A stretch of 64,000 bases of DNA from NCBI RefSeq assembly GCF_964204865.1, contig NC_135252.1, forward strand, positions 23,023,383 to 23,087,382. The letters run 5' to 3'. The position numbers and the translations under genes were made by a program. This document shows positions 1 through 64,000 of this stretch, piece by piece (within the stretch, counting starts at the first letter, position 1; each line of letters opens with the position of its first letter). The notes under the pieces were generated by a model, which saw only the letters and a list, made by a program, of their open reading frames with translations, had not been told where the DNA came from and made no database searches. This DNA comes from Styela clava (taxonomy: Eukaryota; Chordata; Ascidiacea; Stolidobranchia; Styelidae).

Positions 1-509
1 GAAAATTTAAGAATTCATTTATGGTATGGTAACAACGTAAGCTACATGTTGTCTTTGTAAATACTTATTTGTAAACACAAATAATATCTAACATGAACAG
101 TTCAACTGTCACAAGAAATACGGTAACAGAATATAAAGTCAAACATAAGATTCATGTTTTCACAGCCATACCAAAGTCCCGAATGACCTCTGGAAACGAG
201 CATGGTAGTATTTATACACAGTGGAAAATGCTTTAGTGGTTTTACCCCTAAGGATATCATGGAGTCGTAGTTAGGAATTTTCAAAGTGGGGGAGGTCTGA
301 AATTTCTAATTAGCAAGTTTAGAAAAATGCTTTTTTTACATTTAAAAAAAAAGAGGGGGAGGTTGACCCTCAGACTTATTGTGCAATAAAAGTGGGTCAC
401 GAAAATAAAAGGCTGAGAACCACATCTGTAATCAAGGTTTAAAGATATCGCAACTCTGTAGTTGGCGTCAACCAGCTCTATAGTCCCGATTCTCAAACAT
501 TTACCGTAC
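1..509. other. Intron 3 / downstream part of CHMP5, no exon seen
   Basis: This stretch follows the donor of the third coding exon of the minus-strand CHMP5 gene. I looked for the next conserved segment (the acidic region after KIE) and do not see it, so the remaining exons should lie before base 1. A short A-rich tract around 340-355 is the only low-complexity feature. The small open frames here look like chance frames. Confidence 0.5.
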
Positions 510-2394
510 CTCAATCTTATTGATGTCAACTTTCTTGTATTCTTTTTTCATTTCTTTTAATCCTGTTTTCATAGCAGATACAGTTGTTTGTGTGTCTTTC
601 AAATTATTTACAGTGAAATTCACTTGTTCCATATTGAACGATTGTTGCATTAAATTGTCCCTTTGGCCTTCATACCTGAGAAGCATAAATAGGGGTTAAT
701 TAAGCCACTTAGTAGGATTTAATGTTATACTTCTTCACCGGTGACCAGTGTTCACTATTAGCGCATTTTTTGCGAAAACTGTGAGACACTTTCGCAGTTC
801 TTTAGAGACTGAAAAATCACCATTTTTTCTTTTTTGAAGCAAATAGTTTTGAAGATGAAAATAAATTCGTGTGCAAGTAGGCTATAAAGTTGGCAAATAA
901 ATAAACAAGAATATCGGTTGGAAACCGAAGACTTATCGATCGATAGTTAGGGGATCCCCCAAGACAGAAACTGCACTTACGATTCATCCGCTCTTGTAAC
1001 TTGCGCACTGCGCATCGCACACACACACTCGGCGGGTTTCAAAATTCTCTCGCTTTACAAAAATCTAGATCACTATATCAATAATTGATTGATAACTCGC
1101 TAATTATACGACATAATTCGCCCAAAATCAATAGGCTTCTGGTCCGAGATAAGATGAATGCACATGCAAAATCTGGAGCAGATTCAATCTCGCTTTCGTG
1201 AGATATCGCGTGCATCTAACAGACAGACATACATACAGACAAATACCTATCAATATACTTACCGATCTTAAGATCGATAAGTAATAAACCCCCTTTCCTT
1301 ATTTGACAGTTGGACTTAAGCTACAAAAAAGCATATTAATGGAAGTTGAGAATAAAAAATGATATTGTTTGAATGACTATGTACTTTCTTCTAAGAGAGT
1401 GAAAAAAGCAAGGTTAGAAATCAGGAAAAGGACTCGGTCAGAAGTACAGGAGACTCATCTCTGAACAAAGTTCGGGCACTCACTCAGAAGTAAAGGAGAC
1501 TCATCTCTGAGCAAAGTTACGGGCACTCACTCAGAAGTAAAGAAGACTCATCTCTGAGCAAAGTTACGAGCACTCACTCAGAAGTAAAGAAGACTCATCT
1601 CTGAGCAAAGTTACGAGCACTCACTCAGAAGTAAAGGAGACTCATCTCTGAGCAAAGTTACGAGCACTCAGTCAGAAGTAAAGAGACACATCTCTGAGCA
1701 AAGTTACGGGCACTCACTCAGAAGTAAAGAAGACTCATCTCTGAGCAAAGTTACGAGCACTCACTCAGAAGTAAAGGAGACTCATCTCTGAGCAAAGTTA
1801 CGAGCACTCACTCAGAAGTAAAGGAGACTCATCTCTGAGCAATGTTACAAAGTATCACTGAAATGCCAATGCTACTGAAACTATAGGCCTATAGAATTAA
1901 AATGGAGGTGTAGACTAAAAAAAAGCATTTTTCTCACATTTTTTTCTGTTTTAATATCTTGAGTGCCTTTTGTTTGAGCATGTTCTTAGAAGGTCCATTT
2001 CTCATCTTTTTCATTTGGTTTTTAATTTTCACAAGTTCTGCATCAAGCTTTGCGATCTTTTTCTCCACGGATTCGCCACGACTATCGACCTGTAATAGAG
2101 AAAAGAGTGATATAGAGGCTTTGAGAAGAAAATCAGAGATTACATGTGAAGTATTACATTAAATATCCTGCTAACATAGTTTGTTAAAAAGAGACTGCTC
2201 CATTATCAATTTATACAGTTATACAACACCTTTAGAGAACAGCAAACATTTAAAAAAAAACTATACAGAAAAATGACAATGAATTCAGAAATAGGCCAAA
2301 ATAAATAACAAAGGTGTTAACTTACATTTGAAATACAGTCAGTCAAGTTGGCAGGAGGCTGCTTTGGTTTTGATTTTCCAAATAGTCTGTCCAT
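510..2394 (-). CDS. CHMP5: Charged multivesicular body protein 5 (ESCRT-III), 5' exons, partial
   Basis: CHMP5 is a Snf7-family ESCRT-III subunit that acts with LIP5/VTA1 and VPS4 in multivesicular body sorting and membrane scission. Three coding exons are visible: 2326-2394 (start [11 protein letters not shown], ends SCISN-like before GTAAGT), 1938-2089 ([12 protein letters not shown] through KQKKM) and 510-675 ([17 protein letters not shown] through NKIE, then GTACGG). Phases agree (0, 2, 0) and give 129 residues, roughly the first 60% of the usual ~220. The basic N-terminal helix hairpin typical of ESCRT-III is present and rich in Lys. The start ATG is the first Met of the conserved MxRLFG motif. 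The acidic C-terminal half, with the VPS4/LIP5-binding end, is outside the window. Intron 2 carries a 47-bp minisatellite and a dispersed repeat. Identity is strong from the run of conserved motifs. Confidence 0.93.
931..1290 (-). repeat. Dispersed ~300-bp repeat, family seen three times
   Basis: It shares an ordered set of blocks with 21760-22025 and 48800-49100, which lie in the opposite orientation. The blocks are a short palindromic end around ATCGATAAGT, a TCTGTCTGTTAGATG stretch, a GAATCTGCTCC block, TTGCATGTGCA and an AATTAGCGAGTT block. No coding potential is evident. The class is uncertain, since it has no clear target duplication and no tRNA boxes. It lies in CHMP5 intron 2. Confidence 0.6.
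1434..1855. repeat. 47-bp minisatellite in CHMP5 intron 2
   Basis: About nine tandem units of 47 bp contain the pieces CATCTCTGAGCAAAGTTACG, AGCACTCACTCAGAAGTAAA and a GGAGACT or GAAGACT junction. Units differ by single substitutions and one small deletion near 1680. A weakly related single fragment occurs near 48630. Confidence 0.9.
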
Positions 2395-3664
2395 CTTTTA
2401 TATTTAGTGAGAAATAGCAATAATTTGTATAATATAGTACTGTAGTACTGGAATTACAGAGATGCAAAATAGAAAATCATGTTTTTGCCTAATTTACAGT
2501 AATCACCGAACCTACCGAAAGACCAATGTCAAGATGTAGCTTTATTAACAAATAGATAGATAGTTATTTCGAAAACTCCAAAATAAACACAAAAAGAAAA
2601 TGGAGAATTCTGGAGAGCAAGAAAAAAGCCTTAAAAAAGTTCAAAACATGAGAAATAGCATGTGCCCCCTCATCAGCACACATTCACAAAAAAAATTACA
2701 AAAAAAACACAAAACTTGTTGAACGAGGCTTGGGCCAGAAATAATTAAGTTTAATATAAACTTGTTCAAACAGTTTTACCGCAATTCCCAGTCTGACTGT
2801 CTGATGACATGAGTGAATGCTTTGCCATGGTTAAGTCCTAAACCAAGAGAAAATCAACTTCTTACTTAAACCCTGTACCGGTAATCAATTCGCAAGCTAC
2901 GAAGCCGCTGGGGCAGTAGGGCCGATCTCTGAATATTTTTGGTACTAATAACGTAAAAGCCATACCGGTACAGTAGACATGAACAAAAGGCCTTTGTTTG
3001 TCATGTGATCTACCTGTCTTTTTGACTTTCCTTTCAAGTAAACGGTACCGGTACTGGTAACGTACCGGTACCGTACCGGTACCGGTACGCATCTGAAAAC
3101 CAAAAATAACTGGCTACCGTACCTTATCCCATACCTACCCGACATGGACCCGGACGAAAGACCGTAGTTCGCCATATGATTAAGCTGCCTCATCGGCTTT
3201 CTCTACCCCGGAATAAATATGTAAATCCTATCTTATTCTCTGCTTGGGATACAAAATAAAGCAGGGAAATCGTATCCCGAACTACGGTAGGTTTCTTCTC
3301 TTTTTTCATAACAGTCAGTCTTCAGGATTACAAACGTTGTCAGAAAATTTACTACAGATTACATTAAAGTTATCAAACTAATGGAATAAAATAAATGGAG
3401 TTATAAAACTAAGACGTATAACAATGAATTATTTACTTGGAAATGAATTATTTATTAAAAAATATTAAATGTAAATAATAATAACAAACATTGTTTTCTG
3501 TTCCAATTACTATTCATTGGTTAATCTGGCAACGTATAGTTGAAGTTAGCAAAGATGGTTGTGACTAATGATCATTCAAGCATACGATCACGTGCAATTT
3601 ATGACGTCAAATCATGTGCTTGCCTCACGAGTTCATGAAAACGCAGTAAATAAATGGTATTATC
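2395..3664. other. CHMP5 upstream region up to the MULE
   Basis: This is the sequence 5' of CHMP5. It holds a GTACCGGTACCG-type simple repeat (about 3038-3092), a 3' SINE fragment (3116-3232) and otherwise AT-rich unique DNA. No open frame with recognisable protein similarity is visible. The CHMP5 promoter must lie here, but I see no clear core element. Confidence 0.5.
3116..3232 (+). repeat. SINE 3' fragment
   Basis: It matches the 3' half of the tRNA-derived SINE best seen at 56591-56935: the CATACCxxACATGG block, the GGACGAAAG...CGTxGTTCGCC block and the terminal GGxATAAATATGTAAATCC. The tRNA-like head is missing. Confidence 0.75.
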
Positions 3665-4205
3665 GGTTCCATTATCTTTGAACCCGCGTACATTTGAACC
3701 CGTACATCTGAACCCGTAATTTGAACCCAGGACAATTGCACCTGTATACTATTGCACCTATGGACATTTGCACCTACGGACATTTGAACCCATACATTTC
3801 CACCCATGGATTTTAGCACCCTCATATAGATTGAACCCGCGGACATTTGAACCCGTGTACGTTTGCACCCGCGTACATTTGAACCCATGTACATTTGCAC
3901 CCGCGGACATTTGAACCCATGTACATTTGCACCCGCGGACATTTGAACCCGTGTACGTTTGCACCCGCGTACATTTGAACCCATGTACATTTGCACCCGC
4001 GGACATTTGAACCCACGAACATTTGCACCCGCGGACATTTGAACCCATGTATATTTCCACCCACAGACATTTGAACCCACGTATATTTGAACCCGCGTAC
4101 ATTTGAACCCACGGACATTTGAACCCGCGTATATTTGAACCAACGTATATTATATTTGAACTCGCTTAATTTGAACCCGCGTACATTTGAACCCACGCAC
4201 ATTTT
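3665..4205 (-). repeat. Left terminal array of 16-bp units (MULE TIR)
   Basis: Tandem 16-bp units follow the pattern ACATTTGAACCCGCGT, alternating with ACATTTGCACCC variants. The outer ~190 bp are a fixed order of variants that is mirrored almost base for base at the right end. Because 16 is not a multiple of 3, all three frames stay open as 16-residue Val/Gly/Cys-rich periodic peptides; these are not genes. Confidence 0.93.
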
Positions 4206-5425
4206 CACAAAAAATGTTTGCCCCAACGGCAATTTCCAGTCGCAAATAATTTTCATGTTACAGGCGCAAGCTCAATATTCTAAATTTCAACACTGTTTCA
4301 CTTGTAGTTAGTTTTGGTGTATATGCATTTATCCGCTTCTACGAAGCAAGCATTTTTGAGTGTCATTGTAGTCCGAGGGATAAACGTCTCTTAACGATAT
4401 AAACAACATTGTTCTGCCAAAGTCTTTTTTCTTTTGCTGTTTTTTTACATTGACATTTGTAAAACCTTATTTCATTCGTTAGCCGCGATCTCCAAAACAG
4501 ACGATGACCTAGAAAGCGGTATTTCGTTGAAATACCTGAAACCAGGGCTAATACGGAACAAATATCTCACAGACCAATGAAGTCTTAAATGAGGGTCTTA
4601 CTAAAACTAGCTTTACAGTAATATTTTTAGTGGTCAACTCCTATAAATTTGTTCTGAAATTATTGCACCGAAAACGCCTACTATGATATCCTGCCCAGCA
4701 TGAGATTTGGGAGCTCTGTGGCCACTTCATGTTTTCTTGCTAGCATGTTTACAAAATTGTTATATGTATGCATACACGACCACGCTTTACTGTTGAAAAT
4801 GAGTGTTGTCTCAAATCAGGTTTTGACATTTTTCCTAAAATCAACCTATAAATTGAATACTATTGTCTGTATATAAATAAATAAACTCACAGACTCTTCG
4901 TTTCTAAGAAAATATGAAATTAAGATAATGAAACTATGCCATTTTTGTAACAACATGTTCATAGCCAAATGCCAGTTTTATTGAAGTATTGTTTCATTAG
5001 AATGTCAGAACAAAACTATACATAGAAATCGTAAGTCATGTAAATATGTTGAATATTCGAATGTGAAGAAGTTTTAAAATCATTATCGTGGCCAAAAATG
5101 TTTTTTGCTGTTTACACTATTTAGAGTGAATCGAACATATTCAGCATATAGGGTCTGTTAAATATGATATTGCAATTTACAAACGACGTCATAGGTTACG
5201 GATTACATTTATTTTAATATCTCAATAAAGTTATCACTCACAAATTTGTGTCGAATGGGCGATCAATTTTGAGATAGAGTAGCTATGGACGTTTTACAAA
5301 ATAGGAATTTATCAATTATGATACAATAGTTAAACAACAAATCAAAGTAATGACGATAAACGAAATTTTACGATATCACGATCAAAATCAAATAGACTGC
5401 ATTTGAGCTATTGAGTGGAGATACC
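4206..5425. other. MULE interior, non-coding part
   Basis: AT-rich sequence lies between the left terminal array and the 3' end of the transposase frame. No further open reading frame with recognisable similarity is seen, although many MULEs carry a second gene. It most likely contains the transposase 3' UTR. Confidence 0.5.
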
Positions 5426-6777
5426 TCAGCTTGTCGGTTTCAGTTCCATATGAAAAAACTTAACTGTCAACCTAACGGCAAGTTGTACATACTTTGATCT
5501 TTGGTGGGCCGTAACTCCTACATGAGCATTTGCCGCAGTCAGTTTGTGGACCGCAATGTCTTTTCGTAGGCCATTCAGCAAACCCCATATATATACTCGG
5601 ATGTTTGCATCGGAACATTCCTTGTAAGGCGTTGTGAAATCCTTCTACAGCGTTTGTTGTTCTTGGGGCCGAAGGCACCATTTCAATCTCTTTGACATAG
5701 TTCCACAATCGAGGGGGAAATCTTGTTTCTCTTGGACGTGAACCCACTTGAGGTCCACGAATGTAGGTAGATTCAAAATATTGCAAAAGTTGATTGCATT
5801 CGGGCAAATCTTCAAAGGTGTCGCAAAGCAAGGGGAAGACTTCGGCAACCTCGTTAATGGGAACAAAAGCCAGAGCTGCCGAACTTCTAATTTTCAGATT
5901 GAAAGAAGGTAAACATTCAAACTTCTCTTTTAATCCGATAGAACCAACTTTTCGAAATAGCTTGTGACAGGTGAAAATAACATTCTTTAAAATCGGCCAG
6001 AGGAAAATGTGCATGGAATGCATTGATAGCTGCTATTTCAATATCAACAATGATTTTGGTGGGGTTAGCATTTGGGAAAATGATTTTCAACGCTTCCAAC
6101 ATCTGAACGTATGTTTCTTGTCGCTTGTCTCGTAATAGGAAATATACGCATGGTGGATAGGATGCGCCCACTTTACAGTGAATTGTATACAACTGGAAGA
6201 AAATATCGGGCACCACATCAAATGTACCGTCGCCAAGATATGGGTCACTATCTAGATGTGCAAGTAGTGCTCGATCTCCAATGGCCATTATCCGATGACG
6301 ATCCTCCGAGCCAGTGTCATGCAAAATGATATCTAAATATTCGCTCGGAATATCAAAGCTTGCACTTGTAGGATTCGTACGTGAACAATTTTTCTGTCGC
6401 CTTACTCTGCGTATATTAGCCTCCAGAGTCGACTTGCCTGGCAAGCGCATTACTACATCTGTTGATCTATTATTCAATACTTCACCTAAAATATATCTTG
6501 TCGATGTATTTGATGGTGTTGATGCTGCTTCTTTTAATGTTGCACGGATGATCCCAACTTCAGTCTTAATGCTGTCGCCAGAATGACTGTGATATCCTAG
6601 TTCTTTTATTACATTTTCACCGATTGTAACAACAGTCGATTTACATCGAAATTTCCTAAACTGACGGCAGCGCCAATGAGTAGCATCTGAAACCCGATCA
6701 TTTCGCTTACAATATTCGTGGCCTTTGTAAATCAGTAAGTCGTTTCCTCTTGTGGTCATGGAAAATGTAGCCGCCAT
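5426..6777 (-). pseudogene. MULE transposase with FLYWCH zinc finger, two frameshifts
   Basis: The reading starts at 6777 (MAATFSMTTRG). An N-terminal FLYWCH-type zinc-binding segment follows (about residues 15-70: YKGHEYCK, HWRCRQF, FRCKST, YHSHSGD). The MULE transposase core comes next. Visible catalytic-triad candidates are Asp in LGDGTFDVVP, Asp in KIIVDIEIAAINAF and, after the first frameshift, Glu in NAVEGFHNAL. FKECYFHLSQA is the usual Cys/His block of the family. The frame shifts by one base near 5950-5985 and again near 5575-5590. The C-terminal helical part is then readable in another frame to a stop at 5426. Such a protein would cut and join the element's own ends in the nucleus; as it stands it cannot be made whole. 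Confidence 0.88.
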
Positions 6778-7264
6778 GTTTCCAACTTATTTTCGCAAAG
6801 GGACTTGTCATCTTCGCAGCTGCAACGTCCTAAAGAAACAGTTTGGAATTGTCTGCGAGGGGAAAAGGGCATTGATGCGAGGAAAAACTTTGCGCGGGAT
6901 CGAACTAACACATCAATTAAAATCCTTGCTCGCGCTCTTCAAGAGTCGTCGACCGTTCAAAGCACAAATCATACTCCCCAATTTTGGCTCGCATTCTACA
7001 GCGGAACATTTTGTCCATTGAGTCTTATGATATCGACAATTGCAATGACAATGGCAGACGGAGTATAATATAAATATATAATATAATTTAAATATATAGA
7101 AAATAGTTGTAATAAAGCCTTCGAGTATATAATCGAGAATTCCATGGTGTTTTCGCAACGTATGCATTTGGACAAAAAATCCTAAGTGTACCTTCCAATC
7201 CTATATACTATAGTATATAGCATGGAAGGATAAGGGTGTATATGTAAAGACGCATATATCCGTA

Positions 7265-7773
7265 AATGCAAATGCCCATGGGTGTAGATGTTCATGGGTG
7301 CAAATGTCTGTGGGTACAATTGTACGCGGGTGTAAATGTATGTAGGTTCAAATGTACGCGGGTTCAAATGTACGTGGGTTCAAATGTCCGTGGGTGCAAT
7401 TGTACATGGGTTCAAATGTCCGCGGGTGCAAATGTTCGTGGGTTCAAATGTACATGGGTTCAAATGTCCGCGGGTGCAAATGTACATGGGTTCAAATGTA
7501 CGCGGGTGCAAACGTCCACGGGTTCAAATGTCCGCGGGTGCAAATATACATGGGTTCAAATGTACGCGGGTGCAAACGTACACGGGTTCAAATGTCCGCG
7601 GGTTCAATCTATATGCGGGTGGTAAAATCCATGGGTGGAAATGTATGGGTTCAAATGTCCGTAGGTGCAAATGTCCATAGGTGCAATAGTATACAGGTGC
7701 AATTGTCCTGGGTTCAAATTACGGGTTCAGATGTACGGGTTCAAATGTACGTAGGTTCAAATGTGCTGTCACC
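7265..7773 (+). repeat. Right terminal array of 16-bp units (MULE TIR)
   Basis: This is the inverted partner of the left array, with units of the type GGGTTCAAATGTACGC and GGGTGCAAATGTCC. The distal ~190 bp match the left end in the same variant order, including the odd units CTGTATACTATTGCACC and the CATATAGATTGAACCC block when reverse-complemented. The inner units differ in number and order. Confidence 0.93.
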
Positions 7774-7782
7774 GGTATTATC

Positions 7783-8215
7783 TATTAATAATATTATCTA
7801 ATTACCATCTCTAAAAAGAGTTCGGGCCTTTAGCTAAAAGTGGAAAAAATGCCAAAGATGAGCATGCGGCACATTTTTTATGGCCAGTACGCCTATGGAT
7901 ATGATGGTTTGTGAACACATCCCGCTTGTAACGTTAAATCATGCGGAGACCTATGCGAATTGAGCGGGGCCCAGTCGCACAACATTCCATTAAAAAACAA
8001 TTAAACGATTGCACAGCAGTTTCTTGAGCTTCCAGGAGGTTTCGTCGGTGTTCAAATGAAGAAAAAACAACAATAGATTCAAAATAAACTAGACTATAGG
8101 AACTGCCATTGCTGCAAAAATTGCTTCTTTATTTTATAACTACTTGACTGATTGCTTCAGAATTTTCAGTGCTTAAAGCTTGCTGTTGTCGTTAGAAGGC
8201 TATTATTTCTTGTCC
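7783..8215. other. Unassigned sequence right of the MULE
   Basis: AT-rich, no convincing reading frame and no repeat that I can recognise. Confidence 0.4.
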
Positions 8216-9072
8216 ATATTAGAGATGTACCGAAGTATCGGTATCGGTAATATTGGCCAGTTTTTCGGTATCGGTAATGTATCGGTATCGTATCAGCTAC
8301 ATTTAGACCGATATTTCCGATATATTTAGCTTCTCAATATCATATAGAATGTTTTAAAAAATAGTTTAGAATACTGATCTTGAAGTTATTTTTTGCTTGC
8401 ATAGATCGTGAACTATGAGCCATGCACGTCCCCATCCCCGCTAGTAGAAACGGATATCGGATTCTGACATGTTTTAGCCATTTATTCAAACTGGCTCAAT
8501 CAATTCGAGTATTTTCGCTGCCAAATTTTTATATTACAATTGTCAATATTACATGGTAATTATGAAAAAATGTATCAATCGAATATTAGTGGATGTTCCG
8601 ATGTGTAAAATATAAAATATGACGTTATATTGGCACAAAATCCTGCTTACGTAACTCAATCAGTTTTATACGATAAGTAGGCGAATCAATTATTTATTTT
8701 ACCACCAACAGTAGCCATTTTCTATTAGTTTTCTAATTGAACACCGACATTACTAGCGCCAGTACTCAGTGTATCTAAATTAATTAACGCATTTGGATCC
8801 CAAACATCTACTTCTTAATATAGTGTGCATAATATAGTACTATATATGTGTGTGTGTGTGATATATTGTCTTTTTTGATCATAAATATTGTGCACTATTA
8901 GTAAAGCTCAAAGACTATTGTTTTAAACCATCCGCCCTGCACACTCGAGGTAATAATTACATAGTATCAATATCGGAATATCGGTCGTTTTTTAATATCG
9001 GCGTATCGGTATCGTCCTTTTTAGCTGGTATCGGTATCGGCGACAAAAGCGGTATCGGTACATCTCTAATAT
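8216..9072. mobile_element. Non-autonomous inverted-repeat element, GTATCGG-rich ends
   Basis: The ends are inverted copies of ATATTAGAGATGTACCG, followed by repeated TATCGGTATCGG motifs on both sides. The interior is AT-rich and non-coding, with a short TG run near 8848. The end sequence resembles hAT-type termini (TAGAGATGYACCG), but I cannot define a clean 8-bp duplication, so the class is tentative. Confidence 0.7.
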
Positions 9073-10029
9073 ATTTGAGCATTGACCTCTTGTTACGTTA
9101 TCATTATTCAGGAAGTTGGAAAAACTGGCACTCTCGTAGTATGTGTACCAGGTTAGGGTTAGGCCATAATTTTATTACGATTTTTCTCATTTTAGTTCCA
9201 TTACGAGTTTTGGCACTGTCTGTGTTAGCCAAGTGAATAGTCCCCCTGCCCATAGGTTTCACTCTCTCCCGAAAAACTAGCTCATATGTACATTTCGCTT
9301 CCAATATTGGAATTCTGTAAAGTATTTCAATGCTTTAATCCACCAATGGCGTGATGTTTTTATTACCAAATGCATCTATTGATCCTTTTGCAAGTTTTCA
9401 TTGTCTAATTACCAAAATAGGCTTTCTTATCAACTGATGCCACGAATTTTTAAATTCCGTTTTTGTGTTGTGTTAATATATATCTTTTTATATATCTCTG
9501 TATGCTTATTTCGCAGACCCTTGATTTAGAAATTGGGCGGGTGTGGTTATTGTGCGACACTGTGGTACTCCAACAGTCCACGAGACGCGCGAGAGAATAC
9601 TTTCGCTATTTTCTCGTTGGGAAAGGCTGGGCGTCGTCTGCCTTTGAGTTGCGTTTGATATTTTTTGCTGTTCAAAGTGTAAGTTGCCGTTTAAATAAAC
9701 CAATCTGGAATCTTCTGATTCGTTCAATACAGATCAAAACCTATCTGTGACACTAACAAACCATTTCATCTCAGCATTTGAAGATAAATGAAGAAGGCTA
9801 TCGCCCGGGTGTCCAACTATCTGTCTGATTTCTTCTAGCCAAGGTTTCTTCTAGCAACGTTTTTTTGTCGGTGGCCAACCAACCTCAGACCACTGAGTCT
9901 TATAATAACCAATAGTGTTGAACTCACTCGTCGATATTGATTTTAGGCTTTGACATTGGCAATTCCACCATATGACTTGCCAGGTTATCCAATCGTTTCT
10001 CGATATATTCATTCATTGTTTCTTCCCGG
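9073..10029. other. Intergenic DNA with a partial palindromic MITE
   Basis: Bases 9126-9318 match one side of the abundant palindromic MITE: the GTAGTATGTGTACCAGGTTA block, the CCATAATTTTATTACG block and the GTTAGCCAAGTGAATA block. The rest shows no supported gene; an open frame at 9463-9750 has no recognisable features. Confidence 0.6.
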
Positions 10030-10110
10030 TTGATGGTTTAAATTGCGTTGGCATAAATTCTGAATATGGATACGCTTCGAAACTGAGAAGTATTATCAAT
10101 CGCTGGTTAG
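10030..10110 (+). other. Exon-like cassette, copy 1
   Basis: This 81-bp segment is open in one frame (GLNCVGINSEYGYASKL). A GTAAGTG donor-like site follows it, but the base before it reads CCCGG where copy 2 has CCCAG, so the acceptor is lost. It is highly similar to 10418-10498 and 11763-11842. The surrounding ~60 bp on each side are also conserved, so the larger repeated unit is longer than the exon-like part. No known domain is recognised. Confidence 0.5.
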
Positions 10111-10417
10111 GTAAGTGTCGGAGCCGTGGCTCTTTATTTCTGTTTATACATGATGCCTAATAAAAAATCGAGCAGGTGCCAGTCCGCAAGAAATTACCCC
10201 CGAAAACGACGTTGCTTTGGTTTGTTAGGCAATTTCTCTTCCGCCGTCATATTGCTGTTTAATAATTGCGGTATCAATAGCCCAGCGACGTCTTGGCGCC
10301 GAGTAATAATAACACTTTTCGCTTCGACATTTAGGCTATCACATTGGCCCTTCCATCATATGATTTGCACCATTATCCATTTGTTTCTCGATTCATTCAT
10401 TTACTGTTTCTTCCCAG

Positions 10418-10498
10418 TTGATGGTTTAAATTGCGTTGGCATAGATAATGAGTGTGAATACGCTTCGAAACTGAAAAGTATTATCAATCGCTATATAA
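10418..10498 (+). other. Exon-like cassette, copy 2 (best splice sites)
   Basis: This 81-bp, frame-neutral segment is preceded by a pyrimidine tract ending CTTCCCAG and followed by GTGAGT. The frame encodes GLNCVGIDNECEYASKLKS. Both splice sites fit the consensus. It has the same length as copy 1, and differences between copies are mostly substitutions that leave the frame open. The function is unknown; it could be an exon of an undetected gene or part of an unclassified transposon. Confidence 0.5.
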
Positions 10499-11762
10499 GT
10501 GAGTATCCGAGCTGTGGCTCTTTATTTTGTATTCCGTCCAATCAAATATCGGAAGCTGTTTATGTATGGTCTAGGCTAGTGGTGTCTAACCGCTCGTCTA
10601 CGGACTCGTGCCTTCCGCAAGGAATTTCGTTGTCCTAAAAATCGGCACTCGTGCCTTTTCTGTTTTGCATGCTTTCCTGATTGATATGACCATCCGAATA
10701 AAAAGGTTATGCATATTTCTTTGTTTAACCAGAAAACATTTAAGAACAGTACACATATCGTCACGCTAATAACTGAATTGCGTAAGTCATTTTTAAAAGT
10801 TTTGAGAAAAACGTAAAAAACTTCCTAATGATATTGTTATGCCATTGAGAGTCAATAATTTGCCATGGTTTAATTTTTTGATCGTAGCCGGATTTAAGTT
10901 AATTTTTATGACGCAGTTAAGTGACGTCATAATGACGCACTGTGACTTAGGCAGAAATGTGGATATGACTTGGGGACATACGCAATTTTGCAACTTTACT
11001 ATATGCACCAGTCCTGAAAACTAAACATTCCAAAAACGAATGTAATTCTCAGTATCTACAATGTCTAATCCCCAAAGTCAGGCAATTAGTTTCAATTACA
11101 TTATTTTTTCTGTTTAAAAATATATATTTCATCAATATAACACGTTCTGCAGACCTACCGAAATAAGATTATGATTAAATATAAAGAATAAAACAGCAAT
11201 GCTCCCAATATAAAAGCTAACCAAGGTGAATTGGACTCGGACAGTGAATATCTCAAGTGCACGTCTTCCAATACTGTAGTATAAATTCGAAGTAATACGC
11301 GCTAAGCTAGAATCCGAGATGCAAAAACTCGAAATTACTTCGCCGAGGTTATTTTGCCTTTGTGACGTCACAATAGTCCTGCGGGAACAATGATAATTCA
11401 TTATGACGAAACAATTGCACAAATGTGCATGTCCTACCAAATCTCCATTTTTATGGGTTTCGGAATTTTTAAAATAAAATCTGAGTTAACAGACAGGTTA
11501 CATAAATACCTATTTTACAAAAAACTCAAAATCACCAAAAAATAACTCACGCAATTCGGTTATTAGCGTGACGATATATTATTCATATGCCTCAATCGGA
11601 CAGCGATTTAATAACTGTACCTAATACAACCGAATACCCAAATGACTAAACTTAAATCAACAGCGGATACGGTCTTTACCTCTTCCAGACATGTCTTTCG
11701 TTTCCCATACACGTACGTTAACCAATCGTTCCTCGATTCATTTATTTACTATTTTCTCTCAG
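10499..11762. other. Unassigned sequence between cassette copies 2 and 3
   Basis: AT-rich with several CGTCA and TGACGTCA-like motifs around 10905-10935 and 11360. No supported gene or complete transposon end was found. Confidence 0.35.
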
Positions 11763-11842
11763 TTGTTTATTCAAATTGCGTTGGCATAGATACTGAATCT
11801 GAATACGCCTCGAAACTGAGAATTATTATTGATCATATTTAG
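11763..11842 (+). other. Exon-like cassette, copy 3 (stop at end)
   Basis: An 80-bp relative of the two upstream cassettes, preceded by TTCTCTCAG and followed by GTAAGTGG. The frame ends in TAG exactly at the donor, so it could be read only as a terminal exon or is decayed. The downstream block shared with copy 1 (CTCTTCCGCCGTCAT, GCCCAGCGACG) is present at about 12035-12120. Confidence 0.45.
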
Positions 11843-12223
11843 GTAAGTGGCGGAGCTGCGGCTCTTTATTTTGGTATTTATTTGTTTATTTATAATTTCG
11901 ATATCGCAAACCATTCATATATAGCCTATGCCGGTGGTTAGCAACCGCTGGTCGGCGAACCGGTGTCTGTCCGAGGTAAATTTCGTTTTTTCTGCCGTCT
12001 TAATCGCTTTACCGAAGTTGCGTTGGTTTATTGCGCAATTTCTCTTCCGCCGTCATCTCGCTGTTTTGGAAGCGCGGTATTAATGGCCCAGCGACGAGTA
12101 ATCACACTTTTCGCTTCGATTCATCGTGAAAGCGCTCGGTCAAATCTCGCACATGTGGCCCGCCACTTCATTATTTGTGGCCCCCCGGCGAGGCCGGCAA
12201 GCTTGGACCACCCTGCACTAGAG

Positions 12224-13313
12224 CAGGGGTCACCAAACTTTTTTTACCGCGGGCCGGGTATGACTCAAACTGTGTTGAAACGGGCCGGACAAATATTTTG
12301 TCAATACAATACAATAAATTCACAAATCTCAAACTAATATGCACAACTCCATCGTTTATTTGCGACGATCTTTCGGCGGTGTCAAGACCGTTGCCAGAAT
12401 AAAATCCTGAAATAATCTCAATATTCCATAGATGTGTTCTTTTTTATATTTATTGCAGTTTTTATCAAAAAAGTAGTACAATCCCTATGGAAAAAATTGG
12501 CCTGGGGTGGTACTAAAATACCGTTATCTCTGTTATTTATTGACCGTTTTTTTATAAACTTGGTATTGTTTTCTTATTTTCACTCAGATCTATCCACTGG
12601 CGCAGTTTTTATATAAATCGGATAAACTTTTTATTGTAACATACCCACATGAATATCTGCAATTATGCAGTATAGACTTAATAAGGTTGCCATACCGTCC
12701 GGAAAATTCCGGACATGCCCGGAATTTATGGTTAAATTTTGCGTCAGGAAAGAATTTAAAAATTCTCAAATGTCCGGAATCCGGAATTTTACTGCGCCTG
12801 CAATCTTACTATGCACACTACTAATACAGAACATTGTTATTTCGTACCGCGCGCATATTTTTACTACGAAGTCATGAAAATAGTTATGCACCGTCCGGAA
12901 TTTTGCTTTTTCAAAGATGGTGACCCTAGTATAGAAGTTAGTGTGAGTTGTGAAATTGGAGCAGTACGCGAGGGATTACAGTACTGTTAGCGCAAAATGC
13001 ACATTCGAAGTTCTTTTCAGCACAATAAACGTAAGCAGTTTCGTCGAAAGCACGCTACTACAACATTAAAACTACAGCTCCTCATGAGGCAAATGATGAT
13101 TGACTTGTTTGATTCATACAAAAGTGTCTGAGCGGATGCGAAAAGACCTATTATTACGTCACTTTTTTGCATCTTGCTGATTGGCTAATATTACGAAATA
13201 AACAAGGAAGACGATGCTCGGGAAAATTTCCCTTGGAAAAAAGTTTCGCCATTTTTGCGTGTTATTGCGGGCCGGATAAAATGACGACGCGGGCCGTAGT
13301 TTGGTGACCCCTG
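12224..13313. mobile_element. hAT-type non-autonomous element with perfect 8-bp TSD
   Basis: The 1,090-bp element has ends CAGGGGTCACCAAACTTTTT and, inverted at the right, CAGGGGTCACCAAACTACGG. It is flanked by the perfect 8-bp direct repeat CACTAGAG (12216-12223 and 13314-13321), the hAT hallmark. GGGCCGG-type subterminal blocks occur near both ends (12250-12295 and 13268-13300). No transposase is encoded. A second inverted-repeat element appears nested near 12683-12930. Confidence 0.93.
12683..12930. mobile_element. Nested inverted-repeat element (CCGTCCGGAA ends)
   Basis: It starts with GGTTGCCATACCGTCCGGAA and ends with an inverted, diverged counterpart (CCGTCCGGAATTTTGC then GATGGTGACCCT). 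It lies inside the larger hAT-type element. The boundaries are approximate and the target duplication is not clear. Confidence 0.55.
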
Positions 13314-13452
13314 CACTAGAGGATAGGCCTAATAGTTAAAGAAAGAAGCATTTTTTTTTCACAACAACATAATAACAACTCGACCGATAGGCTTACTTCG
13401 TGTCCATTAAGAATAATATTTTCACTCTAATCTCTTGAAATCTCATTTCCAG

Positions 13453-14636
13453 TGGAGTCGTTCGAAGATCGTTTTCCTTTTTTACCGAGCCATTCTGTTT
13501 CTATAGGCTACTACACGGGATGGGTTATCATTGGAACGATCGAATACTCGGGACACAAAGGAGGTTGGTCATACTACGTTTTCCTCTCCCACTGGGACGA
13601 ATGGCTGATGGTCTTCAATTTTGGAATATCATTGTCTGTTGCAATATATGGATACTCTCAATTAAACGAACATGATTCAGGTAATTCAATAAATTGTTAC
13701 AGATCAGTATGTTCCCCAGCTTTTCACTTTAGTTGGGTTGTTTCCAAATTTAGGGGGTGTAGATCTTTTGTTATCAGTGATAAAACTATTTGTAACTTGT
13801 TAAAATGTGTTATGTATTTGACTGGTCATCTTCACCGGCATATGAGCCACTTTGAAATTTCAGCGAGGGTGTTCACAACCTATAGCGGGAGTGTAGGGAA
13901 ATCACTGTTGCAGATTCTTTGTGGTTAGGATGTTTTTAATCTAATACAGTAGTCGACAAACTGCCGGTCAAACTCTGAATTTAGCTTTAACTACTCGTTG
14001 CCTCAATATATTTATCCTACCGACAAGGAACCGGATTGTAATTGAAATCTTAAACCTTTTCAGTTTCCCTTTCAGCTAAGCTGGGAGTTCGAGGAAGCCC
14101 TCTGCAAACACGGCTCTAATATACCAATACTTCGTAGACGCCAATAGTCTACTTATATTTATCATTCTTTTATAGATGATCTTCGCTGGTTCCATAAATT
14201 ATCATGGGCAACTCGGTCTGTCAGCACCACCGTTGCTTACGTAGTCACCATCTTATTCTGGGCTTTGGTGAAAACAACAGCGAAGGCTTCAACCGCAGTC
14301 AACATACATCGACACGCACTGAACGCGGTGTTCGTCACAGTCGATCTTTTTGTGAGCAGAGTTCCAGTCAGGCTGTTCCATCTCGTATATTCAATGCTAA
14401 TAGGAATAACCTATTCTCTATTTACATACATAATTCATGCCGCCGGTGTGATGTCCCTTTTTTACACTAATGTACTAGACTGGGAAAAAACGCCGGTAAC
14501 TTCAATCATTGTCTGCGCCATAATAACATTTCTCGGTTTCCCATTGCTACACATTTTGACCTTTGGCATTTACCACTTGAGGGCGTTTATTGCCAGAAGC
14601 ATCTATGGACAAACCAAAGCACTAACAAAAGTTTAA
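13453..14636 (+). pseudogene. Rolling-stone-like membrane protein, copy 1, frameshifted
   Basis: Two exons match the second and third exons of the intact minus-strand copy: 13453-13680 (WSRSKIVF, then after a break YTGWVIIGTIEY through NEHDSG) and 14176-14636 (DLRWFHKLSWATRS through the family block NIHRHALNAVFVTVDLFVSR and a final HLRAFIAR). Rolling-stone proteins are multi-pass membrane proteins; the Drosophila founder acts in myoblast fusion. Exon 2 is exactly 5 bp longer than in copy 3, with the extra bases after the FL codons near 13503-13507. This puts a TAG in frame. No first exon resembling MATSCGYEF is found upstream, where a hAT element has inserted. The last exon is 36 bp shorter than in copies 2 and 3. 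It is read as a pseudogene, unless the new TTTCTATAG serves as an acceptor. Confidence 0.82.
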
Positions 14637-15127
14637 AATCCACTAGAGATGTGCAACGTAATACATATGTCTTACGTTTGTTCGCAATGCGTGAACGTTC
14701 GTTCTTTCGTATGACGCTTTTACGCTGTACGTCAGCATGTGAGTGTTTCGCATTTTCAATTGCTTGTTTATTCAATCCGTATGTGTTGATTCATTTGCAT
14801 TCTGACTCTGATAACTTCGTATTCGAACTCTTCAATACAAAGGTACACCGTTGGAGCGGTGTTAATACTTCTGACTGCTTTATCTTGTAAATCCGTACTG
14901 GGGCAACAGAATAGCTGAGTACCGTAATATTGTCAGTCTTCTATAGTCAACTCAGTCAACTCTTGCTTCGATACTCCATGAACTGAACAAGCCTTAGGGA
15001 TTATTAGTGAACATCATTTTATTGTTAGATATACCATTCACGCAAGAATGTAAACGAAACGCGCAGCGCTCAAAAGGAACTGTCGGATTTGGTAATCTGC
15101 TGGCGTAAATCGAGCTGCCGTTATAGG

Positions 15128-15305
15128 ATGAAATTTAACCCGAGGGAGAGGAAAGTCGATCCACCCCAATGGCGGCGAGGAGTCCAGCAATCCTCTGGCA
15201 CATAACTATCCTCGCATGGGATTCGAACCTGCGAACCCACGCAGAGTAATCAGAGGTGCGGTGGCGAGCGTATTCCTAACGTTCAGCACGATGAGCCACA
15301 CCGTG
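15128..15305 (-). repeat. tRNA-derived SINE, 5' part, inverted
   Basis: Read on the minus strand it begins GTGTGGCTCATCGTGCTGAA (box A-like) and contains GGTTCGAATCCCATG (box B), followed by the SINE body (GAGGATTGCTGGACTCC). It is truncated before the 3' part. Confidence 0.85.
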
Positions 15306-15625
15306 CAAGAAATATTGCAAAACTTCCAGTTTTCGTTTTCAATTCAGGAAAAAAGATTATCCGCTTTCTAGTTAAAACATTTTCGTATAAAAACGACTGA
15401 AATCTTTGCAAGTCACATTTAGTAGTTTCTGTTCCCGGATTGTACCCCTGTTATGCAAATTATATCGTCGTTAAAACTAAAAACTTTATACAAGTAGGCG
15501 ATTGATCAAACAAAAAAGGCTTTCAATGTGATTGTTAAGTAGAAGCCTCATAAGCAGCTGCGTGTCAAATGGCAGTGGCGTTTTTTTTTTGGTGGGGGCT
15601 TCTACTAAAGATCCGATTAATGGGA

Positions 15626-15730
15626 CCTCCTGAAGTATATGCACCAAAATGACGCACAATCTGAATTCAGGTTGTCTACAAGGTTAGGGTTCAGGTTGTG
15701 CGACATCTTGGTGCGCATACTTCAGGATTA
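15626..15730. mobile_element. Short palindromic MITE (~105 bp)
   Basis: The arms are CCTGAAGTATATGCACCAAA and its inverted counterpart TTGGTGCGCATACTTCAGG, with a CAGGTTGT...GTTAGGGTTCAGG centre. It belongs to the same short subfamily as 23193-23300, 27826-27924 and 33926-34034. Confidence 0.85.
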
Positions 15731-15837
15731 CCGAATAATGTTTAGTTGAGAAAGTCGCGTTCATTTTTCAAAAAGTTTGGTTTGAGAGTGAAAAGCGCAA
15801 ATTTTGACTTTTTATGTTACCGTATTTGCTCATAGAC

Positions 15838-16050
15838 CAGGGGTGTGCAAGGTTTTTTGTACCAGGGGCCAAATATTTTGCCCATTAAGCCTGGCGGGCC
15901 ATGTAAGTGTGTCGTAAAAAGTAACATTCTATGAACAATATTCACAGTGTTACAGAAGCAAAAGTGACAAAACAATAAGCCTCGTGCCGAAACTAAATTT
16001 AATCGCAATCTCAACAAATTTCTTGAGCTATTTTGTAGCTGAAATATCAA
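15838..16050. repeat. hAT-like dispersed repeat fragment
   Basis: It has a CCAGGGGTGTGCAAGG end, a CTGGCGGGCCATGTAAGTGT block and a CTCGTGCC...AATTTAATCGCAATCTCAA block. The same blocks recur at 35785-36050 and 38325-38700, inverted at about 45090-45280, and in part at 49510-49650. Only one end is recognised. Confidence 0.7.
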
Positions 16051-16862
16051 AATTCTTCTCCAATGAAAAGAATGGTCCGCCTCAGTGAAGCACCGAAATC
16101 TTACAATATTTCCGAATGTAATCGCCGAAGGACCACATTGTAAAATGTATAAAAGGTAACTTGAGATTGTAACTTAGAAAGAGAGGAAACGATGAATCGC
16201 CTCTAAATTGTTCTCGTGTGCTCATTTGAAAATGCCCAGCGGAAAGGTTTCGCAATATATCGACGGCGTAATCTGAATATCATGGTGCAATGAATAGTTT
16301 TGATGGATTGTGAAATTTCCATCGGAAGAAAATAAGACACGTGTCTCTATGAGGTCTACTTACTTGATAACATTGAGTTTGGAAGGTCGCAGTATTATTT
16401 TTTAAAAACAATTTGAGAGGATTAGATTTTGATTTGCCTGAATTTGAAAAGTTTATACTTTACGATATAATTTGCACCACTGGCGCACAAGCTAGTATAC
16501 GTGGAAGGCCTACGAAAATAGAAATATTTTAACATGACAATTCGAGATAGGATTAAGAAAACGCATCAAAATCTTTTTTCATTTGAATCGCCTACTTCTA
16601 AAAAAAATTTGGCGATCTCGTCGCAGGCATGTAATGCGATCAAAACGCGGTAAATGTTTATTCGAGATGAAAGGAAAATTCTGAGCTGGGAGTAAAAAAG
16701 CGCACTGATATTTTTATACAATATATGTTATTCTCCAACAAAAAAAAAACTTAGTCCAAAAACAGCCAGTTAATATTATAAATCAGGAATTCATCTTTTG
16801 AAAAAAAAATACATTTTCATTTCAGTCAGCTGTGAATCACATTCAAGGTTTAGTTTTCTAAG

Positions 16863-16946
16863 ATGGCGACCAGCTGTGGTTATGAGATCAAATGGAAACA
16901 TTTTGGGTTTGATGATTGCACAACGAGAAAATTCTACTTTAGCAAC
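16863..16946 (+). pseudogene. Orphan first exon of a rolling-stone-like gene
   Basis: An 84-bp open segment, MATSCGYEIKWKHFGFDDCT then FYFSN, is clearly homologous to exon 1 of copy 3 (27982-28065), including the upstream TTTTCTAAG before ATG. At the position of the copy-3 donor (CAG then GTACGT) it reads AAC then ATGAAG, so the splice donor is destroyed. The next plus-strand copy has its own first exon at 19722. It may be left over from a duplication, or be the displaced first exon of broken copy 1. Confidence 0.75.
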
Positions 16947-18345
16947 ATGAAGACGAATTTCGGAGCGAATGTGTTCATTTCAATACTCGCTGGGCCGCAT
17001 TGATTTTCGACCTTTTTAAACCACGTCCTGTTTTTACAATTTGTCAAGTCTCGCGCCTCATTTTAAAAACAAATATCTAACAACATGCTTAAGATAACAG
17101 ATAGTATGAAGGAAGTGTGCTTTATTCGAAGAAAAATAACATTTTAGATAGTTTCTTTGATTACTCCATAATATACACAACTTTTGAATGGAGAATTCTG
17201 GAGGACGATTTTTTTTTTTTTGCGGATCAGAAGTTTTCCCAGACTCGGATCAGTGTCTTTGAGACACGTCATATCCGAGTTATATCGGTCAATCGCTTCA
17301 TAAGCATGCTTCTGCATGTTCGGTATGTGCCGCGCATCAGCAAAGCACAGGCTTCCACCACAGGCTTCTACGTATGCAATGCATACGCTTCAACCTGGGG
17401 CTTCCGTCCATGCCATGCAGTGCAGGGCACAACTTCGGCCACCCCGGCTTCCGTACATACCGCGTATAACGCAGCATGACATCCACCGAGAAGCTCAGAT
17501 AGCCGTTTAGTATTTCCTTCCAGTTACTCCTTAGTCCTAAAGGTTGCACGTCATAGAATTTATGTTCTATCATTATGAAGAATTCCATGATTTGGGTTAC
17601 AGTCAGGGCGACTGGACCAGTCTGGAGGGCGACTGTTACACTTTTGAAACACCTAAGCTATTGCAGTAATAATGACCAATTCAATATGTACAGTATATGC
17701 CAGCAATGCGCTGTTAGTTGAATGCTTTTTTTGTGATATGGCGATAAACCGAAGATCTTTGGCGTCGAATGTAAACCTTTATTAACAGATAATATTATTT
17801 CCAATTCTCAAAATGTTCTACAATATGGTCTATTGATCATCACAAAATGAAAGTCCTCGAGAGCCGGTTTGATTACATTATATGTCGACACAAACCTATT
17901 TTAACCGAAAATTGTTTGTGAAAATCGTTTAGTACTTGCTAGATTCGTGCCATGTCCACTGTCACGCTTATTTCACTACAGCTGTTTATTAATCAGCGAC
18001 TTCCGTTTTACTCTGTTGTGTTCTTATGACGTAATAAATACACCACATACTCAATTTAGCAAAGTTATGTAAAATAAATGTGATTTAACTGTTATACCAA
18101 AATCAAGACAACGTATACTTATAGGACGCAGCCATATTGCGCTTGTATAAACGTATGTCCAAGTATGATTTAACATGAAAAATTGAATATCTGCAACACA
18201 GTGCATTCCAGGGGCTTCGCAAGTTTACATACAAAGTCTATAATAATTTATATATGTATAGTACATATTACGTTTGCGACTATTATCAAACTTGTTACAA
18301 TTTTAAGGATCAATTTATTTCCCAGTATTAGGTTTACTTTTATAT

Positions 18346-18559
18346 CAGGGTGGCCCAAAAGTAGGTATACAGTTATTTTATTTATTATTTATTACCTTCC
18401 AAGCAGCTAGAAAACTAATGTAAAATTCACACTAGATTTATTATCTAAAAAAATAAGCAATTTTTGTGGTACTTAACAAGTAACATAAAGTGAACTGCAA
18501 GTAGCTTCAAAGCATATAAAATAGTTTAATAACTGTATGCCTACTTTTGGGCCATTCTG
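18346..18559. mobile_element. Mariner-like MITE
   Basis: This 214-bp element has 29-bp inverted ends beginning CAGGGTGGCCCAAAAGTAGG on the left and CAGAATGGCCCAAAAGTAGG inverted on the right. The flanks are TA-rich, as expected for Tc1/mariner insertion. It has no coding capacity. Confidence 0.85.
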
Positions 18560-18904
18560 TATATATGTATTCATAGTTTATACAATTCAGAAAATGAAAG
18601 ACAATTCAACTATAGCACAGGGGGAGCCCCTATTTTACCAATAACCCTATTATTCCAGTTAAATTTTCAAAATGAATGCATTATTTTAAGCACATGAAAG
18701 CGCGTTATATTTCCGGTGAAATTGATTAAAGATTACTCGAATACAAATGTTGAAACATTGATGGTTAGTTTGATTAAAAATTGAATGCAGTTAGAGCGGC
18801 ATTCATATCTTCAGAGATCAGAAAGTTAATATAGCTTTGTCAGTTATGGCTATCAGTTGTGGTTTTTAAGAGGTGTTTTTAAACTTTGAACTCAGAACTT
18901 TGCG

Positions 18905-19080
18905 CGTTTTGGCAAGTTTTCTAGTGGTTATTCACTGTTTTTGTACGTTTTGGCAACGTTTCTAGTGCTTTTTGACAATTTTCACTGTTTTTGCTCGTTT
19001 GGGCAATGTTTCTAGTGCTTTTTGATGGTTTTCACTGTTTTGGCTCGTTTGGGCAACGTTTCCAGTTTTGTTCGCAATTC
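18905..19080. repeat. Tandem repeat, ~63-bp unit, about three copies
   Basis: Units contain GCAACGTTTCTAGTGCTTTT, then a TTTTCACTGTTTTTGCTCGT block. The copies are imperfect and T-rich. Confidence 0.75.
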
Positions 19081-19721
19081 TGAAAGATCATTTGAAAGCT
19101 TTCATTACTTCGATAGCAACGCATAGTTTTTCTGGAAGTTTAGAAATTTGCTAGTTGTGGTTTTTAAGATTTGTTTTTTAATCTTTGTAGTCAGAACAAG
19201 GCTCTAGTTTAGCATACATTTAAAGTTTTACCCTGTATCATATCCACGGCAATGATAGGCTTGAAAGCTATTATTACTATTTGGCCTGGGGCGACATATT
19301 TAAATAACAAGACAAGAGATCATGCCTGTGCGAGTTTCCGAGTTTCGTGACCAAATATTCGAGCATTGCTTCCTCGTATAAGTATATCAAGCTTGTAAAT
19401 GGTCAGGTAACAGATTTAAGTTTATGTCACATATGCTAACGGTATTACGTGTGTCCATATATTGGAGCATTGCTCTTTTAATTGGGCACGGAGTGGACCT
19501 ATGGATTGTTTTTGTTATTATGTTGTTGTTGTTGTTCTTAATGTTTTTCTTCTTATCGTTATGAAAAATTGATTTTCTCGTTAACTACGGGACCATTTGC
19601 TTTGATGAAATTTTCAGGGGTTAAGATTGTATTTTTTTGTTAGAAGGCTACATGAGCTTGTTTTTTTCTTTATTTTAGTCCTTATAATAAAAATCTACAG
19701 TGGAATGAGATTTGGAATAAT

Positions 19722-22552
19722 ATGGCAACAAGCTGGGGATATGAGTTTCAAAAAAAGCATTTTGGTTTTGCAGATGCCGTTGCAGAAGACTTCTATGTGT
19801 CTCAGGTACTAATTCTCTTATACATGTCGGCATTTTTATAGGCTTACCATACGCAGGGCTGGGCATTTTCGAATACCTGATGATTTCAGAATCGAATCGA
19901 ATAATTTTTTCGAATTGAATCGAATCTCGAATACTTGGGAGATATAAAACTGTATGTAACCTTCTTATTGTATTAGGTTTACCAGACACATAAATTACTG
20001 AAAACATAGAATACATCGCTCAGGCAGATTGTTGAGGGTTCACACACAATAAAAAACATGTTTTCATCAGTAACTCACTACAGGAAAGAGTCGTATGTCA
20101 GGATATCGTTGAAAAAATATGGCTTCCATAGAAAAAATTGAGAAATTTACCTCGACCATTGGCGGAAAAAAAGATGGCGGCGATTCGAAATTTTGCTCTG
20201 AACCGATTCGAATAATTTCATATTCGATTCGAAATGCCCAGCCCTAACCATACGTCCCGATTTTGACAAGTTATCCCGGCGTCCCTCCTAGTTGACTTGA
20301 ATGTCCCGGCCAAGGTTTCTTCTTAGGTGCGCTACTGCGCCATTGTACGATACCATCAGGTCATTTGTGCAGTAACATCTCATTCTCGCGCATTCGTAAC
20401 ATTACATTTTCAAAGCGTGGCTCGTTTTATTTCCTATCTACATTGGAAACACCCTACAAACAAGAGAACGATGCTCAAACATACGGACACGTAATCCAAA
20501 ACGACGTAGTGTGTGTGTGAAATATGCCACAGTAGACTACCGGTGCCAATCATCACAAAAACTCGAAACAGTCACCACGATGTCATAAACACGCGTTCCC
20601 ATGAGAACCCCTGACAAGGCCATATATGTCCCGTTTAGGCCTCGCACCGTCACTGTCACGTCAGCGAAATGCTCGCTAAATCCTACATAAAAATATACGA
20701 TGTCATAAAAGTGTGTTCCCACTTTGCGAAGTATTTCTAATCAATAGCCACGGAAACCCTAACCCTAACGAAATTTTAGACCCCATTTGCTTAGTGCAAT
20801 TAAAGTATTTTTTATTCATAAATTTTATAATGAAACACTTTTTATGACATCGTGTTTTTGAGCAACAGGATTTTGCTAGCATTTCGGTAGCGTGAAAGAG
20901 GTCTCGCACCTTATATAACTACAACATTTTCATCCTATTCTAGTGGTTCTCCAACAGACTACTATTCGTCGTCTACAAAGCACTTATATTCATCTACTGG
21001 ACAAGCTGGGTTATATACGGCACCATTTACTACGTAAACCTAAAAGACGTCGGATTTCGTTACCCGTTCTACCTCTCACACTGGGGCGAATGGACGCAAG
21101 TGCTGTATTACGGATTAACTTTAACAGTTGCATTGTATGGATTTTTAACAAGAAAATCTTCGACAAACGGCGAGATATGCTGTATACGGAATACATGCAA
21201 TAGAGGTGAATTTTTTGCTGTTTTATTTCATTTATTAGGATGTTGATTTCAATGAAATCTCAGACCGAGCCTTTGATGAAAGTAAGGACACAAGTCTCCA
21301 ACTGATCACTGGCGCTGTCAGCCAGGTTCGTATACCAGCGACTGTGCGAGTCGTGTAGTGGGTAGTTTAAGCTCATCTCGGTTAAATTTGCTGTGAGTAT
21401 TTTAGAATTTTACTGTATTGCTTTAAGCAAAGGGGAACACTTTTTAATCCATTTAATTTGTTCATCGGTGTTTTCAGCAAACTTGGTGGTCTCTCAGGCC
21501 TCATGAAACCAGTACCAGTGCTTGACTTTCGTGTCCATATATATGACCATTACTCTCTTGTTTTTAGGTTCAAATCATATAAAATACACAATTTAGTGTG
21601 CAATAGTAGCCCATTGCGTAGCTATTGTGTGTATTGGTTTATTATAAATTTGTTGGCTTTTTTGTGTTTTGATTTGGCTTTTTTTTTACCACTGGGATCT
21701 GGCAACACTGGTACTGATGCACGACCTTCCCTGTCCAATTATTACTACCAATCCTGAGATCGGTAAGTATGTTGATAAGTATTTTTCTGTTTGTTTGTCT
21801 GTCTGTTAGATGAACGCGATATTTCACGAAGGCGAGGTTGAATCTGCTCCGAATTTTGCATGTGCACTCATCATATCTTGGACCAGAAGTCTGTTGATTC
21901 TGGATGTATTGTCGTATAATTAGCGAGTTATTAATTAATTAGTGATGGGACACGCGGTGTCACTATGGATTCATGAATCGAAACCGCAGTTTCGATCGAA
22001 AAGGCTTCGGTCTCCGACCGATATTCTCGTTTGATCATTGCTCACTTGTTTTCAGGTGATCTACGTTGGTTCCATCATTTGTGCTGGGTTGTTCGGACAT
22101 CAGCTGTATCAGTATCGTATCTCATAACCATCGTATTTTGGGCGTTCGGATTGGAAAGCAAATCCCCGCCTCGTATCAATGTCCATCGCCATGCAATGAA
22201 TTCTATTTTAATAACATTAGATTTATTCATGGACAGAGTGCCGATACGGCTTCTTCATTTTGTGTACGCATCATTATTTGGACTTACGTATTCCCTATAC
22301 ACGGTATTTCTACATCTGGGTGGAGTGAGGTCTCGTTTCTATGATCCTTTGCTCGATTGGGAGAGAATTCCCGGTATTTCAGTTGGCGTCGCATTTGGGG
22401 TAACTCTGATTGCGTCACCTTTACTTCATGTTGTTGCATTCGGATTCTACCATTTGAGGGCGGTAATTGCCCGCCAATGTGGTTGCCATAGCGACACAGC
22501 GTCATCAACTCGGAGTGAAATTAATCCTGCTTTGGAAGAGGATATTGTGTAG
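19722..22552 (+). CDS. Rolling-stone-like multi-pass membrane protein, copy 2 (intact)
   Basis: Three exons splice in frame to 280 residues: 19722-19805 (MATSWGYEFQKKHFGFADAV, ends FYVSQ before GTACTA), 20944-21205 (WFSNRLLFVVYKALIFIYW, then a LSHWGEWTQV block) and 22056-22552 (GDLRWFHHLCWVVRTS to stop). Hydrophobic segments fall at the start of exon 2 (YKALIFIYWTSWVIYG), its end (GLTLTVALYGF), and in exon 3 at YLITIVFWAF, LLHFVYASLFGLTYSLYT and GVAFGVTLIASPLLHVV. The conserved family core INVHRHAMNSILITLDLFMD with the PIRLLHF block is in exon 3. Rolling-stone proteins are membrane proteins linked to cell fusion in Drosophila; the function here is inferred only from family. Exons 1 and 3 have exactly the lengths of copy 3. 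Its sequence is clearly more diverged than copies 1 and 3 are from each other. Intron 1 holds a hAT MITE, intron 2 a dispersed repeat. Confidence 0.88.
19854..20246. mobile_element. hAT-type MITE with 8-bp TSD in intron 1 of copy 2
   Basis: This 393-bp element has ends CAGGGCTGGGCAT and ATGCCCAGCCCTA. It is flanked by the perfect direct repeat ACCATACG (19846-19853 and 20247-20254). Subterminal TCGAATCGAAT motifs occur on both sides. It is the same family as 23336-23659 and 32183-32768. Confidence 0.9.
21760..22025 (+). repeat. Dispersed ~300-bp repeat in intron 2 of copy 2
   Basis: It shares ordered blocks with 931-1290 and 48800-49100: TCGGTAAGTATGTTGATAAG, the TCTGTCTGTTAGATG block, GAATCTGCTCC, TTGCATGTGCA and a GATGGGACACGCGGTGTCAC palindrome. 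Confidence 0.65.
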
Positions 22553-23335
22553 AAGTAAACGAATAACGAGAATTCATTAAGGGGGTAAACAACGAAGATG
22601 ACGTCATCAGATGTGACGTCATAAACGTTTGAAGAGAAGTCGCAAGAGAAGTTGACTTTCGCATTCAATAATATGATTAAAAAAATTTTGCTGTAAACAA
22701 AATTTGACCCCGTAATATTTCTCCAAATATAAAATTTCCGACAGGAACTCAAGAAGCATCAATCTGGAAGAAGCATCAAACCATTCTCAACAGACAAAAG
22801 CCTTTATTATAACAATTTGGTTTTGTTGGAGTACAGGTACCAAAATTTTCTTCGATCTGGTGCCGAGAGCAGGAATCGGAATTAAGTCGTTTTTAAATGA
22901 TTCGGAGTTTAAATGAACCGGTGTTTAGTGTATGTTCTTCCCGGGTTTATGACGCTCCCTTCAATTATCTAGTAGTTGCTGTCGAATCATTGCTGGTTGG
23001 GGTAGGGAGAAATCGGTTTCAAATTTTCAATACACAAAGAAGACATTAGAAGACTCTTATTTATTTTTGTGTTTCAAATATTTTCTACGCGGCCAGATTT
23101 TATTGTTTTTATGATTTATCGGAACACGTTTATATGACATTCGAACAGTTCATTTAACATTTAACTGGAGTTCTGCTGACATCACGATTTTCGGACCTCC
23201 TGAAGTATACGCACCAAAATGGAAACCTGAACTCAGGTTGTGTACCAGGTTAGGGTTCAGGTTGTGCGACATCTTGGTGCGTATACTTCAGGCGGACCCA
23301 ATTTTCATTTAATTTTCGTGCCCGTATATTATTTG
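22553..23335. other. Downstream flank of copy 2
   Basis: It contains a GACGTCATCAGATGTGACGT inverted motif at about 22600-22621 and a short palindromic MITE at 23193-23300 (arms CCTGAAGTATACGCACCAAA). Otherwise AT-rich, with no supported gene. Confidence 0.55.
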
Positions 23336-23659
23336 TAGGGCTGGGCATTTCGAATCAAATAGTAAATTATTCGAATCGGTTCAGACGAGAATTTTAATGT
23401 ACAGCCACGTCTGCAGGTTGAGGTTAATACCTCAATTTTTTTATTCATATCAAATTTTTGAAATACTGAAATAAAGACTCTTTTCTTCCGAGTGATTTAT
23501 TGATGAGTGATGGATTACGTGTTTTCACTGATTTATGTGTCTGGAGGACCATTAAACTAAACCGGCCGATACAACTACATATTTTCCAAGTATTCAATTC
23601 GAAAAAAAATATTCGATTCGACTCTGAAATCATAAGATATTGAAAAATGGCCTGCCCTA
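23336..23659. mobile_element. hAT-type MITE with 8-bp TSD
   Basis: This 324-bp element begins TAGGGCTGGGCATTTCGAAT and ends GGCCTGCCCTA. It is flanked by ATTATTTG on both sides (23328-23335 and 23660-23667). It is related to the MITE in intron 1 of copy 2. Confidence 0.9.
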
Positions 23660-23740
23660 ATTATTTGAGTACAAATCATATTATTATGAAAGCTGACGAC
23701 CCCTTTATTGAATACTGTTTTTTTTTTAATTAGTACTGTT

Positions 23741-23943
23741 GGTTCCATTACATTTGAACCCACGTACATTTGAACCCATGGCAATTGCACCTGTATGCTA
23801 TTGCACCTATGGAATTTTTTTTGTTTTTCGGATAGTTGAACCCATACTAACCCTAACCCATGGGTTTTAGCACCCGCATATAGATTGAACCCGTGGATAT
23901 ACGCATGGGTTCAAATGTACGTGGGTTCAAATGTACGGTCACC
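23741..23943. mobile_element. MULE-derived MITE with 9-bp TSD
   Basis: This 203-bp element is made of only the outer parts of the MULE termini: GGTTCCATTACATTTGAACC at the left, the TGCACCTGTATGCTATTGCA block, the CATATAGATTGAACCC block, and an inverted GGTGACCGTACATTTGAACC at the right. It is flanked by the perfect 9-bp repeat AGTACTGTT (23732-23740 and 23944-23952). It has no interior and must have moved using a transposase supplied by a full-length relative. Confidence 0.92.
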
Positions 23944-23952
23944 AGTACTGTT

Positions 23953-26109
23953 ATGTAGGCCTACAAATTGTATCTAATAAAAAAAGACTGGCATAATGGC
24001 CGTTTAAAGGCGCATTTACTTTCTCTAATACAGGTCATAACGCATGAGAAAGGGACTTTGAATTTATTAATATTGAATAACAAGAAAAAGAATTCCCCAA
24101 GGGTACTTTAAATCAGCGCAAAAGTCGGCAGGCTTCTGTTAGTAAATATTGTTCGACTTATTTTTTATTCATTTATTGTATGATTCAATGTTAGACTCCC
24201 TCATAAGTGACGCTGCTGGATAACAGTTACTGAGTACAAAAACGATCATAGCACGTCTATATGTCCAATAATTCATGTCGTACTTCTCTCAAAGTTATTT
24301 TAAACACTTCATGTCCGATTGTAGACACTTTCATCAAAATAAAATAATAATAAACTCAGTCCTTATTGACTTGATATTGACTCTTTTTTACGGAGCCCAC
24401 AATAAATTTACAAAAAATAAAAACACATTGTTATTTGCCGATTAATGTCCCTGAGTAAACCTAAATTACTGTTCGAAGTAAGTTCGCGTATTCCTGGACT
24501 GCATTATCGAAGAAAATGTGGTTTACCATTAGATACTATGTTATCGAATTCTTTTTTGCCTTCAAAATAATAGAAAATATAGCATCTTCGACTTAATTCA
24601 TGTCATTTTATAGAAACAAAATAAATACTTGGTCCGATAAAAAAATTTTTGGATGTGTAAAATATTAATCAGCAGTTTATTTTCTCACCATACTGAAAGC
24701 ACACTTGAGGTAAAAATTGCAATAAATAATTAAAAAGCATTTCAGAGTGAGGGGAGCCGCGAGGAACCATATTTGGTTATCGAGCAGCGGCAACCATTAA
24801 ATATGATACGAAAAAAAGAATTCAGCATAAAATCATACGGATTGTATAAATATTGATTAATATTTACAGGGAGTCCTCGGGTTACGACGGTCGCGACTTA
24901 CGCTGTTTCGAAGTTACGAACGCGAACTCCATAACGCTGTTTCGAGGTCACGAACGCACTCCATGAAAATATAAAAGATAATACTGTACTGTAATATCTA
25001 AGCCCTTAAACTGGATCATTGTGATCAAGAAAATCAGTGCTTTGGGCTCATTGGTCTTCGTCATTTACTTTTTGCATTATTTGTACATTTTATTACTGTA
25101 CCATACTTTACAATACAGTGCGATATGTATAGAGTAATTTATGTACTGTACAGTACAGTATAATGTTCCGATTTACATTGAAATTCGAGTTTCACCGCTT
25201 CTCAAGAACGGAACAACGTCGTAAGTCGAGGACTCCCTGTAATAGAAAAATTCGGGCTGCATTCGAAGTAAAACACTGTAATACAAGCTTAGGCATAAAT
25301 ATTGAGAATAGATAATTTTATATAAAATTGCGCTTTTTCAATAATCCATGGAATCCTAGTCATCAGCAACAGTGAAATGTTAATAACCAATAATACAACG
25401 CTACCGTCGTGTTGATGAGATTAATTCAGTTTTTGGTCACAATCTGCGGGTAGTACAAAAAACTTGAACTTTCAAAAAAAAAAAAAAACATCTAGACCTT
25501 TCGCAGTATGTGCTGTTGGGAATCGCTATCCCTTGCACTTGTACGCTTACGATGAAAATTACGTCGCCAATTAAAAACTGTAAACTTTTAAATATATGAG
25601 ATTCAAATCGAAATAAATTCGGCGCGCTATTCAATTTTTAACCAACTCAAATATTAGCAAACTCAAACAATAAAGTCGTTCAAATGTCTAAGATCAGGCC
25701 TTGCTAACTGGATATTGATCAACGAAGTGTACATTACAAATTCATTGACTCATAAGTACTCAATGTTCAGCGTCCTAATGTTCGATAGGTGAATTGTTTT
25801 TCGATGCACTGCCAGTCGTGACTGGAGATGTGGAGAAACACCAGTAAACGCTTAAAGGTACTTAAAAGGCAGGCTTCTGTTAGTAAATATTGTTCGACTT
25901 TTGTTTCTTTGTATGATTCAATGTTAGACTCTCTCATAAGTGACGCTTCTCGATAACCGTTACTAGTTTATCGCGTCGCTATTCACTCGCAAATCCATTA
26001 TTTTGTACACTTTCGGTACGTGAAAATATAAACTATCGACTAGTGACTGAATGTTGCTTTAACTTATAATGTAGAACGACTGTTATAGTAATAATTTATC
26101 CAATATCTT
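23953..26109. other. Intergenic DNA between copies 2 and 3
   Basis: It holds a pogo-like MITE (24867-25239) and a pair of ~100-bp direct repeats (about 24127-24236 and 25869-25967) sharing GGCAGGCTTCTGTTAGTAAA and a TCATAAGTGACGCT block. No protein-coding gene is supported. A run of 15 A at about 25475-25489 is the only notable homopolymer. Confidence 0.55.
24867..25239. mobile_element. Pogo/Tigger-like MITE with TA duplication
   Basis: This 373-bp element has inverted ends CAGGGAGTCCTCGGGTTACG and, from the right, CAGGGAGTCCTCGACTTACG. TA dinucleotides flank both sides. The interior has repeated TACTGTACAGTA palindromes. A second copy lies at 55710-56094. It has no transposase. Confidence 0.88.
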
Positions 26110-28065
26110 CTATATAACTTCAGTTTCAAAAGCTTGATTTGAGGTTCCAGTCAGTTCTTTGATTTGACTACTGGTTGCTATGCGCCTGGCAATAAACGCC
26201 CTCAAGTGGTACATGCCAAAGGTCAAACTGTGTAGCAACGGAACTGCGACGAAAACAGCCAGGATGCAAAGAACGATTGAAGTTACCGGCACTTTTTCCC
26301 AGTCTAGAGCATTTCTATAGAAAGAAGACATCACATCGGCAGCATGAATTATGTATGTGAATAAAACATAGGTTATTCCTATAAGCATTGGATATACGAA
26401 ATGAAGAAGCCTGACTGGGACTCTGCTCACGAAAAGATCGACTGTGACGAACACCGCGTTCAGCGCGTGGCGATGTATGTTGACTGCGGTTGAAGCCTTC
26501 GCCGTTGTTTTCACCAAAGCCCAGAATAAGATGGTGACTACGTAAGCAACGGTGGTGCTGACAGACCGAGTTGCCCATGATAATTTATGGAACCAGCGAA
26601 GATCACCTAGAAATAAGTAAATGATATTGATGAGTGGTGAAATTTAAAAGGTTCGGGCAGGTTATTATTCCGGACTAACAATTTTATTATCATCCAGAAT
26701 GATGTATCATGTATCGACCGGGATTGGAAAGATATTTGACCCGGTAAACCAACACAGAAGTATTATTACGTCATTATAACAAAACACTTGCCCCACTTTT
26801 TGGACTTGGTACGCTCTTGTGGTTACTTGAGTCCGCGCCGAATCGGCGACTTGAGTCGTCCAACGCTGCTGGGCAATATTGTAATAAATTGAATTACCTG
26901 AATCATGTTCGTCTAATTGAGAGTATCCATATATTGCAACAGACAATGATATTCCAAAATTGAAGACCATCAGCCATTCGTCCCAGTGGGAGAGGAAAAC
27001 GTAGTATGCCCAACCTCTTTCGTGTCCCGAGTATTCGATCGTTCCAAGGATAACCCAACCCGTCCAGTATAGAAACAGAATGATCCGGTAGACAATGAAA
27101 ATGATCTTCGAACGACCCCACTGGGAATGTATTTTTAAACAGGGTTAGAGAGAATGTAAGTTTCAATCCATCTTGTGACAGTGAACAGGGCTACGGCTTC
27201 ACTTACAGCGGGTGAATTCCCTTCTCCCTAAATTTTATACCCCTCATTTGAGGTGTCATACCACACTACACTTTCTCACTAAGTATAATTGCATTCAAAT
27301 ATATGAAGTATGGCATATTAACAATGCAGATCGTCTGCCAAATACATAACACATTTTAAATAGTTTTATCGCAAAATATTTACCACCGCCTAAATTTCGT
27401 AACACCCCCTTAAAATGAAAGGCTGGGGAACATACTCTACGAGAAAACATCCATTTTGCGATGGCCTGTGAAACTCGCATTCATATTCAAACAATCCAAT
27501 ACCCTAACCTATCCCTGTTCGAGATATCAGATGATAGCAGCCACAACGAGTCGCCTGGTTGATCATTTAAAAAAAAATCATATAATATTATATATAATTT
27601 TTCTTCTAGTTTGCTTAAAGTAAAGTCGCAAAAATAAAAAAAATATTGATGGAAAATTTTCAAGCCACCACCAATGCCGATAAAATTATAAACATTTAAG
27701 GAGATTTGTCTTTGCGAGACAATTAAAAAGTGGAAAAAATACCAAGAGAAACAAGATACATGTCAGTTATCGTTGCGAGAGAGATATTTAATAGATGAGT
27801 TTAAAATTTAAGTGAAGAAAATTTGGCCCTCCCTTAGTTTGTGCACCAAAATGGCGTACAATCCTAACCTGGTACACATAATATGTTCAGGTTGTGCGCC
27901 ATCTTGGTGCACATACTACAGGAGCACCGACAATATTGTAGCCAACTTTTGTTGCCTCATGTATCCAACTTACTAACGTACCTGTGATAGGTAGAACTCT
28001 CTCTTTGTGCAATCATCAAATCCAAAGTGTTTCAACTTGAATTCATAACCACAGCTGGTCGCCAT
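26110..28065 (-). CDS. Rolling-stone-like multi-pass membrane protein, copy 3 (intact)
   Basis: Three exons in frame give 267 residues: 27982-28065 (MATSCGYEFKLKHFGFDDCT, ends FYLSQ before GTACGT), 26898-27120 (WGRSKIIFIVYRIILFLYW to DEHDSG, donor GTAATT) and 26110-26606 (GDLRWFHKLSWATRS to stop). Exon phases match copy 2. Hydrophobic spans include IIFIVYRIILFLYWTGWVIL, VFNFGISLSVAIYGY, VAYVVTILFWALV, LLHFVYPMLIGITYVLFTYI and SIVLCILAVFVAVPLLHSL. These give a multi-pass topology without a cleavable signal peptide. The conserved family block NIHRHALNAVFVTVDLFVSR is present. A short palindromic MITE sits in intron 1. It is nearly identical in exon 3 to broken copy 1 but lies in opposite orientation, so a duplication with inversion is inferred. 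The role is inferred only from the family (membrane protein implicated in myoblast fusion in fly). Confidence 0.9.
27826..27924. mobile_element. Short palindromic MITE in intron 1 of copy 3
   Basis: The arms are TAGTTTGTGCACCAAAATGG and an inverted CATCTTGGTGCACATACTAC, with the centre CCTAACCTGGTACACA. It belongs to the short subfamily of the abundant palindromic MITE. Confidence 0.85.
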
Positions 28066-28399
28066 CTTAGAAAATTGAATCTCAAATATAATTTACTCAT
28101 TTGGGGATTAAGCAAATTCTAGATGTTGTCAAATAATAAAAATAAGTAATTTTAAACAGAGCAACGAACGCACGCGCATAACGTGCTTCCCGGGACGACT
28201 ACCCTATGCCCCCTTACACATGTCCCAGCATATGCTAGCACTGTCTAACACACCGCAAGAGTCGCTCAGTCAACTCAATTTTTTCTTTGAAAATCTTTTT
28301 TTGTCTGATATTCAAGAATACAAGTTCAATGAAAAAATGTCTAACTCCCGAATCCGACTTCACAACCCTGGGTTCGTTTCTATACCACCACCAACGTTC

Positions 28400-28467
28400 C
28401 TGTAATAAGTAGAAATCTACATTTGTGCAATCATCAAACCCAAAATGTATCAACTTCTTCTCGCCAT
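28400..28467 (-). pseudogene. Decayed duplicate of rolling-stone exon 1
   Basis: The sequence upstream (TTAGTTTTCTAAGATGGCG) and the end (FGFDDCT then FYLLQ) match exon 1 of copy 3, 335 bp away. It is 68 bp instead of 84, so 16 bp are missing near the start and the frame is broken. The donor reads CAG then GAACGT instead of GTACGT. It is an abandoned duplicate first exon, or a remnant of a further copy. Confidence 0.75.
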
Positions 28468-28838
28468 CTTAGAAAACTAAACCTCAAGTATAATCTACTA
28501 ACGTAAGTTAATAATACAAAATAAAATATTGTCGGCGAAGTCAGATGATTTGACGATGTTTTTTTTTCTTCGAATTACATTTTCAGGTTTATGTGAGCAG
28601 GGACGTAGCAAGAAAAATATTGAAGGTGAGGTTCTGTAATTTCTAATTGCAAAGTTAGGGTGTACAAGATGGCGGGTCCGACCGGATGGCAAACGTAGGT
28701 TTTCACGATTCTTAAAGGTCTAAAAAGCATTTCAAGCTACGAAAAATTGCTATGTATAATAGAGTGGAAAATGCATTTTACCGACCCTTTAAGCTTGCTT
28801 GAGCTCCGTACTTGAAGTCGTATTTTTCTGTACCACCC

Positions 28839-29118
28839 CATCGCAATTTATGCATGTACCATCACATAAAATACCCATTGGAATGCAAGAAAAATTTCTA
28901 AATTAATGAAAATTTAAGTTCAGTGTCTATTAAATAGGACTACTGATGTATGAAAAGACATGCAAAGCGACAACAAACCCATCGCAATTCATGCATGTTC
29001 CATCACATGAAATACCCATTGGAATGCAATAAAAATTTCTAAATTTATGAAAAATTGAGTTTAGTATCTACTAAATAAGACTACATATACAAAGAGACAT
29101 GCAAAGCGACAACATTCA
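28839..29118. repeat. Two-copy tandem duplication, 141-bp period
   Basis: Two adjacent copies share CATCGCAATT, the CATCACAT block, AATACCCATTGGAATGCAA and ACATGCAAAGCGACAACA. They differ by scattered substitutions and small indels. Confidence 0.85.
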
Positions 29119-29620
29119 TTGACTTTCTGTCTAATCGGCTTTTCTTCCTCCAGAGATAAATATAAAATCCTATCCTAACCTTTTATTACAAGCTAGAGAT
29201 AGAAATCAAGTTTCTCGAACACATTTCTCTTTATTACAAGCTCATTGCATCGCCTAATTTACTTTGACAGCTATGACTCAATTATGCTAACGAAGTATAA
29301 TACATCACAGCGACACAAGTCATGTTTCTATAAAAAGGAAATTCGTCATCGGTTAAAACAATTAAAGTTAAAAAATGAAGATAATTTGAAAGGCAATTTA
29401 CAGTTACTGGACACTACTTTTCTCATCAGTTAGCTCATATTCTACACAATTTTTATTTTTCGTTTAATAGTCGAATCATAGTTTTTCAAAAAAGACAAAT
29501 TATGGGCATGGCTGGGCTTACCATACGTTCTGGTTTAGCCTTTGAAGTCCCAATATTAGCAAGTTGTCTCAGCGTCCCAGCCAGTGGACCTAAATATCCC
29601 GGGTATGCGGTAGTCATAAG

Positions 29621-29866
29621 TATTTGGTACTGCTGTAGTATGCGAACCAATATGGCGGACACGTTGTGTCGTAGTATGTGTAACAGGTTAGGGTTAGGCA
29701 ATGATTTCAGGTACAAATACCACGGGAGTCACGTGGCTAATCCCCAAACCTATGGGCAGGGGGTATATTCACTAACACAAACTCGTTTTAGAACCAAAAT
29801 ACAGAAAATTGAAATAAAATTACGACCTAACCCTAATCTGGTACACATACTACGTTCCGGTGTCCG
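29621..29866. mobile_element. Palindromic MITE, long subfamily
   Basis: The left arm is GTAGTATGCGAACCAATATG, the TAACAGGTTAGGGTTAGG block and TACAAATACCACGGGAGTCA. The right arm is CTAACCCTAATCTGGTACAC then ATACTACGTTCCGGTGTCCG. It is a member of the most abundant element family in the window. Confidence 0.8.
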
Positions 29867-30425
29867 GAAGTATCGTTTTTTTTTATTTAACATTAATACA
29901 AAGTTGTTTTAACGGAGGCAGCCGATTAACCACTGAGTGGCGTACACTTCACTAATTCAGATAGAGAGCTAAATTGTTATATCATAGTAATGATATAAAG
30001 TATGAACCATACGTCGATTTAACACCCAACTGTAGACCTACTGTTATTAAAATTTCAAAATGCCGGAAACAAAATGAATTTTCCAATAACTTAAGCTGAG
30101 ACCAATAAAGGATATTTTAATAAGATTTACAGCTAATTTTGATGCCCAAAATCTACCCACAATTGTATGAAAGAGTTAAAACTATTATTAAAGGATGGAA
30201 ACGAGATTAACTTGTCCAATCAGCACTGTACCGTTTTCTTGCTTCTGGTATATGGTAAGCCTAAACATGGAGGTCTTTAACCTGTGATATTGACATAGCC
30301 AGGTCCGGCGCATTAACCACTAGGTCGCCACACCCACATCACGCCCATTTTTGTCAGGTTCTCAACTAATCCAAAACTAGCTTAGAATAATACTCGCATA
30401 TTATGGCGCCACAATTTTTTTGGAT

Positions 30426-30431
30426 TTTATT
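30426..30431 (-). terminator. Poly(A) signal of the peptide gene
   Basis: AATAAA on the minus strand, 85 bases downstream of the stop codon, a normal distance for a compact 3' UTR. Confidence 0.6.
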
Positions 30432-30515
30432 TGTGCAAGTTTCTGTTGTAAATAAAAAAAAGCAATAAAATGTAATGTTCGGTCTTTGTGGTCGTTCCGG
30501 CAATTAGTACATTGC

Positions 30516-33500
30516 CTACTGGAACAGCTCGACTTCGTAATTCTCGTTTCTCTGATCAGCCATGAGTTGTTGGAATTGTCCTGTAAATGAAAACAAATAA
30601 GTTATGGAAAATCAAAAATCGCTGGCATATTAAAAGAGCCCATTTGAATGTCAGGGTCAGGCATTAGTTAATTTGACGACAACTTGGCAGCTTATGGGCA
30701 CGAAGTAGCATATGATCGTATTTTTCGTTATTGTTGCAGCTTTGAAAAATCTGTTTTCTCGGCAACTAATGGCCCAATTTCCATTACTTATAAATAGAAA
30801 TTAATAAGAGCGTAATCAGTCCGAAATTGGATTGGGGGGGATTTGGGTGGGGTGAACAGCCAGATAAAAGTAGACACTGTTATCCAACAAAATCTTTAAC
30901 AATCGCATTAAAGACTTACTTCGCTGTCAAAGTTATCCGAGGTGCATAAGCCTACATTTTAATCTATATCGTTTGGTTCATTTAATGAAAGGATTATTAA
31001 TAACAAGCCAGTAAACGTCTGTTTTTTGGAGGAGGAGAGGGGGTTACTTATCAAAGAAACTATACCAAAAATTGCGGGAATGTGAAATCAAACCAAGGCA
31101 ACAGAAAGGGCCAATAAGAAAACCGGAAAGTAGTGACTGGAAGCATCTAGCGCTCATCAACAGCCTAAACTTAAAGGGGGAGGCTCTACCTTGGGCTACG
31201 CCTATGTAGAGATAGTCGACTTGGCGCCGATATTTTACTCTGATTTATTGTTGGTTTTATAATTTACAGACACATTATTAAAAATTCGGTACATTTCGTT
31301 TAACAATTTTTTGACATTTCGGTTGCAGTGAAAATCAATAAAGTTGGAGCTATTGATCCAATATTTCCCCTTCTATCAGTTCTACCCGAAATCAATCGTG
31401 TTGATGTTTATATTCTACGGGCACACCTTTATATGACAGTCGGTACAAGTCTTCCATCAATATAATAAACAAAAATGGGAACATAGGTCCAACCATTTAC
31501 CTTCCGACATGTCCACAATCGCATCCAGTCCTTTCTCGATCATTTCAGCATTCTCTCCTTTCTGGGAGGCGATTTCGTCAGCTAATAGTGATCTCACAAG
31601 CTGGTATTCCGCTTCGTCCTTGAAGAAAAAGGGAACACTAAGTGAGTACAATGGGAACATTGAATTGTTTCGTGTATAATTTAAATCGGTTTAGAAGAGA
31701 ATTCGTTACTCCCGTAGTATATGTACCAGGTTAGGCTTAGGTCATAATTTTATTCCGATTTTTCTTATTTTAGTTCTATTGCGAGTTCGGTGACTGTCTT
31801 CGTTAGCCAAGTAAATATACCCCTGCCCATAGGCTTCCGTCCCTTTACACAAACTTGATGTAAAAAAGCGAAAAAATTAGTTACCACAATATTGGTATAC
31901 ATACTTCTGGAGCGCCGAAAATTCGGGTTGGCTTACTTTAATGGCATTTCGTAGTGAGTTAATGGGAACGCAGGAAAGACCACGATACTCGGTACGCGTA
32001 AGTTGAACAGGATATCATATTCATATTTATCTCGGGAGAGAGGAAAGCCGATAAGACGGATTATTGATATGGCGAACCTCTTATTACTAATTTATGTCGG
32101 GTATGAGATTAGTCAATCAGTTATTTAATTGTTACATGAACTTGATGGTGGAGGAAGCTCTAATTAATTGGGTGATGAATAGGGCTGGGAATTTTCGAAT
32201 ATCTGACGATTTCAGAATCGAATCGAATATTTTTTTTAAAGAAAATTTCGAATACATGAGAAGATATGTAGTTGCATCGACTATTTTAATCGGCACTCCC
32301 GTAGCATGTGAACCAAGATGGCGGACACCGGACCGTATTATCAGTACCAGGTTACTGATAATTTCAGGTACAAATACTACGGGAGTTAGCTGGCTAGTCG
32401 CCGAACTCGTAATAGAACTAAAATAAGGAAAATTATGGCCTAACCTGGTACACATACTACGTTACGGTGTTCGCCATCTTGGTTCACATACTACGGGAGT
32501 ACTTTTTATTGTGATGGGTTCTTAAGACACATAAATTAGTGGGAACACGTAATCTATATTTCAGACAGCTCTCTGAGTGTCAACACGACACACAGTAAAA
32601 ACATGTTCCACCAATAACTCACTTGGAAGAGAAGAATCACATCTCAGAATTGCATGTTAAAAATACGATATGAATATAAAAAATTGAGGGATTCCCCTCA
32701 GATGGCGGCAATTCGTAATTCCCGTCGAATTCGAATTTTTACTATTCGATTCGAAATGCCCAGCCATAGTAATAGCATATCCCATGCCTCATGTTCAGCT
32801 TACCATAGCTTTGATTCTCCTCAATTCCTTTAAATCTTGATCTCCGACCAATCCGGCTACTGCTTTTGCACACCTGTGTAAAAAATGAACTTTATTAAGC
32901 TACAACGACTTATTTAACTGAGCATCGATTTAGTCGAAGATATGGGGGGCGTATCAGTCGTAATGCCACGTGACGACGCCACATGGTCAAATATATAAAA
33001 CCAGTAAGTTGAAGCTAATTGTGGAGGTAAAAGGCTAGACTACGGGGTGTCCGTAAAGTCCCTTTTCAATTTTGCTATTAAGTCAGTTCTCAATATATCT
33101 TGACCAGGTTTGTTGTTTTTATTCAGTAAATATTCAAGTTTTTCACTTCATTCAATACATCTGTGAGGACCAAAACAATTTATGGTATCAATAAATTCTC
33201 TTTGCAATTTTAAAATTTTTTAAAACTTTATGGACAATCTATACTTTTTCCACCTTTAGTTACTAAAAATTTAAAATTGATTGGTCACTTAGTTGTGGAG
33301 GAAGCGACCTTTTCGACAACACCAATTCTCGTTCCGTTATCACATATTCAAGCATCAATAAAATTTTCTTTTTTTTGCAAGTTTACTCCGAGACTGCAAA
33401 CCGCGGCTATGAAGTAAGTATGAAGAAATTTACAACTGAATTGTCTGTTGAGAAGGCTTAATCAATTTATTATGTTTTTTTTTTTTTGACAATTTGGACT

Positions 33501-33781
33501 CCGATCACTACCACAAGAATTGCGACTGAATTCGAAGATTTTCACTTCGGAGATAATTTACCTCAATAGTCAATTACAGATGCCTTACATGAGCAAAAGA
33601 TATAAAATTCACAAAAAAAATAAAAATGTGATACTTACTTAATGGCGGTTCCCACATGCGGCTTAATTTTTTTTACCACGTGGAGAGCCTTTTTGATACC
33701 TTTTCTAATAAATCCCCAAGCATTTGAGTCATCCACAAATGCAAGGGACAAGAACACAACGAGTATGAAGGCAATTTTCAT
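30516..33781 (-). CDS. Secreted cationic amphipathic peptide precursor, candidate tunicate antimicrobial peptide
   Basis: Four exons join in frame to 131 residues: 33639-33781, 32804-32873, 31501-31618 and 30516-30580, each with GT-AG sites. A 5' UTR intron acceptor (TTTAACTTTCAG) ends at 33799. Residues 1-21 (MKIAFILVVFLSLAFVDDSNA) are a signal peptide with a small residue at the cut site. Residues 22-58 start WGFIRKGIKKALHVVKKIKP and carry nine Lys/Arg, two His and no acidic residue. Hydrophobics fall every 3-4 residues, followed by a Pro41/Gly44 hinge and a hydrophobic second helix with a single Cys49. Residues 59-131 are acidic (18 Asp/Glu, 8 Lys/Arg), with a dibasic pair at 66-67, and would balance the charge. 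Gly58 could donate a C-terminal amide. Signal, cationic helix and acidic tail is the layout of known ascidian antimicrobial precursors such as styelins. The lone Cys recalls halocidin, a disulphide dimer. Antimicrobial function is inferred; the gene structure is well supported. Confidence 0.8.
31706..31915. mobile_element. Palindromic MITE in intron 3 of the peptide gene
   Basis: It begins TCCCGTAGTATATGTACCAG, contains the GTTAGCCAAGTAAATATACC block and ends near ATTGGTATACATACTTCTGG. It is a long-subfamily member of the type with an asymmetric centre. Confidence 0.8.
32034..32108 (-). repeat. SINE 3' fragment, inverted
   Basis: Read on the minus strand it shows CCGACATA, the TTCGCCATATCAATAATCCG block and CTTATCGGCTTTCCTCTC, then the ATAAATAT end. 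It is the 3' tail of the tRNA-derived SINE. Confidence 0.7.
32183..32768. mobile_element. hAT-type MITE containing a nested palindromic MITE
   Basis: The ends are TAGGGCTGGGAATTTTCGAA and TTCGAAATGCCCAGCCATA, the same family as 19854-20246. A palindromic MITE (32293-32497, CACTCCCGTAGCATGTGAAC) sits inside it, so insertion order can be read: the hAT MITE entered the peptide-gene intron first. Confidence 0.8.
33044..33242. mobile_element. Mariner-like MITE in intron 2 of the peptide gene
   Basis: The ends are GGGGTGTCCGTAAAGTCCCT and an inverted AAACTTTATGGACAATCT. It is the same family as 47890-48067 and 59303-59492. Confidence 0.8.
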
Positions 33782-33798
33782 CTTGTTGTTTTTGTTTT

Positions 33799-35475
33799 CT
33801 GAAAGTTAAAATAGAAGGGACGGATATAATATTGGGTATTGTGGTCTGGCGAAGTGAATGCCGTAACTGCTTAAATAACGCCAGACAAAATACAATGTGA
33901 AATTTTAATGTAATTAAAAAAGTCGGTGCTCCCGTAGTATCTGCACAAAGATGTCGCACAACCTGAACATAGTATGTGTACCCAGTTAGGGTTATCAGGT
34001 TGTGCACCATTTTGATACACATACTATGGGAGCGCCAAAAAATCTGTATGACGCATAAAGAAATTCATGAAAAACTCGTTCAAATCGAACCCACTCAACT
34101 TTAGGAAATTAAATTCAAATTGGGAATTGCGTTCGCGCAAGACGAACTTTTATTTTGAAAAATGAAGATTTGGGTTGTATTCTCACATCACGTTTTTGTT
34201 TGGCAGTATTTAAGCTGTTACGGCGTTCACTTCACAAGACCCCAATGTTGGGTTGGCACAATATCGACTCGGACACGAGTCAACACTCATGTGAGACTAA
34301 AACTGATTCGAGTTTAAATAAAACTAGTCGCCAGTGTGACTTCGACCAGTCTTTGACTCGATTGGGTGTTCAGGGTTTTTTACCCAACATCTATAATTAA
34401 TATAAATACTGCATGTTATTTTTTTAAACTAAAAACAATTGGAGCTCTTGAAGTATGTGCGCCATTAAACCAAGGATAAAACTCACGGCGCACTTACACG
34501 ACAAAAATTCTGCCTTCAAACAAAACTCAATTTTGTGATCGTTAATGCGTGCTTTATGCCTTTTGAAGTTAGTACACATATGGGTCTATGCAATATTATT
34601 TGAAATGCTAAAAAATCACTCATGTTCGCTAAACTCGATTCAGCAGATAAATGGACTGCAGATCACGAAATTCCAGCAAATAGTGGTTACCTATATTGTT
34701 ACGTAACAATAGAGGCAGACATTAAGTAACAATAAGTAAACGACATAGAAAAGTGAAATGAATTTGTTGATTCATATAGCATTCGGAAGAAGAAACAATT
34801 AAACATTTCAAATAAATACATCTTGTAGAATATTCGATCATATTTCAGTTATGTTTATCACAATTCTGTTAATTTTCGCGGCGCTCCTAGCAAACCGTCA
34901 CGGCGCACTAGTGCGTCGCGGCGCACCTTTTGGGAACCGCTGGCCTAACCCTAACCTGGTACACACACTATAGGAGCAACCAAAAGTTTGCCACGTCCCC
35001 GCCTACAGTATAGTCATTTTGGTTTGCTGAAGTGGGCAGTGGATCTTTTTAATCTAGTAAAATTTTATTCGACAGAGAGAAGATTCACATACCGGTACGT
35101 TTACCTTTGTAACGGTCTTTCGTTTCTTGATACTTCTTCTCTGAGTTGATGCCAAGTGTCTCATGCTCTCACATTTTATGGATTTTCAACAGGAAAATTG
35201 GAAATGTATTCTTCTATTGTAAGGTGAATAAGGTGTTGTAGTACAATAGGAGAACACAAGTATGATATCATCTTCGTCTCCGATTGCTTACTATTGTTGA
35301 ATTAAATAGTGAATGTTGAAAATGAAATCTATAGAATTCAATTCCATATGTGTTACATTACAATGCATTCAATTTTTATTGTACCATGCTAAGACGTCAA
35401 TCATAAATAAGAGTTGGGTAAAAGCGCTAACGCGTTTATAGGCCGGAGATGAAAAAACAAATTTATATATATTTT
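33799..35475. other. Upstream region of the peptide gene
   Basis: This should contain the untranslated first exon and promoter, but I cannot place them. Bases 33830-34255 form an inverted pair (arms with TCTGGCGTTATTTAAGCAGT on the minus strand, near 33893, and TTGGCAGTATTTAAGCTGTT on the plus strand, near 34200) around a short palindromic MITE (33926-34034). Near 34880-34945 there is a GCGGCGCACCTTTTGGGAAC hAT-like end. No other gene is supported. Confidence 0.5.
33926..34034. mobile_element. Short palindromic MITE
   Basis: The left arm GTGCTCCCGTAGTATCTGCA and the inverted right arm TTGATACACATACTATGGGA flank a GTTAGGGTTATCAGG centre. Confidence 0.85.
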
Positions 35476-35735
35476 CGTGGGTTCACAGGTTATAATTCCG
35501 CGGTGGATAATTATGTGCGAGATTGCTGAATTCCTCGCCGCCGTAGTGTGGTTCACGTCACCGCTGGTGGGTTACGGTTTCCCCCACCATCAAGTCCATG
35601 CAACTGAAAACAAATAACTAATCCCATACCCGACATGGAATGGTAACCGGGCGAGAGGCCGTGGTTCGCCATACTATCAAGCCGTCTTATAGGCTTTTCT
35701 TTCCCCCGGGATAAATATGTAAATCCTATCCTACT
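35476..35735 (+). repeat. tRNA-derived SINE body, head degraded
   Basis: It starts near GTGGGTTCACAGGTTATAAT (decayed box B) and continues through ATTATGTGCGAGATTGCTGA, the CACCATCAAGTCCATGCA block and the GATAAATATGTAAATCCTAT tail. Confidence 0.8.
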
Positions 35736-35784
35736 TAAAAGCTCGTTGTTTACAAATGGCAACTCAGTTAACTGATGGGCATGG

Positions 35785-36050
35785 TTTCGAACCAGGAACC
35801 AAACATTTTTCCCATCTAGACTGGCGGGTTGTGTAATTGTGAAGTAAAGAGTGTTACAAAGTGTTACAAAGCAAACTTGAAAAATAATAGGCCTCGTGCC
35901 AAAACTAAGTTTAATTGCAATTTCAAAAATTCCCTTGAGCTATTTTCAACTAAAACATCGAAATTTGGTTTTAGTTTGGTTGTGGCAGCATCAAGCGGGC
36001 CAGATTGAATCAACCAATGGGCCGGATTTGGCCCGCGGGTCGTACTTTGC
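35785..36050. repeat. hAT-like dispersed repeat
   Basis: It shares CTGGCGGG, CCTCGTGCCAAAACTAAGTT, TTGGTTGTGGCAGCATCAAG and GGGCCGGATTTGGCCCGCGG with 38325-38700 and with the inverted copy near 45090-45280. It is interrupted on its right by the 36068-36814 insertion. Confidence 0.75.
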
Positions 36051-36067
36051 TCATGTCTGGTCTAGAC

Positions 36068-36814
36068 CAGTGCTCCACAACCTTTTTTAACTTGCGGCAC
36101 ACTTATAAATCTTGCCAAATTCGACGGCACACCACAAGAAACGAAACTGTGTAACTTTGTTTTATGTTAATATTTCAATGAGAGATTTGTGGTTGTTTTT
36201 AATGAGCAAAATACGTGAAAGAGCAACTCGAAGTTTGCCGTCAACATCATTTTTCATACAGGATCGTTTATTGTATTTGATCATTAATAAAGAGGAAAAG
36301 CTTTGTTCGCACACATAAGTTGTGCAAAACTGGGGCAATATTTCATTAGCTGCATTGGAAATGCCATTATATTCTTCTTTTATTGAAATCCAAAACACAT
36401 CAAGTGGAATTTCGCTGAATTTCAGTCTTAGCGTTCTGTCGTTACTTACTTCAAAGAAATTTTCTCGAATACGCAGGGGTAATTCTTTCGTAGCTCAAGT
36501 TTTATTTATATTCGATTACTACACGACTACACGTGCTATGTTTCAGCATCGACAATATGCTTTACAATATATCTGCTTGACATATAGGCCTATTCCTTGT
36601 TACGTCACAAATGCACAGTGGGGGAGTCAGGAATTTGAATTGGTGTCGCTCAAGCTAACGTAAAAGCAGGTTAACTTTACGTTAGTAGAGTAGAGTAGTA
36701 GACTAACGTAAAATTAACGAAGGATAAAAAAAAATCGTAAAAAGAGGAGAAAAGTTGCAATTCCTGTGCGGCACACCTGGCATCGTCTCGCGGCACACCG
36801 GTTGCGGAGCACTG
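36068..36814. mobile_element. hAT-type element, nested, near-perfect 8-bp TSD
   Basis: This 747-bp element begins CAGTGCTCCACAACC and ends inverted as GGTTGCGGAGCACTG. It is flanked by GTCTAGAC (36060-36067) and GTCTAGGC (36815-36822). GCGGCACAC blocks occur near both ends. It splits a repeat that is uninterrupted in its duplicate near 38690. The 113-residue open frame inside (36322-36663) has no transposase motif. Confidence 0.85.
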
Positions 36815-36837
36815 GTCTAGGCTCTGGTCTAGCATAT

Positions 36838-37150
36838 GCAGAACCGGAATCTGTCCTATTCAATTCTTTTAAGACATTGTATTGCCGATAATTTTATTCT
36901 TTCATTCAATTACATAGGAAGTGATGTTCAGATGTATCCACTATTGTCAAGATGTGCCAAAGCAATTTTAATTCTTGTTTTATATGTTACCGATATTTTA
37001 TTGTTTAATTCACTTACATTGATATATATATTATTTCAATTGAAAGTGACAATATATAGAAATTAGCGGAAATTAGATACAAATGGCGGCAACGCTTTCA
37101 ATTTTTCTAATTAAGATAATGCTAGATACAAACGTATGTTTTACATATTG
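36838..37150 (+). repeat. ~310-bp duplicated block, copy A
   Basis: A direct duplicate of 38717-39030, beginning CAGAACCGGAATC and ending around CAAACGTATGTTTTACA. Differences are scattered substitutions and short indels. No frame is conserved between the copies. Confidence 0.85.
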
Positions 37151-37212
37151 TGCTAAAACGACAATCATGGAAGAAAATTTGGTATAAGCGCTAACGCGTT
37201 TAAAGTCAGGAG

Positions 37213-37437
37213 ATGAATAATCAAATTGATATATGTTTTAATATTGGACCGGTGCATTTAAACTCAAACTTACGTAACAATGCCAGGGAGTCCTCGATTT
37301 TCGGCGTGTCGTGGTTTGATCGCACCGGCAAAATTACGAAGGCTGTCAGAATGGTGTCGAGAGCAAAACCTCTCAGTGGCGCACAGAAACGCAGAAAAAG
37401 GGCAGAAGAGGAAGCACGTATGAAAAAATTAAAGTAA
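37213..37437 (+). other. Short frame with a basic transposase-like tail
   Basis: A 74-residue frame ends in SRAKPLSGAQKRRKRAEEEA then RMKKLK. A Ser-Gly-Ala-Gln-Lys-Arg-Lys-rich stretch of this kind is common at the N-terminus of hAT/ZMYM-type transposase-derived proteins. It is isolated among repeats, so a transposon remnant is the best reading. No other domain is visible. Confidence 0.35.
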
Positions 37438-37571
37438 CCAAGATAAACGGCAAATTTTAGGTTACCATTGCCTTTTAATAGCGACATGTTATGCTTTTTG
37501 ACAAAATAAAAAAGCGTTGTTTTAGCTTATGTTCAAGAGTTTTTAGGGTCATTTCCACAAAATATTTTTGC

Positions 37572-37598
37572 GGGGGGGGGGGGGGGGGGGGGGGGGGG
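37572..37598 (+). repeat. Poly-G run of 27 bases
   Basis: An uninterrupted 27-G homopolymer lies just 5' of a SINE. It can form G-quadruplexes and is prone to sequencing and assembly length error. Confidence 0.9.
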
Positions 37599-37633
37599 TT
37601 TCACGAGAGCCTTGCTACGCCACTGCGCTCACC

Positions 37634-37890
37634 AACGCACCTTTGATCCACTGCGTGGGTTCGCAGATTCCAATTCCGCGGTGGGTAACAATTGCTGAAC
37701 TCCCCGTCGACGTAGGGTGGTTCACGTCACCGCTGGTCGGTTACGGCTTCCTCTACCATCAAACAAGTCCATGCACCTGAAAAATAACGGACTAACTAAT
37801 CCCATACCCGGCATGGTCTGGTAACCGGACAAGAAGCCGTGGTTTGATATAAGATTAAGCCGTCTTATTCGACTAAATAATATGCATAAT
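37634..37890 (+). repeat. tRNA-derived SINE
   Basis: It contains CACTGCGTGGGTTCGCAGAT, GTGGTTCACGTCACCGCTGG, TCAAACAAGTCCATGCACC and the CCGTCTTATTC ending with ATAATATGCATAATCCCATC. The head is degraded. Confidence 0.8.
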
Positions 37891-40496
37891 CCCATCCTAG
37901 TTGAAAGTTCTTTGCTCTGCAAATGGCAACTTAGTTGTGATACTGGTCCATTTTGTAGAACTATAGAATATAAACAGTGGCGGTCTAATGGGGTGGATAT
38001 AAGGTCTAAAATATTGTGGGGGATATTGGGCGGACATATAGACAGCTGATTAGGAATAGGCTTGGATTTATGATGCCAATCTCCATTTGAATGCCCTGTT
38101 ACCCAAGTCGGGTATGGAAATTGATATTTAAAAAAAACTAGCAATATCCTGTTCGAACTAGATTCCGCCTATACATATATATATATTATTTTAAAATATC
38201 GATGCTATGTTTTGATAATGCTTTTCATTTAGAACGTCTAAAAATTTGCATGCGCTTTCACGTGTATTTTAACGCCAGGACATAAAAACAACAAAAAGCG
38301 GAAATTTCACGGTTTTTGGACCAGGGGCCACCTAGACTGGCTGGCCATGTAAGTGTGACGTAAAAGTTACACGTTACGAAAAATATTTACAGTGTTTGTA
38401 TGTATGTATGTTTATTCGTCTCGTAAAAGCAAAAACACAGGAGTTAGTGAATATCAACATTGAAGACGGGATGTATACACAAGACCATACTTAAGTAAAA
38501 CTTAGGTAAGTAAGTACTTAATAAGTAAAAAATAATGAGCCTCGTGACAAAACTCAATTGGATCGCGATCTCAACAAATTCCTTGAGCTATTTCGAAATT
38601 TGGTTTTAGTTTGGTTGTGGCAGCATCAGGCGGCCCTATTGAATTACCCAACGGGCCGGATTTGGCCCGCGGGCTGTACTTTGCTCATGTCTGGTCTAGA
38701 CTATAGTCTAGCATATGCAGAACCGGAATCCGTCCTATTCAATTCTGTTGAGACATGTTCATTGTATTGCCGATAATTTTATTCTTCTATTCAATTATTT
38801 TGAAAGTGTTTTTCAGATGTATTCAGTATTGTCAAGATGTTTCGAAGCAATTTTAATTATTGTATTGTATGTTGCCGATAATTTTATTGTGCCATTCACT
38901 AACATTGAAATTATATTTCACTTGAATAAGACAATATATAGAAATTAGCGGAAATTTGATACAAATGGCGGTAAACCTTTCAATTTTTTTTCAATTAAAA
39001 TAACGCTAGATGCAAACGTATGTTTTACAATTCGTTCTCCTCATTTCATTATTGAATATGTTATCTATCGAACACGTAACGAAGCTGTCTTACCCTGGCC
39101 TCCTTTCCGCGAGATAAATATGAAAATATCATCCTATGTAAACCCGAAACGAGTCCACCCCGCTGTCGTAAACCCGAAACGAGTCCATGCATCTGAAATG
39201 TGTGCATCGTGCTAAGCGTTAGAACAGCGTTTCCCAGCCTTTCTTGGTCGCGGACTGTTTTCTCACTGGCGAAAACCTTTGCGAACTTAAGGAGCATTTA
39301 TTGCAACCGTACTCTTTGTGAAGAAGCAATAAAACCGAACATAACATAAAATTCGGAAATTCGCGCATTTACGCGTTCGTTAAAAGAGCCGACTTTTTAG
39401 TGTGTAATGGCGGTTTCTGTCGCACAATATTCAGTCCATGACGACGACGAGAATTTAAAATGTCTTTCTATTCTAATTTATTGTGTTCATGGTGGTAACT
39501 CGCCGTTGCGTCGACTTACGACAAGATGAAAACATTACTTCTTTAAAATGCCACGGCAATCTGCGAACATAATAATGTGAGAATATATTGCCCGATTATA
39601 TTTAGTTTTGATACGTAGTTTTTGCGATCTCGCGAATTTGTTATCGCCGTTAGAAAAATTATACTTTCTGCTGTAAAGTTCCAGATAGTACAACTTGATT
39701 TAGCACTTAAATTATATTTAAAGTTTATTAGTAAATCAAAAATACATATTCATCACCTTGCTTTACTATTAAGTTAATTGTGATGATTTTAATATGCAAT
39801 TGTGTTGACGAAATAAAAACAATACTAATCAGAAAATATTAATATGGTAAAGTGCCCGATTATATTTTGTTTTGATTTGTATTTTTGTGAATTCGACAAA
39901 TCTGAGCTGTTCGTAGGTCGTACAACACTTACGGCGCTCCAGTACTGTATGTACCAATGTGGAGACTAAGGCAAAGAATCCTGAGGTAAATGCCCTGGTA
40001 CGTATACCACGGTAGCACCCGAAATTTGGCGATTTGCAATGTTCAAAAAAGCGTTTTTAATCGGTCGCGGATAATCATAAAACAAAACTGATGGTGTTAT
40101 CCGTTTTATTTTTAGTGTTTTGTATTGCCGCTTTTCAATTTAGAAAATTTGCGTTGCCACCATTGACACCTACCAAAAAAGAATGATTCCTCGTTGTTCC
40201 AACTCGCGAACTCTATCGAAGCGTGAGCAGACTCGTGTTTACGTTGGAAGGTGTTTTCGTCACCTGGTACTAATAGTTGAATATACTCATTAACCAGTAA
40301 TTATTGACTCGAAATGTTATGTGAATAAACTTGACATTTATGTTTTATGTAAATTCTAATGTAAATCGTAACTTGTCTGATAGTTAGTTTCGCAAAGACG
40401 TTTGCGACCAGCAGTGAATTTCTGGCTCGTTGCGGACTCATTCAAACGCTTCGCGGACTCATTTGAGACCGCGGACTCGGGTTAGGAAACCCTGCG
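37891..40496. other. Repeat-rich intergenic DNA
   Basis: It holds the second hAT-like dispersed repeat (38325-38700), duplicated block B (38717-39030), an inverted SINE 3' piece (about 39060-39150) and a small palindromic MITE (39932-40015, GGCGCTCCAGTACTGTATGT). A run of TATGTATGTATG lies near 38399. A GCGAACTC...GCGGACTC hAT-like pair frames about 39215-40480. No gene is supported. Confidence 0.5.
38717..39030 (+). repeat. ~310-bp duplicated block, copy B
   Basis: A direct duplicate of 36838-37150. On its left, the GTCTGGTCTAGACTATAGTC sequence is continuous, which shows what copy A looked like before the hAT insertion. Confidence 0.85.
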
Positions 40497-40925
40497 TAAG
40501 AAAAACACGCTTCGCCACCGCACCTCTAATTACCCTACGTGGGTTCGCAGGTTCGAATCCACGTAGGGTAATTATGTGCGAGAGGATTAATTGCTGGACT
40601 CTCCGCCGCTCTATCGGTTACGATCTCCCCCACCATCAAGTCCATGCTTCCGAGAACAAACATCTGGCCAACTGCTTACATATTCGACATGGACTAGTAA
40701 CAGGACGATAGGCCATGCTTCGCTCGATCAATCAATCATTTATTTACATTTACATTAACCGGCTTCCTCCACCATCAAGTCCATGCTTCCGAAAACAAAT
40801 AACTGGCTAACTAATCCCATAGTCGACCTGGACTGGTAACCGGACGAGAGGCCGTGGTTCGTCCTATAATTAAGCCGTCTTATCGGCTTTTTTCTCCCCG
40901 GGATAAATATGTAAATCCCCTCCTA
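40497..40925 (+). repeat. Two overlapping tRNA-derived SINEs
   Basis: The first begins near CTTCGCCACCGCACCTCTAA and contains an intact GGTTCGAATCC box B. A second body follows (CCACCATCAAGTCCATGCTT to GATAAATATGTAAATCC), so the 3' half is present twice. The tail runs into CCTATCCTA repeats. Confidence 0.85.
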
Positions 40926-41839
40926 TCCTACCCTATTTCAGTAGGCTACTCTGACATAAAAACAAAACGGCACAAAAAGTAGACAGACAAACGAAATGTA
41001 GAGATACCTAAAAGGCGAGCATCACTTAAAATAAAGTTAAAAAACACTTTAGCTATATTATATGATTTCGTCTTTTTATCGGCTTTCCACTCCATCGGGA
41101 TAAATGTAGATCCCATGATGAGATCTACATTCCCATCCTAAATTCCACAATGTCACACATGAATAGGTACTGATTACGCAATCGATTCGGCGATCTGTGT
41201 TCCGCGTGTTAGGTTTTTAGGCCCGAGTTTCAGGTTTTGCTATGCTATTTCTATATTTTCGAAAACTGGAAATTGAGTGAGCTTAGTGTATCCGAGTGTG
41301 AACAGATATAAGTTTTTCATCGTGAACGGGAATCTAAATTCAGCCATTCCTTACTGGCCTATCTGGCTACTTTTCAGCCTTATTAATTGAGACCCACCGA
41401 GTGTTTATGTTACACAAGTTTTGTCTTTTTATTTTGAATAGTTGTTTGTGTGCTGTGGGTAAACTGGCGCATGTATATTTACTTGTGTTAAACCTTTATA
41501 AAGGTTTCCCCGATTTTCCCAATCTTCTGTGTCAATGTGTGTTCATTGTTTGTGTTTTGTGTATGATTTTTTTTGCGGAAAAATCGAAATATACTTACTG
41601 GTATACTTACAGTCTACCGTACTTCTGGCAGTCTGGCCTGAATGCTAAAATGACTTAACGTTACCGGTAGGTACGACTTAGCCCAGTTACCAGTGCCGAC
41701 GTTTTTTTCGGTCAACAATCTTACCATGGTCAATCTTACCACTGTCTGACTGTACCACGGCCTATTCCTGGAATATAATTTGATGTTGGTTAGTAGCGGC
41801 AGTGTGGCTCATCATACAATTCTCTTGTAGTTTTGTACC

Positions 41840-42262
41840 TAACTCACTTCTAGTGGGCGTAGCATGACCATTTTTTAATATGTCAATCCTAACCCCAATC
41901 TGAAATCTGGCCGTCCAAAGCTTACGTCAGTAGACTACAACATCACAAGCACGTCATAGAGCTTGCCAAATATACGTACGATCACCCGAAATAGCATCGT
42001 TGCCGACGATAGAGAACTAACGTCATCGAGCTCTCTCATATTGAGATCGTCGCGACGAGAAAACAAGAGAAATAGCTGTTTGATTTCGGGTGCTCGTCTG
42101 CGTGCTTTGAATGACAATTCGTATAGTTTGAAGAGCTCTATTCAGCTATTACGTCATAGTGACATAATTTTTGGATTGTGTAGTCATGTCAGCATGTGGG
42201 GGTTAGGATCGAAACATGAAAAAATTGTTATGCTACGCCCTCTAGAAGTATGTTAGGTACGA
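41840..42262. mobile_element. Fold-back MITE, family shared with NCBP2 intron 1
   Basis: The inverted arms are TTGTACCTAACTCACTTCTA then GTGGGCGTAGCATGACCATT, and at the right TTGTTATGCTACGCCCTCTA then GAAGTATGTTAGGTAC. GATCGTCGCGACGAG lies in the centre. The second copy is at 61929-62326. Confidence 0.85.
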
Positions 42263-42280
42263 AACAACATGAGACTCCAT

Positions 42281-42600
42281 TATGCTAAGCGTTAGAAATA
42301 CGCTCGCCAGACCTCTGATTACTCTGCGCGGGTTTGCAGGTTCAAATTCCATGCATGGACGGTTATGTGTGAGAGGATTGCTGGACTCCTCGCCGTCGTT
42401 GGGGGTTCACGTAACCGCTGATCGATTAGGGCTTCCTCCACCAGTCCTGAAGTCCATGCTTCTAAAAAACAATTTGTCAAATAACTAACTAATCCCATAC
42501 CAGACATGGAATGGGAATCGGACACGAGGCCGTGGTTCGCCATATGGTTAGGCCGTCTTATACTTTCCTTCCCCCCGGGATAGGTATGTAAAACCTATTT
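42281..42600 (+). repeat. tRNA-derived SINE
   Basis: It starts near AAGCGTTAGAAATACGCTCG and has CGGGTTTGCAGGTTCAAATTC (mutated box B), the GATTGCTGGACTCCTCG block and CCCGGGATAGGTATGTAAAA at the end. Confidence 0.85.
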
Positions 42601-42834
42601 TAATCCTATTCAATTTGTCACTGCAAAACTACCTACCCGTACGGTATTCTGTTATGTTTTTGCACTTTTTGCCAAGAACGCAAAAACCTTTTACATGTCT
42701 TATGATGGTACGGAAAGAGACGCTCATTTCACAGTTTTAGCGTTTAGCCAAATATAGTCTACTCTGCCTTAGGCATATTGTCTCTATGAAGCATGTAATA
42801 CAATTTCTTTGTTTTTTTCAGCATAAAATTAAAA

Positions 42835-45800
42835 ATGGCTCTGTATAATTTCAAAAAGATCACAGTGGTGCCATCATCGAAAGTAAGTATAGAATATGGG
42901 AATAGTTCAGTATGATATTTCAAGAATAACCCTCGCATTGAAAGACATTAATTAATTATAATAGTGAGAGCAAACTCCCTCTTTACATGACAGTATAGGC
43001 CTCCATAGCGGCATAAATCGGCAAACCAGTTTTGCGCAATAAACTGAAAGTAAGAGCAATCTAAAAACTTCACCATTGGATTCTTTGGAACACTGGAACT
43101 TCTGTTTGTGCATGACACTTTGCACAAAAGTTACGTTCTCTACAGAATAGTTTCTAAATGACATTGGATCATTTTTAGGTTACTCTGTACTCTCAAGCTA
43201 AACTCATTCTCAATTTCTTTACTAATCTTTCCTTACTTATTTTCACAGGACTTCATTGACATCACATTATCAAAGACACAGAGAAAAACTCCAACTGTAG
43301 TTCATAAAAGTTATCCGATCTCCAGAATACGAGCGTTTTATTTACGGAAAGTTCGATACACTCAACAGAACTACCATGATAGATTGAGTCTGATTCTTAC
43401 AGAGTTTCCTAAACTTGAGGTATTTTTATTATTATTAATTTTGAATATTGATACAGGGATGGATAAAATTGAGTGATTCATTATTTTAAGACGCTTCGCT
43501 CAGAATGATTATTTTTTGATAGAATTATTCAAGCTATGGCACCGTAGTATAAGTACCAGGTTAGGTTCCGATTCTCCTTACGAATTCAGGAAAAATCTGT
43601 GTTAGCAAAGTGAATATCCCCTGCCAATAGGTTTCAGTCCCTTCGCACAACTTGATGTGAAGTAGGCGAAAAAAATTAGTTACCTTCATATTAGTACACA
43701 TACTTTTGGAGCGCCCAAGCTATTCTTAAAATCTAGAATTTAAAATATTGAATATAATTAATTTCAGGATGTTATTCAGAGCAGAATAGAAGTATATTTT
43801 GAAACACGCTTCATTTCCAACTAGTATAATTTTTGATTAAATGCTTTGGTTGATCTTTTTAACTGGTTCAACATAACCCAAAATTTGTCAAAAGTTTTTA
43901 TAGATATCGTATATAATTTTGCGTTAAAAGTTTCGAAAAAAATAACGAATCATCGGCTAAAATATAGACTGTAATTCCAATGTATTATCTGCACCTAAAT
44001 ATAAGGCGCCACTTGCTTCGCTTGTTGTTTGGTATTTGTAAATAAACTTTTTTTTCATAGGTTTTTATTTGTAAATAACATTTTTTTATAGGTCCATGTT
44101 GAGTTTTGAGTGTCCTGCCCAGTGACCAAGTCTGTTATCTGTAAATGGTCCACTCAAAAAAGTAATCGCCCGTCTCTGGATTATGGTATTCTCATTTATC
44201 ATTTTAATACTATCCCATTTAAGCATCCTTGTGGCAACTGCAAAGTTGATACAGACTAAATATTACCTTTATTCATCTCTTAATTTTTTTTTTCAGGATG
44301 TCCATCCATTTTATGCAGATCTAATGAACGTTCTCTATGACAAGGACCATTACAAACTTGCTCTCGGACAAATCAACACTGCCAAACATCTTATTGACAA
44401 GTAAGAACGTTGGCTCTAAAACTGACATGGACATTGAGGCGCAATTCTTACCACTTCATGGCAGCTCCCGCCAAAACAAACCGCGGCGTTTTTCGCCATG
44501 GTTTTATGGCGCTATTACTCTATATTTACTTAAACCTAGCCATACCTCAAATTAATCAAAAACTGTATCCATACGGAAAATGGGGGCTCCCGAAGTATGC
44601 GAACCAAGATGGCGGACATCGGAATGTAATATGTGTACTAGGTTAGGGTTAGGCCATAATTTTAGGTATAAATAATACGGGAGGCTCTTGGCTAGTCTTC
44701 GAACTGATAATTGGACTAAAATAAGGAAAATTGGAAAAAAATTATCGCCTAACCCTAACCTGTTACCCATGTTACGTTCCGATGTCCGCCATCTTGGTTC
44801 GCATACTTCGAGAGCACCGGAAAATGTTCTAACTTACCCAAAGTGTGTCATCATCAGGGGCAGTCCCGCCATTACAGCCTACATCCCTGGGTTCACACAA
44901 TTTTACCAACCATGGTTTTCAATTTTCTGTTGTGATACACCACCTCACGCCCTTCGTTCGGGGACTGTGGCAGCTAAAAAGTCAGCTGCCCTGGCCTGAC
45001 CTTAGCGGCCATGGTTTGGAAATCTTGCAATGGTTTTGCGGCATCTTCAGACGCCACAAGGTGCTTAAAACTGCACTTGTGGACACTGGACAAACTCCGG
45101 CGGCCCTCGTGTCAAATCCGGCCTGGTGGGTTATTCAATCTGGCCTGCCTGATGCTACCACAACCGAACTAAAACCAAATTTTTATATTGTTTCACTCAA
45201 AAATAGTTCACGAAATTTGTTGATATTGCGATTAAATTTAGTTTTGACACGAGGCTTATTGTTTTCTACTTTCGTAACACACAAATATTGTTCATAAAAT
45301 TAACACAATTTGAATGTATTCGAATATTTGATTCATTTCAAAATAGTTCAAAACTTTGTTTTTTCTTTTTTCGTTTTAGATACCGCCATTGGCCAATTGT
45401 TAGGTCAATAATCAATATGACAGTTTTGGCATGTTCAATTATACCTGTATCCTATTTATACATACCAGCATCGGGCCCTTGCAGGTGCTCCACTCTTTTG
45501 GCCCTCGAATATCCTTTATACCTTCCAATTTTGGCCCCGATCAGCCAACTTTGGTCCACTGTGCCTACCACATGACACTATTCATACGTAGTTATTAGAG
45601 GTAAGATCTGGCCCAAAAATTTCAGCCCGACCCGAACTCGACTAATTAACTGGATTTGCAGGCCCGAGCCCGAAGCAAACCCAAAATTTCATATTTTATT
45701 TAGGATTTCATTGAATTGTCATCGCAAGAGTTTTGTAAAGTATGTGTCGTGTTGATGAGGCAACTTCTGTTTTTTGCAGACCACGATTTCTCGTAGCCAC

Positions 45801-48800
45801 AACACGGCCGAAACGCCTCATTTTAAAAAAAAAGTCGGCGATAGAGTAGCCCCACCGAACCCGACCAGAACGTAATGATTGACATTTCAGGCCCAAACCG
45901 GCCCTGAATTTCGGGTCAGCTCGGGCTTTAGATCTTAGCTCTGGTATCAATCACTATATTATTCAATATTACAGTGTTGGTCGTGATTACGGTCGACTAA
46001 TGAAATATGGCGATTCATTATATCGATGCAAACAACTGAAAAGAGCAGCGCTTGGTAGGATGTGCACAATAATGAAACGACAAAAACAAAGTCTGGAATA
46101 TTTGGAGGAAGTTCGACAACACATGTCTCGTTTACCAAGCATTGATCCAAATACAAGGACTTTACTCATCAGTGGATTTCCAAATGTTGGGAAATCGAGT
46201 TTAATTAATAAGGTTTGGTCACTTTATTAATAATGCCCCTCTGCAAAAACTTGTGCAAGAACATTTTTTTTATGTAATTTTCCTAAACTTGCACGCCTGT
46301 TAGTCTGAACTAAGACTTGTAAAAGTAGCCACTGAAAGAGGTTCTCAAATGATGCGGCGTAGACGATTTTTTGAAGGGGCGAGAAGCTAATTGATTCACT
46401 GATTAATTGTTTTCCAAATGTTGGGAAATCGAATTTAATTTAGGGAGGTGGATCACGTTAATGGCTGGCTTTTGTATTGTGTGATTTTCTCAAAAACTAC
46501 TCATACTCCCGTAGTATGTGTACCAGGTTAGAATTGGGCCATAATTTTATTCACATTATCCTTATTTTAGTTCTATTACTAGTTCGGGGACTGTCTGTGT
46601 TAGCTAAATGAATATACCTCCTGCCCATAGGTTTCAGTCCATCTACACAACTTATGTAAAATGGGGTAACTAAATTAGTTACCTCCATATTGGAACACAT
46701 ACTTCTGGTGCGCCCTCATATTTTTACCCAAGCATTTTCATTCTGAATTTGTACAGGCATCTGCTTCTAGGTAAGAACGCATGAAAACTTTGGTGAGGTT
46801 GTGGTTGTCAGATTTAAACCTGAGATTACTAGCTGGGTATGCCATCAAAATTCAAATCCATCGGCTTAACGCTGCCACGCCAACTCATGGAATTTTTTTA
46901 TTGAAACGATATATATGGTTTTGAGATGCCGTGAAGCTAATTGAAAATAAAAATACTTGTTAGAAATAATATTGCCCCCTTTTGTTTGGAAATATAGCCT
47001 ACATTTCTTTATTGTTTAGAGATAAGGATTCCATCCACATATTTTTAACATGTTTTTTGGAAAAATATTTTTCTGTCGTACTATTGGAGTATCTGTTATT
47101 TGAAGCTTTTTGATAGCGTGTTATTATTGAGGTGGGGCATGAGAATGACAAATTCAAAAATGGGGGCACGGCTTGAAAAGTTTGATAATCACTGATTAAT
47201 ACATAACCTGTTTGTTACCTTGATTTCTTGGCTGGCACAACCCTAAACATGTCAGCATTAGGTGAATTGGACAGTGCTTAAACTGGATATCTAGTAGGCG
47301 CGAACAAAGTACCTGAATCCTCTTTTATTTTGGGTTTCAATAAATTGAGAACCGTATTGTAACAAGCATAATCCACCTTGTTTTATGTAGATTGAGATGA
47401 TGTTCATTTTATTATATGCTTTTGAAACCAAAGTCGATTCACCAGGCGGGCATTTTTTTCTGATAACCATACGCTTGAAGTATTTTGACTGAAAATATAT
47501 CATTGCCAAATTTCTGTAAAAACATTTTAAGTATTAAAAAAATGATATTTTAATTTTGATATTTTTTTGTACAGTTAACCAGAGCAGAAGTTGACGTGCA
47601 ACCATACGCATTCACTACCAAATCATTATTCGTTGGACACATGGATTATAAATACTTGAGATGGCAGGTTAGTTTTTTTTTTTTTTTTTTTAAATCATTG
47701 TTTTTTTTTAAATAAATTTTCTGGCAAAGCAGCCAGAATATACTGTTCTGTAGACCCAAATTATTTTGGTCCGGCATCGCCTACTCAATTAACCCGGTCA
47801 CACTAGGTGAGATATTGATCATCGGCCCAACTCAGGATCTGTAACCAAAGATGCGGACATAGTTAGCATTTAGTTTATTTATAATATAGAGGGTGTCCAT
47901 AAAGTCTGGCAATTTTTTAAAATTGCAGAGGGAATTCATCACAGATGTAGTGAATAGAGTAAGAATACTTGAACATTTACTTAATGAAAAACAACAAACC
48001 TGGTTAAGATACATTGAGAACTGACATCATAACACAATTGAAATTGTAAATGAACTTTGACACCCTGTATATCTAAGTTCACATTTTGCATTAAAGAAGG
48101 ACAATTTGAAGGATGATTTCAATTATCTTGAAACTAGCAGGATAGTTCCAGTTCAACATTGTCTACTGAATTTATTGTGAGTCAGTTGGCAGGCTTGTAC
48201 GACGACCCCTTTCATAGCGAAATAGTGAAAAAATTTTAATAATATAAATTATGATTCTTCCAGGTCATTGACACTCCAGGAATCCTAGATCATCCACTAG
48301 AGGAGCGCAACACAATTGAAATGTTGTCGATAACCGCTCTTGCTCATCTACGTTCCGCAGTCATTTACGTCATGGATATCTCGGAACAATGTGGTCAACC
48401 ACTAGAGGCACAATTGCAACTTTTCAATAATATTAAACCCCTCTTTGCTAATAAGGTGAGGTTTTATAATGTATGATCTTAAGGTTCTAAATTTATAAAT
48501 TGTAAGCAGTTTTCAACAAGTTTTAGTAACAACTAAAAACTACTTTTTTGTAGATAATAGTATTCTGACTTTTCTGCAGGATAGTTCTAATTTAGGAGAA
48601 AATTGAAAACCATGTTGCACGTATGAGGTAGAAATAAATAAGATTCATCTTTGAACAAAGTTAAAGGCAACAACTGATATGCAAAACATAGATTTATTGG
48701 GGTAATATTGTTCAAAATCGAGGTCAGCTTTCAGGGCGGCTTGACAGTTGATACATTGTGATAAGCATAAGGAACATGCTTGCCATTGCACCACTAATTA

Positions 48801-51800
48801 CTTATCGATTTTAATCGGTAAGTATGTTGATAGGTATTTGTCTGTTTGTCTGTCTGTCTGTTAGATGCATGCGATATCTCACGAAAGCGAGATTGAATCT
48901 GCTCCAGATTTTGCATGTGCATTCATCTTATCTCGGACCAGAATCCTATTGATTTTGGATGAATTATGTAGCATAATTAGCGAGTTGTCAATTAATTAGT
49001 GATGGGACACAAGGTGTCACTATGGAGTAAGAGCGCTGTTTTGGGGATCCCTTAACTTTTCGATCGATAAGTCTTCGGTCTCGTTTTTCTGTCAAGGTTT
49101 GCATAGTTGAACCCGTCTGAGATAAATATGTGCAAGAAGATTGCTGAACTACTCACTATTGTTGGGTGGTTAATGCAACCACTGGTCAGTTACGGTTCTC
49201 TCCACTTCAATAGTCCATGCATTTTGAGCAATAACTGCTTAACTACCCCCATGCCACACTTGGACCACATCATTGTATCACAAGCCATGGTTCGCCGAAT
49301 GATTAAGCTTTATTTCCCCTGGATAAATACGAATATATCATATCCAAAGCAGGTTTTGTCATTTTATTCGTTGAAAAGGACTGTTACCAAACTCAATGTT
49401 TTTTATTAGGTCATTTAATCACTTTTCATTTGTGGCTTTCCCTCTTTTTGTATAAAAAAATATTTTTAAGATTGTAAAAGAACCTTTGTAAGTCAAACCA
49501 TCACCCTATATCAGGGCTGGGCACGTTTTTTTGACCAGGGGACAACAATTTTGCTTACCTGGACTGACGGTTCATATAAGTGTGCCATAAAAAGTTAGAT
49601 TTTTGAAAACAATTTTATTTACAATATTACAAAAGCAAAGCGATAAATAAGCACATGAACCGAAAGGAAGAGCTGTGAAAAAGCACGCTTTCGAATCGAG
49701 TGATCATGAATAGTATATATTCTATTCTCTCACTTTTTTTTTTCAATATTCTACTTTCTCTACTTTCAGCCTTTGTACGTGATGGCAAACAAGACTGACA
49801 TCATTAGTAAAGAAGATTTGGATGAAGATCGAAAAAAGATATTTGAAGATATTGAGAAGGATGGAGTCCCTGTGTTCTGGACAAGCACAGGTAGATTTCA
49901 ACTTTATTCATTTCCGTGTCCGGAAAATTCGCTGTATGGATAATATTCACTTCTATGCTATGTAATAACTAAAACAGGTTTTGTCTGACTATAAGAGGTG
50001 AAATTTTAAAATCGAGTTATCCCGAATTCTCCCTGAAATGGAGAATTATATACAGGTATGTGTATTGATTTACCAACTTTATGTGTTTGGATATTCGTTT
50101 GGTTCTGGGAGGCCCATGCATCTGAAATCAAATAACTGGCTTACTAATCCAATACCTGACATCGACTGGTAACGGACGAAAGGTCGTGGTTCGCCATATG
50201 ATTGAGCAGTTTTATTCCCTTCGCTCTCCCTCTGGATAAATATATAAATAACTAAATCCTATTCATCTGTCTAGTTTCTGGTGTTGGAATCATGGAATTG
50301 AGGGAAGATGCTTGCGATAAATTATTGCTCCATCGTGTGGATGCAAAAATGAGAGGAAAAAAGGTTGGAAATATATTGAACAGATTGAGAGTTGCTCAAC
50401 CGACACCTAGAGATGACAAGGTAAGATAATTTTCTGCATTTTTTCAAAGCCGAGACGGGGGAAATTCAGGCTTGGATAATCCTGGTACCAGGATAATAAA
50501 TAATTGAAGTAAGCCTGTGGCTCCCGAAGTATGCGAACCAAGATGGCGGACATCGGAACGTAACAGGTTAGGGTTAGGCGATAATTTTTTTCCAATTTTC
50601 CTTATTTTAGTCTTATTATCAGTTCGAAGACTAGCCAAGAGCCTCCCGTAGTATTTATACCTAAAATTATGGCCTAACCCTAACCTAGTACACATATTAC
50701 ATTGCGATGTCCGCCATCTTGGTTCGCATAGTTCGGGAGCACCGTAAGCCTTTATTCTAACGAGAGCTCGCAAATGTTCTTGCTATTTCATGAAAATAAA
50801 TTATGTTATTTCTATTTCTTCCGATTCTAAGTTACGAAAAACTGGTTATAATAAATTTGGGTTCCGGCTATAGAGAAAATCGAATTTTTATACCAAAAAC
50901 TTACGACATATGCATGTATATTTCAATAGGCTGAAGTAGTAACGCGGTGTAAACTGCATGCTTGTTGAGTTTCAGTAAAAAAGAGTTGACTTTTTTATCA
51001 ACTCTGAAAGTCTGGGATATGCTCTCGGGAAATTTAGAATTTTGACTTTTTTGAGCATGCGACTCTAACCACAGTGGAAACACTCCACAGCTCTGTTTTT
51101 AACAAAGAGGAAGAAAGGAAAGCCTAACATATGTGCTGTAGGGCGGTTGCAACTGTTGGTCGATTATGGCTTCCTCCTCCTAGCATCTGAAACATCTATA
51201 GATTGAGAGAATATATATAGATATGCATGAAGCCCTGACATGGACAAACTATGCCAAAAATTGAGTGATTCAATCTGTCCCGCCTGATGCTGTTTTGAAT
51301 TTCTGCTTTTATTATTCAAAATAGGCTTGTTAGATTATGATCGTAGTCTGTGTAATTTGTATTTTAGATTGCCACAGAGATTCATGTTATGGGAACGTTA
51401 ACAAACTTCACGTTTTCTTGCGTACTCGGTTCGCTGACGTGCCTCTCACGCCTCTTACTTTTGCCTTGTGTACTTATCGTTTTGCTTTTGTAATACTGTA
51501 AATGAAATTCATTTAAAAAATGTAACTTTTTGTGTGTACATGTCACCTGTAGAGTGGTTCTTGCGACTGCTAATCGGTTATGGCTTCCTCCACCACCAAG
51601 TCTAATGGTCTGAAACAGATAACTAGTTAACTATTCCCTTACCTGACATGATCTGGCACCCAGAAGAGAAACCATTGTTAGCCGTATGGGTACTCTCGAA
51701 GTATGTGAACTAAGATGGCAGACACCAGAACATAGTATGTGTTCCAGGTTAGGGCTAGTATTTGTACCTGAAATTATGGCCTAACGCTAACCTGGTAGAC

Positions 51801-54800
51801 ATATTATGTTCCGGTGTCCGCCATCTTGGTTCACATACTTCGAGAGTACCCATACGGCTAACCATGGTTTCTCTTCTGTCTCTATTTATATAGATTTCCT
51901 CTCTCCCTCTTTGTTAAAGACAGATCTGTAGAGTGTTTGGAATTGGAGTCGCATTCTCAAAAAAGTCAGTCATGTGGTTTATCAGCTCTCTTCTTTAGAT
52001 AAATACAGAATTATGCATTCTTGTTTTTTCTGTATTTTCAGGCAAGACCTCCGTGCATTCCTGCCAAAATTCTAGCTAAGCGAGCTGCAGCTGCAAGAGG
52101 ACAGGAAGTCGACCCGTTGCTAGGTGAAGAAGTGGTTGCCATGGATGCTGATGATGTCATAACAACAAGAAAAACTGAACGAGATATTGAAATTGAAATG
52201 GATGATGAATATGTGATTGATTTGCAAAGTTAGTTGGTTTGTTTAATCATTTCTGTTCTAATATTGCAACCAGAGTAAGAAATTGGGAGTCATTTTATAT
52301 AAGTAGTCCAAGAGTCCTGTTGCACACTAACACAATGTATTTCTGTAACGTTTCATCTGACCAAAATCACACTTCCTCGGACAAGCAGTTTACGACAATA
52401 GTAGTGGATTGTCGAAACCCAAGAATCGAATAAAAAGCGTTAGGCACAACCGTTTTCAGTAGAGTTAACGCGAGTAACTCCTAATCCCCATTGATTGTTG
52501 CAAACTGCTTGTCAGAGAAGTCTGATTTTCGTCGGTCGAAACGTTACAGAAATACATTTGTGTTAGTGTGCCAGCAAAACTCATGAATTGCATAGTATGA
52601 TATTTTTATTCCTTGCATTATACGCATACGAATACACTAGCGCAAAGACATTGAGCAAGGAGCAAGGAGTTAGTCTCGCGTAACCTCTACTGAGGGATAT
52701 TTAATATATACAGTGTTTTCATTTCAAAAATGCTTCGTTGTTACAGCCACTTATGTTTGAAAGGCTACTGTTTTTGAAATAACTGAATCTTTTTGGCTTA
52801 ACATTGCCCATTCATGGGTTGCGTGAGGGATATGGGGTTTGTGACAGTGATATTGTTATGTAATTCCTGTTATCACTTTAATACTGTTTTTAAATCATCC
52901 TTATAATTTCCTTACCTAGTTGGGACTGGGACAGTTCAAGGCAAAAGACGTTATATATAAAAACATTTTACTTTTCTTTCAGAATGGTGGGACCTCAAGA
53001 ACCCAGATGAGAAGCATGATACGTTACCTGAGATCTGGCAAGGCCATAATATTGCTGACTATATCGATCCAGATATCATGGATAAGTTAAAATCCTTGGA
53101 AAAAGAAGAGGAAGAGAAGGAAGAAGCAGGATTCTATGATGATGATGAGGTGAGAGATGTTTTCTGAGGATGAGTTTCTCATTTGGGTACTCCTGTAGTG
53201 TGTGTACCAGGTTAGGGTTAGGCAATAATTTTATTCAGATTTCCGTTACTTCCGAAGTATGTGAACCAAGATAGCGGTCACCGTAACGTAATATGTGTAC
53301 CAGGTTAGGGTTTGACCATAATTTCCATCCGATTTTTCTTATTTCCGTTTTATCACAAATTCAGGCTGTCTGTGTAAGCCAAGTGAATATTCCCCTGCCC
53401 AAAGGTTTCAGTTTCTTTACACAACTTGATGTAAAATAGGCGGACAAAATTATTTACTCCCATATTGGTACACGCCTTTATGGAACACCAAAAATTTACC
53501 ATTTTGTATGCAATTCACTAATTTTACGCTATTTATTTGGTTTCTGCGGGATGAACGACTTATCCTTTTTTATCTTTTGTGCAAGTGGAGCCATATGTAT
53601 ATAATACACGGATGCTGTAGCAAGAGTGAGAATAACTATCTCACATATCCTACTAACACAAATATATCTCTGTAACTATCTCACATATCCTACTAACACA
53701 AATATATCTCTGTAACTATCTCACATATCCTACTAACACAAATATATCTCTGTAACTATCTCACGTATCCTACTAACACAAATATATCTCTGTAACTATC
53801 TCACGTATCCTACTAACACAAATATATTTCTGTAACGTTTGGCTGACCGGGTTAGACTTCTTCAGACATTAAATATACATGCAACTGCTTTTCTTGCGAT
53901 AGAACAAATTTGACTCTTCCTCAGAGAAAACGTTACAGGAACCTAGAATCGTTATCTTTACTCTTGCATCCTTGCATACGGATCCGCCGGCACAAAAGCC
54001 TAGAAGAAGGATAAGTAGTTAGTCTCGCAGAAACCAAATAAATAGCCTAAAATTAGTGAATTGTATTTTTAACATTGTTTTTTTCACAGTATTCAAATTT
54101 AGATGGCTATAAACTGTATAGTTTTTTTAAAAAAAAATTCAAAATATTTTTTTCTAATTTTAGGAGTCCGATGATGAAGAAACCAAAGAAATTCGTCAAC
54201 TCGCTGCAAAAATACGAGAGAAGAAGAAAATCAGGATGTTGGAGAGCCACGAGAAAAGAAAGGTAGTTAAATCGTTTTGTATTTTTTATTAGAATGTTAT
54301 TGAACATGGAAGTGTGCATTTAAAACATTTTGTTAAATTCCTGTTGTTGAGGTGATTTTTGTTGTCATATTTATTTAAAATTTTTTAAAATGTTATTGGA
54401 CACAAAGTATGCACATGGATTGCCTTGCAAGGTTGTTATTTTTAGCGAGAATAGGCCTTTTCTGCAACTAATGTACCAATCAATTTCAAATTTTCAGATG
54501 GAAAAAGCCGCTAGAAGGCTATCCATTTTTTTAATATTATATTTATTTTCAAATTTCTCTTGACGTGTATGGGACGCGGTAATTCAGTGTTTCACAAACA
54601 GGGTCTCGGCCCAAAATGTTTGGGAAATTCTGCACTAATTGACCCAAATTTTGCTGTTCAATTTTTATTCTTATGAACACTTTTTTAAGCTTATAGAAAC
54701 AATTTATTTTATCATGCTTATACGCCGATCCTTCTAGCAAATTCGGTGCAAATACGCGACCTCCATGTCCATATGTTTGAGAATTGCTCTTGTTTCAAAA

Positions 54801-57470
54801 TGTATTCAGAATATTAAATTAATTGCTTTTAACCATTTCATGATCCGACCCCTATCCAAAGACTTCTCTCTCTTGTTTTTATTGGGTTTTGTATTATTAG
54901 ATTTCATATATATTATATTTTTCTAGATTCAAAAACATCAAGTGACTTTTACAAAATTGTAATTGTAAAGAGACTTTATGGACACCCTTGTATTATTGTG
55001 TTTCATGTGACATTATTTTTCTAGATTCAAAAACCTCAAGTCACTCGTCGAACGACATCAGTGAACAAGAAACCAACTGATTTAGAGAATGAAATGGGTG
55101 AATTGGGGGTGGAATTGAGGGGAAGAAAACAGGTGAGAACAAAGTTAATTATTTCCCCCTCAATTTTTGTATTTCTCCTGAGAGAGGTAATGGTGCGATG
55201 AAAACAGATAGTTTGGACCTGTGGATATGTTAACCACCATATGATTATTAATAGGACTGATGTACCCTACTGCGTGCATTCAAAACTTGTTTAAATCAGG
55301 CTAGAAGCTACTTGTGCTGATTTCTTGGGCCGATCGTAGGTTTGAATATGTTAGGGGAGATCTGTTTTGCACAATATATTCAGGTGCGGATAATGTGTGA
55401 GAAATTACGCTATAGGTAATGTTTCATTACTGTCCACAGTCTTCAGTCAATCACTGGATATTACAGACTCCAACCACTGAGCCTGCACATTTTGTTACAG
55501 GGTCACTTCCGATCTCGTAGCAAGACTCGCAACCTGAAGAGAAAGAGAGATCCTTCAGCGATGGATACTTCAGTAGCTCGCGCAAACTCAAGAGTTAGAA
55601 GTCAATCAAGAAATAGAGACGAGAGCGGAATCAGAGATCCTGTGGTAAGACTAGTTATTTGGCCTCATAGGTTGCCAGTACAGGTTTTGTTAACTGCATC
55701 TTTATTGTACTGTAAGTCCTCGGGTTACGGCGATCCCGACTTACGCTGTTTCGAGGTTACGAACGCACTCCATAAAAATATAAAAGATAATACTGTGATA
55801 TCGAAGCCCTTAAACTGGATCATTGTGATCAAGAAAATTAGTGCATTGGGCTCATTGGTTTGTAAATGAGGTGGACGATTGCGAACTATTACGATTGTTG
55901 ATATGGACTTGTTTTCTGTTTTTCTAATAAACTACTATTTTGCATTATTTGTACATTTTGTGCTATACTTTACAATACAGTACGATATGTATAGAGTATT
56001 TATGTACTGTACAGTATAATGTTCCGACTTACACTGAAATTCGGGTTACACCGCGTATCAAGAACCGAACAGCGTCGTAAGTCGAGGACTTACTGTATTT
56101 CTGCCAACTAGCATTTTCCCAGATGGCTGAGCATGACCTGTGATGTCATCATTCACAGATAACAAATCATGACCAACCAGCTGTGAAGGTGAAGCGACCA
56201 TGTGCTCTCTATACTTGGGGGCTCGTTACTGTTAATATGTCTTGGGAGTTACTTTGGTTATTGTCCTGGGCATTTATTAAATATATTTTTGATCTGGATT
56301 AACGGGCTCAGTATGGGATTAGTTGTCCAGTAATTGGGTGGTGAAACAAGGAAATCCGCACGCTGTAATCAAAGGCTTGCAAGCATATTCTTACATCTAA
56401 ACATGATGACAGGGTGTCCAAAAAGTTTCGCCCGTGAATAAATTTTGTGGTTTGATAAATGGGGACTATAACATCCAACATTCAAACATCCAATTACATA
56501 CAGGCTGACCATTAATCTTTTTATAATTAAAAAAAAAATATCATTTGATTATAAAGACTTTATAATCGGGCGAAACTTCTCGGTCACCCTGGCGCGGCGG
56601 TGTGGCTCAACGGGCTAAGCATTAGGAATACGCTCGCCACCGCACCTCTAACTACTCTGCGTGGGTTCGCAGGTTCGAATCCCATACAGGGATGGTTATG
56701 TGCGAGAGGATTGCTGGACTCCTTGCCGTCGTTGGGTGGTTCACGTAACCGCTGGTCGGTTACGGCTTCCTCCACCACCAAGTCCATGCTTCCGAAAACA
56801 AACAATACAGTAAAACTAATCCCATACCCGACTTGGAATGGTAACCGGACGAGAGGCCGTGGTTCGCCATATGGATAAGCCGTCTTATCGGCTTTCCTCT
56901 CCCCCGGGATAAATATGTAAATTCTATCCTCAATAACCAAGTCTTTCTGGTCTATTTCGAAACTAAATTATTAAGTCATTCAATATTAAAAAAAATCAAA
57001 CTCGTTCATTTTCTCGGATGTCAAATCTCAGCAATTCAGAAATATGTGTAAGTGAAACAATCGATTGATCGAAATCGAAAATGACCAAATCCGTGGATTT
57101 CGTTTTTTTCCCAATGACTGTCACCGGCTGGAACTTTTTCCTCCAAAACAGCGCCAGTGTTTTAGTGGTCAATTCTATCAGCTTCCTTTCTGATTTTCCA
57201 GAAATATTTCGCAGAATATATTTCGAATATAGTAAAATGTTTGATTTTGACCTTCCATGGATGGGAACCAATGCTCTTGAGAAGATGTATTTAACAAAAT
57301 TTCTTTATAATTTTCAGATGAGAGAGAAAGCTCGCAAACTTGCGAAGATATCACAGCGTAAGATGATTCAGATGGGCAAAGCCGGGGAATCTGATCGACA
57401 TATCCATGAGAAGAGACCGAAACATCTTTTCACCGGAAAGCGAGGAGTTGGAAAAACTGAAAGGCGTTAA
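42835..57470 (+). CDS. GTPBP4: GTP-binding protein 4 / nucleolar GTPase NOG1, complete coding region
   Basis: NOG1 is a nucleolar GTPase required for 60S ribosomal subunit maturation. Fourteen exons splice in frame to 656 residues (human ~634): 42835-42882, 43249-43419, 44297-44400, 45975-46212, 47575-47667, 48264-48455, 49770-49890, 50275-50420, 52042-52228, 52983-53149, 54164-54262, 55025-55132, 55501-55644, 57318-57470. It begins [20 protein letters not shown]. The GTPase motifs are intact: G1 GFPNVGKS (175-182), G3 DTPG (221-224) and G4 NKTD (289-292). The C-terminus is basic and Lys/Arg-rich, as expected for nucleolar targeting, and ends [11 protein letters not shown]. All donors and acceptors are GT-AG. 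A 5' UTR intron ends just before the ATG. Introns carry at least nine MITEs, SINE pieces and two minisatellite or tandem-duplication features, but no exon is interrupted. Confidence 0.96.
43540..43712. mobile_element. Palindromic MITE in GTPBP4 intron 2
   Basis: It begins CACCGTAGTATAAGTACCAG and ends TAGTACACATACTTTTGGAG, with the GTTAGCAAAGTGAATATCCC central block. Long subfamily. Confidence 0.8.
44583..44817. mobile_element. Palindromic MITE in GTPBP4 intron 3
   Basis: A near-complete long-subfamily copy: GGCTCCCGAAGTATGCGAAC at the left and the inverted CATCTTGGTTCGCATACTTC at the right. Confidence 0.88.
44818..45974. other. Rest of GTPBP4 intron 3
   Basis: It holds an inverted hAT-like dispersed repeat (about 45090-45280) and an inverted-repeat element at about 45597-45945. 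The latter has arms AGAGGTAAGATCT and AGATCTTAGCTCTG with CCCGAGC/GCTCGGG subterminal blocks. No alternative exon is supported. Confidence 0.55.
46507..46713. mobile_element. Palindromic MITE in GTPBP4 intron 4
   Basis: It begins TCCCGTAGTATGTGTACCAG and ends TTGGAACACATACTTCTGG. The remainder of this 1.36-kb intron (46213-47574) is AT-rich and shows nothing I can assign. Confidence 0.8.
47890..48067. mobile_element. Mariner-like MITE in GTPBP4 intron 5
   Basis: It has AGGGTGTCCATAAAGTCTGG at the left and an inverted AACTTTGACACCCTGTA at the right, in a TA-rich context. Confidence 0.85.
48800..49100 (+). repeat. Dispersed ~300-bp repeat in GTPBP4 intron 6
   Basis: The best-preserved of the three copies: ATTTTAATCGGTAAGTATGT, repeated GTCTGTCTGTCTGTTAGATG, GAATCTGCTCCAGATTTTGC and GATGGGACACAAGGTGTCAC. 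SINE-like sequence follows at 49095-49335. Confidence 0.65.
50520..50744. mobile_element. Palindromic MITE in GTPBP4 intron 8
   Basis: The arms are GGCTCCCGAAGTATGCGAAC and an inverted CATCTTGGTTCGCATAGTTC. The orientation of the asymmetric centre is opposite to the intron 3 copy. Confidence 0.85.
51688..51852. mobile_element. Palindromic MITE, compact, in GTPBP4 intron 8
   Basis: A compact copy, GTACTCTCGAAGTATGTGAA to TTCACATACTTCGAGAGTAC, with matching GTATGG-like outer flanks. SINE 3' pieces flank it at 51140-51190 and 51555-51640. Confidence 0.85.
52313..52580. repeat. Fold-back repeat in GTPBP4 intron 9
   Basis: The arms TGTTGCACACTAACACAATG then TATTTCTGTAACGTTTC, and at the right GAAACGTTACAGAAATACAT then TTGTGTTAGTGTGCCAGCA, form a ~45-bp inverted repeat. 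It shares the TCTGTAACGTTT motif with the element at 53505-54065. Confidence 0.8.
53196..53485. mobile_element. Palindromic MITE pair in GTPBP4 intron 10
   Basis: A partial copy (53196-53242, CTCCTGTAGTGTGTGTACCA) is interrupted or abutted by a second copy starting ACTTCCGAAGTATGTGAACC. The asymmetric centre TAAGCCAAGTGAATATTCCC is present, and the end TTGGTACACGCCTTTATGG is diverged. Confidence 0.75.
53505..54065. mobile_element. Long inverted-repeat MITE carrying a minisatellite
   Basis: The outer arms CAATTCACTAATTTTACGCT then ATTTATTTGGTTTCTGCGGG are mirrored at the right by CGCAGAAACCAAATAAATAG then CCTAAAATTAGTGAATTG. GGATAAG and GCACAAAAG blocks are also mirrored. The centre is a 40-bp tandem array. 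Confidence 0.85.
53632..53836. repeat. 40-bp minisatellite, five units
   Basis: Five almost identical 40-bp units contain TAACTATCTCACATATCCTA then CTAACACAAATATATCTCTG. Three carry CACATATCC and two CACGTATCC. Each unit carries a CTAACACAAATATAT piece like the CTAACACAATGTATTTCTGT arm of the intron 9 fold-back. Confidence 0.93.
54890..55045 (+). repeat. 98-bp-spaced duplication of the GTPBP4 exon 12 acceptor
   Basis: The stretch from TGTATTATT through TTTTTCTAG and the first 20 bases of exon 12 (ATTCAAAAACCTCAAGTCAC) occurs also 98 bp upstream (ATTCAAAAACATCAAGTGAC after TTTTTCTAG). The upstream copy runs into TAA after 11 codons. A fragment of the mariner-like MITE end (ACTTTATGGACACCC) lies between them. 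Confidence 0.85.
55710..56094. mobile_element. Pogo/Tigger-like MITE in GTPBP4 intron 13
   Basis: This 385-bp sister of 24867-25239 has CTGTAAGTCCTCGGGTTACG at the left and CAGTAAGTCCTCGACTTACG inverted at the right, with TA on both flanks. Confidence 0.88.
56410..56591. mobile_element. Mariner-like MITE abutting a SINE
   Basis: The ends are CAGGGTGTCCAAAAAGTTTC and, inverted from the right, CAGGGTGACCGAGAAGTTTC, both followed by GCCCG. Its last base touches the first base of the SINE head. Confidence 0.85.
56591..56935 (+). repeat. tRNA-derived SINE, best full-length copy
   Basis: The head is tRNA-like: TGTGGCTCAACGGGCTAAGC (box A) and GGTTCGAATCCC (box B), 60-70 bases apart. The ~260-bp body has GGATTGCTGGACTCC, GTTACGGCTTCCTCCACCAC, CATACCCGACTTGGAATGG and GACGAGAGGCCGTGGTTCGC. 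It ends at CCCGGGATAAATATGTAAAT, then TCTATCCT. It is inside GTPBP4 intron 13, sense orientation. RNA polymerase III promoter boxes and a fixed 3' end are the marks of a SINE mobilised by a LINE. Confidence 0.92.
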
Positions 57471-57519
57471 TTTTTGTCAATATGTGTTTTGGTGGTTTTA
57501 GTTGGTGAAATTCGGACCC

Positions 57520-57762
57520 TGCAAATCGATGTATGTGAACCAAGTTGACGAACACTGGAACGTAGTATGTGTACCACGTCAAAGTTAGGCCATAATCCCA
57601 GGTACAATTACTACGGTAGTCACTTGGCTAGTCCCCGAACTAGTAATAGAACTAAATAAGGAAAATTAGAATAAAAGTTTGGCCTAACCCTAACATGGTT
57701 GGTACACATACTACGTTCCACTGTCAGCCATCTTGGTTTTATATACTTCAAAGAGTACCTGC
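57520..57762. mobile_element. Palindromic MITE downstream of GTPBP4
   Basis: It carries GATGTATGTGAACCAAGTTG at the left, CCTAACCCTAACATGG with GTACACATACTACGTTCC at the right, and the TACTACGGTAGTCACTTGGC centre. Long subfamily. Confidence 0.82.
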
Positions 57763-58720
57763 AAATCTCTTGGAATGTCCAGAATATTTTAATTTGCGGT
57801 CGATTAACTTCAGATATTTTAAATTGCCTCCAGCTGAAGAAAACATTCTAGCATTCGTATAATATAATAGGCGATAGATAACTTGTTATTCGATAAGCAA
57901 AGTGAACAGTCCAAAGTCCTTTCAACTCTTTTAGCGGGCAGTAGTATTTGAATAATATTCAACTCAAAATTGCCTCCATATATGAGTAAGACTGTCAGAG
58001 GGATAAATCAGTTAAGAAAACAAACTAATCTGAGCTTCCAAGAAACTTTTGAAATAATACGGCAGGCACATAAGGCGACGAACTGAAGACTATCAGAACT
58101 ATCTTCATAAATAGTAACTAGCACTAATGATTTGGTTTCTGCTGGACTAATTAACTACTTATATTTCTATGTTTTTGTGCCCGTGGATTCGTATCTCTGT
58201 CAGTGAGAAAATTGTTATTGGTGGAAAGGTGAAACCAGTCAGAACCAAATAAAGCCTTTTTTGACAAATATTAAATGTTTGAATGTGGAATCCATGATTC
58301 GGTGCGACTAACTAATAAAGGAAGAAGAAAAACACATGAAAACATATGAATCGTATGTGTGATTTCTGTTTAGTACTTTAGTGAAGTGAAATTGTTAATC
58401 AGCAGAAATTTCAAAGAATCGTGATAATTGAAAAATTCCTGTTTTTCACAACTCAAATTAAGCTGCCATATGTATATAAGTGCCGCTAGTAATAAATTAT
58501 TTCAAACCAGCATTTTGTTTTTGTCTAATATAGGCATTGGTTTGCAGTGTGATTGAGCCGTTAGCGTTTATCTATCCAGAGATAAAACTTCGCTTATTAC
58601 TTACCGATCTTGATCGTCGATAGGACAGCTTAGTCACACAAGGATATAGTCCTTCAACTGATTGATCAGTTTGAGCATAGGAACAGTCCACTAATTGATC
58701 ATTTACGATACAAACAGCCT

Positions 58721-59100
58721 TCAGCGACGAGCAGTTACATTAACCTTACCCATAATATGTGTACTATATTAGAAGCTTGGTAGCTGGAATAGCCCTTCAT
58801 AAGAATACATTAGCAATCTCTATCAACAATTTTTATTCAAGCATTTATATGCATTCCTTCAGCTACATGAATTCCAACCCATAATATCACTCCCAAGTCA
58901 TATTTGTACCATTTTAAGAACTCTGTAGCTGGAATAGTCCTTCATGAGAATACATTAGTAATCTCTATCAACAATTTTTATTCAAGCATTATAACGCATT
59001 CCTACAGCGACGAGTGGCTACATGAACCCCAACCCACAATATCATTTCAAGTCATATTTATACTATTTTACTAGCAATCTCCATCAATTTTATATTAGCA
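58721..59100. repeat. Tandem repeat, ~144-bp unit, two full and one partial copy
   Basis: GTAGCTGGAATAGCCCTTCA recurs 144 bp later as GTAGCTGGAATAGTCCTTCA. CTCTATCAACAATTTTTATT and the CAACCCATAATATC block recur in step. A diverged partial unit precedes them. Confidence 0.85.
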
Positions 59101-59302
59101 TTTAGACGTTTTTTGTTCTCTGAACACTGCTCTTCTATAGTTTGTGAGGACTGCATTGATGCCATCAGAGTCAGGGGTCTAACTCTTCAATCACAAGCCC
59201 TTAAATTTCATAGAAAATAGCCAAATGCTATGTTGCAGGCAGATTTAAAGTAAAGACGTTGAATTTTCCAAACTTAGGGGCGAGAGGGCAGCAACCCTGG
59301 CT

Positions 59303-59492
59303 CAGGGTGTCCGTAAAGTCCCTTTACAATTTCAATTTTGGTCAGTTCTCAATATATCTTAACCAGGTTTATTGTATTTTAACCACTAATAGTTCCAAGT
59401 ATTTTTACTTCATTTAATGCATCTGTGAGGGCCAAAACAATATATGATGTCGACAAATTCTTGTTGCAATTTTAGGACTTTATGGACACCCT
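59303..59492. mobile_element. Mariner-like MITE
   Basis: It has CAGGGTGTCCGTAAAGTCCC at the left and inverted GGACTTTATGGACACCCTA at the right. It is close to the copy in intron 2 of the peptide gene (33044-33242). Confidence 0.88.
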
Positions 59493-59625
59493 ATATTTTC
59501 CAGATGCAAACCCAACAGCCCAGAGATTGGTTTTATCGCAGTAATAACGAGACCAACACTCATATTAACGAGGCGTATTCTTCCAATTTTTATTGCAATA
59601 AAAACAGTGCTCTATAGTACAAGTG

Positions 59626-59844
59626 TAGGCGCTCCAGTAGTATGTGTACCAAAATGACGGACACCGTAACGTAGTATGTGTATCAGGTTAGGATATAATT
59701 CTCCTTATTTTAGTTCTGTTACGAGTTTGAGGACTAGCCAAGTGATTCCTTTAGTATTTGTACCTGAAATTATGGCCTAACCCTAACTAGGTACACATAC
59801 TACATTCCGGGGGTCCACCATCCTGGTTCACATACTACATGAGT
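59626..59844. mobile_element. Palindromic MITE
   Basis: It has GGCGCTCCAGTAGTATGTGT at the left and inverted CATCCTGGTTCACATACTAC at the right, with a GACTAGCCAAGTGATTCCTT centre. Confidence 0.85.
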
Positions 59845-60980
59845 GTTAGTGATCACGAAGTCATTTTTTTGCAGTCATCTTTTTAACATCTAAAAGTTAT
59901 TTTTGTGAAATGAATTTGTGCACAATTCAGTTCCGCAATTCCAATTTGAGAAATACACTAATAAAAATGAAAAAGTCGTAATAAAAATTAATTTTTGTGA
60001 AAACAACCAATGCAGGAACAGCGATGTCATCAGTTACAAGTGACTAGTCATGACCGACCAGCTATGATGTTCTTTCTGGAGTTAAGGCTCCGTCATGTTG
60101 GGTTATTAGAGTAACCTTGAACATGGGCATTTGCTAATTATAAATTTGAATAATATTGCCCAATATCAGATTTCATCAAAGCCCAGTTTACAGCACTACG
60201 CTATTTTTTGACTCAAGCTTGTGTCTGGAACAAATTTACAATCAACTCCAAACTGCTTTTGAAAATAATTTTGACTACAACTCCGATCGGGTTAAGTAAA
60301 ATTACGATTGAGAGAATGAAATTTAGACGTTAGGGAATTCAGACTCCAGAGCGTTTGAAAATACAGCCCGGACTCAATTATCAACATGCTAAACTCTGAC
60401 CCTGCTTCCAAGCAGGATATTTATTATGTCCAACATGAACGTTATTTGATGAAAACTCCAGGCTGCAAATATTTGTTAGTGTAGAGATGCACTTGCCAGT
60501 TTTCTATTAATTAAGGATGTCTAGGTTCTTTTATTCCAGGAATAATTTAGGAGGGCTCCATGTTGAAATTTGTCATCTTTGGCAAATACCATTAGACTGT
60601 CAGACAAAAAATGAGGTTAGTTCAATTCAAACTCAGAAGTTGTGAAAAGATTACCATACATTAAAATGTTTGGACCAAATTTTGAAGGTGACAAATTTGA
60701 ATATATTCCTCCGGTATGCCATATTCAAATAAGTTATTTCAAAATAATAAACAATTTGGTAATGGTCATCCCTGGTCGTACGATAACGATATGGTCGTAC
60801 AAAGATAACTTGTTTTCAAGATAATTCTATAGTGGCTGCAACCCAACTTACATAAAAATGGCTTTTTGTCCAAATAGGTGGAAATAAAAAGTACAATTTC
60901 ATGGAGTAACAGCAGTTATCCGACAACTTCGCAGAGTTTTTCTCTTGCCACAGAGGGCACAGACAGCCATGAAAGATTAT

Positions 60981-62792
60981 TTAGTTTTGTTGTTGATTTT
61001 TCTGTCCGAACTTGTTAGGATTCTTTGGTTTTAGTTGAGCTCTGACACCAAATCCTCCCCTTCCTGGGTCATAATCTGATCTGTATTCATCACGAACCTG
61101 AAGACAAAAACATAAATATGTAATTTTATCATAAAAAGTCTAGTCGTGCACAATTGGAAATGTGCATTTTCCAAAGATATTAAATTTGTGATTGAAAGCT
61201 TCAATATTAAATGATCAGGAAATAAACTGCACAGATAGGACACAGATAAAACATTTCAGCATAGATTTTCGATGTCATTACCTACCCAAAAATAAATTAA
61301 ATCAACTTTTTTAAATTACCAATTGAAAATTTATTTGACACAAGTTTAGACCCACATTTTGACTCATGCTTTTGAGTTTAATTTGAGGAATTTACCTAGC
61401 AAGTAGCAAGCATTACCCAAGATGTTGGGAAACATTTTTTCAGAATGAATTTGGAGAAGTGGATTATTAAGTGCTGGTTATCTCTGTCTTTACTCCTCTG
61501 TAATATACAAAACAACTGCAAAAAACATACCTGTCCACCAGATTTTCCTCTTCCAAATTGCCTTCCTTCTTTGAATCCAGCATCCCAGTCTGTTCGCACA
61601 ACTCTGTCATCAAGCCTCGTTCCGTTTATATACCTGATGGCATCAGCAGCGTGATCTCTTGCGTAGTATCTGAAATAAATGTACAGGGTGTCCATAAAGC
61701 TTTTTAACAATTTAAAAAAATTATTACATAGTAAAATGATGAGATATCGCAATGAGGGTTGTTTTATGTTAATCAGTATTTCATAAAATTGTTATTGACA
61801 CATTTAATACACTTATATACGGGCACCATCAGTTATAAAAAGCACATCCAGACGGTACTTAATTTCCTGTCATGTTCGTTGTAGCATAGCCTCATCAATG
61901 ATTGCAATGGCACTGGAAATTTGGGTCTAGTATAGTTTAGTACTACAAGTACTTCCAATGGACGTAGCATAACGAATTTTGCATATGTTATTCCTCACCC
62001 CCACCTGACTATGCCATCCACTACGACGAGGTCACCATCATGTCATAGAGCTTGCCAAAGTATAATTGAGATCGCCCGAAATGGCATCTGCGACGCTGAT
62101 AACGAACTCGCTAACGCCGGCTATCTCCCTCCTACCTCGATTTCGGGTGATCGTCTGCGCATTTTGGACGACCATCCGCATACTTTGGTGGGCCTTCTTA
62201 CGCCACTTTGACGTCGAAATGACGTAATGTTTCGGTGACGTAGTCAGGCGGGGGTTAGGATTGACATGTGCAAAAATTGTTGAGCCAGGCCAACTAGAAG
62301 TGCATGTGGTACTAAACTATACCAGACCTGTAAATTATATGTTTTAGGTTGGTCATGTCCCGTTTATTTGTTCGATACACAATATACTTTATATAACCCT
62401 AAAGAAAGAAGTCCAGAGGGCTCGTATCTTGTTTCCTAGGGCTCCAAGAAAATGACTGTTGAAAATTTGAGAAAACGATGTGTAATTGACTATACCCCAC
62501 AAAAAAACTTTACTTACTCAACAAAGCAAAAGCCGCATGGCGTTTTCTTATATTTATCTAAACCCATAACAACTCGTTTAATATCTCCGCATTTTCCAAA
62601 GAGTTCATATATCTGTTCTTCTGTTGTATAATATGATAAATTCCCAACATAAAGCGTTGTAGTCAGGTTCAAAAGCTTGTCTTGTTGGTCACGACTCCCC
62701 TTGAAATGCTGATCGCGGTACGGCGTTAGTTCTACGTAAGGATCCTTGGCTACAGGCCTTAAAATAGTCTTTTCCGTTATATCCACATCCAT
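60981..62792 (-). CDS. NCBP2: Nuclear cap-binding protein subunit 2 (CBP20), complete
   Basis: CBP20 binds the 7-methylguanosine cap of nuclear RNA polymerase II transcripts with CBP80. Three exons splice in frame to 176 residues (human 156): 62518-62792, 61531-61669 and 60981-61097, all GT-AG. The single RRM has RNP2 LYVGNL (47-52) and RNP1 CGFCFVEYY (86-94). Tyr25 (in PYRDQHF) and Tyr48 align with the human cap-stacking tyrosines 20 and 43. The conserved [17 protein letters not shown] stretch and the C-terminal Gly/Arg region ([15 protein letters not shown]) are present. The extra length is mainly a C-terminal Lys/Asn/Gln tail. The start chosen is MDVDI; a Met 13 codons upstream in frame is less likely. 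Intron 1 holds a fold-back MITE and a mariner-like end. Confidence 0.96.
61681..61735. mobile_element. Single mariner-like MITE end beside the NCBP2 exon 2 acceptor
   Basis: It starts TACAGGGTGTCCATAAAGCT, matching the left end of the 47890 family. No inverted right end is found nearby. On the minus strand the fragment ends about 11 bases before the exon 2 acceptor (ATTTATTTCAG). Confidence 0.65.
61929..62326. mobile_element. Fold-back MITE in NCBP2 intron 1
   Basis: The arms are GTATAGTTTAGTACTACAAG then TACTTCCAATGGACGTAGCA, and at the right GAAGTGCATGTGGTACTAAA then CTATACC. CGCCCGAAATGGCATCTGCG and the GATCGTCTGCGC block match 41840-42262. Confidence 0.87.
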
Positions 62793-64000
62793 TTTAATAA
62801 GTGTTACTCCTCCAATAGTGAGAATGAACAATATTTTAAAAATATTCGAGAAAACGCGTTTACAGTTTCACAACCCTGCAGCTACACCTCTGTGAAGTTA
62901 GCAGAAAATGTTGGGCCTACTCTAACCTTTGACCCAAGATCTTCGTAATTATTCGGGCATGCTTTGGGCTTGAAGTGAAAGTGAAATAATTCGGCCCGCG
63001 ACGCTCCACTGAAGTATAGATACAAAACGGCTGCTTTGACGATTATATTTTTTAGGTAACAGAGTTTATTGTGAGTCACGTGTAGACTAAATTATAATAT
63101 GACCTAACACGCAAAAAGTATTCAAATGGACTTTTTGAGGTGCAACGCATTGGGGAAATAAATCTATATTCTATTCGAGAGGTGTATCACTGGTTGATTT
63201 TTATAAAAAAGTATTTTCTTTGAGGAAAACTCTATCCAAAATTAACAACAAAATTAACCATGCGAAAAAATTCACATTGATGTTTTTGGAAGTAGGCTAC
63301 ATATGCATGCGAACAATTATTTTCGAAAATGAACATAACAAAAAACAAGAGAGCTATGCTCAAATATATGGACACGTAGACTCACATAATTTTGATGACG
63401 TCATAGCGAAAAAAAAGTAATAGCCTTTATCTTGAACCAATGAAAATTTCAAAGCAATTGGTCCAGTATTCGAAGAGAAAAGCGACTTCTTCAAAACGTG
63501 TTGATGGAGACAAATAATAACAATAACAACAAAATTTTGAAACGATCGTTATGTCCACTACGTGTCCAACAAGCAGAAAACTCGGATGAGTGATTCCCAT
63601 TTATATAAAATGTTTTAATCTTGGTTTCATCCAGTGTCCGATTTGAAAATGTTTCCCAATTAGTGTGATGTCGAAAACGTATCAAGCGTGATGCATTAAA
63701 AAGTGTCACGTTAAATGTCAATAGTAAATTTTTTTCTGAAAGTAAAATGACGAAGTTTAGTTCATGAGTTGTCTCGGTTTTTGCGTGCTGCTTAAAATTT
63801 AAAATTTTCACTTCTGTCTGTGTGAAAATTGTGATTTATCGGCCATTCGTTCGGTTTTTATTTTTCTAAAAAAATATGCGGCCATAATTTTGGTCCGCGA
63901 GCTACAAAAGGTTGCCGAGCCACGGCCTAGCCTAGACCCTAGGACAGGGATTCCGGACGTGGTTCAGATGGACCCCCAGGTGACTAGTCCAAAATTGTAC
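62793..64000. other. Upstream region of NCBP2 to the window edge
   Basis: The NCBP2 promoter should lie here, but no core element is clear. A TTTTGATGACGTCATAGCG motif occurs around 63391-63409. At the right edge, 63880-63960 has a TGGTCCGCGAGCTACAAAAG and GTTGCCGAGCCACGG stretch that resembles a hAT-type end. No gene is supported. Confidence 0.45.

Follow-up and report, generated by a model that had tools for sequence, protein, structure and literature searches.

What does the four-exon gene in this stretch of Styela clava DNA (64,000 nucleotides, hereafter the window) encode? The initial annotation had read it as a gene for an antimicrobial-type prepropeptide, possibly an immune effector of haemocytes, in a family that it did not recognise. 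Styela clava is the source animal of the purified styelins and clavanins. We compared the gene with both groups, and with its relatives in the genome.

Gene structure and coding sequence

Splicing of the four exons on the minus strand (Table 1), all of them bordered by GT-AG, yielded 396 nt encoding 131 residues, with intron phases 2, 0 and 1. The protein was identical, letter for letter, to the product of uncharacterized LOC120343063 of Styela clava (P0001), so that the gene is already recorded at NCBI as an uncharacterized protein. Because of this identical model, and because all four exons and their phases recur in two paralogues on this contig, the gene is real and correctly read and not a chance reading; the exons, phases and length given by the initial annotation were thereby confirmed. 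The counterpart of exon 1 in a paralogue lies at C3:22999806-22999960, and the residues of exon 3 are 71.8 and 82.1% identical to those of two C3 paralogues.

Two repeats lie within intron 2. The inverted-repeat element spans 32295-32500, with arms at 32295-32354 and 32441-32500 that start ACTCCCGTAGCATGTGAACCAAGATGGCGG. For a short repeat element at 31707-31924, dozens of genomic matches were spread over many contigs; most of the best 40 candidates scored had 85-90% identity. Small non-coding transposable elements would be expected to show such a copy pattern. Elsewhere in the window, the three frames that match Rost are probably exons of a local membrane-protein family.

Table 1. Features of the window, with positions counted from its first nucleotide
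Feature	Position	Strand	Remarks
MULE-type transposase fragment with FLYWCH zinc finger	5917-6786	-	
Open frame matching Pfam Rost (protein rolling stone)	14148-14636	+	E 3.8e-12
Open frame matching Pfam Rost (protein rolling stone)	21977-22552	+	E 5.4e-12
Open frame matching Pfam Rost (protein rolling stone)	26110-26643	-	E 5.2e-12
Exon 4	30516..30580	-	C-terminal acidic tail and stop codon; most of the motif shared with the styelin tail
Exon 3	31501..31618	-	Middle of the acidic helical pro-domain; end phase 1
Intron 2	31619..32803	-	Contains an inverted-repeat element of ~206 bp
Exon 2	32804..32873	-	Last part of the cationic segment (CAKAVAGLVG), then the first part of the acidic pro-domain, from D59; end phase 0
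Exon 1	33639..33781	-	Signal peptide (1-21), followed by the larger part of the cationic peptide; end phase 2
Predicted mature cationic peptide, exon-1 part (from W22)	33639..33718	-	
Signal peptide, residues 1-21	33719..33781	-	Predicted cleavage SNA/W; aligned with the styelin start SEA/GW
Open frame matching NOG1-type GTPase N-terminus	45883-46230	+	
Open frame matching RRM domain	62514-62867	-	

A gene family in Styela clava

A genome search with the window protein returned the window gene and two four-exon genes on C3, B (22999806-23002856) and C (23011007-23015589), together with weak matches on C10 (E 0.74) and C6 (E 2.1), both of which were relatives once read out. Searching with a C10 member returned a cluster at ~6.36-6.43 Mb of C10 and a copy on C19. 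The genome thus holds nine intact four-exon readings, three on C3, four in the C10 cluster and one each on C19 and C6, named A (the window gene), B, C, D, E, C10b, C10c, C10f and C19. The phases 2, 0 and 1 were found without being imposed in A to E, and the script used for the other four allowed this pattern only; their agreement is therefore independent evidence for A to E alone. Six of the nine readings were identical to NCBI proteins (A to P0001, B to P0003, D to P0005, E to P0008, C10b to P0011 and C19 to P0007). C differed from P0004 at 4 residues and C10f from P0005 at 6, and for C10c no identical protein was present among those fetched, so that the script is the sole source of C10c and C10f.

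Three further copies, C10a, C10d and C10z, are incomplete or doubtful. Such copies stand beside intact ones at C10:6363001-6369000 (L061), 6407001-6413000 (L064) and 6250001-6256000 (L067), and one of them gives a glycine-rich first-exon reading. The incomplete copies look like what gene birth and decay within the cluster would leave.

When public proteins were searched with a profile, 13 entries were listed, all from Styela clava and all named "uncharacterized". This search and two others, which listed 4 and 14 proteins, gave Styela clava proteins exclusively, by a method that needs shared 5-residue words and so does not establish that other sea squirts lack the family. Neither the window protein nor any other scanned member scored above the cut-off of a Pfam family. 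The rows below cut-off included CENP-T_C, GLTP, Lon_lid and GatB, among others; CENP-T_C recurred in two C3 members and GatB in three members of the C10/C19 type. In the open-licence literature, no paper was found for three of the family's LOC numbers, and the matches listed contained no described family. The family is apparently undescribed, and it seems to diversify fast.

Charge layout and predicted structure

Residues 22-58 carry a charge of +9 with no aspartate or glutamate, and the 73 residues from 59 to 131 carry -10. The layout of signal peptide, cationic amphipathic segment and acidic tail stood up to this recount, as did the hydrophobic positions, Pro41 and Gly44 listed by the initial annotation, which had also proposed a helical-moment prediction. 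The moment of residues 22-39 was 0.60, reached by 57 of 5,000 shuffles of residues 22-57, and that of paralogue B was 0.76 (4 of 5,000). In the same comparison (AMPHIPATHICITY), the observed moment was reached by 0 shuffles of 5,000 for P0002, 24 for C, 83 for D, 4 for P0006, 0 for P0007, 24 for P0011 and 587 for E, by 653 and 52 for styelins g1 and g3, and by 695 for the window pro-domain. Amphipathicity therefore exceeds the expectation from composition in most tested members, but not in E or in styelin g1; as both of these are unremarkable, the helical moment separates poorly.

The AlphaFold2 model (mean pLDDT 54.4) contains helices at 22-39 and 41-57, with pLDDT <50 for residues 1-47 and block means of 69-78 across residues 61-120. 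The residues of the proposed Pro41/Gly44 hinge are present, and the hinge itself is suggested by the helix break in this model at pLDDT <50. A fold search with the model gave no match at E ≤ 0.001 (best 1.8), and the best E of a PDB sequence search with the window protein was 0.24.

Relation to styelins

The Pfam styelin profile (PF17562) identified three genes on C10 near 16.31-16.34 Mb. Each has four exons with phases 2, 0 and 0 and encodes 80-81 residues with a 26-residue pro-piece, in agreement with the published precursor (PMC8659048). Two of the readings matched NCBI proteins in every residue, namely styelin-C (P0014) and styelin-C-like (P0015), and the third was 10 residues away from styelin-D-like (P0016).

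At full length, the similarity between the two groups was clear. With a family HMM, all three styelins scored 22.3-24.4 bits, whereas none of 900 shuffles exceeded 10.7. In the reverse direction, the styelin HMM gave the window protein 22.9 bits, against a shuffle maximum of 10.1 (1253 reported of 1300), and placed 11 of 13 family proteins above that maximum; P0012 (9.7) and P0008 (7.8) fell below it. Once the signal peptide was removed, the similarity became marginal. The family HMM then gave the styelins 11.8, 10.7 and 10.5 bits, with a maximum of 10.7 in 1500 shuffles, and with the styelin HMM the scores of 12 members ranged over 3.5-12.6 bits, that of the window protein being 11.3. Three of the 12 scored higher than any shuffle, the best shuffle reaching 11.8 (1713 reported of 1800). 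The profile-profile match covered 28 columns, comprising the signal peptide and the cationic start only. The window protein missed the Pfam Styelin cut-off of 27 bits (12 bits, E 0.29); the highest score among the other members was 12.2 bits, and for 7 of 13 entries on the family list no styelin row appeared at E ≤ 10.

Both groups have a similar signal peptide that ends in S-x-A and is followed by a Trp-led cationic peptide, and a first intron of phase 2 within the cationic part and a second of phase 0. Their acidic tails have a motif similar to M[STP]DEEF..FM, which stands out most in the C10 members of the family. The window gene also has the Gly-Asp of styelins at the border of mature and pro parts (G58-D59). 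They differ in the third intron (phase 1 in the family, 0 in styelins). The window peptide starts with WG, whereas styelins start with GW, and it lacks the KHK motif. Its precursor is also longer (131 versus 80-81 residues), with an acidic part of 73 instead of 26 residues and thus ~47 extra pro-domain residues; the alignment of the two groups has one large gap in the pro-domain.

The family and the styelins are thus probably distant kin that share an ancestor. We regard this common origin as probable and not as proven, because the similarity leans on the signal peptide and the remainder is chiefly the tail motif. The remark in the initial annotation that it did not recognise the family was half right: no Pfam family reaches its cut-off and no papers were found on the three LOC numbers, but distant kinship with styelins is probable.

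Comparison with other peptide precursors

Botryllin of Botryllus schlosseri is a styelin-like peptide with a mature part of 37 residues, located in the granules of morula cells; in synthetic form it kills both bacteria and yeast (PMC9966394). Its 158-residue prepropeptide resembles the 131-residue window protein in being a long, styelin-like precursor. When the two were compared by means of three botryllin epitopes, one propeptide epitope aligned at the expected place (89 of 5,000 shuffles as good), and for the other two the alignment was no better than chance (3953 and 3812 of 5,000). The Ci-MAM/Ci-PAP precursors of Ciona, whose signal peptides are conserved, share the layout of signal, cationic helix and anionic helical tail, in that order (PMC7387483). 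As described, the Ciona screen was restricted to cysteine-free sequences and to precursor lengths of 50-100 residues (PMC7387483), and for these two reasons it would have missed the type of the window gene.

Clavanins (Pfam PF05452), also from Styela clava, are likewise cationic peptides with an acidic extension (PMC8719109). Two clavanin genes lie at C1:10537219-10538484 and C1:10573609-10574874, matched at profile positions 1-17 (below cut-off) and 23-80. The clavanin match thus falls in two pieces on C1 with another exon layout, and for the window protein there was no PF05452 row at E ≤ 10; membership of the clavanins was rejected. So was membership of the insect cecropins, Styelin alone being listed by Pfam at E ≤ 10, a threshold at which HMMER filters drop most matches above about E 0.1. 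The cecropin-like character proposed earlier holds for the physics of the peptide and finds no counterpart in a Pfam profile match.

Variation in the cationic segment

Five loci for which two versions each were available (from NCBI, UniRef or the present genome) were compared. In three pairs the cationic segment diverged strongly while the acidic tail was nearly constant: P0001/P0002 (25/37 identical residues in the mature part, 72/73 in the pro part), P0005/P0006 (26/46 and 74/80) and P0008/P0009 (16/27 and 73/77). Two pairs showed no such effect in substitutions, namely P0004/C (43/44 and 70/73) and P0010/P0011 (43/43 and 74/79; here the mature part also contains 6 gap columns). Pooled identity was 153/197 for mature and 363/382 for pro parts (Fisher p 1.3e-9, with residues within a pair not independent). 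The paired versions may be alleles, lineage differences or wrong gene models, any of the three.

The DNA of A and B varied in a similar way. The mature part of exon 1 was identical at 55/80 positions, compared with 412/457 in the 5' flank and intron 1 (Fisher p 2e-6) and 55/63 in the signal-peptide part; the alignment has 132 gap columns under the mature part, which makes the border of the divergent segment uncertain. Overlapping alignment blocks suggest that B carries an insertion near the end of exon 1. Positive selection on the mature part was not shown by dN/dS, which was 0.45 there between A and B, and synonymous differences were also high (pS 0.57-0.77 in the mature part versus 0.19-0.35 in the pro part); for A-C and B-C, saturation of these differences made the mature dN/dS not computable. 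Because of the high synonymous divergence, conversion, misalignment and an older allele split are equally possible causes.

P0002, another protein that NCBI/UniRef record with the LOC number of the window gene, matched B at 30/39 residues of its cationic part and the window gene at 25/37. This pattern is what an exon-1 swap between paralogues could leave; a wrong gene model could produce it as well. We put forward only tentatively that these genes form a new immune-effector family, in which a constant signal peptide and a long acidic, chaperone-like pro-domain would carry a cationic cassette subject, within the species, to exchange or rewriting at one and the same locus.

Proposed maturation and alternative functions

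The window gene likely encodes a styelin-type secreted antimicrobial prepropeptide with a long acidic pro-domain, probably descended from an ancestor shared with styelins. This agrees with the initial annotation, whose antimicrobial reading gains indirect support from the family comparison, apart from its view of the family as wholly unfamiliar. The signal peptide would be removed after A21, and residues 22 to ~57 would form a cationic amphipathic peptide, probably helix-break-helix, that damages microbial membranes. The acidic helical pro-domain (59-131) may keep the peptide harmless in storage. By analogy with styelins and botryllin, storage in haemocytes and subsequent release would be expected. 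The single Cys49 would permit a disulphide dimer of the window peptide, as reported for dicynthaurin and halocidin (PMC2866484); B and C lack this residue. Styelins are cleaved before Asp (PMC7387483), and a cut before D59 would place G58 at the C-terminus, where, as proposed by analogy with styelins, it might donate an amide. Gly directly precedes Asp in the window gene, C and E; it does not in B, D, C10b, C10c, C10f and C19, and amidation would therefore not be general in the family.

A layout of signal, cationic and acidic parts is not unique to antimicrobials, which counts in favor of a secreted cationic peptide that has another job, such as signalling, scaffolding of tunic or mucus, or polyanion binding, and kills no microbes. 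The weak amphipathicity of member E fits such a role. However, it is the cationic segment, not the conserved pro-domain, that diverges in three of the five version pairs and between A and B, unlike what would be expected of a receptor-bound peptide; together with the probable styelin kinship, this makes another job unlikely in our estimation. Good conservation of the pro-domain, where the AlphaFold2 confidence is also highest, would suit a different arrangement, in which the acidic helical domain would itself be the functional product, with the cationic part serving as a variable linker or targeting segment. Yet the model had no fold match at E ≤ 0.001, and the antimicrobial precursors of Ciona and frogs also lose an anionic pro-region (PMC7387483), so that we consider this arrangement very improbable.

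Still more remote is the chance that exons were mispredicted or that the gene has decayed. The incomplete or doubtful C10 copies illustrate that decay could occur in this family, but the frame of the window gene is intact, its splice sites follow the consensus and the NCBI model is identical to it, and four further genes share its phases, found without imposing them.

A larger family of candidate effectors appears uncharacterized in Styela clava despite the work on styelins and clavanins in this animal. If the variation of its loci among individuals is concentrated in the active peptide, these loci would provide a compact natural test of how peptide antibiotics diversify in a chordate without antibodies, and the same loci would also test the role of the long acidic pro-domain.
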